From: Dialister pneumosintes
GTDB lineage: Bacteria > Bacillota > Negativicutes > Veillonellales > Dialisteraceae
Reading direction: 5' to 3'
Assembly (NCBI RefSeq): GCF_001717505.1
Contig: NZ_CP017037.1
Span: forward strand, 473,001 to 537,000
DNA length: 64,000 nucleotides
The notes under the pieces are model-generated. The model saw nothing but the letters and a program-made list of their open reading frames with translations, searched no databases and had not been told where the DNA came from. A program made the translations under genes and the position numbers. Positions 1-64,000 of the stretch are shown here, one piece after another (within the stretch, counting starts at the first letter, position 1; each line of letters begins with the position of its first letter).

Positions 1-1257
1 TGGCAATGGTTAATATATACATTTCTTTTTACCTTATTTACTATCGGAAACATCTCTGCTGCTTTACTTTCTGAAGGAATGAGTGGGGCAGAAGTACGAA
101 TGCTACAAGAACAACTTGTATCTTGTGGATATTTAGCAAGAGCTGTAGACGGTGAATATGGTGCAACTACAGTAAAAGCGGTTCAATTATTTCAAGAAGA
201 TCATGGACTTGCCGTTACCGGTATGGTTGATGATAATACCGAAGAAAGTATTTACAATGCTACCACTAATCATCGAAAAGGTGGAGGACTTCTTTTAGCA
301 GAAGGTAATCAGGAAACATTAGTAAATACTTATCAACAAATTTTAAAGAACCATGGTTTTTTAGATGGAGAGGTGGATGGTGTTTATGGGCAAGATACTG
401 TAAATGCAGTATATGCGTTTCAAAGACATCAAAATCTCCCTGTATCCGGAGCCATAGATGAAGAAACAAGTGTAGCTTTAAATGCTATGGATACATCATT
501 TGATAAAGTGGCAAACAAAGATACTTCACGTGATTATTTGTGGGGAATGGGTGATGAAGGGAAAGATGTAAAGCGGATACAAGAAAAGTTAAAAAAGGCA
601 GGATATCTAACGGGAGAAGCCGATGGAATTTATGGAAATGATACTTTTAATGCTGTACAGAATTTACAAGCAGACTCGGGAATTCCAGTTACCGGTATGA
701 TTACAGAAACAACTTTATCGAAACTCAATCATCCAGCTAAAACAAAGAAAAATTCATCTGTAATCAAAGAAGGAATTTCTAATAATAAGGTGGTTAAGTT
801 GCAGAATTTACTTCTTTTACATGGCTTTAATCCGGGAATTGTTGATGGTTCTTTTGGTAAAGGGACAAAAGAAGCTGTGTTGGAAATGCAAAAACAATAT
901 GCTCTTCCTGTAACCGGCATAGTAGATGATAACGTATGGAGTCATTTGGAAACACCGCCTGTTTTTAATGGAATCTATAAAAAAGAAATGATTATGGATG
1001 CTACTGCATATACTCCTTATGATGGTGGTGGAAGTGGATATACTTATAGCGGCAATAAAGCAGGAAAAGGTCATGCAGCGGTAGATCCTAAGGTAATTCC
1101 AATAGGCAGTATTCTTTTTGTAGAAGGATATGGATATTGTATTGCAGATGATATTGGTGGAACCGTTATTGGAAATCATATAGATATATGTGTAGATACA
1201 GTAGATCAAGCTTACCAATGGGGCGTTAGAACCGTAAAAGTATATCTAGTACGATAA
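1..1257 (+). CDS. Secreted peptidoglycan-binding protein with C-terminal 3D domain (5' end cut by window)
   Basis: The reading frame is open from base 1, so the gene starts before the window; the first codons give a hydrophobic stretch ending in NISAA, like the end of a signal peptide. An ATG at 79 is internal. Four peptidoglycan-binding type-1 repeats follow (about residues 1-60, 75-135, 150-215 and 225-290 counted from that ATG), each with a DGxYGxxTxxAV-type core. The C-terminal 95 residues are a 3D domain: DATAYTPY, then AAVDPKVIPIGS and ADDIGG carry its conserved aspartates, the fold seen in MltA/Rpf-like cell-wall lytic enzymes. An extracytoplasmic role in wall binding and turnover is inferred. 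A strong terminator follows at once, so this ends a transcription unit. Confidence 0.85.
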   Translation, partial: WQWLIYTFLFTLFTIGNISAALLSEGMSGAEVRMLQEQLVSCGYLARAVDGEYGATTVKAVQLFQEDHGLAVTGMVDDNTEESIYNATTNHRKGGGLLLAEGNQETLVNTYQQILKNHGFLDGEVDGVYGQDTVNAVYAFQRHQNLPVSGAIDEETSVALNAMDTSFDKVANKDTSRDYLWGMGDEGKDVKRIQEKLKKAGYLTGEADGIYGNDTFNAVQNLQADSGIPVTGMITETTLSKLNHPAKTKKNSSVIKEGISNNKVVKLQNLLLLHGFNPGIVDGSFGKGTKEAVLEMQKQYALPVTGIVDDNVWSHLETPPVFNGIYKKEMIMDATAYTPYDGGGSGYTYSGNKAGKGHAAVDPKVIPIGSILFVEGYGYCIADDIGGTVIGNHIDICVDTVDQAYQWGVRTVKVYLVR

Positions 1258-1293
1258 AAAAGAGCTAACTTTATTTTAAAGTTAGCTCTTTTT
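1256..1293 (+). terminator. Rho-independent terminator after the 3D-domain gene
   Basis: An A-rich arm containing AGAGCTAACTTTA pairs with TAAAGTTAGCTCT across a very short loop and is followed by a run of T. The hairpin overlaps the stop codon of the preceding gene. Confidence 0.9.
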
Positions 1294-1460
1294 AGTATTT
1301 ATTTCCTAATAAAGATATTTATTAAACGTTTGAATTATATTTGTTTAGTATTATATACTGTTATAAGACCATATATAGAAAAAATATGATATTCTAGATA
1401 TTAATATTTAATAAAGAAAATTATATACAAAAGCCATTAAAAACGAAAGGAGAAAAGAAT

Positions 1461-2765
1461 ATGTTGAATATTTTTAAACAGAAAAGAAAACAGCTTCAAG
1501 AACAACCATTGCAATATTGGGAAGAATATTCTTATATACATGCTTTATCAAGAAATGATGATAAATTTTTGCTTACAGAAGAGTGCATAGATAGAGTTAG
1601 ACAACTTATAGATGTAAAAGTTATTGGGTATATGTTACCTGTACATGAGGAAGGGAAACCGGGAGTCCTTTTTATTGAATATAAAGGGGAAGAATACGAA
1701 TTTAGGTTTTATTACGTGGAACACGAGGTATCACATCTTGCAAATTTTCAAAGACATTTCTTTTTGGAAAAAGAAATGGATGAAGTGCAAAAGGCAACTA
1801 TGGCACTTTCTTCTTATATGAAGTTTGGGAAAGATGTGAGAAGTTCATATATTTTACAATTAAAATTGTTGCAGGCTTTAATGCCTAATACACTTGCTTT
1901 TGAAGATGAGAGTGCAGAAAAACTTATAAATAGAAAATGGGTAGAGCTTGCTGTCAATTCCAAATTACCTTGTGATTTTAAAGATTTATATACAGTGCAG
2001 GCAGTTATGGCTTCTGATACGGATATATGGATTCATACTCATGGTCTGGCAAGATGTAGTATAGCAGAGTTAGAAATTCTACATTCATCTAAATCTGTAT
2101 ATAATCATCATTACAGTATAATATCGACTCTTGCTAATATGGTTTTAGAAGGGGCATATGATGAAGAAAAAAACTATGCAATAATTGGGCAATTTATTAA
2201 TATGAATCCGATTATTGTTAGGAAGATTAGTTGGACAGAAGGGATTCTACAATATGACTCTACCGTTTTAGGGACTGAAAATGATAGGAAAAATAGTCAT
2301 AATTCAAAAAGTGAAATTATATTTATAATAAATGAGGAGAACGAAATATCTCTTCTTGAAGAAGTAAATACCTTACTTGCTAATAATCCGATTTTTTACA
2401 TTTCAAATGCAGAGACTCTAAGAATGAAAAATTTAGCTTTAGAGAGATTTTCTTATGTAAGAAAAGTTATGGCAATGAATGATAAAGAAAATTATACCGT
2501 ACTTATCAAAATGGGCTTAATAACGGATCATGGTGAACAAAGTGATAATAAAGAGCATATATGGTTTGAGTTATTACGTATGGAAGATAATATATTAAAC
2601 TTAAAATTAACACAAGAACCTTATGATATAGCAGCCCTACATGAAGGAGATGAAGGGACTTATTTTCTTGAGGAAATGACAGACTGGTTACTTTATACTC
2701 CATTCGGAAGAATCTCTCCTAATATGATATATTTATTAGACATTAATATGGATGAAGAAAAATAG
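1461..2765 (+). CDS. DUF4026/DUF2314-type protein of unknown function
   Basis: This encodes 434 residues with no signal peptide or membrane segment, so it is probably cytosolic. The start is set by AAAGGAG eight bases before the ATG. The central TDIWIHTHGLARCSIAELEIL block resembles the DUF4026 signature as I remember it, and a later DHGEQSDNKEHIWFELL segment resembles the start of a DUF2314 domain, so the protein looks like the two-part architecture seen in some Bacillota. No catalytic function is known to me. It stands alone behind a terminator and ahead of decayed membrane-protein genes; an association with immunity or toxin loci is possible but unproven. The family assignment is from memory of motifs. 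Confidence 0.6.
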   Translation: MLNIFKQKRKQLQEQPLQYWEEYSYIHALSRNDDKFLLTEECIDRVRQLIDVKVIGYMLPVHEEGKPGVLFIEYKGEEYEFRFYYVEHEVSHLANFQRHFFLEKEMDEVQKATMALSSYMKFGKDVRSSYILQLKLLQALMPNTLAFEDESAEKLINRKWVELAVNSKLPCDFKDLYTVQAVMASDTDIWIHTHGLARCSIAELEILHSSKSVYNHHYSIISTLANMVLEGAYDEEKNYAIIGQFINMNPIIVRKISWTEGILQYDSTVLGTENDRKNSHNSKSEIIFIINEENEISLLEEVNTLLANNPIFYISNAETLRMKNLALERFSYVRKVMAMNDKENYTVLIKMGLITDHGEQSDNKEHIWFELLRMEDNILNLKLTQEPYDIAALHEGDEGTYFLEEMTDWLLYTPFGRISPNMIYLLDINMDEEK

Positions 2766-2852
2766 TTTAAAATATGGTATGGAAGACTTCGCAGTGAAAC
2801 TTGTTACAAAAGAAAACTTTGGATAGGCAATTACCAGAGAGTGAGATAGTAT

Positions 2853-3381
2853 ATGAAATTAGATAATTTATCACAGAATCAAATACTTACTTTACAATGT
2901 CCACCAATGAACTATCTACTAGAACTTTTGATACGTGTGATTTCATTACTACCTATGATATTTACATATTTTAGTATTAAACTCGAATTTTTCAATGTTG
3001 GAGAATATGAAGTTGTTTTAGCATTGTTTTCTATGTTTATGATTGCTTTTGTGGAAATACATCTTCGCTTTAGAAAATATACAAGACTGGAAATTAGTGA
3101 AGATAATCATGTTCAATTTTATGAAGCTGGTAGAACAGGTAGCCTTTTAGAACTTATATTTGAATTAAAGGATATAGAGGAAGTACAATGTTCAAAATTA
3201 TTATTTTGAACATTGTGTTAGGCTAATTATTAAAATTAGAAATCCTCTTATACATAAATGGACATGAAAACCTAAATGGGTGAAGGCAAATAAGATTATC
3301 ACTAAAAATATTATTATTGATAGAAAAATGATGGGATTATTTAATGAGAGAATCAGAAAGTGTGGGTTTGTTTTTCATTAA
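2853..3381 (+). pseudogene. Remnant of a small membrane protein with PH-like tail
   Basis: An open frame of 118 codons starts at 2853 (GAGAGTGAG upstream) and encodes two hydrophobic segments (about residues 23-42 and 52-71) followed by a beta-rich tail (RKYTRLEISEDNHVQFYEAG). It stops at 3209 inside a perfect inverted repeat. In another frame, coding-like sequence resumes with KPKWVKANKIITKN and ends at 3381, looking like the missing C-terminal tail of the same kind of protein. I read the whole as one broken gene. A short coding-like piece (MEDFAVKLVTKENFG, around 2780-2824) just upstream also ends in a stop. No function can be assigned. Confidence 0.5.
3185..3216. repeat. Perfect 14-bp inverted repeat at the break of the membrane-protein remnant
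   Basis: Arms ACAATGTTCAAAAT and ATTTTGAACATTGT are separated by TATT. There is no T-run after it, so it is not a typical terminator. It includes the stop codon of the preceding open frame and lies where the coding frame is lost. Confidence 0.8.
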
Positions 3382-3470
3382 ATATCTATTTTTAATAGTC
3401 TTACTTATAACTGAAGTGTTACATAACAATTTATAATACTTATATTCAAACAAGAAAGTATAGGAAAATC

Positions 3471-3956
3471 ATGTATACCATATTATATGTACTCTTTTTA
3501 TGTATATCAGGATATTTTTTTATTTATAAAATGTTTAATCCACCACTTGGTCCTCATTACCAATTAAAATCAATTACTTTTACGATGGATAGACATAAAG
3601 TGGATAAGATAAATCAATTGGGAAAATATATTTATTCTATTAAAAGTAAAAGGAGATTTATTTTACCTACAGAGTTTGATTTATGGTCAGAAGTTATTTT
3701 ATTTGAAAACGGGATTGTCTTCAAAAGGAATAAAAAAGAAAAAACAGTGTTTTTTCATGAATTATATGCAATAGAGCCCATACTTATTAATTCACTTTTT
3801 GTGAAAAACAAGTACTTTGGATATGTCTTTAAATTTAAAAACAAGAATAAGATTATCTTAAAAAGTTGCAACTTATATCATTTAGATATTTGGATTACAC
3901 ATCTTTGTTCTTTGTTTCCTTCGGAAATCATAGATGCAATTATTATAGATTGTTAA
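3471..3956 (+). CDS. Small membrane-anchored protein, unknown
   Basis: This encodes 161 residues: one N-terminal hydrophobic segment (about residues 3-22) followed by a basic, beta-strand-rich soluble part (VILFENGIVFKRNKKEKTVFFHEL, then FKFKNKNKIIL). That layout, a membrane anchor plus a bacterial PH-like (YcxB-type) domain, is shared in general form with neighbouring genes in this island. Only a weak AGG is seen before the ATG. It may be functional or another truncated copy, since the N-terminus is short and surrounding genes are decayed. No known family is recognised. Confidence 0.45.
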   Translation: MYTILYVLFLCISGYFFIYKMFNPPLGPHYQLKSITFTMDRHKVDKINQLGKYIYSIKSKRRFILPTEFDLWSEVILFENGIVFKRNKKEKTVFFHELYAIEPILINSLFVKNKYFGYVFKFKNKNKIILKSCNLYHLDIWITHLCSLFPSEIIDAIIIDC

Positions 3957-4117
3957 ACGGTGATAAAAGAAAGTAAATAAACATTCCAAATATTATATAG
4001 ATAGATGGAACTGAAAGACAAAAAATAATATCACTTCCGACTTGCACGACAGTTGGATTACAAAAATACAATTTCAAAAACAGTTATTACATTTTACGTT
4101 TACGCAAGTGAGGAAAA

Positions 4118-4942
4118 ATGGATAAATATAAAATACTTTTTTAGCAATTTTGTCCCTAATATTTGCTTTGTTTTTAATTTTTGGGGAAGTATATTTTAAC
4201 AGTTTTTTCAAAGTTTTTCATGTGTTTCTACAAGTTTGTTTCTTATAGTTGTTTTTACTGTAGATTTTGCATTATTTACACCGTCTAATGATAATTTTAG
4301 TTTAAAGGGATATGTACAAACAGAAAGTGGATATAAAGGTATGATATTACATCTTGTATTCTTAGTTTCACTTATTCTTTTTGTGATTTCTTATCCTATA
4401 ACTTATTTTTATAAAGATATACACAACGGATTGGAGTCGTTGATATTTAACTTTTATTATTCGAGCAACTCCTGTATTTGGGGTCTGTATATCTTATATA
4501 GGTCTTACCTATGGATGTCATATGGATAGCGGGGGTAAATGGTATTATTTTACTCCCATTATATTAGTGGCACTTATATGGCGTGACATAGGAATGCAAG
4601 TTGTACATGCATTAGAGGATTTGAATACAGGTGTAACAAAAACTATTCTGTTTCCGGTAAATGCGGTTCAATTAGGTACAGACGGACGTCGTAAATTTTT
4701 TACAAGCATAACTACTTCCAAACGTAGGTTTAGCTTTAGCGAATTAGAGGTATTTTTACTTGATAATGGTTCAGAATATTTTATTAATGATGCCATGAAA
4801 TATCTCATCAAAAGTATCTCAGCCTAAGAAACAAAAGAATAATTTAACTTTGTATATTACTTATTACCCAAATTCTAAAGTGGTAGAATCATATACATTT
4901 TTAGAATCTAAGAATATATATCTAATAGATATTAAAATGTAA
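4118..4942 (+). pseudogene. Multiply frameshifted membrane-protein gene
   Basis: Coding-like sequence runs through five frame segments. ATG 4118 gives MDKYKILF then a stop, but the next frame continues LAILSLIFALFLIFGEVYF. From about 4240 the frame shifts to IVVFTVDFALFTPSNDN, near 4450 it shifts to RATPVFGVCISYIGLTYG, and near 4817 to QPKKQKNNLTLYITYYPN, ending at TAA 4942. Joined, these give about 270 residues with four or so membrane segments and a C-terminal PH-like tail. Several independent single-base shifts in T- and A-rich tracts make sequencing error an unlikely sole explanation; a decaying gene is the simplest reading. The two open frames inside (4236-4529 and 4522-4827) should not be called as separate genes. 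Confidence 0.65.
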
Positions 4943-5011
4943 AATTTTTTTTAATAGATATGTGTATAAAATATTTTCCGATGAATTTATAAAGATATTC
5001 CTAAAATATTT

Positions 5012-5046
5012 AAAGCGATAGAAAAATAAAAATTCTATCGCTTTTA
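5012..5046 (+). terminator. Terminator-like hairpin after the broken membrane gene
   Basis: A 12-bp stem AAAGCGATAGAA / TTCTATCGCTTT with a 9-base A-rich loop is followed by TTTTAGTTTG. The T-run is short, so termination is likely but weaker. Confidence 0.65.
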
Positions 5047-5079
5047 GTTTGTCCCATGTATGTGGTTTGTTAAAATATT

Positions 5080-5088
5080 TGATATAAT
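5080..5088 (+). promoter_or_regulatory. Extended -10 promoter for the 376-residue membrane protein
   Basis: TGATATAAT matches an extended -10 element (TGnTATAAT). It lies about 70 bases before the gene at 5157 and just after a terminator. No good -35 at 17 bases is seen, as is usual for extended -10 promoters. Confidence 0.5.
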
Positions 5089-5156
5089 AAATTAAACACA
5101 TTTATTTTAAAATTTAATTTTGTATAAAGGAAAACAGTAATGTTGGAGGGAATTTG

Positions 5157-6284
5157 ATGGAAGAAAAGAAATTATTCAAAACTGGACGATGGTTAGCAAT
5201 AATAAGAGTTGTTTTTCTTTCTATGTTCGTCCTACTTTTTTCCTATACAGGAATGATAATGATGAAAGATCATTGGCAGGGAGAAAATGTGCTTTCTGCC
5301 GATACATTTGGTGATTATGTATATATAGATGTTATGTATGCCAGTCCTCCCTTTGCAAGTGATAGTGAAGGAAATAAATGTATTTTTGTGACAACTAAAG
5401 ATGGCGACAATTTCCGTGACTGTATGTTTGTTATCTCTGAACGTGATTTTGAAAAAAGTGGTCTAAAAAAACTATCAGAAAATACAATAGAGACTGCTAA
5501 AGATATCCCCGCGGTACATGTAAATGCTTACTTGAGAGAATCTTATCAACAACTAAATAAAGTAGCTGAAAAATATTATAAACTTTATATAGGTGATGAA
5601 TCTTTAGTTAACCCGTTTAAATATCTTGGTAACTTCTATTTAGAATATACAGAAGAAGGATTATTTCAACGCATGGATATAATGGATTATATAGTTTATG
5701 TAGGGTTAGGCATCCTTATTGGTATGTGTGTTATGGAAATAGTACAAATAATAAAGAAGCAAAAGAGGAAAGAAAATAAAATTGCCTTGTGTAAAGAATT
5801 ATACGAACGAGATGGTGAATATGCAAAAGGAATACGTGAAATAGATAGTCCTGAAACTACATTCTATAAGGGCGCAAAACTCTATATTACACCTCATTAT
5901 ATTGTGTCTATAAGTGAAGGGGTCGAAGTGTTTCGCATTGAAAATATCAAAGAATTATATGGATATGATAAATCAAGTAGGAATGTATTAATGTCTTTAC
6001 TGTTTGGATTGTTTGCCGGATATCGAGTGGAACATGCGTTAGCAGCAGTCACTTCTGATAACGAATTGCATCTTTTTGCAAAATTTTGGAGAGTTGGGAA
6101 AATGCATGATGAGATAGTCAGAAAATTAATACAAAAAAATCCCAATATTCTTTTGGGAAGAAAGACTGTATCTGTGCATGAATTGGAACAAAATATATCT
6201 GAACTCAAACTTTCTAATGTACCGGGTTTTTATGGTAATGTAGATGTTTGGAAAGGACGTGTAAAAGAAACTTTTATTTCATAA
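5157..6284 (+). CDS. Membrane protein with two anchor segments and cytosolic PH-like domain, unknown
   Basis: The protein has 375 residues. GGAGGG lies seven bases before ATG 5157; an in-frame TTG directly before it is less likely. A first membrane segment (about residues 12-34) is followed by an outside loop of about 140 residues, a second segment (about 178-198, IVYVGLGILIGMCVMEIV), and a cytosolic region with a YITPHYIVS...FRIENIKELYGYDKS block typical in shape of bacterial PH-like domains. Intact promoter, ribosome site and length suggest a working gene, unlike the remnants on both sides. Function unknown; the family could not be named. Confidence 0.65.
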   Translation: MEEKKLFKTGRWLAIIRVVFLSMFVLLFSYTGMIMMKDHWQGENVLSADTFGDYVYIDVMYASPPFASDSEGNKCIFVTTKDGDNFRDCMFVISERDFEKSGLKKLSENTIETAKDIPAVHVNAYLRESYQQLNKVAEKYYKLYIGDESLVNPFKYLGNFYLEYTEEGLFQRMDIMDYIVYVGLGILIGMCVMEIVQIIKKQKRKENKIALCKELYERDGEYAKGIREIDSPETTFYKGAKLYITPHYIVSISEGVEVFRIENIKELYGYDKSSRNVLMSLLFGLFAGYRVEHALAAVTSDNELHLFAKFWRVGKMHDEIVRKLIQKNPNILLGRKTVSVHELEQNISELKLSNVPGFYGNVDVWKGRVKETFIS

Positions 6285-6293
6285 TGGAAATAA

Positions 6294-6633
6294 ATTATTG
6301 AAAATAGTATTGGTGGCAAATCTAAAAGCAAACTATACAGTATGGATAAGTATTATAGAGATAAGAAAATGTTAAAAACTACCGACAAAAAGCAACTATC
6401 TAAGAAATATACAGATTTTGAAGCTGTCAAGGAACTTATATCAGCGGAATATTGAATAATTGTATTCAGGATCAGCATAGAGCAGACAGTACAATAAAGA
6501 TGGGAGAAATTTCTTGAGTCGGGAGTGAAGAAATAAATGAATGCTAAATTTTATAGGATAATGTGCCGGAAGGAGATTATGAGAAAAAGACAAAGATTCT
6601 TGCAAATAAACATTATTTAAGGAATATTATTAT
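6294..6633 (+). pseudogene. Remnants of an unidentified soluble protein
   Basis: No intact gene fills this gap of about 350 bases, but it is not random. A frame from 6294 to 6455 reads DKYYRDKKMLKTTDKKQL and TDFEAVKELISAEY before TGA. A shift of one base continues it as LNNCIQDQHRADSTIKMGEIS to 6517. Further coding-like fragments (DNVPEGDYEKKTKILANKHY) lie before 6633. These look like the tail of a charged soluble protein that has lost its start and frame. No family is recognised. Confidence 0.4.
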
Positions 6634-7380
6634 ATGAATTATATAGGAATATTTATCACAGCTGCTGTAATTTTTATTGTAACGATCATTTTATTTTATT
6701 GGCTTCTTAATGGTAAAGATTTAATGATATGCATTGAAGGAATAAGAAGAGCAAAGAAAAATAAAGGAAGCTCTGTTTGCTATATGGAGAATGGCTATAT
6801 GTATTGGACCTTCAAAATGAATGACCGTAAACTTTTGCAGAGTTTTCTTTATTTTATCTTATTTTTAATACTAGGATATATCATATTTTTAACTCGAAGC
6901 TCCTACATATATCTTCCTCAATATGATTCTGTCAGAGAGTGGGGATGGAGTGTTTGTCTTTTGTTAATTGTATTTATGGGGATTCTGCTTAGTCTTGCTT
7001 ACAATATAGTATTAGGGATTTTTAAGAGTTATCCCATGGAAATTATTTTTGAGGAAAATCAGTTTACTATAAACTATAGTCGCGGAGAAACAAAATCTAT
7101 TCCGTACTATGCCATTAAAGATATTAAATTTGATCTTTGGGTTCCAGGGAGAGGGCGCGGCAAAGTGTTTTTTCCGGCTTTTTACTTTTATAACAATGGA
7201 CGATATGTGTCCGGCAGGAAACTTATATGCAAGGCTGAAGTACTGGATAAAGAAAGCTATTTTCTTGTATCTGCACAGCTTAAGAAACATGGATTAAAAT
7301 ACCGAGAGCCTAAGAATACCATGGAAGCATACGAGCGTGCAAGAGTTAGGAAAAACTATAACAGGCATTGGCTTGAGTAG
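6634..7380 (+). CDS. Three-segment membrane protein with PH-like tail, unknown
   Basis: This encodes 248 residues. Hydrophobic segments lie at about 4-25, 69-88 and 107-130, followed by a soluble C-terminal half starting PMEIIFEENQFTINYSRGETKSIPYYAIKDI, a strand pattern like bacterial PH-like (YcxB) domains. Upstream AAGGAAT supports the ATG. It has the same general plan (membrane segments then PH-like tail) as its neighbours at 3471 and 5157, suggesting a diverged family amplified locally, though pairwise identity cannot be judged by eye. Function unknown. Confidence 0.6.
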   Translation: MNYIGIFITAAVIFIVTIILFYWLLNGKDLMICIEGIRRAKKNKGSSVCYMENGYMYWTFKMNDRKLLQSFLYFILFLILGYIIFLTRSSYIYLPQYDSVREWGWSVCLLLIVFMGILLSLAYNIVLGIFKSYPMEIIFEENQFTINYSRGETKSIPYYAIKDIKFDLWVPGRGRGKVFFPAFYFYNNGRYVSGRKLICKAEVLDKESYFLVSAQLKKHGLKYREPKNTMEAYERARVRKNYNRHWLE

Positions 7381-7484
7381 ATTTTTAGACATTCTTCACA
7401 TAATTTTTGCAAAAGATGGTTTAATATAGTGTAGTATTTAAATATAAATTGCGCACAATCTAATTAAGTTGAGTGAGATTAATT

Positions 7485-8447
7485 ATGAAAAAAGATATAT
7501 ATTTTGCAGGTGGATGCTTTTGGGGAACAGAACACATTTTTAAAAGAATTCCGGGTGTTTTAGACACGACCGTAGGTTATGCAAATGGCAGCATGGAAAA
7601 TCCAAGCTACGAGGATGTTTGCTACAAAGATACCGAACATAGAGAAACCGTAAAGGTAACATATGATGATACCAAACTATCGCTTTCAATGCTTGTACAA
7701 GCTTTCTTTATGGTAATTGACCCTACTGTTAAAAACAGACAGGGAAACGATATAGGAAGCCAATATCAAACAGGAGTATATTATGTGGATAAAGAGGATC
7801 TATCGCTTCTCGAGAATACTTTTTCCAAAGAAAAAACTAAACATAATGAGTTTTATGTTGAACTTAAGCCACTTGATAATTTCTATGATGCCGAATGGTA
7901 TCATCAAGATTACTTAGATAAAAATCCAGATGGTTATTGTCATATTTCTTATGAAGAGATGGATAAAGTCAGGAAGATGTTTGCAACTGAAATCGAAAGC
8001 AATGAGTATAAGCAGACAGAAACAGACGATCAACTTTTTTTTAGAATTGGAGCACAAGCCTTTGATGTAGTAAAGAAAGCTGGTACCGAGGCCCCCTATT
8101 CAGGCGAATACAACGATTTCTTTGAAAAGGGACTTTACGTAGACATTGTGAGCGGTGAACCGCTGTTTACATCAAATGACAAGTTTAACTCCGGTTGCGG
8201 TTGGCCGGCATTCAGCAAACCAATTTCAGAAGATCATGTAAATTATAAGAGGGATAACACTTTAGGTATGAATCGTGTGGAGGTTCGCAGTAAAGGCGCC
8301 AATTCGCACCTTGGACATGTATTTCAAGACGGACCGGAAGAACTCGGGGGGATGAGATATTGTATTAATTCTGCAGCGCTTCGTTTTATACCATTTGATA
8401 AACTAGATGAAGAAGGCTACGGTGAATTTAAGAAGTTGATAAACTAA
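7485..8447 (+). CDS. msrAB: Fused peptide methionine sulfoxide reductase MsrA/MsrB
   Basis: It repairs both stereoisomers of methionine sulfoxide in oxidised proteins. The N-terminal MsrA domain (about residues 1-155) carries the catalytic GCFWGTE motif and [10 protein letters not shown] near its end. The C-terminal MsrB domain (about 180-315) has CGWPAF, HLGHVF and the catalytic cysteine in [11 protein letters not shown]. The usual MsrB zinc cysteine pairs are not evident, as in other zinc-free MsrB. There is no signal peptide, so it is cytosolic. I prefer ATG 7485; an in-frame GTG at 7473 would add four residues. It is followed after 16 bases by the Spx/ArsC-like gene, so the two may be co-transcribed as an oxidative-stress pair (inference). 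Confidence 0.95.
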
Positions 8448-8463
8448 AGGTTAGGTATGAGAG

Positions 8464-8823
8464 ATGAAAATATTATTTAATGAGTACCCTAAATGTAGCA
8501 CTTGTCAAAAAGCAAAGAAATGGCTTGATTCACATAAAATTGAGTATGATGATAGGCATATTGTAGAAAATAATCCGACGAAAGAAGAGTTAAAATTATG
8601 GATTGCCAAAAGCAATAAGCCAATAAAGAAATTTTTTAACACTAGCGGAATGCTGTATAGGGAAATGGAATTAAAAGATAAGTTGCCACAAATGACAGAA
8701 GATGAACAGCTTGATTGGCTATCTAGCAATGGAATGCTTGTGAAACGGCCACTTGTTGTAGGTGAAAATTTTGTTCTCGTAGGATTTAAAGAAAGAGAAT
8801 GGGAAGAAACGTTTTTGAAATAA
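8464..8823 (+). CDS. Spx/ArsC-family protein (arsenate reductase-like)
   Basis: The 119-residue length matches the ArsC/Spx/YffB thioredoxin-fold family. CSTC at residues 11-14 gives the CxxC redox pair at the usual place after the first strand, and the conserved region LVKRPLVV is present near residue 95. Members are either glutaredoxin-linked arsenate reductase-like enzymes or Spx-type redox regulators that bind RNA polymerase alpha; sequence alone does not decide. Position directly after msrAB favours a role in thiol or oxidative stress. Start ATG 8464 lies within GAGATGAAA. Confidence 0.85.
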   Translation: MKILFNEYPKCSTCQKAKKWLDSHKIEYDDRHIVENNPTKEELKLWIAKSNKPIKKFFNTSGMLYREMELKDKLPQMTEDEQLDWLSSNGMLVKRPLVVGENFVLVGFKEREWEETFLK

Positions 8824-8912
8824 ATATTCAGAAGTTATTAAGAAAAGGTTAATAAATTAAATATTGTATACAATTGTTTTTTTATAATAAAATAGCTTAA
8901 GAGATAAAAAAT

Positions 8913-9392
8913 ATGTTAGATTATAAAGTTTTTGGTTGTTTTTTATTGTGTATTTTGACTTTTGTAATTGGCGGTATTTTAATTATAAGATTTGCAAGAC
9001 TGCTAAGCCATTTATTCTTTACGGATGATTATTATACAAAGCATTTTGGTGAGTTGAAACCTATTATAAAGGTTAAGAATAAAAAAATATCTTGGATATT
9101 AAGTTTTCTTGTACCGATTCCTATTGCTGTTGGATTGTATTTTCTACAATTGGCAAATATCGGTGGCTTTCTCTGGTATCTTTCGCTTTATACTAAACCA
9201 AAGATAGCATTTTATACCTTGGGTTCTATATATTTGGTAGAAGCTCTTATATTTGGGATTATTATACTAGAAGAGAAATTAACAAGAAAAACGTGTAATA
9301 GTAAACAGAACTTGAGACTAGTTACTTTATTTTCTGCCATTCTTATTATCGGTTTGTTTATAGGCATATATAAATATATGCCTAAATTTTAA
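8913..9392 (+). CDS. Small four-helix membrane protein, unknown
   Basis: This encodes 159 residues with four strong hydrophobic segments (about 7-27, 61-80, 95-116 and 132-153) separated by short charged loops. No family motif is recognised and there is no PH-like tail, so it differs from the other membrane proteins of this island. A GAGAT before the ATG is a weak ribosome site. It is followed by a small remnant and a terminator. It marks the end of the accessory region before obgE. Confidence 0.55.
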   Translation: MLDYKVFGCFLLCILTFVIGGILIIRFARLLSHLFFTDDYYTKHFGELKPIIKVKNKKISWILSFLVPIPIAVGLYFLQLANIGGFLWYLSLYTKPKIAFYTLGSIYLVEALIFGIIILEEKLTRKTCNSKQNLRLVTLFSAILIIGLFIGIYKYMPKF

Positions 9393-9394
9393 GG

Positions 9395-9523
9395 ATTGAA
9401 TTAGGAAAAAAGCTCTTTGGAGCGTTGAAGAAAGATGGGATTAATGTTTCTTTTGAAAAGTAACTTAAAAATGATGATATTGTCAATATAATTTATGAAT
9501 TAGTAAAAAAATCACCTGCATAA
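9395..9523 (+). pseudogene. Gene-tail remnant with in-frame stop
   Basis: One frame reads IELGKKLFGALKKDGINVSF...EK, a TAA, then LKNDDIVNIIYELVKKSPA and a final TAA that lies in the loop of the terminator hairpin. It looks like the last 40 or so codons of a lost protein gene with one nonsense change. There is no start and no recognisable family. Confidence 0.35.
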
Positions 9524-9537
9524 CAGGTGATTTTTTA
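9505..9537 (+). terminator. Rho-independent terminator before obgE
   Basis: AAAAAATCACCTG and CAGGTGATTTTTT pair across a five-base loop. The stem's T-rich end provides the uridine tract. Confidence 0.9.
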
Positions 9538-9573
9538 TTTTGAGATACCATTGTATAAAATTCTTTTTTATGA

Positions 9574-9612
9574 TTGAATATATAAGCAATAATCGCTTAT
9601 TTCATGTATAAT
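9574..9612 (+). promoter_or_regulatory. Promoter region of the obgE unit with a short inverted repeat
   Basis: TATAAT at 9607-9612 with TG directly in front is a good -10, 45 bases before obgE. An inverted repeat ATAAGC-N7-GCTTAT (9582-9600) lies where a -35 or operator would be; the only -35-like TTGAAT (9574) is too far away. An operator role for the repeat is inference. Confidence 0.5.
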
Positions 9613-9656
9613 AAGGAATAAGATTTTAACGTTTTAAATGAGCTGGAGAGGTTAGT

Positions 9657-10961
9657 ATGTTTATTGATAGAGCACGAATTATTGTTGAGTCGGGTGCCGG
9701 TGGAAATGGAATGGTTTCTTTCCGCCGAGAAAAGTATGTTCCTCGTGGTGGACCCAGTGGTGGTGATGGAGGACAAGGCGGTTCAGTTATTGCCGTCGCT
9801 GATTCAGAAATCAACACACTTCTTTCTTTTAGAAGACGTCGTAAATATGCGGCAAAAAAAGGAGAAAATGGCGGGATTAAAGATTGTTATGGACGCGCAG
9901 CGGAAAATGTATTCATTTATGTACCGCTTGGTACACTTATTTATGATGCGGAAACAGATGAATTATTAGCTGATATGACACATGACGGACAACAGGTTTT
10001 GTTGGTTAAAGGTGGTCGTGGAGGTAGAGGAAATTCTCACTTTGTTTCACCGGCAGTACGTGGTCCGACTTATGCGGAAAAGGGAGAGCCGGGAGAAAAG
10101 AAAGAAATTCGCTTAGAGTTAAAAGTGTTGGCTGATGTGGGATTATTAGGATACCCAAGTGTAGGAAAATCCAGTCTTATTCGAAAAGTTTCTAAGGCAA
10201 AACCGCAAGTGGCGGCATATCACTTTACAACATTAAATCCTATTTTAGGAATGGTTAATTTGGATGAATCTCGCAGTTTTGTTATGGCAGATATTCCGGG
10301 ACTTATTGAAGGAGCGAGTGAAGGGGTCGGACTTGGAGATGAATTTTTACGTCATGTAGAACGTACACGTGTATTAATTCATGTACTTGATGCAGCAGGT
10401 AGTGAAGGGCGAGATCCTTTTGAAGATTTTCATCTTATCAATAAAGAGTTAGCTCGTTATAGTTCTAAACTATCAACGAAGAAGCAAATTGTAGCAGCTA
10501 ATAAAATTGATTTGATTCAAGATACAAAAAAGTTGGACAATTTAAGACAACAAATTGAACGCGAAGGATATGAATTTTTCCCTATTTGTACCTTAAATGG
10601 AGAAGGGTTACAACCTCTTTTAGAAAAGGTATGGGAAATATTGGAATCTACACCTAAGATTGAATTAGAAACACCGGATACAGCAATTATTTACGATGTA
10701 AAGAAAGACGATTTTAAGGTGGAAGTAGAAGATAATGTGTATTATCTTACCGGAAAGCGTGTAGAAAAACTGGTATCTATGACTAATTTTGACGATTATG
10801 TATCACTTCGTCGTTTTGACAAAGCATGGAGATATATGGGACTCGAAAAATTGTTAAAACAAGCGGGTATAAAAGAAGGCGATACGGTTAATTTATATGG
10901 TATAGAGTTTACATATACAGCGAGAAAGCATGGGCAAGAAGAAGGGAATGAGGAGGATTAA
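9657..10961 (+). CDS. obgE: GTPase Obg (ObgE/CgtA)
   Basis: This essential ribosome-associated GTPase acts in 50S assembly and stress control. At 434 residues it is full length with all three parts: the glycine-rich Obg fold (1-158, GAGGNGMVSFRREKYVPRGG), the G domain (G1 GYPSVGKSS, G3 DIPGLIEGASEG, G4 NKID) and the C-terminal OCT domain found in many Bacillota (DDFKVEVEDNVYYLTGKRVE onward). The ribosome site GGAGAGG precedes the ATG. It leads a closely packed unit, with yhbY three bases downstream. Confidence 0.98.
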   Translation: MFIDRARIIVESGAGGNGMVSFRREKYVPRGGPSGGDGGQGGSVIAVADSEINTLLSFRRRRKYAAKKGENGGIKDCYGRAAENVFIYVPLGTLIYDAETDELLADMTHDGQQVLLVKGGRGGRGNSHFVSPAVRGPTYAEKGEPGEKKEIRLELKVLADVGLLGYPSVGKSSLIRKVSKAKPQVAAYHFTTLNPILGMVNLDESRSFVMADIPGLIEGASEGVGLGDEFLRHVERTRVLIHVLDAAGSEGRDPFEDFHLINKELARYSSKLSTKKQIVAANKIDLIQDTKKLDNLRQQIEREGYEFFPICTLNGEGLQPLLEKVWEILESTPKIELETPDTAIIYDVKKDDFKVEVEDNVYYLTGKRVEKLVSMTNFDDYVSLRRFDKAWRYMGLEKLLKQAGIKEGDTVNLYGIEFTYTARKHGQEEGNEED

Positions 10962-10964
10962 TTT

Positions 10965-11255
10965 ATGCTTACAGGAAAGCAGAAACAATACTTAAAAGCT
11001 ATTGCAGTACATATTCCGGCTACTGTTCAAATCGGCAAAGACGGATTGCAGTATTCTGTATTAGAAAGTGCAGAAAAGAATATTGCCGCTAATGAATTAA
11101 TTAAAGTTAAAATTAATCAAAATGCAGCAGAAGATATTCGCAGCGTAGCATCATTGTTAGCATCTAAATTATCCTGTGAAATTGTACAAGTAATAGGACG
11201 TAATTGTATTTTGTTTAGACAGAAAGATAAAAAATCTCATTATGAATTACCTTAA
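10965..11255 (+). CDS. yhbY: YhbY-type RNA-binding protein (CRM domain)
   Basis: This encodes 96 residues forming one CRS1/YhbY (CRM) domain. LTGKQKQYLKAIAVHIPATVQIGKDG is the family's N-terminal signature and QVIGRNCILFR its end, with the GxNxxL(F/Y)R-like closing motif. The protein binds pre-50S ribosomal particles. It follows obgE by three bases and overlaps proB by 14 bases, the same obg-yhbY pairing seen in many Bacillota. Confidence 0.95.
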   Translation: MLTGKQKQYLKAIAVHIPATVQIGKDGLQYSVLESAEKNIAANELIKVKINQNAAEDIRSVASLLASKLSCEIVQVIGRNCILFRQKDKKSHYELP

Positions 11256-12387
11256 TGAAGAACAAGTCAGAAGAAATATATCTTCGAAAAAGAGAATCGT
11301 AATTAAGGTAGGGACGAGTTCGTTGACTTATGTGAATGGGAAACCGAATCTTCGTTTCTTTAATTCTTTAGCCTGTCAGATTATGGATTTGCAAAATAGA
11401 GGATATGAAGTGGTGCTTGTTTCGTCAGGTGCTATTGCTATCGGGATGCCCTTATTAGGATTTGAAATAAAACCGAATAATTTACCACAAAAACAAGCCT
11501 GTGCTGCAGTCGGGCAAGGGACGTTAATGCATCTTTATGAACGCTTTTTTCATGAGTATGGGGGGAAAGTCGCACAGCTTTTACTTACTAAAGGGGATGC
11601 ATTAAATCCTAAGCGTTATTTGCATGCAAGTACTACGTTAGACGCTTTACTTGCTTTAGGTGCAGTTCCTATTGTGAATGAAAACGATGCAGTTTCTGCC
11701 GATGAAATTAAAGTTGGAGATAATGATACTTTATCTGCAGTAGTGGCAAGTATTTGTGATGCGGATTTATTGATAATTCTTTCAGATATTGACGGGTTAT
11801 ATGATAAAAATCCATCTTTACATTTAGATGCTAAGTTTATTTCTTATGTTCCGGAGTTTTCACGTGCTTTTTTGACGATGGCAGGTGATGCAGGTACAGC
11901 TCGAGGCACCGGTGGTATGGCAACTAAATTAAAGGCTGCTGAAATTTGTGTGCGTTCAGGTATTGATATGATTATTGCTAATAGTCATCTTCCTGATGTA
12001 TTAATGAATTTAATCGATGGAGAACCAATAGGTACTTTATTTTTAGCAGAAAATGTTCATCCGCAAATGAAAAAGCGTAAAATTATTATTGGTTCGACTA
12101 TTAAAGGAAAACTTTATATTGATGCAGGATGTAAAAATGCCATTGTATCTAATGGTTCCAGTTTATTGCCTGCAGGGATAGTTAAAGTGGAAGGTGACTT
12201 TCAAGAAGGTGATTCTGTGTCCGTTTTCTATGAAAATGAAGAAATTGCACGTGGAATTACCTATTATGATTCACAGGATATTCAATTAATTTGTGGATGT
12301 CACACTGAAAAATTGACAGCGGTTCTTGGGTATGAGAAAACATATGATACGGTCATCCATCGAAACAATTTAATGGTTATTAAATAG
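11242..12387 (+). CDS. proB: Glutamate 5-kinase
   Basis: This enzyme phosphorylates glutamate, the first step of proline synthesis. The 381 residues comprise an amino-acid kinase domain (KRIVIKVGTSSLT near residue 18, VSSGAI, NENDAVS, DIDGLYDKNP, GTGGMATKLKAA) and a C-terminal PUA domain (from about 285), the long two-domain form. The ATG lies inside the end of yhbY, implying coupled translation. proA follows 12 bases later, giving the usual proBA pair. Confidence 0.97.
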   Translation: MNYLNEEQVRRNISSKKRIVIKVGTSSLTYVNGKPNLRFFNSLACQIMDLQNRGYEVVLVSSGAIAIGMPLLGFEIKPNNLPQKQACAAVGQGTLMHLYERFFHEYGGKVAQLLLTKGDALNPKRYLHASTTLDALLALGAVPIVNENDAVSADEIKVGDNDTLSAVVASICDADLLIILSDIDGLYDKNPSLHLDAKFISYVPEFSRAFLTMAGDAGTARGTGGMATKLKAAEICVRSGIDMIIANSHLPDVLMNLIDGEPIGTLFLAENVHPQMKKRKIIIGSTIKGKLYIDAGCKNAIVSNGSSLLPAGIVKVEGDFQEGDSVSVFYENEEIARGITYYDSQDIQLICGCHTEKLTAVLGYEKTYDTVIHRNNLMVIK

Positions 12388-12399
12388 AAGAGGTGTGTA

Positions 12400-13656
12400 A
12401 TGAATAGTTTAGAATTAAAGCAGGCTTGTTTACAGGTCAAGGAAGCATCTAAATTTTTAGGTATTTTGGATACGAAGGCTAAAAACAAGGCATTACAAGC
12501 TATTCATGATGCACTTCTTTTGCATAAAGATGCAATATTAAAGGCTAATAAACAAGATATGGAAAGAGCAGATGCCGTTTATAATCTGTCTACATCTATG
12601 AAAGAGCGATTATTGTTATCTGATAAGAAGATTTCCGATATGGCATTAGGTGTTAAACAAGTTATGGATTTACCGGATCCCGTATCCCAAATTATAGGAG
12701 AACATACATTATCCAATGGCTTAGAAATTATTAAAGAGACTACACCATTTGGTGTTATTGCTATGATTTACGAGTCTAGACCTAATGTAACCGTAGATGC
12801 AGCTGTGTTATGCATTAAAAGTGGGAATGCCTGTATTCTTCGTGGCGGTAAAGAAGCACATTATACTAATGAAATACTTACGATAATCATGCAAAAAGCA
12901 TTGGAATCGGTTCAAATACCGGCACAAGTTGTATACAGCGTTTTAGATTCTTCAAGGGAATTAATTCAAGATATTCTTCATATGAGGGGCATTATAGATT
13001 TAGTTATTCCAAGAGGCAGTAAACAATTAATACAAACAGTAATTTCTGACAGTATCATTCCGGTCATTGAAACAGGGAGTGGTGTTTGTCACACTTATAT
13101 AGATAAAGAGGCAGATATTGAAAAAGCGGAAGCTATAATTATTAATGCTAAAGTGCAAAAACCTTCTGTTTGTAATGCAATGGAAACGCTTCTTGTTCAT
13201 AGACATATAGCTCCGCTAGTGATAGAAAAAATTTTCCCTTTGTTGAAACAACATGGGGTGGAATTACGAGGCGATGCACAGATAGCTTCGTTGTATTCGT
13301 CTATCAAACCGGCTACAGAAGAAGACTGGAGTACGGAGTATAATGACCTTATCTTATCTATTAAAATAGTAGATTCTGTAGAAGAAGCAGTAAAACATAT
13401 TATTGTTTACTCCACACATCATTCAGAATGTATTGTAAGTGAAAATAAGGATAATGTAGCTTTTTTTATGAATCATATTGATTCAGCATGTTTGTATCAC
13501 AACGCTTCTACCAGATTTACTGATGGGTTTGAATTTGGATTTGGAGCTGAAATTGGTATCAGTACACAAAAATTACATGTAAGAGGCCCTATGGGACTGG
13601 ATTCTTTGGTGACTTATAAATACAAAGTTTTTGGTAATGGACAGGTACGCAAATGA
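12400..13656 (+). CDS. proA: Gamma-glutamyl phosphate reductase
   Basis: This NADPH-dependent enzyme reduces gamma-glutamyl phosphate to glutamate semialdehyde, the second step of proline synthesis. At 418 residues it is the normal family length and covers the aldehyde-dehydrogenase-like fold: FGVIAMIYESRPNVTVDAA, GNACILRGGKEA, the catalytic cysteine region KVQKPSVCNAMETLL, and FGFGAEIGISTQKLHVRGPMG. AGAGGTG precedes the ATG. Its stop overlaps the start of a small membrane ORF (ATGA), so proB, proA and that ORF are translationally linked. Confidence 0.97.
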   Translation: MNSLELKQACLQVKEASKFLGILDTKAKNKALQAIHDALLLHKDAILKANKQDMERADAVYNLSTSMKERLLLSDKKISDMALGVKQVMDLPDPVSQIIGEHTLSNGLEIIKETTPFGVIAMIYESRPNVTVDAAVLCIKSGNACILRGGKEAHYTNEILTIIMQKALESVQIPAQVVYSVLDSSRELIQDILHMRGIIDLVIPRGSKQLIQTVISDSIIPVIETGSGVCHTYIDKEADIEKAEAIIINAKVQKPSVCNAMETLLVHRHIAPLVIEKIFPLLKQHGVELRGDAQIASLYSSIKPATEEDWSTEYNDLILSIKIVDSVEEAVKHIIVYSTHHSECIVSENKDNVAFFMNHIDSACLYHNASTRFTDGFEFGFGAEIGISTQKLHVRGPMGLDSLVTYKYKVFGNGQVRK

Positions 13657-13832
13657 AGAATCAAAACGATGATTTTTCGATGTCATACAAGTTAAAATGG
13701 ATGTGGTATTATTTTACTAAAACTAAAAAAGGACAGTTTGAAGCCCGTCATTTTATACAAGTATTTTTATTAATTACTTTTGGTAGTTTATTATTGGATT
13801 TGATTATTGGATATATATGTCACATAAAATAG
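13653..13832 (+). CDS. Small single-pass membrane protein between proA and nadD
   Basis: This 59-codon frame fills the gap between proA and nadD. It starts at an ATG overlapping the proA stop by four bases and ends 16 bases inside nadD. The product has a charged N-terminal half (MKNQNDDFSMSYKLKWMWYY, then FTKTKKGQFEARHF) and a hydrophobic C-terminal segment of about 21 residues (IQVFLLITFGSLLLDLIIGY). The overlaps on both sides argue that it is translated. No family is recognised; it could be a small inner-membrane protein specific to this lineage. Confidence 0.65.
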   Translation: MKNQNDDFSMSYKLKWMWYYFTKTKKGQFEARHFIQVFLLITFGSLLLDLIIGYICHIK

Positions 13833-14422
13833 GAATTTTTGGAGGAACGTTTAATCCCATTCATGTTGGACATCTTGTAATAGCAGAAGCTGCTTGGCAA
13901 GAGTTCGGATTAGAGGAAATTATATTTATTCCTACAGCAGATACACCTAAAAAGAATATGCATCATGTAGATAAATATTTACGTTATGAAATGGTAAAAA
14001 TTGCTATTCAGGGGAATCCACATTTCACGATTTCTCCTATAGAAATTGAAAGGCAAGGTGTTTCTTACACCGTAGATACCATACGAGAACTTAGAGAACA
14101 GCGTGATGCGAATACGGATTTCTATTTTATTGCGGGTACAGATGCAGTTGCAGATTTACCGGAATGGAAATTTAATAAAGAATTACTTCATGCTTGTTAT
14201 TTTGTTTGTGCCAGTCGGCCGGAGAAAGTAGAAAAATTAGCTCAAACTATTAATTATTTTGGAGAGTTAGGAGAAAAAAAGATTTTAACTTTGAAAACTC
14301 CTGAGCTGGCTATTTCCTCTACTATTTTAAGAGAATGGATCAAAAAGGGGATTTCCACTCGTTACTTTATACCGGATAATGTAATTGACTTTATAAATGA
14401 ACACAAACTATACAGAAGGTAA
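13817..14422 (+). CDS. nadD: Nicotinate-nucleotide adenylyltransferase
   Basis: NadD joins ATP to nicotinate mononucleotide in NAD synthesis. The 201 residues have the nucleotidyltransferase signature GIFGGTFNPIHVGHL (HxGH) at the N-terminus and the C-terminal ISSTILREWI (ISSTxIR) motif, with FIAGTDAVADLPEW between. The start lies within the preceding small ORF. It is followed two bases later by yqeK, the standard nadD-yqeK pairing of Bacillota. Confidence 0.97.
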   Translation: MSHKIGIFGGTFNPIHVGHLVIAEAAWQEFGLEEIIFIPTADTPKKNMHHVDKYLRYEMVKIAIQGNPHFTISPIEIERQGVSYTVDTIRELREQRDANTDFYFIAGTDAVADLPEWKFNKELLHACYFVCASRPEKVEKLAQTINYFGELGEKKILTLKTPELAISSTILREWIKKGISTRYFIPDNVIDFINEHKLYRR

Positions 14423-14424
14423 AG

Positions 14425-15009
14425 ATGAACATAAAAGAAATAAAAAGTAAACTTAAAGGATTATTAAAAGAAAAAAGATTTATTCATTCTTGTGGAGTAG
14501 CAGCTACTGCACGTCAATTAGCTATCCATTATCAATATACAGATGTAGATAAGGCTGAATTGGCGGGGCTTATTCATGATTGTGCTAAAAATTTATCTTT
14601 AACAGATATGCAACAAACCGTTAATCAAGCAAATATGCAAGTCGATTCCTTTATGTATAATAGCAAAGCACTTTTACATGGGCCGGTAGGTATGATACTT
14701 GCACAAAAATGGTTTGCTGTAAAAGATAAAGATATTTTGTCGGCAATTTATTATCATACAACCGGTCGTCCGAATATGAGTTTACTTGAAAAAATTGTTT
14801 TTTTAGCCGATTATATTGAGCCTTCTCGAGACTTTCCCGGAGTTGAAAATCTTCGAGAACTATCTAAGCTATCATTAGATAAAGCAGTGCTATGTGCTTA
14901 TAATTCTACTATTAAACATTTACTGGATATAGATGCATATATATATCCATTGACTATAGATGGTCGTAATAATTTACTGGAACATATGACGGAGGCAAGT
15001 AATGCGTAA
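14425..15009 (+). CDS. yqeK: YqeK-type HD hydrolase (symmetrical Ap4A hydrolase)
   Basis: It splits diadenosine tetraphosphate into two ADP. The 194 residues carry the HD-domain metal ligands: H in RFIHSCGVA, HD in LIHDCAK, H in LLHGPVG and the later YYHTTGRPNMS and DYIEPSR. Length and motifs match YqeK. It overlaps the LCP gene by eight bases and sits in the conserved nadD-yqeK-rsfS context. Confidence 0.93.
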   Translation: MNIKEIKSKLKGLLKEKRFIHSCGVAATARQLAIHYQYTDVDKAELAGLIHDCAKNLSLTDMQQTVNQANMQVDSFMYNSKALLHGPVGMILAQKWFAVKDKDILSAIYYHTTGRPNMSLLEKIVFLADYIEPSRDFPGVENLRELSKLSLDKAVLCAYNSTIKHLLDIDAYIYPLTIDGRNNLLEHMTEASNA

Positions 15010-15883
15010 AAAGAAAAGAATTCGTATCCGATTTGACCGAATTTTCATTTTTCTTTTAGGTGTTGCTATGATATGTGGGGCATTGATTTATGCAGGCATG
15101 TCGATTTATAGATTTTATGAAAATAATTATGCTAAACAAGTAACTACACCTAAACCAACTTATTATTTGCTCTTAGGCATTAATGAAGAAGAGAAATCTC
15201 AAGCGAGTACCATTGCCGTTTGTGCAGTAGATTCTGAAACAGAAAAAATGACATTTATTTCCATTCCGCGAAATACTTTGGTAGGACGAGGGGATGAGGA
15301 AAAAACTAAAATGTTTATTAAAGATGTGTATGCAGAAGGTGGAGTAGAAGAAACAAAAAGTTCTTTAGAAAATTTGTTACATATTCGTATCGACCATTTT
15401 ATAGTTTACAATCAAAGCACATTTGCTGCTTTATTAACTCATTTTGGAGAGATAGACTTTTTTGTTGAAAAAGAAATGAATCACAAGAATCAAGATGGTA
15501 GTGAAGATTTTTATATTCACTTAGGTTATCAAACATTGGATGCGGATTCTTCTATTTCTTATTTACGCTATCTTGATTCCAACCAAGATGAAATAGCAAG
15601 AATACAAAGACAACAGCGGTTTATTAAAGCGTATTTGCATAAATGCAAAGATGGTTATTCTGTTATGACATGGATTCTTATAAAGAATTATTGGATGCCT
15701 TATTACTCTGACATTGATTATAAAGAAGCAGCATCTTTAGCATATGATATTTTGAAATTTCCTGAAGAAAACTATCAATTTTGTATTATTCCAGGCGATA
15801 CAGAAAAGAAGTCTAAGGATTCTAATGCATGGATAGTAAATCCTATTGAAATGCAGAAAATTATAGCATCAACTATTAATTAA
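15002..15883 (+). CDS. LytR-CpsA-Psr (LCP) family glycopolymer ligase
   Basis: LCP proteins transfer wall glycopolymers from undecaprenyl carriers to peptidoglycan outside the membrane. This one has 293 residues, an N-terminal membrane anchor (about residues 12-36) and an extracytoplasmic LCP domain containing FISIPRNTLV (conserved arginine), RIDHFIVYN and DEIARIQRQQRFI (second arginine set). It is on the short side of the family with no C-terminal LytR extension. Its place between yqeK and rsfS is common in Negativicutes and Clostridia, where it is thought to be co-transcribed. Confidence 0.9.
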   Translation: MRKKKRIRIRFDRIFIFLLGVAMICGALIYAGMSIYRFYENNYAKQVTTPKPTYYLLLGINEEEKSQASTIAVCAVDSETEKMTFISIPRNTLVGRGDEEKTKMFIKDVYAEGGVEETKSSLENLLHIRIDHFIVYNQSTFAALLTHFGEIDFFVEKEMNHKNQDGSEDFYIHLGYQTLDADSSISYLRYLDSNQDEIARIQRQQRFIKAYLHKCKDGYSVMTWILIKNYWMPYYSDIDYKEAASLAYDILKFPEENYQFCIIPGDTEKKSKDSNAWIVNPIEMQKIIASTIN

Positions 15884-15901
15884 TAAAGGAGAACTTATAT
15901 A

Positions 15902-16282
15902 ATGAATCAAGAAGTAAAAATGATTTGCCAAGCCATTTCAAGCAAAAAAGGCGTTTTAATTAAGGTTTTGGATGTAAAAGATCTGACATCTGTTGCAGAT
16001 TACTTTATCCTTTCTTCGACTAGAAATAAAAAACAGGCACAAGCTGCTGCCGATGCAGTGGAAGAAAAAATGAAAGAAAACAATATTCGTTGTTTAAGAA
16101 AAGAAGGATACCGAGAAGGTGACTGGATTTTAATGGATTTTAGTGATGTTATTGTTCATATCTTTACAGATGATGAAAGACGTCATTATGAATTAGATTC
16201 TCTTTGGGGGGATGCTCCTGTCGAAGAATATCATGATGATGTAGAAATAATTTCTGAAGGAATATTGCAGGTGAAGAAATAA
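15902..16282 (+). CDS. rsfS: Ribosomal silencing factor RsfS
   Basis: RsfS binds L14 on the 50S subunit and blocks subunit joining when nutrients are low. The 126-residue length fits. Signature residues include DVKDLTSVADYFILSS, EGYREGDWILMDFSDVIVHIF and RRHYELDSLWGDAP. AAAGGAG stands before the ATG. It closes the nadD-yqeK-LCP-rsfS series. Confidence 0.97.
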   Translation: MNQEVKMICQAISSKKGVLIKVLDVKDLTSVADYFILSSTRNKKQAQAAADAVEEKMKENNIRCLRKEGYREGDWILMDFSDVIVHIFTDDERRHYELDSLWGDAPVEEYHDDVEIISEGILQVKK

Positions 16283-16285
16283 ACC

Positions 16286-17182
16286 ATGAGCATGGATTAT
16301 AATAATCAAAATATAAAAGAAAAACGTAAAGAATTACCTTTCAAAGAAAACTCTATAGCTGTATTACCGGTGGTGCGTATTGCAGAATTTGGTGCATTTC
16401 TTTCGGCAGGAACCGGGGATTCGAATGATGATATTCTTTTACATAATGGGCAACAAACAACACCTGTGAAATTAGGGGACCGAGTAAAAGTTTTTTTATA
16501 TCATGATCCTCATCATCGTTTGACAGCAAGTATGAGGCTTCCACAAGTTAATGAAGATGAAATTGCTTATGTGAATGTTCTTTTAACAACTAAATTTGGT
16601 GCATTTGTAGACGTAGGAACAGAACGTGGTATATTTTTACCTATTTCAGAAACTATTGGTCGTGTTGAAAAAGACCAACGTATTTGGATTAAATTATATA
16701 CGGATAAAACAGGACGTCTTGCTGTAACCATGCGTATTGCAGAAGAAATGTTAGCGTTAGCTAAGCCGGCGAAGGGAATTAAAGTAGGTGGAAAAATTCA
16801 AGGTACGGTTTATAATATTACGCGAAATGGGGCTTTTATTATTACTCGAGAGAAATGGATTGCATTCTTGTATAAAGAAGATATGCCAAGAAATTTGAAA
16901 GCCGGACAAGAAGTAACTGCACGAGTTACATTTATTAGAGAAGATGGAAGATTGAATGTGTCCCTTCGTCCTACCAAAGAAAAGGCTATGGATGAAGATA
17001 TGCAGCGCATTGTAGATTTTATGAAAAAACATGATGGACAGATGTCATTTACTGATAAAAGTAATCCGGATGAGATAAAAAATGTATTTGGATTAAGTAA
17101 ATCGGCATTCAAGAGAGCATTAGGACATTTATTAAAAGCAGATAAAGTTATATTAGAAGCAACTTGTACTCGATTAAAATAA
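16286..17182 (+). CDS. cvfB: S1-domain RNA-binding protein, CvfB/YitL type
   Basis: The 298 residues are made of three S1-like OB folds (about 22-80, 85-152 and 160-222; FGAFLSAG, KFGAFVDVGTERGIFLPISE, RNGAFIITREKWIAFLYKED) and a C-terminal winged-helix domain (FGLSKSAFKRALGHLLKADKV). This layout is that of CvfB/YitL, an RNA-binding regulator of virulence and translation in Staphylococcus. Target and role in this organism are unknown. Two ATGs (16286 and 16292) are possible; the ribosome site is weak. It ends in a strong two-way terminator. Confidence 0.9.
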   Translation: MSMDYNNQNIKEKRKELPFKENSIAVLPVVRIAEFGAFLSAGTGDSNDDILLHNGQQTTPVKLGDRVKVFLYHDPHHRLTASMRLPQVNEDEIAYVNVLLTTKFGAFVDVGTERGIFLPISETIGRVEKDQRIWIKLYTDKTGRLAVTMRIAEEMLALAKPAKGIKVGGKIQGTVYNITRNGAFIITREKWIAFLYKEDMPRNLKAGQEVTARVTFIREDGRLNVSLRPTKEKAMDEDMQRIVDFMKKHDGQMSFTDKSNPDEIKNVFGLSKSAFKRALGHLLKADKVILEATCTRLK

Positions 17183-17215
17183 AAAGATGGTTATGATATT
17201 CATAACCATCTTTTT
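17181..17215. terminator. Bidirectional terminator between cvfB and rqcH
   Basis: A perfect 15-bp stem AAAAAGATGGTTATG / CATAACCATCTTTTT with a five-base loop provides a T-run on both strands for the two convergent genes. It overlaps the stop region of both. Confidence 0.95.
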
Positions 17216-18941
17216 ATTTATGAGGTGTGGGTTTTACAACTATTGTTTTATGATGTGAGTACGTAACTAAGCCTAAAGGACCTTGTGGAATCTTTTTTAC
17301 ATATTTAATTTTAGTATAATCAACACTTACTTTTCCTGAATCTTTATCTTGGCTGTAGTAAGCTGCCAAAGAAGCCGCATATAGAATAATATCGTTTGGA
17401 ATATCTTCTTGGACATTGTCTTGATGAATCACTACATGTGCTCCCGGAATTTTTTGTGCATGTAACCAAATATCATTCTTATTGGCCTTATGAAGTGTTA
17501 AGAATTCGTTTTGTGAGTTATTTTTTCCTATAGAAATAATATACCCATCTTTGTTTTCTGTATGTATAAAAGGTTCTTTTTTGGTTACTTTTTTTAAAGA
17601 TGTTTTAGGTGATGATTGCTTTTTTATGCCGTTATTTTTTAATTCATTGTGAAGTTCATCCAACGCCTTTCTATCAGTAATTGTGGATGCAAAATAAAGT
17701 AAATTATTAAAATATTCTTGCATTTGCAAGCAATCTCTTAGTTTTTGAATTCCAATTTCTTCACGTTTTTTTAATTTATTATACTTTTTAAAATACATCT
17801 GACTATTAGCAGGTAAACTTAAAGTAGGATCTAATGGAATTTGTACTTTAGTAGGGGGATCTACAAAAAGATTCTCTACCTCTATTTCAAATTGTCGGGG
17901 AATAGATTTCCATGCGTTAATAGAAAGTAAATTTCCCCATAATTTATACTCTTCTGTTTTTTCAGTTTCAGCTAATTCTTCACGAATCTTTTTTTCTTTA
18001 CGAAGTTCTTTTTTTAATGCACTTTGGATTTGTTTTGTGAGTTCTTTGACGGCAGTAGAAATAATACCTTCGGTATTTGAGATATTATCTACAATCCATT
18101 TATTTACAGACTGTTTTTGATACTCTTTATCTATCGATAAGGAGATAGCTGAGATTTGAACTTTATTAGCTTTTTTATAAAAAAATAATCCATTTGCATT
18201 TTGTAATCTTGTTTTAATTTGTACAATAGCAGATGCTAATATTTTTTTTGTTGTCAAAGAAAGCGAATGGTATATATCTGCAGAAGAAATATGAGATAAT
18301 TGACATATTTCGCTTACAATTATTTGATTTAATCCATTAAAAAGACTAAAAAGAACTTCAGCAACGGTTTTTTCTTTATCATCTAAAGGATGCACAAGAA
18401 TATCAAGCAGTTCTTGTTCATTAAAATCTAAAAAATTCATTCGAAGGGAATTTTTAGGTGCTTGATATTCTTGTTGTGGAACTATCGACCTATCATTTTT
18501 TTTATGATAAATACATGCATCTAAAATAATATTATTTTCTGCAAGTATTAAATTAGGTGCGGCAGGTAAAAGTTCACAATATAAAAACTTTGAAATAATA
18601 GAGCTGTTATTTTCAATACGATTAAATTCGATACGAATAATTCGGTCTAAGTTCATTTGTTCAATAGAAACAATGCGGCTTCCTTCTAAATGTTTTCTTA
18701 AGGACATGCAAAAATTTTGAGCAGGGATGAAATTACTGTTTTTTCTTTTTTCAAATAAAATGCATGCATAAGTAGGGGTTTGTGCGGAAAGAAGAAAATG
18801 CATCGGTTTTGTATCTATTTTAAATAATTCTAATTCAAATAAACGAGAATCTATTTGATGTATTTCACGAACTTGTGCACCTAGTAGAGATTGATTCAAT
18901 TCTTTTGTTAAGTGATAAATCATTAAACTATCAAGTTGCAT
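17214..18941 (-). CDS. rqcH: Rqc2 homolog RqcH (NFACT family, formerly FbpA)
   Basis: RqcH binds stalled 50S-peptidyl-tRNA complexes and adds alanine tails for proteolysis in ribosome quality control; the older name reflects fibronectin binding. The 575 residues show NFACT-N (MQLDSLMIYHLTKELNQSLLG...REIHQIDSR), a coiled-coil middle (about 290-430) and NFACT-R (HKANKNDIWLHAQKIPGAHVVI). AAAGGAG precedes the ATG. It is the only minus-strand gene in the first 40 kb and stands alone, divergent from dapF. Confidence 0.96.
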   Translation of the reverse strand: MQLDSLMIYHLTKELNQSLLGAQVREIHQIDSRLFELELFKIDTKPMHFLLSAQTPTYACILFEKRKNSNFIPAQNFCMSLRKHLEGSRIVSIEQMNLDRIIRIEFNRIENNSSIISKFLYCELLPAAPNLILAENNIILDACIYHKKNDRSIVPQQEYQAPKNSLRMNFLDFNEQELLDILVHPLDDKEKTVAEVLFSLFNGLNQIIVSEICQLSHISSADIYHSLSLTTKKILASAIVQIKTRLQNANGLFFYKKANKVQISAISLSIDKEYQKQSVNKWIVDNISNTEGIISTAVKELTKQIQSALKKELRKEKKIREELAETEKTEEYKLWGNLLSINAWKSIPRQFEIEVENLFVDPPTKVQIPLDPTLSLPANSQMYFKKYNKLKKREEIGIQKLRDCLQMQEYFNNLLYFASTITDRKALDELHNELKNNGIKKQSSPKTSLKKVTKKEPFIHTENKDGYIISIGKNNSQNEFLTLHKANKNDIWLHAQKIPGAHVVIHQDNVQEDIPNDIILYAASLAAYYSQDKDSGKVSVDYTKIKYVKKIPQGPLGLVTYSHHKTIVVKPTPHK

Positions 18942-19107
18942 AAATACTCCTTTATAATCGAGATTATTAAATCTTAAAACGTAGTATTTAATTTACTTTT
19001 CTTAGTATATCATTTTACAAGCATGTAAAGTGAATGATAAAATAAAGCAATATCTATTACAGGAAACTCAGTTTAGATAAGGGATATTCCCCGATTATGG
19101 AGATATT
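18942..19107. promoter_or_regulatory. Divergent rqcH/dapF intergenic region with palindrome
   Basis: This 166-base region must hold the promoters of both rqcH and dapF. A palindrome TTTACA-AGCA-TGTAAA lies at 19014-19029, inside a looser outer repeat ATCATT...AATGAT, and could be an operator. AGTATA at 19004-19009 reads as TATACT on the minus strand, a candidate -10 for rqcH. GGAG lies just before the dapF start. No lysine riboswitch is seen. Confidence 0.35.
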
Positions 19108-19943
19108 ATGCATTTTACAAAATGGAATGGGTGCGGTAACGATTTTATATTAATTAATGCGTTAACTATAAAAGATATAAATCCTATTGTTAATGAATGC
19201 GTTCATTTGTGTGATAGACATTTCGGAATTGGTGCAGATGGCATTATTTTTGTTTTACCTTCCTTACAAGCAGATTTGAAAATGAAAATTTTTAATGCAG
19301 ATGGTACAGAAGCAGAGATGTGTGGTAATGGAATTCGTTGTTTTGCACAATGGGTTTTTGAATTGGGATTGGTTAAGCAAAAAAATTTTCTGTCGAAACA
19401 GGTGTCGGAATTTTATATCCTGAAGTGTTGGACGAAGGAAATGTTCGAGTAGATATGGGGAAGCCTATTTTTGAAACGAATAAAATTCCTGTTATAGGAA
19501 TGAAAGCGGAACAAATATTAAATGCTAACTTGTATGTAAATTCATTACATAAGTCATATGTCATAACTTGTGTATCAATGGGAAATCCACATTGTGTAAT
19601 CTTCACAAAAGATATTGTAAATAATGATCGATTAACTTTAGAAGGGGCTTCTATAGAATGTGATGTTCACTTTCCTCATAAAATTAATGTCGAATTTGCT
19701 AAAATTATAGATAGAAAAACTATTAGAATGCGAGTCTGGGAACGTGGAACCGGGATTACACTAGCTTGTGGTACAGGGAGTTGTGCTACAGCAGTTGCTG
19801 CTATATTACAAGGTGTTGTTGATAATAATATAGATATATTAGTTGATGGTGGTATTCTACAAATTACTTGGAATGGTGGAAATAGTCATGTGTTCATGAC
19901 CGGTCCGACAACTAAAGTTTTTGAAGGTCAATTTTTTATCTAA
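19108..19943 (+). CDS. dapF: Diaminopimelate epimerase, split by a -1 frame change
   Basis: DapF converts LL- to meso-diaminopimelate for lysine and peptidoglycan. The first frame (19108-19452) gives a correct N-terminus with FTKWNGCGNDFI and the first catalytic cysteine in NADGTEAEMCGNGIR. The rest, from about 19386, is in the -1 frame and holds MGNPHCVIF, RVWERGTGITLACGTGSC (second catalytic cysteine) and a normal C-terminus to 19943. Joined as KQKNFSVETGVG the protein would be a standard full-length DapF of about 278 residues. The break falls on A7 then T4. It may be a recent mutation, an assembly error, or tolerated through slippage; both catalytic cysteines and all other motifs are intact, so decay, if real, is recent. 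Confidence 0.85.
19379..19390 (+). other. A7-T4 slippery tract at the dapF frame break
   Basis: In the upstream frame the codons read CAA AAA AAT TTT CTG. The heptamer A AAT TTT (19383-19389) fits X XXY YYZ for -1 ribosomal slippage, and the preceding run of seven A could allow RNA polymerase to add one A. Either event restores the DapF frame at the codons TTT TCT GTC GAA. No clear downstream stem was identified by eye. Confidence 0.6.
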
Positions 19944-19968
19944 TGGAAAGAAAGGGGACAGTTAAGCT

Positions 19969-20859
19969 ATGCGAAGTATGACAGGATATGGCAATGGCAC
20001 TGCATCTAATGATATGGGAATGATAGAGGTAAGTATTAAAACTGTTAATAGCCGTTTCTTAGAAATAACAGTTCATGACTCAAAACTTCCCGTTTCTGTA
20101 TCGCAAGAAATATATACTATGATTAAAGAGTCTTTGGAACGAGGAAAAGTTATTGCAAAAATTACTTTTACGCCATCAACTGCATTGAAACAGAAGCAAA
20201 TTACGGTAGATACAGACCTTTTAAACTCATATATGGATGCTTTTTCTAAGTTAAAAGATATTAAAGGACTAAAAACAAAAAAAATTAGAATACAGGATTT
20301 ATTAGATTTACCGGTTTCTTGGTTGCATGTTGATGAGCCTAAAATAGAGGAAAGTGAATTGATTTTATTGACAAAAGAAGCTACAAAAGTAGCGCTTGAT
20401 CAGGTCATGGATATGCGTGAACAAGAAGGTCAAAATTTAGCACAAGATATATTACGGCGTATAGATTGGATAGAAAAACAAAGAATATTCCTTGTAGAAA
20501 ATGCAGAGCAATCTTCTTATGCATATGAAAAACGATTTAGGGACCGTTTATTGGATTTAATAGCAGAAACCGGATTGTTATTAGATAAAGGAAGAATTCT
20601 TACTGAGATAGCTGCTCATGCAGAAAAAACAGATTTTACAGAAGAAGTTATACGCTTAGGAAGTCACTTGGAACAATTTAAACAAATTCTTTTACAGGAA
20701 AAAGTAGTAGGAAAAAAATTAAATTTTCTTTTACAGGAAATTAATCGAGAAGTTAATACTACAGCGTCTAAGTCAGACCTTATCGAGGTTCTTAATTGTG
20801 TTATAATGATTAAAACCGAACTTGAAAAGATTCGTGAGCAAGTTCAAAATTTAGAGTGA
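19969..20859 (+). CDS. yicC: YicC family endoribonuclease
   Basis: The 296 residues span the full YicC fold: N-terminal MRSMTGYGNGTASN with VSIKTVNSRFLEI, and the C-terminal DUF1732 region with RLGSHLEQFKQILLQEKVVGKKLNFLLQEINREVNT. YicC proteins are RNases that degrade small RNAs in enteric bacteria; the substrate here is unknown. It heads the yicC-remA-gmk-rpoZ-coaBC series, which is conserved in Bacillota. AAAGGGGA lies before the ATG. Confidence 0.95.
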   Translation: MRSMTGYGNGTASNDMGMIEVSIKTVNSRFLEITVHDSKLPVSVSQEIYTMIKESLERGKVIAKITFTPSTALKQKQITVDTDLLNSYMDAFSKLKDIKGLKTKKIRIQDLLDLPVSWLHVDEPKIEESELILLTKEATKVALDQVMDMREQEGQNLAQDILRRIDWIEKQRIFLVENAEQSSYAYEKRFRDRLLDLIAETGLLLDKGRILTEIAAHAEKTDFTEEVIRLGSHLEQFKQILLQEKVVGKKLNFLLQEINREVNTTASKSDLIEVLNCVIMIKTELEKIREQVQNLE

Positions 20860-20870
20860 GGGGATAAAGA

Positions 20871-21149
20871 ATGACATTTTCATTGATTAACATCGGGTTT
20901 GGAAATATGGCATCTGCTAATCGGATTATAGCTATTATCAGTCCGGAATCAGCACCTGTTAAACGTATGATACAAGAGTCTAGGGATCAGGGACAGTTGA
21001 TAGATGCTACTTATGGACGTAAAACAAGATCTGTTTTGATTATGGATACCGGACAAATTATTTTGTCCGCCGTACAGCCGGAAACCATTTCACATAGACT
21101 CTGTTTAAAAGATACGAGCTTAGATAACGAGGAGCTTAACGAAAAATAA
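20871..21149 (+). CDS. remA: RemA-like DNA-binding regulator (DUF370)
   Basis: The 92 residues match RemA/DUF370: [30 protein letters not shown], then [19 protein letters not shown]. In Bacillus subtilis RemA forms rings and activates matrix and osmoprotection genes; in other lineages it sits, as here, between yicC and gmk without known targets. The stop overlaps the start of gmk (TAATG). Confidence 0.93.
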
Positions 21150-21808
21150 TGACAATTACATCTAACAAAGAAAAAAAAGATAAAGGAATTCTTTTAGTAA
21201 TATCAGGACCTTCCGGTGCAGGAAAAGGAACTATTTGTGATGCCATACGCAAAATATATCCAAAATTAAATTACTCTATTTCTATGACAACCAGAGCATC
21301 ACGACAAGGTGAAAAAGAAGGTCTTAACTATTTTTTTCGTACTAATGAAGAATTTGAAGTATTAATCAAAGAAGATGCATTTCTTGAATATGCAAAAGTA
21401 TATGATCATTATTATGGAACACCAAAAAAATATGCTTTAGATAAGATTGAAAAGGGAGAGTCTGTATTATTAGAAATTGACATACAAGGAGCTATGCAGG
21501 TAAAAGAACACTACCCCCAGGGAGTATTTGTATATATTGTTCCCCCTTCTTTTGATGTATTATCAAAACGTATTTATGGACGTGGTACAGATAGTGAAGA
21601 AGTCATAAAAAAGCGTTTAGCACAAATTACTGATGAATTGGCTATGGCACATAAATATGACTATATTATTGTCAATGATGTATTGGAAGAAGCTGTGCAC
21701 AAAACTTGTGCTATTTTAGAAGCGGAGTCATGTAAATTGTCCCGTAATGAAGGACAAGTGGAAGTTATATTTAAACAATATATCAATAAGGAGGTTGATT
21801 CATTATGA
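21149..21808 (+). CDS. gmk: Guanylate kinase
   Basis: Gmk phosphorylates GMP to GDP. The 219 residues include the P-loop GPSGAGKGTICDAI, the GMP-binding STRxxR-like MTTRASRQGEKEGLNYFF and LLEIDIQGAMQVKEHYP. It is slightly longer than the usual 200-210 residues because of short extra ends. It overlaps rpoZ by four bases (ATGA), indicating coupled translation. Confidence 0.97.
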   Translation: MTITSNKEKKDKGILLVISGPSGAGKGTICDAIRKIYPKLNYSISMTTRASRQGEKEGLNYFFRTNEEFEVLIKEDAFLEYAKVYDHYYGTPKKYALDKIEKGESVLLEIDIQGAMQVKEHYPQGVFVYIVPPSFDVLSKRIYGRGTDSEEVIKKRLAQITDELAMAHKYDYIIVNDVLEEAVHKTCAILEAESCKLSRNEGQVEVIFKQYINKEVDSL

Positions 21809-22020
21809 TGTGTTATCCATCTATCGATATTTTAGTAAAGAAAGTTGACAACAAATATACTTTAGTAACATTAGCAGCTATGCGTGCTCGTGAATTAAAT
21901 GATGGAAATAATTCTTTTGTTAATGGATTAGAAGGGCAAAAAACCGTAAGTATTGCATTGGAAGAAATTTATAAAGATAAAATTACTTATGCAGATAAGA
22001 GCAAACATTACAATCGTTAA
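21805..22020 (+). CDS. rpoZ: RNA polymerase omega subunit
   Basis: Omega helps assemble beta' into RNA polymerase. The 71 residues have MCYPSIDILVKKVDNKYTLVTLAAMRARELND, the family's conserved N-terminal helix region with the RARxL core, and EIYKDKITY near the end. AAGGAGG lies ten bases before the ATG. Its place after gmk is the standard gmk-rpoZ arrangement. Confidence 0.95.
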   Translation: MMCYPSIDILVKKVDNKYTLVTLAAMRARELNDGNNSFVNGLEGQKTVSIALEEIYKDKITYADKSKHYNR

Positions 22021-22032
22021 GAGGAAATAAAT

Positions 22033-23229
22033 ATGCGATTTGAAGGAAAACATATTCTTGTGGGAATAAGTGGCGGTATAGCCGCTTACAAAACAGCAGG
22101 GATGGTAAGTCATTTGCGTCAATTAGGAGCTGAGGTACGATGTATAATGACTGCACATGCAACAAAATTAATTTCTCCAATTACTTTTGGGGAATTAAGC
22201 GGATATCCTGTAGCTACGGGTATGTTTGATGGTATTACTAATTTTGATATTCGTCATATTGCTTTAGCTTCCTGGACAGATATTTTTGTTATTGCACCTG
22301 CTACAGCTAATATCATAGGAAAAATAGCATCAGGGATTGCAGATGATATGCTTTCTACAACAGCTATTGCTACAACTTCTCCTATTCTTTTAATACCGGC
22401 TATGAATACACATATGTATGAGAATGTAGTTGTTCAAGAAAATTTAAAAAAATTAAAAGATAGAGGATATTTATTAGTAGAACCGGAAATAGGTCATTTA
22501 GCTTGTAATGTAACCGGAAAAGGAAGATTCCCATCGGAAGATAAAATATTTACAACTATAGACCAAGTTTTAAATGGGAAGAGTCGATTACAAGGAAAAC
22601 GTGTTCTTATTACGGCAGGAGGTACTAAGGAAAAGATAGACCCTGTTCGTTACATAGGTAATCGATCCAGTGGGAAGATGGGATATGCAATAGCACAGGC
22701 AGCTATACGTGAAAAAGGATTAGTACATATTATTAGCTGTAATCCTCATTTAAAAGTTCCTGTAGGGGCTTCTGTAGAATATGTAGAGACCGCTGAAGAA
22801 TTAAAACAAGCGATTGATTTACAATATATGAATTATGATGTTGTAATTATGGCAGCTGCGGTTGCTGATTACAAACCGGTAAAAAGTGCATTGCAAAAAA
22901 TAAAAAAGGAAGAGTTGAACAAGCTTTCTCTTGCATTAGAGTCTACATCAGATATATTGTTAAATCTCGGACAAAAGAAACAGCATCAATTTTTAGTCGG
23001 ATTTGCAGCAGAAACTACGAATGTCATTGAGAATGGGAAGAAAAAATTAATCAGAAAAAATTTAGATATGTTAATAGCTAATGATGTATCCGGTACGAAT
23101 TCCGGATTTGATGTAGATAATAATAAAGCAACTATTCTTTTACAAAATGGAAGTATGTATACTTATCCTTGTATGAAAAAAGAAAAACTTGGAGATATTA
23201 TTATAGAACACCTTATCGAAAATATATAA
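22033..23229 (+). CDS. coaBC: Bifunctional phosphopantothenoylcysteine decarboxylase/synthase
   Basis: CoaBC carries out two successive steps of coenzyme A synthesis. The N-terminal flavoprotein (CoaC, about 1-185) has GISGGIAAYKTAGMV, the substrate-binding PAMNTHMYEN and the cysteine region HLACNVTGKGR. The C-terminal ligase (CoaB) has RVLITAGGTKEKIDPVRYIGNRSSG and AAAVADYKP. The 398 residues are normal for the fusion. It is the last gene of the yicC unit and ends in a terminator. Confidence 0.97.
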   Translation: MRFEGKHILVGISGGIAAYKTAGMVSHLRQLGAEVRCIMTAHATKLISPITFGELSGYPVATGMFDGITNFDIRHIALASWTDIFVIAPATANIIGKIASGIADDMLSTTAIATTSPILLIPAMNTHMYENVVVQENLKKLKDRGYLLVEPEIGHLACNVTGKGRFPSEDKIFTTIDQVLNGKSRLQGKRVLITAGGTKEKIDPVRYIGNRSSGKMGYAIAQAAIREKGLVHIISCNPHLKVPVGASVEYVETAEELKQAIDLQYMNYDVVIMAAAVADYKPVKSALQKIKKEELNKLSLALESTSDILLNLGQKKQHQFLVGFAAETTNVIENGKKKLIRKNLDMLIANDVSGTNSGFDVDNNKATILLQNGSMYTYPCMKKEKLGDIIIEHLIENI

Positions 23230-23233
23230 ATAG

Positions 23234-23269
23234 AAAGTGGTATGAATATAGATTTTCATATCACTTTTT
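23234..23269 (+). terminator. Terminator after coaBC
   Basis: AAAGTGGTATGAA pairs with TTCATATCACTTT (one G-U pair) across an eight-base loop and is followed by Ts. It separates coaBC from the riboswitch-controlled metK. Confidence 0.9.
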
Positions 23270-23271
23270 AC

Positions 23272-23300
23272 TTGCATTATAGTATATTTTGATTTATTAT
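23272..23300 (+). promoter_or_regulatory. metK promoter
   Basis: TTGCAT and TATTAT are separated by exactly 17 bases, placing the transcript start near 23307, just before the riboswitch. Confidence 0.6.
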
Positions 23301-23313
23301 AAGTAATACCGTG

Positions 23314-23453
23314 ACTCATCAAGAGTAGCAGAGGGAACGGCCCAATGAAGCTACAGCAACCATCTATTATAAGATAAGGTGCTAATTCCAACAGTTTATA
23401 TGCTGTTAAGATGAGGGAAAATGGCTAGCCCCTCATGAGAGGAGCTTTTTTTA
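23314..23453 (+). promoter_or_regulatory. SAM-I (S-box) riboswitch with terminator, controlling metK
   Basis: The leader has the S-box core: CTCATCAAGAGTAGCAGAGG, then GAACGGCCCAATGAAGC, CAGCAACC, and AAGGTGCTAATTCC, closed by GATGAGG (P1 pairs 23315-23320 with 23410-23415). Downstream, AGCCCCTC / GAGGAGCT (23427-23446) plus a T-run is a terminator. ATGAGGG (23411-23417) can instead pair with CCCTCAT (23430-23436), an antiterminator. With SAM bound, P1 forms and transcription stops; without SAM, metK is read. Confidence 0.93.
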
Positions 23454-23497
23454 TTACATAATTACTTAATATATTCTACGTTATCAAGGAGAAAATC

Positions 23498-24700
23498 ATG
23501 GATAAAAAATTTCTTTTTACTTCTGAATCAGTGACAGAAGGACATCCTGATAAAATTGCCGATCAAATTTCTGATTCTATATTAGATGCTATTTTAGAAA
23601 AAGACTCTTGTGGTCGAGTGGCTTGTGAAACGATTGTTACTACGGGTCAAGTACATGTATTTGGAGAAGTAACTACTACTGCACATGTAAATTATACTGA
23701 TATCATTCGTAAAACAGTTAATGATATCGGTTATACAAATCCCACATACGGATTTGATGGAAAGCATTGTGGCATTTTGCTTTCTATTGGGGAACAATCA
23801 CCGGATATTGCTTTGGGTGTAGACAAATCTTTAGAATCTAAAAATGGAGAAACCAAAAATTACGATATAGGTGCCGGAGATCAGGGGATGATGTTTGGCT
23901 ATGCGACTAACGAGACGGAGCCTTATATTAAAGGGATTTATATGCCTTTACCGATAGCATTAGCACATAAATTGGCATATCGTCTATCTTTTGCAAGAAA
24001 AAATAATGAAATTACTTATCTTCGTCCCGATGGTAAAACACAAGTTACTGTAGAATATGAAAATGGGAAACCGCTAAGGGTACATACTATTGTTATTTCT
24101 ACACAACATAATCCGGATATTTCGCAAAAACAAATTGAAGAGGATATGATTGAACGTATTATAAAAAAGGTTATTCCTCCTACTTTATTAGATGAACAAA
24201 CACGGTATTTAATTAATCCTACAGGTCGTTTTGTTATTGGGGGACCACAAGGAGATGCCGGATTAACAGGACGTAAAATTATTGTAGATACTTATGGAGG
24301 AATGGCACGTCATGGTGGAGGTGCATTTTCAGGAAAAGATCCTACAAAAGTGGATCGTTCTGCAGCCTATGCGGCTAGGTATGTAGCCAAAAATATAGTA
24401 GCATCCGGTATTGCTGATCGATGTGAAATTCAGCTGTCTTATGCGATTGGTGTAGCTAAACCGGTCTCAATTTTAGTGGATACCTTTGGAACCGGTCGTA
24501 TTTCTGATACAGAAATTGAAGAACTAATAACTAAGCATTTTGAATTACGTCCTGCAGGGATTATTGATATGCTTTCTTTGCGTAATCCTATTTATAAACA
24601 AACTGCAGCCTATGGACATTTTGGTCGTCAAGAAGCAGATTTTCCTTGGGAACGTATTGATAAGGCAGAAATTCTTCGTAAAGACGCCGGTATACAATAA
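23498..24700 (+). CDS. metK: S-adenosylmethionine synthase
   Basis: MetK makes SAM from methionine and ATP. The 400 residues contain [46 protein letters not shown] and [18 protein letters not shown], the full set of ATP/methionine-binding motifs. AAGGAG stands before the ATG. The upstream SAM riboswitch gives product feedback on this gene alone, since a terminator follows it. Confidence 0.98.
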
Positions 24701-24734
24701 ATTTAATAAATCTGTTTTTGATTGGTATTATGGT

Positions 24735-24777
24735 AAAATAGTAGACAGTATCTAATTAACTGTCTACTATTTTGTTT
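24735..24777 (+). terminator. Terminator after metK
   Basis: AAAATAGTAGACAGT pairs with ACTGTCTACTATTTT over a nine-base loop, followed by GTTTT. Confidence 0.88.
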
Positions 24778-24817
24778 TAAATTTATTATATGTAAATTTT
24801 TGTAAAAGAGGAGTCTT

Positions 24818-27184
24818 ATGAAACGGGTTGCAGAAGTAATTATTAACAGACCTTCTAAAAAATTAAATAGAACCTTTTCATATATTATTCCGGAAAATCT
24901 TTCTTTTTTACAAGTTGGATGGCGTTGCATTATTCCCTTTGGCAATAAAACAGAAGAGGGGATTATTCTTTCTATAAGAGAAATAGATACTTCTACACTT
25001 AATTATTCACTAAAAGATGTGAAATCACCAATCGATTCATTTGCGTGGTTTACACCTGAAATGATTCAAACAGCACTTTGGATTTCTTCTTATTATTTTT
25101 GTACAGTAGTAGAAGCACTTCGCCTTTTTTATATTGATAAAAAAGGGATAAAAACAAAGACTTCATTTCAAATACATTGGGATATTATTCCTAGTTCCAT
25201 GTATATACATACATTAATTGATGAGTCGGTAACAGAAATTTATGAAGAAGATTTTATAGAACTATTTACAAAAGAAGAACGGAAAGAACTTCTAGAAAAA
25301 AAATATGTATCACCTTACGAATTAATAAAAGCAGTTCACAAAGATCCTTTAGAACGTTGGATAAGTATTGATAAAGAGTTTCCTGTTAATGAGAAACGAA
25401 AATTAAAACAATCACAATTAGCAACCTATTTAAAAATTCATGGAGATTTGCCTCTACACGAAGTAGAAAAAGCCGGATTTTCTATGAATGTTATTCGGGA
25501 ATTTTGTAAAAATAAATTTGGACATTTGTTTTATAAAAATAAAAAAACGTATTCATTGATAAAAAAAGAAAAAGAAAATTATTGCTACACTCTTACTCCG
25601 GAGCAAGAAATAGCAACGAGTCATATTATTTCTGCTGTTGATAAACAAAAATATAAAGGATTTTTATTGAAAGGAGTTACCGGAAGCGGTAAAACCGAAG
25701 TGTATGTTAGAGCGGCTGATCATGCTTTATCGATGGGGGGAATGGTATTAATTCTGGTTCCTGAAATAGCATTAACGCTTCAAATGGTAGATTATTTTGC
25801 TAAACATTTTGGTGATGATGTAGTCTTTATGCACAGTAATTTAAGTAAAGGCGAAAGATATAATAATCGCATGCGTATTGAACGTGGGGATAGCCATGTG
25901 GTTATTGGTTCAAGATCCGCTTTATTTATGCCATTTAAAAACTTACGATTGCTTATTGTTGATGAAGAATATGACTCTTCTTATAAACAAGAAGAAACTC
26001 CTCGATACAATGGTCGTGATGTGGCTAAGGTGATGGCAGTACAATATCAGTGTCCTATTGTTTTAGGTGCGGCAACCCCCTCTATAAGTTCATATCATGC
26101 GGCAAAACAACATAAAGTTCATCTCATTACGATGAACCATAGAGTATTTGAAACGTCACTCCCTCATATACAAATCATAGATATGAAACAGCCACAAGCT
26201 GTTATGCAATCATCCATATTTTCAGATACTTTAATTGACTTAATAGACCGAACAATAAAAGAAAATAAAAAGGTGATTTTACTCCTTAACAGAAGAGGTT
26301 ATGCACCTACGCTTTTATGTAAATCTTGCGGGAAAACCTTTAAATGTCCACATTGTGACGTATCACTGGTTTATCATAAAGATAAACATCGTTTACAATG
26401 TCATTATTGTGAAGCCTATTTTAATGTTCCCCAAAACTGTAATGTATGTAATGGCAATCATATACTTTTTTTAGGAAAGGGAACACAAAAATTAGAAGAA
26501 TCTTTAAATGAAATATTTCCTGATGCACGTATAGCACGTTTTGATACTGATAGTACACAAAAAAAGCATAATGCAGCCTCTATTTTGAATGATTTTAGAA
26601 TAGGTAAGTATGATATATTAATTGGCACACAAATGGTTGCTAAAGGGCATGATATTTCGAATGTACATGCGGTTGGGATTATTGATATTGACAATATTTT
26701 AAATTTACCTACTTATCTCGCTTCTGAACAAGCTTTTACACTCATTACACAATGTGCGGGACGTGCCGGTAGAGAGAAGACACAAGGGCAAGTTATATTG
26801 CAAACTTATAACCCGGAACATAACGTTATACAATTGGCTGCTCAACAAAATTATGAAGCATTTTATAATACAGAAATTGAATATAGAAAAGCATTACAAT
26901 ATCCTCCTTTTTGCAAGATGATGAAAATTACCTGCTTTGCTAAAAATTACTCGCAGGTAAAAGAAAAGATGGATAATATATATTTTTGGTTAGTAAAGGA
27001 TATTCAATTAGAACAGGAACTACATATTTCATTACCATATGATGAACCTGTAAAAAAAAGAAAGGATACTTATTATAGATCTATTACAATAAAAGGCAAG
27101 TGTTTAATAGAGCTAAAAAATGTAATGAAACAATCAAACTTATTTCTGGAAAATGGTATAATTATAGATATAGACCCTTTATAA
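24818..27184 (+). CDS. priA: Primosomal replication helicase PriA
   Basis: PriA restarts stalled replication forks. The 788 residues have an N-terminal DNA-binding domain, then helicase motif I GVTGSGKTEVYVRA (about residue 285), motif II IVDEEYDSSYK, GAATPSISSYHA, and a zinc-binding insert with CKSCGKTFKCPHC, CHYCEAYF and CNVCN, then GTQMVAKGHDI and QCAGRAGRE. Motif II reads DEEY where DEEH is usual. It leads the priA-def-fmt-rsmB-rlmN-prpC-prkC-rsgA-rpe series. Confidence 0.97.
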   Translation: MKRVAEVIINRPSKKLNRTFSYIIPENLSFLQVGWRCIIPFGNKTEEGIILSIREIDTSTLNYSLKDVKSPIDSFAWFTPEMIQTALWISSYYFCTVVEALRLFYIDKKGIKTKTSFQIHWDIIPSSMYIHTLIDESVTEIYEEDFIELFTKEERKELLEKKYVSPYELIKAVHKDPLERWISIDKEFPVNEKRKLKQSQLATYLKIHGDLPLHEVEKAGFSMNVIREFCKNKFGHLFYKNKKTYSLIKKEKENYCYTLTPEQEIATSHIISAVDKQKYKGFLLKGVTGSGKTEVYVRAADHALSMGGMVLILVPEIALTLQMVDYFAKHFGDDVVFMHSNLSKGERYNNRMRIERGDSHVVIGSRSALFMPFKNLRLLIVDEEYDSSYKQEETPRYNGRDVAKVMAVQYQCPIVLGAATPSISSYHAAKQHKVHLITMNHRVFETSLPHIQIIDMKQPQAVMQSSIFSDTLIDLIDRTIKENKKVILLLNRRGYAPTLLCKSCGKTFKCPHCDVSLVYHKDKHRLQCHYCEAYFNVPQNCNVCNGNHILFLGKGTQKLEESLNEIFPDARIARFDTDSTQKKHNAASILNDFRIGKYDILIGTQMVAKGHDISNVHAVGIIDIDNILNLPTYLASEQAFTLITQCAGRAGREKTQGQVILQTYNPEHNVIQLAAQQNYEAFYNTEIEYRKALQYPPFCKMMKITCFAKNYSQVKEKMDNIYFWLVKDIQLEQELHISLPYDEPVKKRKDTYYRSITIKGKCLIELKNVMKQSNLFLENGIIIDIDPL

Positions 27185-27203
27185 AATTACAAGGATGGTG
27201 TTT

Positions 27204-27680
27204 ATGAGTAAAATTATTATTGCCGGGCATCCTACTTTGAAAAAAGTGGCAGAACCCGTTACTGTGTTTAATAAAAAATTAAAATATATTATTCAAGATA
27301 TGAAAAAAACAATGTATGAATCAAATGGTGTAGGATTAGCTGCTCCACAGATTGATTTATCCATTCGAGTTTTTGTGGCTGATGACGGTGAAACCGGATT
27401 CGAAGCTTATATTAATCCTGTTTGGGAACCAATAGGAGAAGAAACAGATGTGGATACAGAAGGATGCCTTTCTATTCCCGGATATGTTGGTTTAGTAGAA
27501 CGCTATTCGGCTGTACGTGTTAAGTATCAAGATGTTAGAGGGAAAAAGAAACAAAAAGAAGCAACCGGATTATTAGCCCGTTGCATTCAACATGAAACAG
27601 ACCATTTAAATGGTATTTTATTTATTGAAAAAGCAACTGCATTACGAAAGCTGGAAGAACATGAACCGGAACAAACTTAA
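27204..27680 (+). CDS. def: Peptide deformylase
   Basis: Def removes the formyl group from new proteins. Motifs GVGLAAPQID, EGCLSIPG and QHETDHLNG give the metal cysteine and two histidines plus the catalytic glutamate. I choose ATG 27204, eight bases after AAGGATGG, over the in-frame ATG at 27195 that overlaps that site. The resulting 158 residues are normal. fmt starts within its last 20 bases. Confidence 0.97.
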   Translation: MSKIIIAGHPTLKKVAEPVTVFNKKLKYIIQDMKKTMYESNGVGLAAPQIDLSIRVFVADDGETGFEAYINPVWEPIGEETDVDTEGCLSIPGYVGLVERYSAVRVKYQDVRGKKKQKEATGLLARCIQHETDHLNGILFIEKATALRKLEEHEPEQT

Positions 27681-28605
27681 GATTGTTTTTATGGGAACAC
27701 CGTCCTTTGCTATCCCCGCATTGAAATTAATTTTTGAAAACGGATACGAACCTATAGCTGTGTATACACAGCCGGATCGTATTAATGGACGTGGTAAAAA
27801 AATTAATTTTTCTCCGGTAAAAACTTTTGCATTAGAAAAAAACATTCCGGTTTACCAACCTCTTTGTTTTGGTGAAGAAGAACTTACACAGCTTAAAAAC
27901 TTACAACCTGATTTACTTATTGTTATTGCATATGGAAAAATATTGCCGAAAGCTGTTTTAGATATACCGGCTTATGGAGCAATTAATGTGCATGCATCAC
28001 TTCTTCCTCAATATAGAGGAGCGGCACCTATTCAACGTGCAATTATTGATGGAAAAACAGAAACCGGTATTACTATCATGAAATTAGATGTAGGAATGGA
28101 TACCGGAGATATGCTAATTCAGAAAAAAGTACAAATTACACCACATATGACAGCAGGAGAATTGTTTGACTTATTAAGTAAACAAGGAGCACAACTGTTA
28201 GTCAAAATATTAAGTAATTTACCTTATTATCTTAAAAATGCAATTCCTCAAATAGAAGAAAATGCAACTTATGCAGAAAAAATAACAAAGTCGATGGGGA
28301 AAATTTCATGGGATCAAGAAGCACAAGTGTTAGATTCGTTATGTCGAGGGATTTATCCTTCACCGGGAGCATATGCTTTTTTTCGTGGAAAGAGAGTAAA
28401 GATACATAAAACAACATATGAACCTAATGATAAAAAGAATGTAATGCCCGGAACCATTGTTTCCTTAGAGAATCAAATTATTTCTGTGCAAACTAAAAAT
28501 GGATTATTAAAAATTATTGAGATTCAGCCGGAAAATCATAAAAAAATGAGTGCAGCTGATTTTATTAATGGATACCAGGTAAAAATAAATGATCAATTGG
28601 AATAA
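27661..28605 (+). CDS. fmt: Methionyl-tRNA formyltransferase
   Basis: Fmt formylates initiator Met-tRNA, the partner step of def. The 314 residues from ATG 27661 (MNRNKLKIVFMGTPSFAIPAL) include NVHASLLPQYRGAAPIQRAI with the catalytic histidine and GITIMKLDVGMDTGDML, followed by a C-terminal OB fold. The frame is open further upstream inside def, but that part has no family similarity. It overlaps def by 20 and rsmB by 17 bases. Confidence 0.97.
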   Translation: MNRNKLKIVFMGTPSFAIPALKLIFENGYEPIAVYTQPDRINGRGKKINFSPVKTFALEKNIPVYQPLCFGEEELTQLKNLQPDLLIVIAYGKILPKAVLDIPAYGAINVHASLLPQYRGAAPIQRAIIDGKTETGITIMKLDVGMDTGDMLIQKKVQITPHMTAGELFDLLSKQGAQLLVKILSNLPYYLKNAIPQIEENATYAEKITKSMGKISWDQEAQVLDSLCRGIYPSPGAYAFFRGKRVKIHKTTYEPNDKKNVMPGTIVSLENQIISVQTKNGLLKIIEIQPENHKKMSAADFINGYQVKINDQLE

Positions 28606-29980
28606 TAAAGCGATAGAGGTTCCTTCTGCCAGGAAGTTGGCGTATAATGTGTTATTTGATGTTTTTACAAAAGATGCATATGCTAATTTAACCCTACAAA
28701 AAGTTATGAAAACTTATGCTCCTCCGAAGTATCAAATGATGAGTAAATCAGAAAAAGGTTTATTAACTGAAATTGTGTATGGAGTATGTCGCAGATATAA
28801 TTATTTAACTTGGATTATAGGTAAATTAAGTACACGTCCCATTTCTAAAATTGATGAGAAAGTAACTATTTTACTTTGTATCGGATTATATCAACTTCTT
28901 TTTTTAAATCGAATACCTGAGTCTGCAGCTGTAAATGAAACGGTTAATATAGCTAAACAAATTACTCATATGGGAAATGCCAGATTTGTTAATGCTATAT
29001 TAAGAAATTATCTTAGAAAGAAAATACAAATTCGAATTCCAACTGCTAAAGAAAATAATTTATTGCATTTATCATTAACATTAAATCAACCGGAATGGCT
29101 TATTCGTAGAATGATTAAACAGGTTGGACAAAACCGTACTAAGGCTATATTGGAAGAATTTAATAAATCACCATCTTTAGATATTCATAGCAATCCAATA
29201 AAATTACCTGTTAACAAATTATTGGAAAAACTAAAATTTCTTCATGCAGAACCTACTGTAATACCCTTTATTTCCGGTCAACAGGGGATTCGTATTGGCA
29301 ATGGTGATGCTTTGTTTAAGTCTTCTCTAATTAAAGAGGGGATGGTATACATTCAAAGTGCTGCATCTATGATTCCTGCTTCCATATTGGAACCATGTAG
29401 AGGCGAAGCTATTTTAGATATGTGTGCTGCGCCGGGAAGCAAATCTATCAATATAGCACAACTTACTGAAAATCGTGCACGTATTGATGCTTGGGATCTT
29501 TATGAACATAAAGTAAATCTCATCAAACAAAATGCAGCTAAATTAGGGATTACTTGTATTCAGGCAGAACAACATGATGCTACAGTTGTGGATGAAAAGC
29601 GAATAGGCCTTTATGATAGAGTGTTATTAGACGCTCCCTGTTCAGGGTTAGGAGTATTAGCACATAAACCTGAAATTCGTTGGAGACGTAGTGAAGAAAG
29701 TCTTAAAGAATTTCCTGTCATACAAAGAAAACTTATGGAAACAGCTGCTTTTTATGTAAAGCCCGAAGGAATACTTGTATACAGTACTTGCACACTTAAT
29801 AAAGAAGAAAATGAGGAAGTCATTACATGGTTTTTAAAAACACATCCAAATTTTAAATTACAAACTTTTAATTTTAACGGAAAGCGAATTACAGAAGGTA
29901 TGATTACAATCTGGCCTGATGAATATCATACAGATGGTTTCTTTGTGGCTCGATTAATAAGGAGCAATAGTAATGATTAA
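28589..29980 (+). CDS. rsmB: 16S rRNA (cytosine-967-C5)-methyltransferase
   Basis: RsmB methylates C967 of 16S rRNA. The 463 residues contain an N-terminal NusB-like RNA-binding domain (about 10-145) and a SAM methyltransferase: ILDMCAAPGSKSINIAQL, LLDAPCSGLGVLAHKPEIRWR (PCSGLG) and VYSTCTLNKEENEEV (second catalytic-type cysteine). It overlaps fmt, and rlmN overlaps its end by eight bases, so the series is translationally coupled. Confidence 0.96.
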   Translation: MINWNNKAIEVPSARKLAYNVLFDVFTKDAYANLTLQKVMKTYAPPKYQMMSKSEKGLLTEIVYGVCRRYNYLTWIIGKLSTRPISKIDEKVTILLCIGLYQLLFLNRIPESAAVNETVNIAKQITHMGNARFVNAILRNYLRKKIQIRIPTAKENNLLHLSLTLNQPEWLIRRMIKQVGQNRTKAILEEFNKSPSLDIHSNPIKLPVNKLLEKLKFLHAEPTVIPFISGQQGIRIGNGDALFKSSLIKEGMVYIQSAASMIPASILEPCRGEAILDMCAAPGSKSINIAQLTENRARIDAWDLYEHKVNLIKQNAAKLGITCIQAEQHDATVVDEKRIGLYDRVLLDAPCSGLGVLAHKPEIRWRRSEESLKEFPVIQRKLMETAAFYVKPEGILVYSTCTLNKEENEEVITWFLKTHPNFKLQTFNFNGKRITEGMITIWPDEYHTDGFFVARLIRSNSND

Positions 29981-31016
29981 TGTATGGGCGCGTACATTAC
30001 CTGAATTAGAAGACATATTTAAGAAAAACGGATTTCCTAGATATAGAGCAAAACAACTTAGAGATTATTTGTATAAACGTTTTATTTTTGATTTTACAGA
30101 AATGAAACAGCTGCCTAAAGGGCTTAGAGAATGGCTTATGAATCATGCTATGGTTTCTAAACCTCAAATTATCAAAGAACAAAAGTCTGATGATAAAGAT
30201 ACGACAAAGCTTCTCCTTAAGTTAGAAGATGGAACGTTTATTGAAACAGTTTGTATGCATCATGTATATGGAAACTCTATTTGTATTTCTACACAGGTAG
30301 GATGTGCAATGGGATGTGTTTTTTGTGCATCTACACAAAATGGGTTAGAGAGAAATTTGACTGCAGGAGAAATGTTAGCACAAATTTATGCGTTTAAAGA
30401 AGTCTTTAAGCAACCTATTCATTCTTTGGTTCTTATGGGAGCCGGAGAACCTTTACAAAATTATGAAGAAGTTCTTAAATTCATAAACCTTTGCCATGAT
30501 GAAGATTTGCTTAATATAAGCTATAGAAATATGACTTTGTCTACTTGTGGTATAGTTCCTCGTATTTATCGTTTAGCAGAAGAAGGAATTCCTATTACTT
30601 TAGCAATTTCTCTACATGCTCCTAATGATACGATTAGAAATCGAATATTACCGGCTAGTAAAATGTTTCCTATTCAAGACTTAATAAAAGCTTCTGTATA
30701 TTATTTTGAAAAAACAGGGAGACGAGTTACTTTTGAATATATTCTTATAAAAGGAATTAATGACAGTTTAGAAAACGCAGAAGAATTACATCATTTATTA
30801 GGTAAATTGAATGCACATATTAATCTCATTCCGGTAAATGGTACTGAACATATTCAATTATATCCACCTTCGATGAACCAAACCTTCCGGTTTCAAAGAG
30901 CACTTACTAAATATGGAAGAAATACTACAGTAAGGCGTCAAATGGGTGAAGAAATACAGGCTGCATGCGGACAATTAAAACGTCGATTTATGCAAGATGC
31001 TAAATTATCACATTAA
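29973..31016 (+). CDS. rlmN: Dual-specificity 23S rRNA/tRNA A2-methyltransferase RlmN
   Basis: RlmN is a radical-SAM enzyme methylating A2503 of 23S rRNA and A37 of tRNA. The cluster motif CAMGCVFC and the text around it (CISTQVGCAMGCVFCASTQN) are typical, as are GAGEPLQNYEEVLK and the C-terminal TVRRQMGEEIQAACGQL with its catalytic cysteine. The 347 residues are normal. It overlaps rsmB and is 63 bases before prpC. Confidence 0.97.
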   Translation: MINVWARTLPELEDIFKKNGFPRYRAKQLRDYLYKRFIFDFTEMKQLPKGLREWLMNHAMVSKPQIIKEQKSDDKDTTKLLLKLEDGTFIETVCMHHVYGNSICISTQVGCAMGCVFCASTQNGLERNLTAGEMLAQIYAFKEVFKQPIHSLVLMGAGEPLQNYEEVLKFINLCHDEDLLNISYRNMTLSTCGIVPRIYRLAEEGIPITLAISLHAPNDTIRNRILPASKMFPIQDLIKASVYYFEKTGRRVTFEYILIKGINDSLENAEELHHLLGKLNAHINLIPVNGTEHIQLYPPSMNQTFRFQRALTKYGRNTTVRRQMGEEIQAACGQLKRRFMQDAKLSH

Positions 31017-31079
31017 CATTTAATTATAAAATAAAGAAAATTTATTTATTTTGTGTAAGTTTTTAACAATATAAAATCT

Positions 31080-31841
31080 ATGATTACTAATTATGGCATA
31101 TCAAAAACCGGACTCATCCGGAAAAATAATGAAGATAGCATCTCAATTTTTAAAAATTCTTGTTATATTCTTGCTGATGGTATGGGCGGATATGATGGAG
31201 GAGAAACGGCTAGTCAATTAGCTGTTAATGCTGTCAAAAGCTTTTTAACAAAATATGAACTTCATGCAATAAATGAGCAGGTATTAACAAATGCTATTCA
31301 GTTTGCAAATCAAGAAGTTCTAAAACATAAAAAGCAAGCAATGACATTGTCTTCTATGGGTACAACATTAATTGTGGTTGTGATTCATGGAAATGTTTTA
31401 TATTGGGCTCACGTAGGGGATAGTCGTTTATATATTTTTAACAACAAAATAGAATCTATTACACAAATCACAGAAGATCATTCTTTTGTGATGCATTTAT
31501 TCAAAGAGGGAAAAATTAATTTTTCCGAAATGAAAAAGCATCCCAGACAAAATGAAATTACCAGAGCTGTCGGTATAAAACCGGAACTTGTTGTAGATAA
31601 AGGGCATCTTACTTTTGATATAAACTCAGTTATGTTACTTTGTTCTGATGGGCTCACTAGTATGGTTACAGATCAATCAATAAATAATTGTATGAAAAAA
31701 CATAAAATTATAAAAAAATTTAATCTAAAAGCTTGTATGAATGAATTGATTGATATGACTTATAAAGCTGGTGCTGAAGATAATGTTTCTGTTATATTAG
31801 CATGCGATGAATCATTGGAAAATGGAGTAAACTATGAATAA
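31080..31841 (+). CDS. prpC: PP2C-family protein serine/threonine phosphatase PrpC
   Basis: PrpC reverses phosphorylation by the adjacent PrkC kinase. The 253 residues have the PP2C metal motifs RKNNEDSI, ILADGMGGYDGGE, WAHVGDSRLY, LCSDGLTSMV and GAEDNVSVIL. It overlaps prkC by eight bases; this phosphatase-kinase pair is conserved in Bacillota. No Shine-Dalgarno is obvious before the ATG. Confidence 0.96.
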   Translation: MITNYGISKTGLIRKNNEDSISIFKNSCYILADGMGGYDGGETASQLAVNAVKSFLTKYELHAINEQVLTNAIQFANQEVLKHKKQAMTLSSMGTTLIVVVIHGNVLYWAHVGDSRLYIFNNKIESITQITEDHSFVMHLFKEGKINFSEMKKHPRQNEITRAVGIKPELVVDKGHLTFDINSVMLLCSDGLTSMVTDQSINNCMKKHKIIKKFNLKACMNELIDMTYKAGAEDNVSVILACDESLENGVNYE

Positions 31842-33696
31842 TAGAATACTGGATGAACGCTATCAATTAGAAAAGAAAATAGGTACTGGCGGTATGGCAG
31901 ATGTCTATCAGGCAAGAGACCTTTTACTTGATAGATTAGTTGCAATTAAAATCTTACATACTGCTTTTGCAGAGGACAGTGAATTTATTGCTAAATTTAG
32001 ACGTGAAGCACAATCTGCAGGTAAACTTAGTCATCCCAATATCGTAGGTATTTATGATGTAGGCTGCTGTGAAGGAAGTCATTATATAGTCATGGAATAT
32101 GTACAAGGGAAAACACTTAAAGAATATATAAAAGAACATCCACATATTCCGATTGATATGGCTGTAAAAATCACTATAGAAATTGGAAATGCTTTAGCAG
32201 AAGCACATGATAACGGAATTATTCATTGTGATATCAAACCACAAAATATTCTTTTGACACCGAATCATAAAGTAAAAGTTACAGACTTTGGTATTGCTCG
32301 TGCAGTAAACTCTTCTACAATAATGACTAGAGAAGCTGTACTAGGTTCCGTTCATTATTTATCCCCGGAACAAGCAGCAGGGGATAAATTAAATGCCAAA
32401 ACAGATATTTACTCTTTAGGTATTGTTTTATATGAAATGCTTACCAATCATTTGCCTTTTGATGGAGAAACTGCAGTAAGCATTGCATTAAAACATATGC
32501 AGGAAGAAATTCCGCGTCCAACACGTTATAATCCTGCTATTTCTCCTATGTTGGAAGAATGTTTATTGACAGCGTTACAAAGAAATCCTACAAGAAGGTA
32601 TGATAATATACAAGATTTTATATCAGAATTAAAAATTGCACAAGGATTTACAACCTCTTCTGCTTTTAAAGCTGTAGAACGAGATTTTGGAACTATATCG
32701 AAAACAGTAACGTCAAAAACACGTCGTATAGAAAAATGTGATACGGAAAGTAAATTTTCTCGATTTATATCCAACCTTCCACAAAAATATATTTTAGCTT
32801 CGATGGTTTTGCTTTTCATTGTAGCATTTGCATGGGCATTTTTCAGTTTTGGAAACTTTTGGAGTAATAAAGAAGTAGAAGTGCCTAATGTAGTTGGAAA
32901 ACCGGTAGAAGTTGCAGAACAAATACTAAGAAAAAAAGAATTAAAGGTATCTATTGATGAAATTGCCAGTAATGATGTTCCTATTGGAGAAGTTATCTCT
33001 CAAACTCCATCAGCTAATTCTAAAGTAAAAGAACAACGTATTATTCATTTAACAGTTAGCAAAGGAGGAACCGTTATTTTAGTTCCTGATTTGAAAGGGT
33101 TGACTATTGAACAAGCAAAAGAACGGTTGACAAAATTACATTTAACATTGGGAAATGTACAAGAAGGAAATGATTCTACACAACCTGAAAATATTATTCT
33201 TACACAGATGCCATTGCCATCCTCAAGAGTGGATGCGGATACTTTAATTAATATTGTTATTAACACAAAACAGATAAAAGTACCCAATGTAGTCGGTCTA
33301 CCAATAGAAGAAGCAAAGAAAGTTCTTACAGATAGTAAATTAACAGTAGGTCAAATTACGGTATCTGAAGGAGTTTCATTAACAGATCCTAAAGCGCTTG
33401 TTACATCACAAGATCCGATTGCTAATAATCATTCAAACGGCATTGTAAATTTAGTTATAGGAAAAGATAAAAAACAACTATCTAATATAAAAAAAGGAAC
33501 CGTCAATATCACTTTACCTAAAACCGGTGAATCTAAAAAACTTGAAATTTATGTAACTGATGATACAGGAAAACATCAAGTATATAATGAAGCTACCGTA
33601 CCGGGGAGTAATATTGTAAAAGATGTTTCCGGAGTAGGAAGTGTTCGAGTACAAGTAGTTGTTGACGGATCCGTTATTCAAGATAGAGAGTTGTGA
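31834..33696 (+). CDS. prkC: PASTA-domain serine/threonine protein kinase PrkC
   Basis: PrkC senses peptidoglycan fragments or lipid II through external PASTA repeats and phosphorylates cytosolic targets. The 620 residues have a kinase domain (GTGGMADVYQARD, catalytic HCDIKPQNIL, DFGIARA, activation loop TIMTREAVLGSVHYLSPEQA), one membrane segment (about 319-339) and three PASTA repeats (about 349-412, 414-481 and 483-545). A further C-terminal domain of about 70 beta-rich residues follows. Start and overlap with prpC are clear. Confidence 0.97.
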   Translation: MNNRILDERYQLEKKIGTGGMADVYQARDLLLDRLVAIKILHTAFAEDSEFIAKFRREAQSAGKLSHPNIVGIYDVGCCEGSHYIVMEYVQGKTLKEYIKEHPHIPIDMAVKITIEIGNALAEAHDNGIIHCDIKPQNILLTPNHKVKVTDFGIARAVNSSTIMTREAVLGSVHYLSPEQAAGDKLNAKTDIYSLGIVLYEMLTNHLPFDGETAVSIALKHMQEEIPRPTRYNPAISPMLEECLLTALQRNPTRRYDNIQDFISELKIAQGFTTSSAFKAVERDFGTISKTVTSKTRRIEKCDTESKFSRFISNLPQKYILASMVLLFIVAFAWAFFSFGNFWSNKEVEVPNVVGKPVEVAEQILRKKELKVSIDEIASNDVPIGEVISQTPSANSKVKEQRIIHLTVSKGGTVILVPDLKGLTIEQAKERLTKLHLTLGNVQEGNDSTQPENIILTQMPLPSSRVDADTLINIVINTKQIKVPNVVGLPIEEAKKVLTDSKLTVGQITVSEGVSLTDPKALVTSQDPIANNHSNGIVNLVIGKDKKQLSNIKKGTVNITLPKTGESKKLEIYVTDDTGKHQVYNEATVPGSNIVKDVSGVGSVRVQVVVDGSVIQDREL

Positions 33697-33698
33697 GT

Positions 33699-34568
33699 AT
33701 GAAAGGACTTATTCTTAAAAATCAAAATGGCTATTTTACGATAGCAACAGAAAATAACTCTCAAATTATAAGCCGTTCTCGTGGAAAAACAAAACGACAA
33801 GGAAATATTTTAGTGGGAGACTGGGTCGAATATGATTTTGATAAAGAACATACTCCCAGTATTGTATCTGTATATCCACGTAAGAATGTATTAAGTCGTC
33901 CACCTGTTGCAAACATTGATCAATTCATATTAACTATAGCAGTTACAAATCCTAATCCAAGTTTATTTGTTATTGATAAAATGCTAATCGCTGCCGAGGC
34001 TTTTCGAATTCCGGTATTAATTTGCATCAATAAAGCGGATTTAAATATAGTTAAAGCAGAAGAAATATCGTCTATATATAAAAAGGCAGGCTATGACTCT
34101 ATTATTGTTTCTGCTATTCAAAAAACAGGAATAGATATACTTTATTCTAAATTAAGGGGGGCTGTAATTTCTTTTTCCGGTCCTTCCGGAGTAGGAAAGT
34201 CAAGTCTTTTAAACTTACTCATTAGAAAAGAGTATTTTAATTGTCAGGAAGTAAGTTCACAAACCGGGAGAGGGAAAAATACCACTCGTCATTCGGAACT
34301 GATTAAATTAACAAATACTAATTATCTTATGGATACACCAGGTTATACTGCATTAGATTTAAATGCGGATTTAGCAGATGGATTAGATTTTTTGTTTAGA
34401 GAATTTAGACCTTATTTAGGTAAATGTAAATTTAATAATTGTTTACACTTAAAAGAACCTGCATGTGCTATATTAAAAGCGCTGGAAGAAGGGATTATAC
34501 AGAAAACTCGGTATAAATCATATCAAGATATTTTAACAGAAATACATAATAGAATGGTTAAATATTAG
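33699..34568 (+). CDS. rsgA: Ribosome small-subunit GTPase RsgA
   Basis: RsgA is a circularly permuted GTPase checking 30S maturation. Motif order is G4 CINKADLN, G1 SGPSGVGKSSLLNL, G3 DTPGYTAL, preceded by an OB fold and followed by the zinc-binding CKFNNCLHLKEPAC. I choose ATG 33699; GTG 33693, overlapping the prkC stop by four bases, is possible. It completes the prpC-prkC-rsgA-rpe block known from many Bacillota. Confidence 0.96.
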   Translation: MKGLILKNQNGYFTIATENNSQIISRSRGKTKRQGNILVGDWVEYDFDKEHTPSIVSVYPRKNVLSRPPVANIDQFILTIAVTNPNPSLFVIDKMLIAAEAFRIPVLICINKADLNIVKAEEISSIYKKAGYDSIIVSAIQKTGIDILYSKLRGAVISFSGPSGVGKSSLLNLLIRKEYFNCQEVSSQTGRGKNTTRHSELIKLTNTNYLMDTPGYTALDLNADLADGLDFLFREFRPYLGKCKFNNCLHLKEPACAILKALEEGIIQKTRYKSYQDILTEIHNRMVKY

Positions 34569-34579
34569 GAGGAGTATTT

Positions 34580-35221
34580 ATGATTAAAATTGCGCCTTCG
34601 CTTTTATCTGCTGATTTCTCCAAGTTGGCAGAAGAATTAAAAGATATTGAAAAAGCAGGAGCTGATTTAGTTCATTTAGATATTATGGATGGACATTTTG
34701 TACCCAACCTTACTTTTGGTGCTCCCATTATTAAAGCATTACGTGCACATACACAACTTGTTTTTGACGCACATCTTATGGTTTATAATCCAGAAAACTA
34801 TATTGACGTATTAGCAGAGTCTGGAGTAGAAATGTTATCTTTTCATGTGGAAGTAGCTCCTCATGCGGACAGGATTATTCATATGATAAAAGATAAAGGG
34901 ATAAAAGCAGGTATTGTTCTTAACCCGGGAACACCTATCCAACATATAGAATGTTTATTACCTATTATAGATTATGTATTAATTATGTCAGTAAATCCCG
35001 GCTTTGGCGGACAAAAATTTATAACATATACTTTAGATAAAATATCTGCACTTCGTCAGTTAATTATGGAGAACAACTTATCTTGTCTTATTGAAGTAGA
35101 TGGAGGAGTTAATTCTCAAAATGTAAAAGAGATTATAAAAGCGGGTGCTGATATTTTGGTTGCCGGATCAGCAGTATTTGGTCAAAAAGATAGAAAAGCA
35201 GCTATAGATGCGCTTCGATAA
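34580..35221 (+). CDS. rpe: Ribulose-phosphate 3-epimerase
   Basis: Rpe interconverts ribulose 5-phosphate and xylulose 5-phosphate in the pentose phosphate pathway. The 213 residues show APSLLSADFSKLAEE, HLDIMDGHFVPNLTFG, MSVNPGFGGQKF and EVDGGVN, the full set of metal and phosphate-binding motifs. TAGGAGGAG precedes the ATG. A terminator follows. Confidence 0.98.
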   Translation: MIKIAPSLLSADFSKLAEELKDIEKAGADLVHLDIMDGHFVPNLTFGAPIIKALRAHTQLVFDAHLMVYNPENYIDVLAESGVEMLSFHVEVAPHADRIIHMIKDKGIKAGIVLNPGTPIQHIECLLPIIDYVLIMSVNPGFGGQKFITYTLDKISALRQLIMENNLSCLIEVDGGVNSQNVKEIIKAGADILVAGSAVFGQKDRKAAIDALR

Positions 35222-35230
35222 TTTAAAGGA

Positions 35231-35276
35231 TAAGACCCTTATTGTAGTTTCAGGCAATATGGGTCTTACTTATTTT
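35231..35276 (+). terminator. Terminator after rpe
   Basis: TAAGACCC and GGGTCTTA pair, with an inner ATTG/CAAT pairing above a small internal loop, followed by CTTATTTT. Confidence 0.7.
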
Positions 35277-35292
35277 AACATTGAGGTATATC

Positions 35293-36147
35293 ATGATTGA
35301 TAAAAATCAAATTTCTCATTATTTAAATAAAGATAATATTCGCCTCACTATAGCTGATGTTACAACAGCTACTTTAACAGCAGCGGCAAAACATAACTTA
35401 ACTACATCTGCTACAATCATTCTTGGTAAACTTTTTGCAGGAACAGTTGTTTTAGCTACAGATTTTAAAAATGAGGAAGGCATTTCTCTTCTATGGAAAA
35501 CAAATACTTCTTTAGGTAACATTCATGTAGATGCATATGGGGACCATTATCTAAGAGGATACATAGATCATCCTGAATATGCCGGTACAGATAATCATAT
35601 TTTAAATAAAAATGGTGTACTCTATGTAACACGATACTCTTTACTAAGAACACCTTATACAAGTTCTATACAATTAAGTAGTTCGGATGTATCTACTTGT
35701 TTAACATCTTATCTGAATGAATCTGATCAAACATTATCCTATTTGCAGGTTGCAGTTACAAGAGACAAAGACAATAAAATTGATAGAGTTTTTTCTTTAT
35801 TGGCTCAATTGATGCCTGAAGGAAATCCTTCTAAATTTAACAATTATTTCTCTAAACCTTATAGTTTTGTTTCTGTTGCCGATTCTGAATCTTACGTTTC
35901 AAATACTATTGATAATTTGATCTATAATGGCCATTTTGAACTTATAAAAAAGTTTAGAATTTCATTTCAATGTACATGTTCAGAAGAAAAAATTATAAAC
36001 TCTGTTTGTTCAATTCCTACATATGAACTTGAAAAAATAAGTAAAGAAGATACAACAGTGGAAGTTATTTGTCAATATTGCTCCACTTTATATACGATTC
36101 CTATTGAAAAAATTATAGAAAGGAAAGGAAAAAACGAGCATGAATAA
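35293..36147 (+). CDS. hslO: Redox-regulated chaperone Hsp33
   Basis: Hsp33 becomes an active holdase when its zinc cysteines oxidise. The 284 residues have the family N-terminus (LTIADVTTATLTAAAKHNL) and GDHYLRGYIDHP. The zinc site is CTC...CQYC (about residues 230-268), the CxC-CxxC set. ATG 35293 follows GAGG; an in-frame TTG at 35281 is unlikely. mtnP starts within its last eight bases. Confidence 0.95.
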   Translation: MIDKNQISHYLNKDNIRLTIADVTTATLTAAAKHNLTTSATIILGKLFAGTVVLATDFKNEEGISLLWKTNTSLGNIHVDAYGDHYLRGYIDHPEYAGTDNHILNKNGVLYVTRYSLLRTPYTSSIQLSSSDVSTCLTSYLNESDQTLSYLQVAVTRDKDNKIDRVFSLLAQLMPEGNPSKFNNYFSKPYSFVSVADSESYVSNTIDNLIYNGHFELIKKFRISFQCTCSEEKIINSVCSIPTYELEKISKEDTTVEVICQYCSTLYTIPIEKIIERKGKNEHE

Positions 36148-36934
36148 ATTGGCATTTATAGGGGGAACAGGGGTATATGACGTAGGGATTTTACATAATA
36201 TAGAAGAAAAAAGTATTAACACTCCATATGGCAAAGCACATTATCAAAAGGGATTATATGAAAATAAAGAAATAATTTTTCTTGCAAGACATGGAGTAAA
36301 ACATACTATTCCACCTCATAAAATTAATTATCGTGCCAATATATATGCATTAAAAATGTTGAATGTTTCTTCTGTTATTTCTACTACAGCAGTAGGATCA
36401 ATGAATCCTACTTATAAGCCTGGAGAATTAGTTCTCATTAATCAATTTATAGATTGTACAAAACATAGAGAACATACTTTTTTTGATGGGGAACGATATG
36501 GGGTCACACATATAGATATGTCAGAGCCCTATTGTAACCAATTAAGACGCGCAATTTTAAAAGCCGGTGTAGAAAATGATATAAGTATACATCCTTCCGG
36601 AACTTATATTTGTACAGAAGGTCCACGTTTTGAAACAGCGGCAGAAATCAAAGCATATCAATTATGGGGCGCAGATGTAGTAGGGATGACAAATGTTCCT
36701 GAATGTTCGTTAGCCCGAGAAGCTGAAATATGTTATGCAACTATTTCTATGGTCACTAATTTTTCGACAGGAATTAACCAAAAAATGCTTTCTCATAAGG
36801 AAGTTTTTGACTGTATGGAAAAAAATATACATTCTTTTCGTAAAATTGTTACTTGGATTATTAAAAATTATAATGTACAACTAGATTGCACCTGTCATCA
36901 CGCATTGGATGAATTTGGAGGTTTTCATTTATGA
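36140..36934 (+). CDS. mtnP: S-methyl-5'-thioadenosine phosphorylase
   Basis: MtnP splits methylthioadenosine to adenine and methylthioribose 1-phosphate. The 264 residues contain IGGTGVYD, FLARHGVKHTIPPHKINYRANIYALK and CTEGPRFETAAEIKAYQLWGADVVGMT. An S-methyl-5'-thioinosine phosphorylase activity is an alternative, given the adjacent deaminase. The stop overlaps mtnA by four bases. It forms an mtnP-mtnA-mtaD group with no further methionine-salvage enzymes. Confidence 0.93.
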   Translation: MNKLAFIGGTGVYDVGILHNIEEKSINTPYGKAHYQKGLYENKEIIFLARHGVKHTIPPHKINYRANIYALKMLNVSSVISTTAVGSMNPTYKPGELVLINQFIDCTKHREHTFFDGERYGVTHIDMSEPYCNQLRRAILKAGVENDISIHPSGTYICTEGPRFETAAEIKAYQLWGADVVGMTNVPECSLAREAEICYATISMVTNFSTGINQKMLSHKEVFDCMEKNIHSFRKIVTWIIKNYNVQLDCTCHHALDEFGGFHL

Positions 36935-37992
36935 CACAATTCTTACAGTCATTAAAATGGGAAAATGAAAATTTATTGATTTTAGATCAAACAATGCTTC
37001 CTCATAAAATTGTTTATAGAAAATATTTTCATTATAAACAAGTAGTAATGGCAATACAAAAACTTATAGTTAGAGGTGCACCTGCTATCGGAGTAGCTGC
37101 TTCTTATGGAATGGTTCTTGCTGTAAAATCATTTTTGAAAGAAGGTCTTTCAGGAGAAGTTTTGAAAAAAGCACTTAAAGAGGCAGCAGCTTGTTTTATT
37201 AATGCACGCCCGACGGCTGTTAATTTATCTTGGTCAGTCAATCAAATGCTGGAACTTTGCCTTGTAATACCGGAAAAGCAAATGTATAGAAAAACATTGG
37301 AATATGCAGTGCATATGCAACAACAAGATCAATCTATTTGTAAAAAAATCGCAATGCATGGAGCAGGTTTATTTGTTAATAAAAAAAATTTACATATTTT
37401 AACACATTGTAATACAGGTGCTTTAGCGACTTCCGGTGTTGGAACCGCTCTAGGAATTATTACAGAATTATTTAATCGAGATCAATTAAATTGCGTATAT
37501 ATTGATGAAACACGTCCTATATTACAAGGATCTCGATTAACTGCTTCTGAATTAATAGCCGCAAATATTCCGTGTAAGCTTATTTGTGATAATATGGCAG
37601 CTTTAGTTATGAAATCAAAAGAGATAGATGCTATTATTGTAGGAGCAGATCGTATTGCTAAAAATGGAGATACAGCCAATAAAATAGGAACTTATGCTTT
37701 GGCTATTGCTGCTTCTTATCATAGAATTCCTTTTTATGTAGCTGCACCTTTTTCCACTTTTGATTTTAATATTTCTTCAGGAGATTATATTATTATTGAA
37801 GAAAGATCTGATGATGAGATAAAAAAAATAGGAACAGAATGGATTGCTCCGGCTGAAATTTCTACTTTTAATCCGGCATTTGATATTACGCCACATCATT
37901 TAATTACCGCTATTATTACCGAAAGTGGAGTTATTTATCATCCTAATATCGAAACGGTTACAACATATGAAAATGCATTAATTAAAAAGTAA
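36931..37992 (+). CDS. mtnA: S-methyl-5-thioribose-1-phosphate isomerase
   Basis: MtnA converts methylthioribose 1-phosphate to methylthioribulose 1-phosphate. The 353 residues show RGAPAIGVAASYGM, HCNTGALATSGVGTALG (catalytic cysteine) and VGADRIAKNGDTANKIGTY, typical of true MtnA rather than eIF2B. GGAGG precedes the ATG. Coupled to mtnP. Confidence 0.95.
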   Translation: MTQFLQSLKWENENLLILDQTMLPHKIVYRKYFHYKQVVMAIQKLIVRGAPAIGVAASYGMVLAVKSFLKEGLSGEVLKKALKEAAACFINARPTAVNLSWSVNQMLELCLVIPEKQMYRKTLEYAVHMQQQDQSICKKIAMHGAGLFVNKKNLHILTHCNTGALATSGVGTALGIITELFNRDQLNCVYIDETRPILQGSRLTASELIAANIPCKLICDNMAALVMKSKEIDAIIVGADRIAKNGDTANKIGTYALAIAASYHRIPFYVAAPFSTFDFNISSGDYIIIEERSDDEIKKIGTEWIAPAEISTFNPAFDITPHHLITAIITESGVIYHPNIETVTTYENALIKK

Positions 37993-38003
37993 AGAGGTAT
38001 ATT

Positions 38004-39290
38004 ATGAAATTGTTAATCAAAAACGTTGCAATTTCTTGTGATGAAGGGAAGACAAAAGAGCATCAAAATATAGAGATTATAAATAATAAAATAACAGGAT
38101 TCCCGACAAATCCTGTTGAATCTATATATGATAAAGTGATTTTTGGAAAAAACTGTTTAGCATTACCCGGACTAGTCAATACACACACACATGTTGCAAT
38201 GACTTTGTTTAGAAGTTATGCCGATGATATGGAACTTATGGATTGGCTTCAGAATAAAATTTGGCCGGCAGAAGAATATTTAGATGATGATATCGTATAC
38301 TGGGGAAGTATGCTTGCTTTCGCAGAAATGATTCGCGGTGGAACGACTTCATTCTGTGATATGTATATGTATATGAATGCATGTGCAAAAGCCGCTTTAT
38401 CATGTGGAATAAGGGGGAATATTGCCAGAGGATTGGCAGGTGTCTCTCCGAATGGTAAGCAAGCTTTACAAGAAAATATAGAACTTTTTAAAACATGGAA
38501 CGGAGCAGGTGATGGACGTATACAAGTTATGCTTGGTCCTCATGCTCCCTATACTTGTCCACCATCTTATCTAAAAAAAGTAAGAGAAATTGGTGAAAAA
38601 TATGATATTCCTGTTCATATACATTTAGCTGAAACAAAAACTGAAGTAAATAATTGCATAAAAGAATATGGAATAACTCCTATACAACTAATGAAAGATA
38701 TAGGTCTTTTTGATATTCCTACATTAGCAGCACATTGTGTACATATAACTGAACAAGATATTCGTATTATGGCAGAAAAGAAAGTGTGTATCGCTCATAA
38801 TCCGGGAAGCAATTTAAAATTAGCTTCCGGTATAGCACCGGTTCTTGCTATACGCAAAGCAGGAATTACTTTAGGATTAGGGACAGATGGTGCTTCCAGT
38901 AACAATAAATTGGATATGTTTTCAGAAATGAGATTAGCCGCACTTATTCATAAAGCAACCTCTTACTTGCCTAAAGCCGTTACTGCAAAAGAAGCATTAA
39001 ATATGGCTACCTATGAAGGTGCTAAATGTCTTGGTTATTCTAATTTAGGAAAGTTAAAAGAAGGGTGGTTAGCAGATATTATTTTAGTAGATCGCTCAGG
39101 ATTCCATTGGAAACCCAATTTTAATGATATCTCTATTGCTGTATATGCAGCGAATTCGCAAGATGTAGATACCGTAATTATCAATGGACAACCTCTTATG
39201 GTACATAAGGAGATGCTTACTATTGATGTAGAACGTTTAAATTATGAAGTAAATCGTGTAGTAAAAAAATTATATGCGTTTAATCGATAA
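38004..39290 (+). CDS. mtaD: 5-methylthioadenosine/S-adenosylhomocysteine deaminase
   Basis: MtaD deaminates methylthioadenosine or S-adenosylhomocysteine to the inosyl forms. The 428-residue amidohydrolase has the metal site NTHTHVAMTLFR, VHIHLAETKTEV, LAAHCVHI and GLGTDGASSNN. It closes the mtn group 11 bases after mtnA, then a terminator. Together with mtnP this offers two entry routes for methylthioadenosine. Confidence 0.93.
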   Translation: MKLLIKNVAISCDEGKTKEHQNIEIINNKITGFPTNPVESIYDKVIFGKNCLALPGLVNTHTHVAMTLFRSYADDMELMDWLQNKIWPAEEYLDDDIVYWGSMLAFAEMIRGGTTSFCDMYMYMNACAKAALSCGIRGNIARGLAGVSPNGKQALQENIELFKTWNGAGDGRIQVMLGPHAPYTCPPSYLKKVREIGEKYDIPVHIHLAETKTEVNNCIKEYGITPIQLMKDIGLFDIPTLAAHCVHITEQDIRIMAEKKVCIAHNPGSNLKLASGIAPVLAIRKAGITLGLGTDGASSNNKLDMFSEMRLAALIHKATSYLPKAVTAKEALNMATYEGAKCLGYSNLGKLKEGWLADIILVDRSGFHWKPNFNDISIAVYAANSQDVDTVIINGQPLMVHKEMLTIDVERLNYEVNRVVKKLYAFNR

Positions 39291-39297
39291 TTTATCT

Positions 39298-39328
39298 AAA
39301 AACTACTAAAATATTTTGGTAGTTTTTT
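39298..39328 (+). terminator. Terminator after mtaD
   Basis: AAAAACTACTAAAA pairs with TTTTGGTAGTTTTT (one G-U pair) across a two-base loop, with T-run. Confidence 0.85.
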
Positions 39329-39339
39329 ATTATAATAAA

Positions 39340-39353
39340 AGAACATTCGTTCC
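39340..39353. promoter_or_regulatory. LexA-box-like operator 1
   Basis: AGAACATTCGTTCC fits the Gram-positive SOS box core GAAC-N4-GTTC without mismatch. A TATAAT lies directly before it at 39331-39336, on the plus strand. Confidence 0.65.
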
Positions 39354-39375
39354 TTTAAAGAAACGGTTTTACAGA

Positions 39376-39389
39376 AGAACATTTGTTTC
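39376..39389. promoter_or_regulatory. LexA-box-like operator 2
   Basis: AGAACATTTGTTTC fits GAAC-N4-GTTT, one mismatch from the SOS box core. It is 36 bases from operator 1, close to the 37-base spacing of the paired boxes at yneA/lexA. Its 3' end could overlap a -35 for TATAAA at 39410. Confidence 0.55.
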
Positions 39390-39492
39390 TTCTTATATTA
39401 TCCTAAATTTATAAAAAACTATTTTTATATTTTAAAATATGGTGAACTATTTTTATGGTATAAAAACAAAATATATTATTAAAATATTAAAT

Positions 39493-39531
39493 AGGACGTG
39501 TTTCATCAATATAAAAGAAACATCCTTTTTA
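39493..39531 (+). terminator. Terminator-like hairpin in the non-coding stretch
   Basis: TGTTTC and AGGA pair with GAAACATCCT (two-base CG bulge) over a 12-base loop, followed by TTTTT. Confidence 0.55.
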
Positions 39532-39631
39532 TTATTTACAAACTCTTACTCTTATTATTTTATTAAAAGAGAGCCTCCCAATATAAGAAGATTGATTTTT
39601 TGTAATTACTTTAGTTATAATGGAATAAACA

Positions 39632-39670
39632 ACATTAGTTCCGATAATTTAACGTTATCGGAACTAATGT
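39632..39670. repeat. Perfect 16-bp inverted repeat upstream of the recombinase
   Basis: ACATTAGTTCCGATAA and TTATCGGAACTAATGT flank TTTAACG. There is no T-run on the plus side. It may be an RNA hairpin or a recombinase-binding site. Confidence 0.75.
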
Positions 39671-39733
39671 ATTGATTTTAAACAATTTTGTAGATATTAT
39701 TTGCTTTCAATATATAAATTTGCTCAAAATCCC

Positions 39734-39762
39734 TTGTTTAAGAGCTTTTGTACTTTTATATG
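39734..39762 (+). promoter_or_regulatory. Candidate promoter of the tyrosine recombinase
   Basis: TTGTTT and TATATG are 17 bases apart, about 90 bases before the recombinase start, with no LexA box overlapping it. Confidence 0.4.
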
Positions 39763-39858
39763 ACTAAAATATCATAAAAATTTTTAAAATTCATTTAAAC
39801 CCCTTTATTGAAACCTATAATTTTAGATTTTATTAAATTTTATTGGAGGTTTGATTAT

Positions 39859-40842
39859 TTGTCTAAAAATAAACATTTTTATATACGGAATTTTATAGAA
39901 AAACATCAGCAAAGTATGCTATCAGATAAAAGTTTGCAATCACTTGCAGATTCTAAAGCAGAAAGTACTATTAATTCTTACGAGTCGGATTGGAATGATT
40001 TTTGTGATTGGTGTCAATATCATAAACAATCCTCCTTCCCTGCTTCTGCAGAAACTGTTGTAAATTATATTAATGATTTAGCAGATTATGCTAAAAATTC
40101 GACTATACGACGTCGAATTAGTGCTATATCCGAGAATTATAATGCAGCAGGTTCAGTTGTAAAAAATCCTTGTAAAGAATGGATTGTAAAAGAAACTTTA
40201 GTTGGGTTAAGTAGACGAAAAGGTATTGCACAAAAAGGGAAAACTGCTATTTATTGGGAAGAACTTGAACAAATGGTTGCTAGCATGAATCCAGATAATT
40301 TAACGGATATTAGAGATAAAGCTATTTTATTATTAGGATTTATGGGAGCATTTAGACGTAGTGAATTATCAAATTTACAAATAGAAGACTTGTCTTTTTA
40401 TCCACAAGGGATGATCGTTACCATCGAACAATCAAAAACTGATCAAATGGGCGAAGGGCAAAAAGTAGGAATTCCATATCTTAAAGATACCAATATGTGT
40501 GCTATACTTGCAGTAAAAAAATGGCTACAAGAAATAAAGCATACCTCTGGTCCTTTATTTAGAAGAATACTAAAATCAGGAAAATTAGGAAATACTGCAA
40601 TTAGTGATAAATCAATTAATCTTATTGTAAAAAAATATGTTGGCCGTATTGGATTGCAAACAGATTTATATGGTGCTCACAGTTTACGACATGGATTTGC
40701 AACTTATGCAGCTCTTCATGGCATTGAAGAACGTATTATAATGAAGCAAACTAGACATAAATCTGTAGAAATGGTACGTCATTATATTAACGAGGCTAAT
40801 TTATTTGTAAATAATCCTATTGCTATGATATTTAATAAATAA
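39859..40842 (+). CDS. Tyrosine recombinase/integrase
   Basis: It cuts and rejoins DNA through a tyrosine intermediate. An N-terminal SAM-like domain (about 25-110) is followed by the catalytic domain with all key residues: R in FMGAFRRSEL, K in IEQSKTDQ, HSLRHGFAT (HxxR), then TRHKSVEMVRHYI with the second histidine and nucleophilic tyrosine. GGAGG at 39845 sets a TTG start at 39859, giving 327 residues; the frame is open further upstream. It differs from XerC/D in the AFRRSEL box, which is usually G(L)RxSEL. It is converged on by the yneA-like gene. Chromosomal or mobile-element origin is undecided, as no attachment sites were found. Confidence 0.9.
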   Translation: MSKNKHFYIRNFIEKHQQSMLSDKSLQSLADSKAESTINSYESDWNDFCDWCQYHKQSSFPASAETVVNYINDLADYAKNSTIRRRISAISENYNAAGSVVKNPCKEWIVKETLVGLSRRKGIAQKGKTAIYWEELEQMVASMNPDNLTDIRDKAILLLGFMGAFRRSELSNLQIEDLSFYPQGMIVTIEQSKTDQMGEGQKVGIPYLKDTNMCAILAVKKWLQEIKHTSGPLFRRILKSGKLGNTAISDKSINLIVKKYVGRIGLQTDLYGAHSLRHGFATYAALHGIEERIIMKQTRHKSVEMVRHYINEANLFVNNPIAMIFNK

Positions 40843-40869
40843 AAAACACCATATAATGGCGTTTTTTAT
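40839..40869. terminator. Bidirectional terminator between recombinase and yneA-like gene
   Basis: AAAAAAC and CCAT pair with ATGG and GTTTTTT with one mismatch in between. T-runs on both strands serve both convergent genes. Confidence 0.75.
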
Positions 40870-41147
40870 TTATTAATAATAGGAACTCGAATGGTTTGGC
40901 CAGGCACTAAAGCAGCCGGATTAGTAATATTATTAACTTCTTCTAACTCAAATACATAACTTCTAATGTCAGTATCATCAGAGATATGCCTTCCTGCAAT
41001 AGTCCATAATGTATCATTATACTCTACTGTTACAGTTGTATATAATGGCTCATTAGAAATCATATCTGCATTTACTGCATATCCAAACATAGCTAATAAT
41101 ATAACACATAATATTGTTAGTAATATTTTACGATTTCGTTTTTTCAT
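40866..41147 (-). CDS. yneA: YneA-like LysM protein, probable SOS cell-division inhibitor
   Basis: This encodes 93 residues: a basic start, one membrane segment (about 8-24), then a LysM domain (about 40-90, TVEYNDTLWTIAGRH...LVPGQTIRVP). Size, layout, divergent position next to lexA and LexA boxes in its promoter match Bacillus subtilis YneA, which blocks septum formation after DNA damage. AGGAGG precedes the ATG. The name rests on context more than on sequence identity, since LysM is common; a plain wall-binding protein is the alternative. Confidence 0.75.
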   Translation of the reverse strand: MKKRNRKILLTILCVILLAMFGYAVNADMISNEPLYTTVTVEYNDTLWTIAGRHISDDTDIRSYVFELEEVNNITNPAALVPGQTIRVPIINK

Positions 41148-41185
41148 TGTATTCCTCCTGTTGCATGTATTAGAACATACAATCC

Positions 41186-41238
41186 CCGAACTAGTGTTCT
41201 TTTGATATCTTTATTTTATCAAAAGAACACTAGTTCGG
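41186..41238. promoter_or_regulatory. 22-bp inverted repeat containing two LexA boxes
   Basis: Arms at 41186-41207 and 41217-41238 are perfect mirror copies around a nine-base centre. Each arm carries a LexA box: CGAACTAGTGTTCT (41187-41200) and AGAACACTAGTTCG (41224-41237), 37 bases apart. The repeat lies between yneA and lexA, so LexA bound here should repress the yneA promoter and probably lexA. Confidence 0.85.
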
Positions 41239-41266
41239 TCAATACCAAGGGCGAAAATATTTTTCC

Positions 41267-41280
41267 TGAACGAGTGTTTG
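41267..41280 (+). promoter_or_regulatory. LexA box overlapping the lexA promoter
   Basis: TGAACGAGTGTTTG fits GAAC-N4-GTTT. Its right end overlaps the -35 of lexA, as expected for autoregulation. Confidence 0.75.
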
Positions 41281-41306
41281 CACTTTTTTTAGTCTTCTTT
41301 TATAAT
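41278..41306 (+). promoter_or_regulatory. lexA promoter
   Basis: TTGCAC and TATAAT are separated by exactly 17 bases, the transcript starting near 41313. LexA box 41267-41280 covers the -35. Confidence 0.85.
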
Positions 41307-41378
41307 AAAATAAAGAAAATATGAGACAATATCTATTAAAATCTATAATTTATTTATGCTTTGAAAGGAATATCGGTT

Positions 41379-42014
41379 GTGCCACATAAAAAATTAGGAA
41401 CAAAACGTTCTCTTACTACTAGAGAACAGTCTATTCTTACTTGTATAAAGAATAAAATCAGAGAAAACGGATTTCCCCCTACTGTACGTGAAATATGTAA
41501 TGAAGTAGGACTGCGTTCTACTTCTACAGTACATGGTTATTTAGCTCGATTAGAAGAACTGGGTGTTATCAAACGTGATCCTTCCAGCTCTAGAGCTATT
41601 GAAGTTACAGAAGATATGTCTTGGCGGAAAAAGAAAATGATTCCGACCCCTATTGTTGGAGCGGTGCGTGCAGGAGAACCTATTATTGCGGAAGAAAGAG
41701 TTGAAACGGTTCTTCCCCTTCCTGCAGAACTTATTGGTAATCAGAATTCTTTTATTCTTACTGTTCGCGGAGACAGCATGATTAATGTGGGAATTTATGA
41801 AAATGATTTATTAGTTGTGGCACAACAAAATACAGCTAATAATGGAGATATTGTGGTTGCATTAGTAGGAGAAGAAGAAGCTACCGTTAAAACTTTTTAT
41901 AGAGAAGCAGATCATATTCGATTGCAGCCTGAAAATGATGATTATGAGCCTATCCGTTCTGCAGAAGTAAGAATTTTAGGAAAAGTAATAGGTCTTTATA
42001 GACATTATAATTAA
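41379..42014 (+). CDS. lexA: SOS repressor LexA
   Basis: LexA represses DNA-damage genes and cleaves itself when bound to RecA filaments. The 211 residues have an N-terminal winged helix (LTTREQSILTCIKNKIRENG...STSTVHGYLARLEELG), the Ala-Gly cleavage site in VGAVRAGEPI, and the catalytic serine (VRGDSMIN) and lysine (ATVKTF). GTG 41379 is preferred, ten bases after AAAGGA; the frame also has a TTG at 41361. It is autoregulated by the box at its promoter. Confidence 0.97.
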   Translation: MPHKKLGTKRSLTTREQSILTCIKNKIRENGFPPTVREICNEVGLRSTSTVHGYLARLEELGVIKRDPSSSRAIEVTEDMSWRKKKMIPTPIVGAVRAGEPIIAEERVETVLPLPAELIGNQNSFILTVRGDSMINVGIYENDLLVVAQQNTANNGDIVVALVGEEEATVKTFYREADHIRLQPENDDYEPIRSAEVRILGKVIGLYRHYN

Positions 42015-42048
42015 AAATAGAGAACTCATGTGAGTTCTCTATTTTTAA
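42011..42048. terminator. Bidirectional terminator between lexA and dapA
   Basis: An 18-bp perfect stem, TTAAAAATAGAGAACTCA and its complement around a two-base loop, provides T-runs both ways for the convergent genes. Confidence 0.95.
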
Positions 42049-42939
42049 TTATTCAGAAAGCAATTTATAATCAAGTAACAATTTTCGAATATAACCGGTT
42101 TCTTCCTCATTAGCTTCCACCATTGGAAGTCGGAATTTTCCACCCGGCAATCCCAATAAATTTAAAGCTGTTTTTACAGGAATTGGACTTGTTATAAAAA
42201 ATAACCCATCCATTATCGGAAACATTTTAAGATGAAGTTTCTTAGCTAATTCTGTATTACCATTTTGATATGCATCGATCATTTGTAACAAATCATTACC
42301 TATTATATGGCTAGCAACACTAATTACTCCAGCACCTCCAATAGAAATAATCGGAAGAGTCATGGAATCATCCCCACTATAAATTAAGAAGTCGTCAGGA
42401 AGTACTCTTTTTTCTTCTGACACCCTATTCCAATCTCCTGTAGCATCTTTTATACCAATAATATTAGGACATTCTTCAACTAAACGTTTTAATGTCAATA
42501 CGCTAATATCCGATCGAGTTCGTCCAGGTACATTATAAATAAGAATAGGAATATCTACTGCTTTTGCAATAGATTTAAAATGTTGATATAACCCCTCTTG
42601 AGTCGGTTTTACATAAAATGGACAAATTACTAACACAGCATCTACCCCTAACTTAGCCACTTCTTTTGTAAATTCAATAGTAGAAACTGTGTCAATACCA
42701 CCTGTATTAGCAATAATAGGAACTTGGGAACTAAATTCATTAACCATAAATTCATATAAATGTAATTTTTCTTCTTTGCTTAGTGTAGCCCCCTCACCGG
42801 TGGTACCACCTACTAATAGACCTTCTGAACCATGTGAAATAAGATATTTTCCCAAAGTAACCATGGCATTAAAATCAATAGTTCCATCATCTTTAAATGG
42901 TGTGACCATAGCTGTAATTATACGCCCCAATTTTTTCAC
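42049..42939 (-). CDS. dapA: 4-hydroxy-tetrahydrodipicolinate synthase
   Basis: DapA condenses pyruvate with aspartate semialdehyde, the first dedicated step to diaminopimelate and lysine. The 296 residues include GTTGEGATLS, the catalytic tyrosine in YNVPGRT and Schiff-base lysine in IGIKDATGD. It is the last gene of a minus-strand recN-dapB-asd-dapA run and ends in the shared terminator. Confidence 0.97.
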   Translation of the reverse strand: MKKLGRIITAMVTPFKDDGTIDFNAMVTLGKYLISHGSEGLLVGGTTGEGATLSKEEKLHLYEFMVNEFSSQVPIIANTGGIDTVSTIEFTKEVAKLGVDAVLVICPFYVKPTQEGLYQHFKSIAKAVDIPILIYNVPGRTRSDISVLTLKRLVEECPNIIGIKDATGDWNRVSEEKRVLPDDFLIYSGDDSMTLPIISIGGAGVISVASHIIGNDLLQMIDAYQNGNTELAKKLHLKMFPIMDGLFFITSPIPVKTALNLLGLPGGKFRLPMVEANEEETGYIRKLLLDYKLLSE

Positions 42940-42940
42940 T

Positions 42941-43990
42941 TTATATGCTCCTTTTATTTTTTAACATATTATGTGCAAGTATATACTCTGCAATTTGCAG
43001 TGCATTTAATGCGGCACCTTTTCTTATTTGATCGCCTGAAACCCAAAGGTTAATTCCATTTTTGCAATATAAATCAGGGCGAATACGCCCTACCATAATT
43101 TCATCTTTATTCGAGGTATCAATTGGCATCGGATAAATCATTTCTTCAGGATTATCCATAACTGCTACTCCCGGAAAATTTTGCAAAGCTTCTTTTATTT
43201 GTTGCATAGAAAGCATGTTGTCTGTTTCTATATATAGAGATTCTGCATGACTTCGTAATACCGGTACACGAATAGTTGTAGCAGTAATCCCTATTTGGAA
43301 ATCATGAAGAATTTTATGTGTTTCATTTACCATTTTCATTTCTTCTTTTGTATATCCCTCTTCTACAAATGCATCAATTTGAGGAATAAGATTAAATGCA
43401 ATAGGGTAATGTTTGGGGAGAGACGCACTTGGCAATATTTGTGGCTTATATTGCTCCCCCATAAGATATGCTTGACATTCGTGTATTAATTCATCAATAG
43501 CTTGTTTACCGGCACCTGATACTGCTTGATACGTACTTACAATAATTCTATTAATACGAGATAAATTATAGATAGGTTTTAATGCCATAAGCATAATTAT
43601 AGTAGAACAATTAGGATTTGCAATAAGTCCTTTATGCCAATGAATATCTTCTGCATTAATTTCAGGTATTACTAAAGGGACATTTTTATCCATTCTAAAC
43701 GCACTGGAGTTATCAATAACAATAGCTCCTTGTTTTACCGCTTCAGGTGCTAATGTTTTAGTAATTTTTCCTCCAGCAAACAATGCAATATCTATATCAG
43801 TAAAAGAATTTGAAGTAGCTTCCTCTACCTTGTAACTTTGCCCTTTTACTGTAATTTCTGCACCGGCAGAACGAGAAGAAGCTAATAACTTTAATTGGTT
43901 AAAAGGAAAATTTCTTTCTTCTATTAATTTTATAAATTCCTGACCAACAGCCCCTGTTGCTCCTAAAATTGCTATATTAGGTCGTATCAT
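42941..43990 (-). CDS. asd: Aspartate-semialdehyde dehydrogenase
   Basis: Asd reduces aspartyl phosphate to the semialdehyde used for lysine, threonine and methionine. The 349 residues have the NADP-binding start IAILGATGAVGQEF, catalytic cysteine in ANPNCSTI, YQAVSGAGKQAIDEL and the histidine region PVLRSHAES. It sits one base before dapA and six after dapB. Confidence 0.97.
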   Translation of the reverse strand: MIRPNIAILGATGAVGQEFIKLIEERNFPFNQLKLLASSRSAGAEITVKGQSYKVEEATSNSFTDIDIALFAGGKITKTLAPEAVKQGAIVIDNSSAFRMDKNVPLVIPEINAEDIHWHKGLIANPNCSTIIMLMALKPIYNLSRINRIIVSTYQAVSGAGKQAIDELIHECQAYLMGEQYKPQILPSASLPKHYPIAFNLIPQIDAFVEEGYTKEEMKMVNETHKILHDFQIGITATTIRVPVLRSHAESLYIETDNMLSMQQIKEALQNFPGVAVMDNPEEMIYPMPIDTSNKDEIMVGRIRPDLYCKNGINLWVSGDQIRKGAALNALQIAEYILAHNMLKNKRSI

Positions 43991-43996
43991 TTTTAT

Positions 43997-44788
43997 TTAC
44001 TCCAAATAATTTTCAAGCCCATAGACGAGTCCCGGATGTTTAAAAATATTCTTCACTGCCAACATAACTCCCGGCATAAAAGATTTCCTATCTAGTGAAT
44101 CATGTTTAATTGTAAGAGTTTCTCCATGTCCACCAAAGAGCACTTCTTGATGCGCTACATATCCGGGCAATCTTACACTATGAATAGTAATGTCATGATA
44201 TTTGCCACCCCTAGCCCCGATAAGACTTTCTTTAGTATTATCTTTTTCTGCTGTTAAAATACGTGCTTCTGCAATTTTTTCAGCGGTAAGTTTAGCTGTA
44301 CCGGATGGTGCATCATACTTATGATTATGATGCAGTTCAATAATTTCCGTATTAGGCATATATTTTGCAATTTCTGCAGAGACTTTTATTAAGAGAACAG
44401 CACCTAAAGAAAAGTTAGGTGCAATCAAAACATGGCTTCCGGTAATATCAACCATATTAGATAACTCTTCCCTGTCCTCAACAGTTAATCCGGTTGTCCC
44501 AATTATCATATGTATACCTTTGGAGATAACTGTTTTTGCAGATTCTTTAATAATAGAAGGCGTAGTAAAATCAATAACTACATCTGGTACGCAGATAGTT
44601 AATGCTTCATTCAGATTTTTATAAATAGGTATATCTTTATAATTAGTTCGAGTAAGCATACCCAAATTACCTCCTGCGTGTTGCGGATCAACAGCAGCTA
44701 TTAATTGCAAATCTTTTTCTACTTCCAGTGTTCTAACCACTTCACTTCCCATACGTCCACAAGCACCATTTACTAAAACTTTAATCAT
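43997..44788 (-). CDS. dapB: 4-hydroxy-tetrahydrodipicolinate reductase
   Basis: DapB reduces the DapA product with NAD(P)H. The 263 residues contain VNGACGRMGSEVVRTL, DFTTPSI, GTTGL and ELHHNHKYDAPSGTA (catalytic histidine and lysine). The start ATG 44788 follows GGAGAGGAG; an upstream TTG lies inside that site. It is 28 bases after recN. Confidence 0.97.
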   Translation of the reverse strand: MIKVLVNGACGRMGSEVVRTLEVEKDLQLIAAVDPQHAGGNLGMLTRTNYKDIPIYKNLNEALTICVPDVVIDFTTPSIIKESAKTVISKGIHMIIGTTGLTVEDREELSNMVDITGSHVLIAPNFSLGAVLLIKVSAEIAKYMPNTEIIELHHNHKYDAPSGTAKLTAEKIAEARILTAEKDNTKESLIGARGGKYHDITIHSVRLPGYVAHQEVLFGGHGETLTIKHDSLDRKSFMPGVMLAVKNIFKHPGLVYGLENYLE

Positions 44789-44816
44789 AGAAAATCTCCT
44801 CTCCAAAAGAGTTTGC

Positions 44817-46484
44817 TTATTTATTATTTTTTAATAATTGTTCAAGTTCAATGGCAGAGGCTAAAGACGTCTCTGTAATTTCTTTTCCGGAAATTAAATG
44901 TGCCACATCCATAAGATGTTCTTTATGTGTCCGCTGAGTAGGTAATGTATATGTACGTCCATTTTTTACTTCTTTTTGAATGTGATAATATTGGTCACCT
45001 ATACTGGCAGTTTGTGGTAAATGTGTGATACAAAGAACTTGTACAGATTCTCCTAATTTACTTATCTGTTTTGCAACTTGAAGAGCAGCCTCTCCACTTA
45101 TACCTGTATCAATTTCATCAAAAACAAGAGTTCTTGTCTTAAAAAGTGGTGCTGTAATTACTTCAACAGCTAATGCAATTCTAGATATTTCTCCTCCTGA
45201 AGCAATTTTTCTCATTGGTAAAAGGGGTTCTCCTTCATTTGCTGAAAAATAAAGCTCCATTTCATCAACACCGGTTACTGTCGGTTCTTTAGAAGGGATT
45301 AAACACAATTTAATAGTGGCATTCTGCATTCCCATTTGACGAAGTATAGATGTTAATTGATTGCATAGCTTATTTCCGTATAAAAGTCTTATTTCATTTA
45401 TGTTTTTGATTTTATCTTTTAATTGCGAAGTAAGAGTATTCAACTTTTCTTTTAAAGAATCACTCTTAAAAATCATATCATGAAGTTCTGCATATTCGTT
45501 TTCTTTAGTTCTAAGATAATCTATAACATCATCTAAAGTAGGTCCATATTTATGTTTTAAATCATTTAAAAGCTCATCACGCAACTGTAATTCATTTAAA
45601 TCTTTTTCTGAGTATTCTATAGTATTTTGATAAGATTCTAAAAAAGAACCCCGATCATCAATCGTGTAATAAGCTGATTGTATAGATTCTATAACTTCAT
45701 TTAACTCCTGATCATACATAGAAATACTATTTAAATTGCGTAAAACTTTAGATAATAGTTCTATTACACCATTTTCTGCATGAATAAGAGAAATTGAATC
45801 TACTATTTTTTCACGAATTTTTTCTTGATTAGATAAGATTTTTATTTGTTTATCTATATATTCGTCTTCCTCTTTTTTTATTTCCGCTTCTTTAATTCTG
45901 TTAATTTCCCATTGTAAAATATCTAATCTTCTTTCATGTTCCTGCTTTTTAGTTTCAAACTCCAATAATTGTTTGCGTAAATTATACCAGGAGGTATATT
46001 CTTTTCTATAATTTTTATACAAATCACGAATTTCTTTGGAAGATTCATCAATCATTATTTGGCAAGAATTAGCGGATAAAAGCATTTCGTTATCATTCTG
46101 CTCGTGCAAAATCAACAATTCATTCCCAATGCTTTGTATTTGCTTTAAAGTACATAAAGAACCGTTAATCATGCAAGTTCCACGTCCTTTAGTATTCATT
46201 TTGCGGCTAATAATTAATTGATTTTCATCTATATCAATATCCAGACTTTTAAGCACTTCTTCGAGTTTTTCCGTCATTGAAAATATACCTTCTACTCGAA
46301 AAAACTCTGCCCCACTTCGTATCATATTTACAGAAGCTCTACGTCCAAGTAAAACAGCTAATGCATCGAAAATAATAGATTTCCCGGCACCAGTTTCCCC
46401 CGTAAAAACGACAACCCCCTCTTCAAACTCAAGTAAAGTATCGTCAATAATAGCAAAATTGATAATATTTAAACTTTGGAGCAT
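44817..46484 (-). CDS. recN: DNA repair protein RecN
   Basis: RecN is an SMC-like ATPase acting at double-strand breaks. The 555 residues show the Walker A site GETGAGKSIIFDAL, a long central coiled coil (about 155-370), the signature ASGGEISRIALA and Walker B TLVFDEIDTGISG. GGAGG stands before the ATG. It follows argR by 15 bases, the argR-recN pairing usual in Bacillota. No LexA box is seen in front of it. Confidence 0.97.
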   Translation of the reverse strand: MLQSLNIINFAIIDDTLLEFEEGVVVFTGETGAGKSIIFDALAVLLGRRASVNMIRSGAEFFRVEGIFSMTEKLEEVLKSLDIDIDENQLIISRKMNTKGRGTCMINGSLCTLKQIQSIGNELLILHEQNDNEMLLSANSCQIMIDESSKEIRDLYKNYRKEYTSWYNLRKQLLEFETKKQEHERRLDILQWEINRIKEAEIKKEEDEYIDKQIKILSNQEKIREKIVDSISLIHAENGVIELLSKVLRNLNSISMYDQELNEVIESIQSAYYTIDDRGSFLESYQNTIEYSEKDLNELQLRDELLNDLKHKYGPTLDDVIDYLRTKENEYAELHDMIFKSDSLKEKLNTLTSQLKDKIKNINEIRLLYGNKLCNQLTSILRQMGMQNATIKLCLIPSKEPTVTGVDEMELYFSANEGEPLLPMRKIASGGEISRIALAVEVITAPLFKTRTLVFDEIDTGISGEAALQVAKQISKLGESVQVLCITHLPQTASIGDQYYHIQKEVKNGRTYTLPTQRTHKEHLMDVAHLISGKEITETSLASAIELEQLLKNNK

Positions 46485-46498
46485 TATGCCTCCTACAA

Positions 46499-46948
46499 TT
46501 AAAAGACTTCGTCAAGATACTCCATAAATGCAGGAAATTCTTCCTCACTACGTAAAATAATAAGAATGGTATCATCTCCTGCGACGGTTCCTAATTTTCC
46601 TTTAAATTCGAAATGATCAAGAATAGATGCAATAGAGTTAGCTGACCCGGGAAGTGTTTGTATAACCACTAAATTTCCTGTATGGTCAATTTTAGTAACT
46701 ACTTCTTGAAATAAAATGCTGGCATGACTTTTGGGGATTGATTTTATTCTTTCAGAATTAGCTGCATAACGATATTTACCATCTTTATAAGGAACTTTTA
46801 CAAGCCTAAGTTCCTTTATATCTCTAGATACTGTAGCTTGTGTTACATTAATTCCTTCTGCTTTTAATGCCTCTGCTAATTCTTCTTGTGTTTCAATAAC
46901 TTGATTTTGAATAATTTCTTTAATTTTCATAATTCTTGAACTTTTCAT
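46499..46948 (-). CDS. argR: Arginine repressor ArgR
   Basis: ArgR is an arginine-binding hexameric regulator of arginine synthesis and breakdown. The 149 residues comprise a winged-helix N-terminal domain (KIKEIIQNQVIETQEELAEAL, then NVTQATVSRDIKELRLVKV) and the C-terminal arginine-binding domain with GTVAGDDTILIIL. GGAGG before the ATG. In other Bacillota it also sits before recN. Confidence 0.97.
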   Translation of the reverse strand: MKSSRIMKIKEIIQNQVIETQEELAEALKAEGINVTQATVSRDIKELRLVKVPYKDGKYRYAANSERIKSIPKSHASILFQEVVTKIDHTGNLVVIQTLPGSANSIASILDHFEFKGKLGTVAGDDTILIILRSEEEFPAFMEYLDEVF

Positions 46949-46968
46949 GGTAATACCTCCGTTATTAA

Positions 46969-47850
46969 TTATTCTTTCTTTTCATAATTTTCAAATTTTT
47001 TAGTCAATATTTTAAAAAAACCTTGATCTTTAAATCGAATAAATCGAATTTGCTTTAGACAATTTTTAATAATTAATTGATCTGTCGGAGCCATTTGAAA
47101 TGTGTAAGTACCATCTAATGAAATATGAACATTTTTTTCTCGCTCCGGAAGAGTAATCTTTACTTCAGCGTTATTAGGAATGATTAAGGGAGAAGTAAGT
47201 CCGGTATGAACACACACAGGTATTACTAAAAAATCTTTTGAATCAGAAGGTAGTACCGGTCCACCACAAGACATAGCATATCCTGTAGACCCCGTAGGAC
47301 TAGATATAATAATTCCATCAGCTGCATAAGTTTGAATAAATTGTTTATCGATATGCAAATGAAGTCGTACCATTTTACCAATAGCACTATGTCCAACTAC
47401 TACATCATTTAATGCAATAGGAAGCATTTTTTTAGTACCATCTTGATGAATTAAATATGATTCAAGAAAAAATCGTTTTTCCAAAATATAATCATTTTGC
47501 GTAATTTGAATCATTCGTTCTTTTAAATTTTTTTCAGAAATTAAATTAAGAAATCCAAAATCTCCCATATGAAGTCCCACCTGTGCAACAGGATAATCTG
47601 CCATAGTACAAGCTACTGCAAGATAAGCACCATCTCCACCAATAGACATTACATAGGAAACGTGTGAAGTAATCCATTCTAATGATTTATAGTGCTTATC
47701 TTCAATGAATAAATTATGTTCTTCTGCTTTCTTCTTGTATTTATCAAGAAGGTAATATTCTATGCCTAATTCATTAAATATATCCGCTAATTGTGGAAAT
47801 AGCTTATAAAATACAGATTTTTCCATATTAGGAAATATAGCAAATTTCAT
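46969..47850 (-). CDS. nadK: NAD kinase
   Basis: NadK phosphorylates NAD to NADP. The 293 residues include the family motifs SIGGDGAYLAVA (GGDG) and ISSPTGSTGYAMSCGGPVL, and LNDVVVGH. The chosen ATG 47850 follows AAAGGAGTG at eight bases; a GTG nine bases upstream lies inside the site. It is directly after tlyA. Confidence 0.95.
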   Translation of the reverse strand: MKFAIFPNMEKSVFYKLFPQLADIFNELGIEYYLLDKYKKKAEEHNLFIEDKHYKSLEWITSHVSYVMSIGGDGAYLAVACTMADYPVAQVGLHMGDFGFLNLISEKNLKERMIQITQNDYILEKRFFLESYLIHQDGTKKMLPIALNDVVVGHSAIGKMVRLHLHIDKQFIQTYAADGIIISSPTGSTGYAMSCGGPVLPSDSKDFLVIPVCVHTGLTSPLIIPNNAEVKITLPEREKNVHISLDGTYTFQMAPTDQLIIKNCLKQIRFIRFKDQGFFKILTKKFENYEKKE

Positions 47851-47855
47851 GAGGT

Positions 47856-48743
47856 TCACTCCTTTAAATATGTATGTGCCTCTTCAACAACTTTATGAAT
47901 TATATCTTTTGAAAAAACAACATGTTTATCATCATGTTTTTCTCGTTGAATATATGCTAAAAACTCTATATTTCCTTGTCCACCTTTAATCGGTGAATAA
48001 GTAATATCTATAACTTTAAATCCTTCATCAGAGAATTTTTCTACTACCCTTTGAATAACTTCTTCATGTACACGAGAATCTTTTACTATTCCACCCTTAC
48101 CAACCTTCTCACGTCCTGCTTCAAATTGGGGCTTTATTAAAATTACTAACTCTCCATTATCTTTAAGTATAGATTTAACCGCAGGAATGATTTTTAATAC
48201 AGAAATAAAAGAAATATCTGTAGAGATAAAATCTACTTTTTCTTTTAAAATATCGAAGGAAATATCTTTTATATTTGTTTTCTCCATATTAACAACTTTT
48301 GTATTATTTCTCAATTCCCAATCAAGTTGATTATATCCAACATCAATAGCGAATACTTTCTTTATTCCGTTTTGAAGAGCACAATCAGTAAATCCCCCTG
48401 TAGAAGCACCAAAGTCTGCCATTACTTTGTCTTTAAGTGTAATATGAAAACTCTTCAATGCTTTTTCAAGTTTATATCCACCACGCCCAACATAAGGCAT
48501 AATCTGCCCTTTTAAACGTATAGATGCATTTATAGGTACTTTAGTTCCTGCTTTATCTATAGGAACATTTTCAACCAATACAATACCTGTCATAATATGT
48601 CGTTTGGCACTTTCACGACTGTTAAAAAATCCTTTTTCAACAAGAAGTACATCTAATCGTTCTTTTTTCTTATCTTTTGTTTTTTTAGTTTTATTTTCTT
48701 TTTCAGGATTCAATATATTATAATCAAACATAAAATTTCTCAT
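47856..48743 (-). CDS. tlyA: TlyA-family rRNA 2'-O-methyltransferase (S4 plus FtsJ)
   Basis: TlyA proteins methylate 16S and 23S rRNA at cytidine 2'-O positions; some members are called haemolysin-like. The 295 residues have an S4 RNA-binding domain (RLDVLLVEKGFFNSRESAKR), YVGRGGYKLEKAL, a SAM-binding MADFGASTGGFTDCALQ, and GGIVKD. The lysine-rich first 28 residues are unusual. Two in-frame ATGs (48743 and 48731) are possible. It stands between ispA and nadK. Confidence 0.93.
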   Translation of the reverse strand: MRNFMFDYNILNPEKENKTKKTKDKKKERLDVLLVEKGFFNSRESAKRHIMTGIVLVENVPIDKAGTKVPINASIRLKGQIMPYVGRGGYKLEKALKSFHITLKDKVMADFGASTGGFTDCALQNGIKKVFAIDVGYNQLDWELRNNTKVVNMEKTNIKDISFDILKEKVDFISTDISFISVLKIIPAVKSILKDNGELVILIKPQFEAGREKVGKGGIVKDSRVHEEVIQRVVEKFSDEGFKVIDITYSPIKGGQGNIEFLAYIQREKHDDKHVVFSKDIIHKVVEEAHTYLKE

Positions 48744-48748
48744 TCCAT

Positions 48749-49630
48749 TTATTCTTTACGGTTTAAAATATAATGTACCAGTTGTTTTAAAAGGCTTGTG
48801 TCTGCATTAATTTTACTTAATGAGTTAAGAGCTAATTCAGCTTCTTGATTAGCCATCTTTTGTGCACCCTCTACACCTAACTCCGTTACATATGTTGATT
48901 TATTAAGTAGTGTATCTCTATTAGCATCTTTTCCCATAGAAACAAGTGTACTATTAATATCTAATAAATCGTCAGTGATTTGAAATAAAATACCAAGATG
49001 AATACTAAACTCATGAAGAGTTTGTTGTAATAATATATCACTTCCTGCTAAATAAGATGCCATATCTACAGCTACGGTAAGAAGTTTCCCGGTCTTACAT
49101 GTATCCATTATTTGTAAATCTTTTAACGATTGATTTTTTTCTTCTGCTTCTATATCTTGTGCCTGTCCTCCTACCATACCGGAAGGACCGGCAGCTTTAG
49201 ATAACAAATATACAAGTTGAGCTTTTTTACTAGCATTTAGCTGTTGGTTTTCAACCAACAATTGGAATGCATATGTCAAAAGTCCATCTCCTGCTAATAC
49301 AGCTATAGCTTCTCCGAATATTTTATGATTAGTCGGTTTCCCTCTTCTATAATCATCATTATCCATACAAGGTAAATCATCGTGAATTAATGAATAAGTA
49401 TGAATGCATTCTATTGCACAAGCTACATCCATATATAATTCCGCCTCAACACCTAGCATCTCTAATATAATTAGAAATAAGGCAGGACGTATTCTTTTTC
49501 CTTCTAAAAGAAGACTGTAATTCATAGAATCATATAGGGTTTTGTGTTTACTTGTCGTAGGAACCAATAAAGAAGATAGTCGTTTATTAATTAATTGTTG
49601 CTTATGGTTTAAATATTTAATCATTATCAT
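48749..49630 (-). CDS. ispA: Polyprenyl (farnesyl/geranylgeranyl) diphosphate synthase
   Basis: IspA makes C15 or similar prenyl diphosphates for undecaprenol and quinones. The 293 residues have both aspartate-rich motifs: HDDLPCMDNDDYRRG (first) and QITDDLLDI (second), with GKRIRPAL and GGQAQDIEAE. AGAGGGA precedes the ATG. In Bacillota it is usually beside xseAB and dxs; here xseA and xseB are absent and a TsaD-like gene takes their place before it. Confidence 0.95.
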   Translation of the reverse strand: MIMIKYLNHKQQLINKRLSSLLVPTTSKHKTLYDSMNYSLLLEGKRIRPALFLIILEMLGVEAELYMDVACAIECIHTYSLIHDDLPCMDNDDYRRGKPTNHKIFGEAIAVLAGDGLLTYAFQLLVENQQLNASKKAQLVYLLSKAAGPSGMVGGQAQDIEAEEKNQSLKDLQIMDTCKTGKLLTVAVDMASYLAGSDILLQQTLHEFSIHLGILFQITDDLLDINSTLVSMGKDANRDTLLNKSTYVTELGVEGAQKMANQEAELALNSLSKINADTSLLKQLVHYILNRKE

Positions 49631-49634
49631 GAAA

Positions 49635-50597
49635 TTAATCCCTCTCTATATGAATATTAGAGTTTTTTAATTGCATATAAGCACCAAATGCATTCCCTGT
49701 AGCATTATCTGAGCTATATTGATTATCTGCTAATAATAAATTTAAACCCTTTTCTTTACAAATCTCTGTTATAACATTGCGTAAATAGGTATTTGCCATA
49801 ACGCCACCAATAGCAATTAAAGTACGTGATTTTTCAAATCTATAAGCTAATAATTGTTTTTTCAATGCTTCAGCTATACATACCAGCACACCCTTTGCTA
49901 TATCAGCAGGAGCCGCTTCTTGTTTTAATATAGTATTCTGAATAGAAGTTTCTACCCCGGAAAAACTAAATGCATTTTTAATTTTGGCAACAGGAAAAAT
50001 ACAAGGAAAAGTAGAATTTTTAGCTAATTGTTCTAAATGTTTTCCTGCCGGAAATGGTAATCCTAATTTAACCCCTACTCTATCAATTAATTGTCCTGCA
50101 GTAATATCTATAGATGTCATGAGCTCTGAAATATTCATTACATTTTGCTGCCATGTAACAGACAATATATCTTGTGTACCACCGGATAAATGCATCATAT
50201 AAAATGGTTGCAACCAAAGATGCGGTGCATTTATCATAGCTGCCAATGCATGATTTTCTTGATGACTAAAATAAAAAATAGGAACGTGATATGCCATAGT
50301 TAATATCTCGGCAGCTCCTTTTCCTACCAGAAAAGCGGGCATATAAGAATCTGCCCGCCTTCTAGGAAACGCAGACACTCCAATACCTTGGATAGAATGC
50401 ATTTCATTTTTTATTTTATCAAACAAATAAGGAAGGTTTCGTACATGCTGATACACCATTTCTGATTGAGCAAGTCCTCTATGTCCTTCTTTTACACACA
50501 ATAGTAATCTTTCTTCTGTTACAATACCTTCTTGACTGTCAAAAATAGCGACAGAAGTTGTGTAACAACTCGTATCTATTCCTATAAATCTAGCCAT
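49635..50597 (-). CDS. TsaD/Kae1-like ASKHA protein (paralogue)
   Basis: The 320-residue ASKHA-fold protein resembles the tRNA threonylcarbamoyl transferase TsaD. It keeps the [15 protein letters not shown] start, the metal pair HQENH (residues 112-116) and C-terminal [13 protein letters not shown] and ATGNAFG. However, it lacks the tight match to TsaD elsewhere ([13 protein letters not shown] for the usual LVSGGHT). A second TsaD-like gene of this kind occurs in some Clostridia and Negativicutes near nusB. It may be a pseudo-enzyme or a separate factor; a true TsaD may lie elsewhere. It overlaps nusB by eight bases. Confidence 0.75.
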
Positions 50598-50997
50598 GAT
50601 ATTCTTTAAAAATTGTATCTAAAATACCGTTAATAAAGCGATAAGAACTATCTCCACCATATGTTTTTGCCAACTTAATTGCTTCATCAATTACTAATGC
50701 AAAATCGGATTTATCCTTTTTTTGCAAATAAACACATTCAGCAATAGACATACGAAGTATATTTTTATCTACTATGTTCATTTGCATTAATGACCACTTT
50801 TTTAAATGTGAAGAAATTAATTGATCAATAGCCTCATGATGGTCAGCTACGCTTTGGATAATAGCATCAGCAAAAGCTAAATCATTTTCTTTTGGAGTAT
50901 CATTTACAATAAAAGAAAAATCATCCATTCCTTCCGGATGAACTTCTTTTGCATATAAATACTTCAAAACATAAGCTCTTGCACTTGATCTACTCAT
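50590..50997 (-). CDS. nusB: Transcription antitermination factor NusB
   Basis: NusB with NusE binds boxA for rRNA antitermination. The 135 residues have the family helical pattern: [17 protein letters not shown] at the start, [23 protein letters not shown], and [28 protein letters not shown], the C-terminal signature. AGAGG before the ATG. It follows the two Asp23-like genes. Confidence 0.96.
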
Positions 50998-51014
50998 TAT
51001 TTATGATTACCTCT

Positions 51015-51368
51015 TTACTCTGTAATTCCAGTAATAATTACATTCACATCACAAACAGAAACATGCATATTTTGTAAAACAATTGTCTTAACTTTTTCTT
51101 GAATGTGTAATGCAGTTTGATATACATCGACATTCGGTTTTACAGCTATTGAAATATCCGCTACAAGTTTACTTTCTTCTCGATGAAGCCAAACACCTTT
51201 ATGAAATGTTTTACCAAATGCTTGTGATATACCTGAAACAAAACGTTGAATGCCTTTATAAGTTAACTCCGCTACATTTTCCTCTAAAGACAACATTTTT
51301 TCCAATTTTTCTATAACTTGCATTTTTTTATTTTCGAATTCATCTTCAGTAATAAAAGTATTAGACAT
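51015..51368 (-). CDS. Asp23/Gls24-family protein (first after the other copy)
   Basis: The 117 residues are similar in pattern to the following Asp23/Gls24 gene: TYKGIQRFVSGISQAFGKTF and SKLVADISIAVKPNVDVYQTALHIQEKVKTIV. Asp23 proteins coat the inner membrane in Staphylococcus and respond to alkaline shock; those beside efp and nusB have unknown function. It is longer at the N-terminus than the neighbour. It overlaps the neighbour by eight bases. Direct family membership is a judgement by pattern. Confidence 0.7.
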   Translation of the reverse strand: MSNTFITEDEFENKKMQVIEKLEKMLSLEENVAELTYKGIQRFVSGISQAFGKTFHKGVWLHREESKLVADISIAVKPNVDVYQTALHIQEKVKTIVLQNMHVSVCDVNVIITGITE

Positions 51369-51738
51369 GCAAATCTCCTACTTTCATAGTATCAAATACA
51401 ATTCCTTGAATATGTACATTCACAGCTTCTGCAATTACATTTGTTTGATTTTGTACAGCTTCCTTAACACGACCTTGTACAGTAAGTGCTAAGTCTGGTA
51501 CTCTGATTCCATGTTTAACTAAAATATAAAGATTAATGGAAACACCTTTTTCATTAATCGATACATTGACACCACCAGTACGTTCCATATTAATGGCTTG
51601 TGTAATTGCATCAGATAAACCCACTTCTATACCTGCTACCCCCGGTACAGCCAATACGGCTTTATTTGCTATATCTGCAATAACTCTTACTGCGATTCGT
51701 ATAGTCCCGGTAGATGTAGTAAATTCAGCTGTCTCCAT
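51361..51738 (-). CDS. Asp23/Gls24-family protein (YqhY type)
   Basis: The 125 residues include the Asp23 core TIRIAVRVIADIANKAVLAVPGVAGIEVGL and VNVHIQGIVFDTM near the end. YqhY of Bacillus subtilis, in the same accB/efp-nusB context, modulates fatty acid synthesis. Gene order efp, asp23, asp23, nusB on the minus strand with short gaps suggests one unit. GAGG before the ATG. Confidence 0.88.
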   Translation of the reverse strand: METAEFTTSTGTIRIAVRVIADIANKAVLAVPGVAGIEVGLSDAITQAINMERTGGVNVSINEKGVSINLYILVKHGIRVPDLALTVQGRVKEAVQNQTNVIAEAVNVHIQGIVFDTMKVGDLHV

Positions 51739-51758
51739 CCAATCACCTCAAACTATGT

Positions 51759-52319
51759 CTATTTTGCACGTTCTAAATATTCACCGGTTCTTGTATCAAT
51801 ACGAAGAACATCCCCTTCATTGATAAATAAAGGAACTCTTACAATATATCCGGTTTCAACAGTAGCGGGTTTAGTAGCACCGGTTGCAGTATTTCCTCGA
51901 ATTCCAGGTTCTGTTTCAATAACAGCTAGTTCTACAGAATTTGGAATTTCAACCCCAATTACTGTTCCGTTAAAGAATAATACTTTTGCTTCCATTTCTG
52001 CTTTTAAGAAATTAAGTGCATTTCCCAACTGTTCTTTATTCAGCATGATTTGGTCATAAGTCTCTACATCCATAAAGTAATAAGAACCATCGGTTTCATA
52101 TAAATATTGCATTTGTTTGTGTTCAACTTGTGCAGCCGGGAACTTTACACCTGCATTAAATGTACGTTCAACTACAGATCCTGTTTGTAAATTTCTTAAC
52201 TTACTTCTAACGAAAGCGGCACCCTTTCCCGGTTTTACATGTTGAAATTCAATAACTTGCCAAACGTTACCGTCAATTTCAATAGTTACTCCTGGACGAA
52301 AATCATTGCTAGAAATCAT
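51759..52319 (-). CDS. efp: Elongation factor P
   Basis: EF-P relieves ribosome stalling at proline stretches. The 186 residues contain [17 protein letters not shown], the loop [17 protein letters not shown] bearing the modifiable lysine, RTFNAG and the C-terminal [21 protein letters not shown] before the ATG. It follows pepP by 21 bases, the pepP-efp pairing common in Bacillota. Confidence 0.98.
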
Positions 52320-52340
52320 TATTAATACTCCTCCTAATAT

Positions 52341-53396
52341 TTACATTTGTAAAAACGTTTTTGGATATGTAGTTAAAATAGAAATACCATTATCTTCTAT
52401 AACAACCGTATCTTCAATACGGACACCACCAATTCCCGGTATATAAACTCCCGGTTCTACAGTTTGCGTCATTCCACATTTTAATAAGGTATGATCTTTA
52501 GGCGACAATGCTGGTTTTTCATGAATTTCAAGTCCAACGCTGTGTCCTAATGAATGTTTAAAATATTTATCTAAATCTCGTTCTTTCAAATAACTCCGAG
52601 CTTTAGCATCTATATCAGAAGCTTTTTGCCCTGCCTTAAGTATAGATTCAATATATTCATTACAACCTAATACACTATCATATATATAGCGAAGTTGTTC
52701 TGAAATATCTCCAATAGCAACTGTTCTTGTAATATCAGAATGATATCCTTGATAAATTGCACCAAAATCAAAAGTTACCAGTTCACCTTTATTAATAACT
52801 TTATCGGTTGCAATTCCATGTGGCATAGCAGAACGGACACCAGATGCAACAATGGTATCAAAAGATTTTCCTTCTGATCCTAACTCAAGCATCGCACATT
52901 CCAACATACATCGAAGTTCATTCTCTGTTTTTCCTTCTTTGATGTATGGAACAATACACCTAAATCCTTCGTCCGAAATACTACAAGCTTTAGCTAGTTT
53001 TTCTAATTCGTCCTGTGTTTTTATTTCTCTGAAAACATCCGGATAACAAACAATTATTTGTACAGAAGACATTTCTTTATGTAAAGAAAGATACATTTTA
53101 TAAGTAAGCTCTGCTTCTACGCCTAACTTGTCTATTTTGTGCTTTTCTGAAAGTTTTTTTATTGTATTTGCTATAAGACCTTTATGCTCAATAATTTCCA
53201 CAGAAGTTAATTCTTGTTTAGCTTGCTCTGTATATCTACTATCTGTAATGAGATATATTTGTTCTTTTGTTAAAAATAAAAAACTATCAGAACCGGTAAA
53301 ATTTGTTATATATCTGCAGTTTTCATTTTTAGAAATAAATACTCCATCTAGATTATTATTTCTTAGAAAATCGACAATTTTCTTTTGTTGTATCAT
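52341..53396 (-). CDS. pepP: M24 aminopeptidase (Xaa-Pro peptidase)
   Basis: This cleaves N-terminal residues before proline. The 351 residues have a creatinase-like N-terminal domain and the M24 metal site FDFGAIYQGYHSDITRT, GHSVGLEIHE, QTVEPGVYIPG and VRIEDTVVI. The ATG 53396 is preferred; GTG codons in frame at 53408 and 53405 are possible but no better. No signal peptide, so cytosolic. It is upstream of efp on the same strand. Confidence 0.93.
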   Translation of the reverse strand: MIQQKKIVDFLRNNNLDGVFISKNENCRYITNFTGSDSFLFLTKEQIYLITDSRYTEQAKQELTSVEIIEHKGLIANTIKKLSEKHKIDKLGVEAELTYKMYLSLHKEMSSVQIIVCYPDVFREIKTQDELEKLAKACSISDEGFRCIVPYIKEGKTENELRCMLECAMLELGSEGKSFDTIVASGVRSAMPHGIATDKVINKGELVTFDFGAIYQGYHSDITRTVAIGDISEQLRYIYDSVLGCNEYIESILKAGQKASDIDAKARSYLKERDLDKYFKHSLGHSVGLEIHEKPALSPKDHTLLKCGMTQTVEPGVYIPGIGGVRIEDTVVIEDNGISILTTYPKTFLQM

Positions 53397-53463
53397 ATAA
53401 AACACCACTTTTCATCTTTTATAATGATACAAGATTAGGTCTATTTTGTCCATGATTAGTAGT

Positions 53464-54075
53464 CTATTTCATGAGATGTATAGTGGAATTTAATTTATGT
53501 AAAATATTACGACCGGAACTTAGTTGATAAATACAAGTAATATTCGCATTCGATTGCCCCAGCCACCAACCTTTTTCTAAAGGAATATCTAACAGCCCAC
53601 AAAGCATAGTTCGAATGGCTGCGCCATGACTGACAATTACATAAGTTTTCTGTAGACTTTTATCTAATAAATCATTGATAAATCGCATGGTTCTTTTTTG
53701 TACATCTTGAAAAGATTCACTATCAGGAATTTTTACTTTATCCGGATTGATATACATTTCTTCTATCATTCCAGGCCAATCATTATTAATTTCAGATAAA
53801 CATTTGCCTTCCCATTGACCAAAATTCATTTCCATTAAATTCCTATTTTCTTTTACAGATATACAATGTGGCTTAGCTATAATTTCTGCAGTTACAGATG
53901 CTCTTTTTAATGGACTGGTAAAAATATCATCTATAGAAATATCTTTAAAATAAGAAGATACCAGTTTAGCTTGTTGTAAACCTGTACTATTAAGAGGAAT
54001 GTCTGTAGACCCTTGATATATTTTACTTTTATTCCACGAAGTTTCTCCATGTCTTACAAAATATAAGATATTCAT
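53464..54075 (-). CDS. Histidine phosphatase family protein (GpmB/CobC type)
   Basis: The 203 residues show the catalytic FVRHGETSWNKSKIYQGSTDIPL and VSHGAAIRTML (second histidine) with SPLKRASVTAEI. The family includes phosphoglycerate mutases and alpha-ribazole phosphatases; sequence does not decide. The start ATG 54075 follows AAGGA by eight bases; an ATG six bases upstream is too close to it. It stands alone between a terminator and pepP. Confidence 0.9.
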   Translation of the reverse strand: MNILYFVRHGETSWNKSKIYQGSTDIPLNSTGLQQAKLVSSYFKDISIDDIFTSPLKRASVTAEIIAKPHCISVKENRNLMEMNFGQWEGKCLSEINNDWPGMIEEMYINPDKVKIPDSESFQDVQKRTMRFINDLLDKSLQKTYVIVSHGAAIRTMLCGLLDIPLEKGWWLGQSNANITCIYQLSSGRNILHKLNSTIHLMK

Positions 54076-54094
54076 CGCCATATTCCTTAAAATA

Positions 54095-54134
54095 GAAAAA
54101 ACATCTGTTTTCTACAGAAAACAGATGTTTTTTC
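54095..54134. terminator. Terminator between fakA and the histidine phosphatase
   Basis: An 18-bp perfect stem, GAAAAAACATCTGTTTTC and its complement around TACA, carries T-runs on both strands; fakA is read into it on the minus strand. Confidence 0.93.
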
Positions 54135-55753
54135 TATTCTGCTGATATAAATAACGGATATAAAGGTTGGTTTCCTTCATACATTTCAAATTCAACATCA
54201 GGATATACAACCGTTGCCTCATCAACAAATTGTTGACAAGATTTTGAATCTAAACCTTCTCCATAATAAACAGAAATAATTTCCATATCATCTGTAATCA
54301 ATGTTTCTAATAAATTAAAAAATGCAGTTTTTAAATCTCTACTAGTCTTTACAGTATGATTAGGTGTCATTGCCATAAAATCATCTTTTCGAATAATAGT
54401 TTCCCCTAAGCGACTATCACGAACGGCTCTGGTAACTACACCTGTAGAAATTTCTTTCATTCGTTCTGTCATTTCTTCTACATTATCTTTAATTGTATTG
54501 GTAGCAGAAAATGCCATAGCAGCTGCCAGTCCTTGCATAGGATCTTTAGATTCTACAATCTGAATCTTATCCCCAACCCATTTCTTTAATTGTTTAGCAG
54601 CTAAAATAATGTTTTTATTATTAGGAAGGATAATATAGTTGTCATACTGTCCATTTTCCATGGCATCTGAAAGCTCCTGTACAGAAGGATTCATGGATTG
54701 TCCCCCGGAAACTATATCACATCCCAATTTACGATAAATATTTTCCCAACCTTTTCCAGATACAACTGTAAGAATCCCCAGTTCTTTTTTTACATGCTGT
54801 TCTTGCTTTAACTTATTCTTATGGAATTGATCAATCATATTATCACATTTAATATCATGTAATATCCCCCAAGAGCTTGCTATATCTAAAACTCTCCCAG
54901 GATTACGAGCATGAATGTGTACTTTAATTAAGTTGTCACCTTCTGCTACAATCATGGATTCGCCCCATGACATTAATGCCTCACGAACTTTCTTTGCTCC
55001 AATTTTACATGGACTGATAATAAATTCCGTGCAATATGGATATTCAATAGAAAAAGATTCTCCTTTAGCTTCCATTCTTTTAATAAGCGGTTGAACAGGC
55101 GTTACATTAATCTCTGTTATTTGTCCGGTTAAGCCATTTAAACATCCCATTAAAAAGAAAATAAGTCCCTGTCCTCCGGCATCTACTACATTTGCATCTG
55201 CTAAAATTTTTAGTTGTGTCGGTGTCTTAGCAAGTGCTTTTTCTCCGGAGTGAATAGCTGCAATAAGAATTTTACTGAAATCCGGTTCTTCACGAATAAC
55301 ATCTCTTGTCCCTTTGGCAATGCCACGGGCTACAGAAAGAATGGTTCCTTCTATCGGTGTAGTAATAGCACGATATGCATACAAAATCCCATACTGAAAG
55401 GCTTTACTCATTTGTCTACAAGTAGCCGTTTTCTTTCCATGTAATCCTTTAGAAATCCCATGGATAATTTGAGATAAAATAACACCTGAGTTTCCTCGTG
55501 CTCCCATAATAGCCCCGGTAGATGCTTTTTCTGCAATAATCCCTACCGGTTCAGAATCATTCATTTCTGCAATCATGCTATACATAGATCGAAGTGTATG
55601 CAACATATTATTGCCTGTATCTCCGTCCGGAACAGGGAATACATTTAATTGGTTTATAATCTCACACTTTTCATTCATAAGCTGATAAGAACCAATTAAC
55701 ATTTTTTTGAACAGTTTTCCATCAATTACTGTATACATATATTCCTCACTCAT
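54134..55753 (-). CDS. fakA: Fatty acid kinase FakA (DAK2-domain protein, YloV type)
   Basis: FakA phosphorylates fatty acids carried by a FakB (DegV) protein. The 539 residues have an N-terminal DAK2 domain with the nucleotide site VFPVPDGDTGNNML and GARGNSGVILSQI, a middle domain and the C-terminal DUF1949/DegV-like part. Two starts are possible; MYTVIDGKLFKKM at 55738, preceded by GAGG, is similar to other FakA starts. It follows degV by at most a few bases, so carrier and kinase are made together. Confidence 0.95.
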   Translation of the reverse strand: MSEEYMYTVIDGKLFKKMLIGSYQLMNEKCEIINQLNVFPVPDGDTGNNMLHTLRSMYSMIAEMNDSEPVGIIAEKASTGAIMGARGNSGVILSQIIHGISKGLHGKKTATCRQMSKAFQYGILYAYRAITTPIEGTILSVARGIAKGTRDVIREEPDFSKILIAAIHSGEKALAKTPTQLKILADANVVDAGGQGLIFFLMGCLNGLTGQITEINVTPVQPLIKRMEAKGESFSIEYPYCTEFIISPCKIGAKKVREALMSWGESMIVAEGDNLIKVHIHARNPGRVLDIASSWGILHDIKCDNMIDQFHKNKLKQEQHVKKELGILTVVSGKGWENIYRKLGCDIVSGGQSMNPSVQELSDAMENGQYDNYIILPNNKNIILAAKQLKKWVGDKIQIVESKDPMQGLAAAMAFSATNTIKDNVEEMTERMKEISTGVVTRAVRDSRLGETIIRKDDFMAMTPNHTVKTSRDLKTAFFNLLETLITDDMEIISVYYGEGLDSKSCQQFVDEATVVYPDVEFEMYEGNQPLYPLFISAE

Positions 55754-56584
55754 TTATAAACTTTCAAAAATAATTCCCAATAACCCCGGTCCCAGATAGG
55801 CTGCTAATACAGGAGTACCTGTAGATACCGTAATTTCTATGTTCGGATAAAGCTCTTGAAGTGTATTTTTTAGTAATTTTGCTTTCTCTTCATTTTGAAG
55901 ATGTACAACTCCAATTCTCTTGCATGGAGAGTTTTCTTCCAAATATTTAATCATACTTGATATAGCTTTTTTCTCTGTACGAACTTTATCTAGAGAATCT
56001 AATTGGTTAGTTTCATCTACATAAATAATCGGTTTAATTTTTAAAATACTTCCAATAAGACCCGCCGCTTTACCTAAACGCCCTCCACGTCTTAAATAGT
56101 CTAATGTAGGAATAGTAAATTCAGATCTCATTTTTAAAGAAACTTGATTTAACTTCTCGACAATGTCATTAAATTCCATACCTGCATCAATAAACTCTAA
56201 TGCATCCTGTACCATATGGCATATTCCAATAGCAGTAGTATGAGAGTCAATAACAGCTACATTTTTATTATTGCATTGTTTAGCAGCTAGTCTGGCGCCA
56301 TTAACAGTTCCACTTACCGCTGAAGTAAGATTAATACAAATAATACTATCTTCTTTAGGAATAGAATTGAATACACTCAAAAAATCACCAGTAGACGGTT
56401 GACTGGTAGGAATGGATTTCTTTTCTCTTTCAGAGTATGCAATTACATCATCAATGGTAGTTTTACTTTCTTCTACATATTCCCCATCTATGCAAAGAGT
56501 AAGTGAAACCATATGAATATTAGAATGTTTAGCAAGTATTTCCGGCAGAATAGTTGCGGTACTATCTGTCACAATGTGAATCAT
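55754..56584 (-). CDS. DegV-family fatty acid-binding protein (FakB)
   Basis: DegV proteins bind a fatty acid for phosphorylation by FakA. The 276 residues contain TDSTATILPE, the binding motif TSQPSTGDFLSVF, INLTSAVSGTVNGARLA and RRGGRLGKAAGLIGSILKIKP. GAAGGGATGC lies before the ATG. Adjacency to fakA supports the assignment. Confidence 0.95.
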   Translation of the reverse strand: MIHIVTDSTATILPEILAKHSNIHMVSLTLCIDGEYVEESKTTIDDVIAYSEREKKSIPTSQPSTGDFLSVFNSIPKEDSIICINLTSAVSGTVNGARLAAKQCNNKNVAVIDSHTTAIGICHMVQDALEFIDAGMEFNDIVEKLNQVSLKMRSEFTIPTLDYLRRGGRLGKAAGLIGSILKIKPIIYVDETNQLDSLDKVRTEKKAISSMIKYLEENSPCKRIGVVHLQNEEKAKLLKNTLQELYPNIEITVSTGTPVLAAYLGPGLLGIIFESL

Positions 56585-56649
56585 TAAATCAGCATCCCTT
56601 CTCTAAATACATTACAAATGTATTTTTTAATATTTATATAAAAATTATT

Positions 56650-56686
56650 TCCCAAATAAAAAGTAAAATGATTACTTCACTTTTTA
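56650..56686 (-). terminator. Terminator after mutS2
   Basis: On the minus strand AAAAAGTGAA pairs with TTTACTTTTT (one G-U pair) over an eight-base loop and leads into TATTT. It lies 40 bases after the mutS2 stop. Confidence 0.7.
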
Positions 56687-56724
56687 AATATATCGTTCCA
56701 GCTCTATTTGGTCAAGTTTTAAAG

Positions 56725-59085
56725 TCACAAATATACTTCTGTAACCCCAGCACCTCCATTTCTAGCATCTGCAAGATGAAATTCTTTTATAAAAGGTAAA
56801 GTTCGTAAATGTGTATGAATTCCTTTGCGTAAACTTCCTGTGCCTTTCCCGTGAATAATTTGAACCGGTGAAATACCTGCCATAAATGCATCATTTAAAA
56901 ACTTATCCACTTCAAAAATAGATTCATCAACAGTTTTTCCAATAATATTAAGAGTTGTACTAACTTTAGAAATTGCTGTTTCTCTATAATTTTTAGAAAC
57001 ACGAATTTTAGGAGTAACCTTTACACTGGATGAAATATTACTTTTTTCTGGAATAAAGCAATGTTTTTTATCTACTGTTACATTAATAGTTCCACAAGCA
57101 ATTGTAATTTTCTTTCCTGATATCGCCGTAATAGTTCCATTACTGCCTAACGTGTCGATAAACACCATATCCCCTACAGCTAATGTTTTAGGATACTTTC
57201 TTTGTATTTCCAGTTTATTATTAGGCAGACGCAGTCCATCTATCTTATCTCGAATATGCGCTACATGTAAATTTAAAGTCTCTCTATTCATTGAAGAAAC
57301 TTTTTTCTTTAATTCTTTTATAATAAGTTCTGATTCTACACGAAGATTGCGTTTAATAGCTTCGGACTCTTCTCGTGTTTTTTCTAATATTTGTTTACGT
57401 TTAGCAAACAATAAATCTCTTTCTTTCTTAAGTTCATCTCTTAGCAGTTGAGATTCATATAATGTTTTTTCTATAAGAAGTTTATCTTTTTGAATCTGTT
57501 GCATTTGCTCATTAAGGTTGGACATAATCGATTCCATATTGTTATATGGAGAATTTTGTTTTAACTTAATCGCTTTATTAATTACTTCATCTGTTAAATG
57601 TAAACGTCTACAAATATTAAATGCATTACTATTACCTGCTACACCAATAATTAAACGGTAAGTAGGCATTAATGTTTTTAAATCAAACTCTACAAAGGCA
57701 TTTTCAATTCCTTCTGATTCATAAGCCATTTTTTTCATTTCACTAAAGTGAGAAGTAATAATAGTAGATACTTGTTTTTGGCATAAAAATTCAGTAACAG
57801 ATTCTGCTAAGGCCGCACCTTCGATTGGATCTGTTCCAGATCCCAATTCATCCAATAAAACCAAATCAGAAGATGTGCATTTATCTAAAAAAGAACTCAA
57901 TTGTGTAATATAGCTTGAAAATGTTGATAAATTATATTGAATACTTTGATCATCACCAATAATTGCATAAATATTTTCGTAAATAGGCAATAAAGATCCT
58001 TCCTGTGCAGGAATAAATAATCCGGCTTGATTCATTAATGCTAAAATGCCTAATGTTTTTATTGCAATAGTTTTCCCCCCGGCATTAGAACCGGTAACAA
58101 CTAATACTTTATAATCTTTTCCTAAAGGCAAAGAAATAGGAACGACTTTTTTTACATCTATTAATGGATGCCGAGCTTCTTTAAGATACACTTCATTTTT
58201 AGAGCATACAGCTCTTATTCCTTGCATATCCAAGGCTAATTGTCCTCGTGCAAACACAAACTCCATTTGTGTTGCTAATTCACAATTTAAATATATTTCT
58301 TTAGAATTTTTATAGACTTCTTTTGTTAAAGACAATAAAATGTTCCGAATTTCCGATTTTTCTTCTGCATAGGCTTCAGTTAAATCATTATTTAACTGTA
58401 CAGAAATCATCGGTTCCATATATAGGGTTTGTCCGGTAGAAGATCTGTCGTGAACAATACCATCAAATCTATAGCGATACTCTTCTTTTATAGGTACTAC
58501 ATAACGATCATTTCTTTGTGTAATAATAGCATCTCGAAAAAAAACAGCTTGTTCTTTATCGTTAATAATATGCTGTAAAGCACGACGAATTCTAGATTTT
58601 AAAGCTACTATTGTCGTACGAATTCGTGATAACTTTGATGATGCATTATCCTTTATTTTTCCGGTATCATCAAAAACACGATTTAATTTTAATACTAATC
58701 CTTCCATAGATATCATTCTCTGTGACAGTGATTCTAATGTAGGATATATAAGATGACGCTCTCCCTCAAAATAATGGTGCATTTTCTCATATGTTAGAAG
58801 TGTTGTCAATAAATCGGTAAATTCATTCGGCATTATACATATATCTTTTTCTGCCTTAGATAACACAGTTCTTATATCATGAGTTTGTCCTAATGGCATA
58901 GAAACTTCTTTGTGTAAACATCGAAAAGCTTCATCTGTTTCATTTAACCAATTTTGGATTATTTCATATTCACTGGAAGGACACCATTTCATAGCCATTT
59001 CTTTGGATAAAGTAGAACCGGCTCTATCAACTAACATTTTTTGTATTTGATTGAATTCAAGTGTATGTAGAACATGGCTGTTCAT
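56725..59085 (-). CDS. mutS2: Endonuclease MutS2 (ribosome rescue ATPase)
   Basis: MutS2 resolves recombination intermediates and, in Bacillus subtilis, splits collided ribosomes. The 786 residues contain a MutS core and ATPase domain (VTGSNAGGKTIAIKTLG, DELGSGTDPIEGAALA, TSHFSEMK), a coiled coil (about 515-620) and the C-terminal Smr domain (VQIIHGKGTGSLRKGIH). It shares its start with the U32 stop (one base overlap). It lacks the mismatch-recognition N-terminus. Confidence 0.96.
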   Translation of the reverse strand: MNSHVLHTLEFNQIQKMLVDRAGSTLSKEMAMKWCPSSEYEIIQNWLNETDEAFRCLHKEVSMPLGQTHDIRTVLSKAEKDICIMPNEFTDLLTTLLTYEKMHHYFEGERHLIYPTLESLSQRMISMEGLVLKLNRVFDDTGKIKDNASSKLSRIRTTIVALKSRIRRALQHIINDKEQAVFFRDAIITQRNDRYVVPIKEEYRYRFDGIVHDRSSTGQTLYMEPMISVQLNNDLTEAYAEEKSEIRNILLSLTKEVYKNSKEIYLNCELATQMEFVFARGQLALDMQGIRAVCSKNEVYLKEARHPLIDVKKVVPISLPLGKDYKVLVVTGSNAGGKTIAIKTLGILALMNQAGLFIPAQEGSLLPIYENIYAIIGDDQSIQYNLSTFSSYITQLSSFLDKCTSSDLVLLDELGSGTDPIEGAALAESVTEFLCQKQVSTIITSHFSEMKKMAYESEGIENAFVEFDLKTLMPTYRLIIGVAGNSNAFNICRRLHLTDEVINKAIKLKQNSPYNNMESIMSNLNEQMQQIQKDKLLIEKTLYESQLLRDELKKERDLLFAKRKQILEKTREESEAIKRNLRVESELIIKELKKKVSSMNRETLNLHVAHIRDKIDGLRLPNNKLEIQRKYPKTLAVGDMVFIDTLGSNGTITAISGKKITIACGTINVTVDKKHCFIPEKSNISSSVKVTPKIRVSKNYRETAISKVSTTLNIIGKTVDESIFEVDKFLNDAFMAGISPVQIIHGKGTGSLRKGIHTHLRTLPFIKEFHLADARNGGAGVTEVYL

Positions 59086-61502
59086 TATAAAACTCCTCTA
59101 AAAAAATGGCCTCGTGTAATAGTAGCATTACTATCGACTTTCGGTAATGGTGCATCACCTGAGAGAATATCTACAAAAGAACGAGTAATTTTATAGATAT
59201 CTCCTTCTATAGCTCTAGCATCTATATGGATTCGATGAACACCTGCTTGTATTAGTTTATTCATATAAGGTCGCATATCTAAAACTTTACTATTCAATAT
59301 ATGCATTCTACACCATTCATCAGTCCGTATCGGAAATAATCGCCCTTGTTCATCTTTAAGATTATAGTGATGGTGTAAGCATATACCCGGACATTTTTTC
59401 TTTTTATCTCCGGTAATTACAGATTCGATGACACAATAGTCAGATATCATCATTTCTGATCTACCAAAAGCTGTAATACCAATAGGAATAGTTGTATTTG
59501 TAGTCATATATGCTATTTGTTTAATTGTAAGTTCAGGTGAAAGCATTACCCCTGACATGCCTAGCCTAGCAATCGTATTTAATCCTTCTTTATTAAAAAT
59601 ATTAAGAGAGGAACCACCTACAAGAGGTATATCTTTTATATACTTATTATACCAGTTTAATATTCCTAAAAAAGATACTTCAATAGCATCCGGTTTTAAC
59701 TTAGCTATATCAGATAGCAAAAGAAGATATTCCTTACTATGTTTTTCTCTTAAAACTCTAGGTGTTGCAAAAATAATCCGACCATTTGCATTTTTCACTA
59801 ATTCAAGCGCCTCTTTATATTTTGAAACAGAAAGTACTTGGTGGTGATAAGAATCTCCACCAAATATAATTTCTTTGCAACCAGCCTTTAAAGCACTTTT
59901 AACTTGTTCTATCTGTTCTGTACGAATACTTATTTCAGGTTTCATAGAAAATGTGGTTGTTTGTATATTAGGTAGCGGTATTATTTTATCTGAAAAGTTA
60001 TGTGTAGATTTTACAAAATCTTTTTCAATACAATTGCTTAAATGATGAACAGCTTCTTTTCGTAAAGTATTTAGAATACTTTTCGGTATCATACACTCTT
60101 TATTTTTAAGTTTCAAATCGCCTAATAAGAAAGGAGTTCCGCCTAAACGCATAAGCTGTTCTTTTACATCTTTTAAAGATGCTACATGTTTATTAGCTTT
60201 CTCACATTGATAAGAAGAACGAATCGTAATAGAGTGATTATTTCTATCAGAAGCTATTAAAGTAAGAGGACTGCCCACTGCTGCAAAAACAGAAAAATCT
60301 ATAATTGTTTTCCCTTGCAATTTTTCGCGATTTATATTATATTTTCGTTCTTTTATATGCCAATAAATATGACTTTTATCAAGAGGTTTCTTTTGCATTA
60401 AACATTGATATATATTTCCGTTAACTTTATTTATATTCTTTTCTGAAATAAAGGCTATTTTATAATCTGAAGTTACATAAGAAACTCCTGTAATATGTTC
60501 TTGTGAAATATTGACTATATTTTTAAATAAAAAACTATATTGATTAATTTTTTCTATCGTACCTGCCATAATTCCACGATTACCGGGAATTATTGATGTC
60601 ATCATATCCGCTCCAATATCATCATGATAATAAGCAGAAGTAAAGCCTCTATAAAAACGTTTTTCAAGCTTTTTCTGTAACTGAGAAGTTTCTTCCATTC
60701 CGGTACAACAATCTTGGTCTAATGCTTTTCTATAAGAGGATACTACATCATAAACATATTCAGGACTTTTCATGCGCCCTTCTATTTTTAGAGACACAAC
60801 CTTAGATTTTTTTATTCTTTCTATGTCTTGAATCCCGGACATATCTTTTAAACTGATAATATATCGTCCACTTTCTTTTTTTATAGGTCGTCCCATATCA
60901 TCTGTTAAATGATATGGCATACGACATGGTTGTGCGCAAGCACCTCTATTACCACTTCTTCCACCTATAAAACTACTCATCAAGCATTGTCCTGAATAGG
61001 ATACGCATAAAGCTCCATGTACAAAAATTTCTATTTCAGCTCTACAGTTGTTTGCTATATATTCAATTTCATCCAAAGATAATTCACGTGAGAGAACCAC
61101 TCTTTTAAAATTAAGGGATTCAAGAAATTGAACACCCGCAAGATTACTAACCGTCATCTGTGTACTTGCATGAAGTGGAATATTAGGTGTTATTTTATTT
61201 GCTAAATAAGCAATTCCTAAATCCTGTATCAATAATCCATCAATATAAATAGAATCAAGAAATCTAAGATATTCTTTAACTTTATCTATTTCATTATCTG
61301 AAATTAAAGTATTTAAAGTTACATAAACGGCAATTCCTCGGGAGTGGCACAAATGAACAGCTTCTTTCATTTGAAGATTATCAAAGTTTCCTGCAAATTT
61401 TCTTGCACTAAAAAATTCTCCCCCTAAATAAACGGCATCTGCTCCTGCTGCAATAGCTGCATAAAGCAACTCAGGTGAACCTGCCGGTGCCAAGATTTCC
61501 AT
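59085..61502 (-). CDS. U32 peptidase-family protein with DUF3656-type extension
   Basis: The 805 residues begin as a U32 peptidase: EILAPAGSPELLYAAIAAGADAVYLGG, then HGALCVSYSGQCLMSSFIGGRSGNRGACAQPCRMPY with the conserved cysteine cluster. A long C-terminal part contains the DUF3656-type region found in such long forms. The nearest known role is RlhA/TrhP-type rRNA or tRNA hydroxylation; the peptidase activity of short forms is unproven here. AGGGGGAA precedes the ATG. It is followed immediately by mutS2. Confidence 0.92.
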   Translation of the reverse strand: MEILAPAGSPELLYAAIAAGADAVYLGGEFFSARKFAGNFDNLQMKEAVHLCHSRGIAVYVTLNTLISDNEIDKVKEYLRFLDSIYIDGLLIQDLGIAYLANKITPNIPLHASTQMTVSNLAGVQFLESLNFKRVVLSRELSLDEIEYIANNCRAEIEIFVHGALCVSYSGQCLMSSFIGGRSGNRGACAQPCRMPYHLTDDMGRPIKKESGRYIISLKDMSGIQDIERIKKSKVVSLKIEGRMKSPEYVYDVVSSYRKALDQDCCTGMEETSQLQKKLEKRFYRGFTSAYYHDDIGADMMTSIIPGNRGIMAGTIEKINQYSFLFKNIVNISQEHITGVSYVTSDYKIAFISEKNINKVNGNIYQCLMQKKPLDKSHIYWHIKERKYNINREKLQGKTIIDFSVFAAVGSPLTLIASDRNNHSITIRSSYQCEKANKHVASLKDVKEQLMRLGGTPFLLGDLKLKNKECMIPKSILNTLRKEAVHHLSNCIEKDFVKSTHNFSDKIIPLPNIQTTTFSMKPEISIRTEQIEQVKSALKAGCKEIIFGGDSYHHQVLSVSKYKEALELVKNANGRIIFATPRVLREKHSKEYLLLLSDIAKLKPDAIEVSFLGILNWYNKYIKDIPLVGGSSLNIFNKEGLNTIARLGMSGVMLSPELTIKQIAYMTTNTTIPIGITAFGRSEMMISDYCVIESVITGDKKKKCPGICLHHHYNLKDEQGRLFPIRTDEWCRMHILNSKVLDMRPYMNKLIQAGVHRIHIDARAIEGDIYKITRSFVDILSGDAPLPKVDSNATITRGHFFRGVL

Positions 61503-61538
61503 GATTTATTCCCCCATGTATTATCGATACAAAAATAG

Positions 61539-61575
61539 AAAAAGGGCATTCCATGCAGAATGTCCCTTTTTTATT
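61539..61575 (-). terminator. Terminator after ndk
   Basis: AAAAAGGGCATTC and GAATGTCCCTTTTTT pair with one bulge. On the minus strand it lies about 50 bases after the ndk stop and before the U32 gene. Confidence 0.8.
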
Positions 61576-61619
61576 TTATTTATCTTTATGTTATGTTCAA
61601 AAAATTCTCTTTAAATTAA

Positions 61620-62036
61620 TTAATTGGACAATTCCGGGAACCAGAGACCAATTTCTCTTGCAGCTGTTTCCGGTGCATCTGATGCATGTACAATATTTTC
61701 GTCAATAGAAGTTGCAAAATCGCCACGAATGGACCCTGGTACTGCTTTAAGCGGATCGGTAGCACCATTAATTTGGCGAACAGCTGCAATAGCATTTTCA
61801 CCTTCTACTACCATTGCTAATACTTTTCCAGAAGTAATAAAATCAATTAAACCTTGAAAAAATGGTTTCCCTTCATGTTCACCATAATGTCTTTTAGCTA
61901 ACTCCATGGATACCTCAATTAATTTAATAGCATGAAGAGCTAATCCTTTTCTTTCAAAACGAGAAATCACTTCTCCACAAATATGCTTTTTTACTCCATC
62001 CGGTTTCACCAAAACTAAAGTCTTCTCTACTGCCAT
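61620..62036 (-). CDS. ndk: Nucleoside diphosphate kinase
   Basis: Ndk equalises nucleoside triphosphate pools. The 138 residues include LVKPDGVKKHICGEVISRFE, RRHYGEH-like RHYGEHEGKPFF, NGATDPLKAVPGSIRGDFAT and the active-site histidine in ENIVHASDAPE. AAGGAGG precedes the ATG. It follows htpX on the same strand by 13 bases. Confidence 0.97.
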   Translation of the reverse strand: MAVEKTLVLVKPDGVKKHICGEVISRFERKGLALHAIKLIEVSMELAKRHYGEHEGKPFFQGLIDFITSGKVLAMVVEGENAIAAVRQINGATDPLKAVPGSIRGDFATSIDENIVHASDAPETAAREIGLWFPELSN

Positions 62037-62049
62037 GAGTAAATCCTCC

Positions 62050-62910
62050 TTAAAATAAATTCATATCAGCTGCTATATTTTGCAACTTTTCAATACGCTC
62101 TTCCGTAGAAGGATGCGTTGAAAACAAATTTTGAATACCGCGTACCCCACATAAAGGATTAATAATAAATAACCCGGATGTGGAAGGTTTAGCACCCGGT
62201 ATAACTTTATGATGTGCATAATTATCTAATTTCTGCAATGCACTTGCTAAAGCTAACGGTTTACCACTAATTTCAGCACCCGAAGCATCTGCCATATATT
62301 CCCTAGAACGAGAAAGTGCTAATTGAATAATAGAAGCAGCAATAGGTGCCACTATTATAGTAGCCAAAAGCCCAATAATACTACTGCTTCCATTTTCATC
62401 ACGGCGACCGCCAAATATCGCACTCCATTGGGCTATATTTGCAATGTAGCTAATAGCTGTCGCGATAGAAGCGGCTAAAGTCATAATTAAAGTATCCCGA
62501 TGCTTAATATGTGATAATTCATGACTGATAACACCCGCCAATTCATCTTTATTTAGAAGATTTAATAATCCTTGTGTTATAGCTACTGCTGCATGTTTAT
62601 CATCTCTCCCCGTTGCAAATGCATTGGGAACATCTGTTGGTATAACATATAATTTAGGCATAGCAATAGAAGCATTATCAGATAGTCGTCTGACTAATTG
62701 ATGAAGTTCAGGAGCTTCTTCTTTTGTAATAGGTTGTGCATTATATTGCATTAATGCAATTTTATCACAATTCCAATAACTAATAAAATTAATAACAAAT
62801 GAAACTGCCAACATACATAAGGCACCTTGACGACCGCCAACCACTCCACCAATGGCCATCAAAATTATGCTCAATAACGTTAAGAGCATCACAGATTTAA
62901 TTTTATTCAT
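62050..62910 (-). CDS. htpX: Membrane metalloprotease HtpX
   Basis: HtpX degrades damaged membrane proteins. The 286 residues have four hydrophobic segments and the zinc motif ISHELSHIKHRD (HExxH). The start is ATG 62910 (MNKIKSVMLL) with GAGG before it; the frame is open upstream into the tRNA but this part is not coding. It is close to tRNA-Pro and ndk and may be co-transcribed with both. Confidence 0.95.
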   Translation of the reverse strand: MNKIKSVMLLTLLSIILMAIGGVVGGRQGALCMLAVSFVINFISYWNCDKIALMQYNAQPITKEEAPELHQLVRRLSDNASIAMPKLYVIPTDVPNAFATGRDDKHAAVAITQGLLNLLNKDELAGVISHELSHIKHRDTLIMTLAASIATAISYIANIAQWSAIFGGRRDENGSSSIIGLLATIIVAPIAASIIQLALSRSREYMADASGAEISGKPLALASALQKLDNYAHHKVIPGAKPSTSGLFIINPLCGVRGIQNLFSTHPSTEERIEKLQNIAADMNLF

Positions 62911-62942
62911 ATGGATGACCTCACAATAAAAACACATAAAAA

Positions 62943-63020
62943 TGGTCGGAACGACATGATTTGAACATGCGACCTCTACCACCCCAAGGTAGCGCTCTAC
63001 CAAACTGAGCTACGTCCCGA
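62943..63020 (-). tRNA. tRNA-Pro (anticodon GGG)
   Basis: The cloverleaf is complete: a seven-base acceptor stem (TCGGGAC/GTTCCGA), D arm, anticodon stem CTACC/GGTAG with loop TTGGGGT (anticodon GGG), T arm GCATG/CATGT around TTCAAAT, and encoded CCA. A strong promoter lies just upstream. It is the only tRNA in the window. Confidence 0.95.
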
Positions 63021-63033
63021 CAACTACATTACA

Positions 63034-63062
63034 AGAATACACAGCTCATTATTGTTTGTCAA
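63034..63062 (-). promoter_or_regulatory. Promoter of tRNA-Pro
   Basis: On the minus strand TTGACA (63057-63062) and TATTCT (63034-63039) are exactly 17 bases apart and point into the tRNA gene, 13 bases away. Confidence 0.85.
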
Positions 63063-63101
63063 GCAAATATAACAAACTGAATAACTTAATTTGATATCAC
63101 T

Positions 63102-63557
63102 TTATAACTTATCTCTTCCTATAAGGTCTACTTTTTTTACGCCTTTCATGTTTTTTATGACATCAATCAATTTTATTACACTACTTTTTAATTCTAATGA
63201 CTCAAACACAACATTAAGCATAGTAAATTTATTGACAGGTAGACTCCTATGAATGGTAATAATTTGATTTTTCCCTTTAGCAATTTTTCTTATGATTCTT
63301 GAAGAAATTGCTATGTCTTCTGCTACAGTAATCACAAGAGAATATACTTTTTCATCTTTTACATCTACAGCAGGTGCTACATGATCTTTATACTTATAGT
63401 AAGCACTACGACTGATTCCTGTCCGCTTAACCGCTTCATTAATCGTTAATACGGTACCTTCTTTTAATAATTGTTTTGTTCTAATAGTTTTCTTAATTGC
63501 TTCTGATAGAATTTGAAAGTCTACCAAATAAAATTCTCTTGATGTGTTTTTTGCCAT
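63102..63557 (-). CDS. pheB: ACT-domain protein, UPF0735/PheB type
   Basis: The 151 residues have an N-terminal helix-turn-helix-like part (GTVLTINEAVKRTGISRSAYYKYKDHV) and a C-terminal ACT domain (VFESLELKSSVIKLIDVIKNMKGVKKV). This is the UPF0735 (PheB) family, usually placed beside homoserine dehydrogenase; the amino acid sensed here is unknown. It follows the deacetylase gene by one base. Confidence 0.9.
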   Translation of the reverse strand: MAKNTSREFYLVDFQILSEAIKKTIRTKQLLKEGTVLTINEAVKRTGISRSAYYKYKDHVAPAVDVKDEKVYSLVITVAEDIAISSRIIRKIAKGKNQIITIHRSLPVNKFTMLNVVFESLELKSSVIKLIDVIKNMKGVKKVDLIGRDKL

Positions 63558-63558
63558 T

Positions 63559-64000
63559 TTAATTCCTAATTTCTTGATACGAAGTTAATATAATATCCTT
63601 TTTTTGAATCCATTCTTTAACATGTTCGGATAAAAGTCCTTGCAATTCTTCTTCACCATGATATCCCCAATGAAAAATTTCTTCCATAGCTTGATTATCA
63701 GTAGAAGGGTGACACATAATTTCAGTCAATCCTTTATCCATATGTGAAATGCATCGAATAAGACGCTCTTCATATAAAGCTCCCCCATAAAGCATTCCCC
63801 GAAAGTTATCATTAGTTATAAAATTATGTTTACGTAAATATCTTTGATTTTTATTAGAAAGCAGTGTCAATCCATTTTTGGAAATCCATCTCATTAAATT
63901 TCCTTCTGTTATCCCAAACAATAATGATTCATTAGGAACTCTGATTTTTAAAATATTATACTTTTTAGCTAGTTCTACAGCCACTTTAAAAAAAGATGGC
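63559..64000 (-). CDS. YdjC/ChbG-type carbohydrate deacetylase (start cut by window)
   Basis: The frame is open to base 64000: before the GTG at 63984 it continues PSFFK, matching the family HxxPxFFK-like region, so the N-terminal part with the metal site lies beyond the window. The C-terminal 141 residues include AVELAKKYNILKIRVPNES, GLTEIMCHPSTDNQ (family metal-binding histidine region) and ILTSYQEI. Members remove acetyl groups from diacetylchitobiose or related sugars. The substrate here is unknown. Confidence 0.8.
   Translation of the reverse strand, partial: PSFFKVAVELAKKYNILKIRVPNESLLFGITEGNLMRWISKNGLTLLSNKNQRYLRKHNFITNDNFRGMLYGGALYEERLIRCISHMDKGLTEIMCHPSTDNQAMEEIFHWGYHGEEELQGLLSEHVKEWIQKKDIILTSYQEIRN

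Follow-up and report, generated by a model that had tools for sequence, protein, structure and literature searches.

Among the papers found for this study, single-recombinase systems are named only in streptococci and lactococci, Helicobacter and Campylobacter, the Legionellales, and Archaea (PMC5357621, PMC9765430), and reviews regard adjacency of the recombination site and the recombinase gene as a possible hallmark of such systems (PMC5357621). XerS/difSL of streptococci and lactococci and XerH/difH of Helicobacter and Campylobacter resemble the locus described here in having one tyrosine recombinase and an adjoining, terminus-proximal site (PMC5357621). LexA is already known to act on the dimer-resolution machinery in one case: ftsK of E. 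coli has an SOS promoter (dinH) (PMC4080785). A largely open-access literature search found no paper that deals with a Xer/dif system in Negativicutes or with a Xer recombinase under LexA control.

The window, by which we mean the whole 64,000-base stretch of Dialister pneumosintes DNA that was analysed, contains an mtaD-like amidohydrolase gene that ends at 39290, upstream of a pair of LexA boxes. The gap between this gene and the recombinase gene (xer), together with the adjoining yneA and lexA genes, comprises the following features.

39298..39327, + strand: hairpin terminator of the mtaD-like gene, flanked on each side by T-runs (-11.2 kcal/mol, z -6.0), just upstream of the LexA boxes
39341..39352, no strand: LexA box 1, GAACATTCGTTC, a perfect palindrome (from matrix score and genome-wide pattern count)
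39377..39388, no strand: LexA box 2, GAACATTTGTTT, 7/8 match, 36 bases from box 1
39494..39530, + strand: modest terminator-like hairpin with a U-run (-10.8 kcal/mol, z -3.8)
39592..39621, + strand: highest-scoring promoter-like pair in the gap, TTGATT-18-TATAAT, score 10.5, a candidate xer promoter
39632..39670, no strand: dif-like site, a perfect inverted repeat with 16-bp arms, ACATTAGTTCCGATAA / 7-base core TTTAACG / TTATCGGAACTAATGT (from conservation in the order, splitting in two relatives and the nearby GC-skew switch)
39859..40842, + strand: single Xer-type tyrosine recombinase, 327 aa, TTG start, ribosome site TTGGAGGT (PF00589 and PF02899)
40866..41147, - strand: yneA-like LysM protein of the SOS division inhibitor type (from open reading frame and synteny)
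41188..41279, no strand: three LexA boxes between yneA and lexA (41188, 41225, 41268), the reference SOS operators
41361..42014, + strand: lexA (TIGR00498, above cut-off)

The recombinase has the conservation and intact active site of a Xer core gene. Its active-site residues (R166, K193, H274, R277, H300 and Y309, assigned by motif) are invariant in 30 orthologues, the protein was found in 57 of 60 relatives and is near-universal in Veillonellales, and it is the only PF00589 match in six relatives' genomes. Scores against the models of XerD (64.0 of 329.6 bits), XerC (61.8 of 335), XerS (45.6 of 267) and archaeal XerA (73.9 of 220) are all below cut-off, and the protein was therefore not filed under XerS, XerC/D or XerA. 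In a class-wide sample of 200 genomes, XerD was present above the curated cut-off in 101, and in none of the 45 that belong to Veillonellales. The FtsK-gamma domain (PF09397) was found in all 12 genomes tested. This appears to be a lineage in which XerC/XerD have been replaced by one recombinase on a perfectly symmetric dif.

In the class-wide search, a Selenomonadaceae-like family (f14) is also without XerD above cut-off and frequently has a homologue of the recombinase (45-49% identity), and several other Negativicutes families have both XerD above cut-off and a homologue. Megasphaera relatives carry a second tyrosine recombinase of 370 aa beside its own TTCCGATAA-N7-TTATCGGAA site (L275 10905-12327, L276 12072-13494; also L277 and L278). 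In two of these relatives, a LexA pair with 36-base spacing lies upstream of the 370-aa recombinase, beside a divergent gene.

Of all structures in the gap, the hairpin at 39632-39670 is the strongest (-22.9 kcal/mol, z -8.2), and its sequence is present in a single copy in its own genome. The pattern TTCCGATAA-N7-TTATCGGAA, with up to two mismatches, was found in 54 of 60 relatives, mostly in one copy per genome, although a few of the two-mismatch matches in this count look like chance; the f2 family has no site of this form. Where contigs allow measurement, the site and the recombinase gene are separated by about 50 bases to 4 kb in relatives, and by tens of kb when an element has been inserted. 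Such an element parts the site from the recombinase in G007 and G008, where 26 or 20 bases, consisting of the core and right arm, remain on the recombinase side. These half sites are what strand exchange in the core would be expected to leave; in G001, a half-site was sought on the xer side and not found. GC skew, computed from sampled stretches of the genome, is positive on the left side of the site and negative on the right side; its sign changes at window 42034, at a distance of 2.4 kb from the site, and location of the site and xer at the replication terminus is well supported. The site agrees with what is expected of a Xer/dif site, namely a length of about 28 bp, inverted arms around a core of 6-8 bp, one copy in most genomes, and a terminus location. 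A plain terminator was considered for 39632-39670 and rejected, because throughout the order the arms keep their sequence, whereas their distance to genes differs. The arm AGTTCCGATAA looks similar, by eye, to the XerC-side arm of B. subtilis dif, which we regard as a lead.

Based on conservation of the site, its proximity to xer, the splitting of its core, its terminus position, the near-universal recombinase, the lack of XerD, and the presence of FtsK-gamma, 39632..39670 is probably dif, and site and recombinase are best read as a dif/single-Xer module that adjoins yneA and lexA. Recombination at the site by this recombinase is predicted, with an indirect hint from the core-split sites in two relatives.

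The elements in G007 (L044) and G008 (L045) are about 37-40 kb in size, have their own tyrosine integrase, and lie between two copies of the site, with the full copy on the mtaD side (L089, L092) and the half site on the xer side. The G007 element encodes lexA-like and yneA-like genes.

LexA operators at yneA/lexA are ordinary. The initial annotation reported a second pair of boxes upstream of the recombinase, and both sequences are indeed present, 36 bases apart from start to start. They were scored with a LexA matrix made from 53 boxes between yneA and lexA, taken only from other genomes of the order in order to avoid circularity. Within the 64-kb window, the site at 39340 (box 1) ranks first with a score of 16.2 and that at 39376 (box 2) ranks fourth with 13.8, and the two perfect yneA/lexA boxes, with 15.8 each, come between them; ranks 1 and 4 under an independent matrix amount to a match to the lineage's own LexA box, as for a Firmicutes-type LexA operator. 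The perfect palindrome GAACN4GTTC occurs in 5 places in the 1,274,073-base genome, one of which is box 1, and 3 of the 5 are clustered within 1.9 kb at the xer/lexA locus. Even when one mismatch is tolerated, the genome has a single pair of RAACN4GTTY at 36 bases, and the reversed control pattern gives no such pair in the whole genome. Owing to the top ranks, the unique 36-base pairing and the rarity of perfect palindromes, it is well supported that these boxes are, as sequence, a true LexA operator pair, and LexA is predicted to bind at 39341 and 39377.

The resemblance of the spacing to that at yneA/lexA, also part of the initial annotation, is borne out: the pair at 41188 and 41225 is 37 bases apart, and the second box lies 35-37 bases from the first in most relatives' loci that have a pair. 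The plan of the yneA SOS promoter, read from 41100-41400 and from the yneA/lexA gaps of L037-L055, is the same across the order, with one LexA box in the spacer between TTGACA and TATAAT, and a second box in addition. The order recombinase-yneA-lexA is kept in 19 of 20 relatives' loci read. In Dialister micraerophilus (G005), two LexA-like boxes 36 apart form an inverted repeat (L040 9423-9470) in the space where the genes yneA and xer converge, and might be a terminator or an operator.

At 39341/39377, the pair spacing of the yneA type is kept, but TTGACA is missing. Promoter scoring found no consensus promoter that overlaps the boxes on the + strand, where the best candidate has a score of 5.9 and a 20-base spacer, compared with 12-14 for the yneA promoters. 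On the - strand, the best overlapping candidate scores 7.2 and has a yneA-like geometry, with a -35 hexamer that matches in only 3/6 positions. The TATAAT at 39331-39336 sits on the flank of the mtaD terminator. Given the absence of TTGACA and the poor promoters on both strands, transcription from the boxes could run in either direction. The recombinase does have promoter-like elements of its own, as had been noted, at 39592 (the pair ending at 39621, 10 bases before the dif-like site) and at 39672. These look stronger than those at the boxes, and are without LexA boxes.

The boxes had been described as facing non-coding DNA. No open reading frame with a credible ribosome site was found in the approximately 470 bases between the boxes and the TTG at 39859, in agreement with that description, but the gap does contain a conserved dif-like site that belongs to the adjacent recombinase. 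A 78-aa open reading frame (39439-39675) extends across the dif-like repeat, is without a ribosome site, and gave no Pfam or NCBIfam match. A small protein behind the boxes was rejected, since gap open reading frames of at least 20 aa are without a ribosome site or cross the dif-like repeat. A phage or plasmid origin of the gap was likewise rejected for want of a match.

Our preferred reading, held tentatively and at somewhat less than an even chance, is that the LexA pair makes transcription of the dif-xer locus SOS-responsive. Without DNA damage, LexA on both boxes would repress a promoter in the mtaD-xer gap. After damage, cleavage of LexA would allow transcription rightward through the dif-like site into xer, supplementing the nearer promoters of xer itself, and the supply of recombinase would rise when recombinational repair creates chromosome dimers. 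We infer the regulated transcript, its rightward direction and xer as its target; xer is the only gene downstream of the boxes on the + strand. Most of the 45 other loci scanned have no LexA site upstream of xer; such sites occur in 3 (G048, G001, G019; p <=0.01), and 2 of these are paired, 35-36 apart (chance about 0.01). Several findings speak against control of xer: the terminator-like and dif-like hairpins between boxes and gene, the weak + strand promoter at the boxes next to stronger-looking xer promoters without LexA boxes, and the lack of the pair in intact mtaD-xer gaps of other family members. A long transcript from the boxes into the recombinase, the outcome that had been set against a small RNA, is nevertheless slightly favoured. 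Damage-inducible dimer resolution, in which LexA would directly control transcription through dif into xer and tie it to the adjacent yneA/lexA division block, is possible but rather doubtful.

Alternatively, the boxes might be the relic of an SOS-controlled gene or element once integrated at the dif-like site, so that they may bind LexA and drive nothing. Between mtaD and the dif-like site there are about 340 bases in this genome, compared with about 30-100 in G002, G004, G005 and G006, so that DNA was gained. Elements do insert at this site, one of them with the lexA-like and yneA-like genes mentioned above, and preservation of the pair spacing in the absence of a core promoter would suit a remnant. 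Both boxes are nearly perfect, however, which one would not expect in an A+T-rich genome if the DNA were not under selection, and neither a mobile-gene remnant nor a half-site was found in the gap. We consider this origin unlikely.

The small RNA put forward in the initial annotation would start from a promoter at box 2 and end, after about 110-130 bases, at the hairpin 39494-39531. SOS control stands at the level of the LexA operator pair, and the 470 bases free of genes would accommodate such an RNA; the small RNA itself fares less well and is quite improbable. The hairpin, previously placed at 39493-39531 as the end of the transcript, does carry a U-run and folds better than nearly all shuffles, but it is modest, and the stronger hairpin at 39632-39670 had been overlooked. 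A strict terminator scan made no call for 39494-39525 because of its bulged stem and 12-base loop, which precede the U-run. The promoter at the boxes is weak, and the gap has no Rfam match even at E = 1, so that a known RNA family was rejected. Conservation of boxes and hairpin across relatives, proposed as a check, was not found: neither is at the corresponding place in relatives, and in the other genome of the genus nothing aligns to the gap except the dif-like repeat. Elsewhere in the window, a SAM riboswitch (RF00162, 86.7 bits) is present at 23313-23417.

A leftward SOS promoter, with box 1 in the spacer of a - strand TTAAAG-18-TATAAT and an antisense RNA covering the end of the mtaD-like gene, is very unlikely, for although its geometry is that of the yneA promoter in the same window (a -35 hexamer directly against the box, then 6 bases and the -10 hexamer), the -35 match is poor, RNA synthesis would begin within the mtaD terminator with its T-runs both ways, and the transcript has no apparent purpose.

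If the preferred reading is true, chromosome dimers in Veillonellales are resolved by a single recombinase at a symmetric site beside the SOS master genes. Members of this order (Veillonella, Megasphaera, Dialister and relatives) are common in the mouth and gut. Compared with known systems, the core of difSL is 11 bases long and its arms are unequal (PMC5357621), whereas the site here is perfectly palindromic with a 7-base core, and the recombinase is below the XerS cut-off. XerL/dif of Legionellales is similar in that one recombinase replaces XerC/XerD on a palindromic dif near the terminus, and in that integrating elements exploit the site (PMC9765430), a likeness to XerL drawn from its description; in L. 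pneumophila, however, over 400 kb separate dif from xerL (PMC9765430), whereas here site and recombinase gene are adjacent. The yneA/lexA SOS promoter of Veillonellales shares the box sequence and the 35-37-base pairing with the pair described here, but its strong TTGACA-box-TATAAT core is absent at 39341/39377. In the case of E. coli ftsK it is the translocase that is induced, whereas here the operator is at the recombinase and its site, which raises the question of whether the recombinase step of dimer resolution is damage-induced, like the FtsK step in E. coli.
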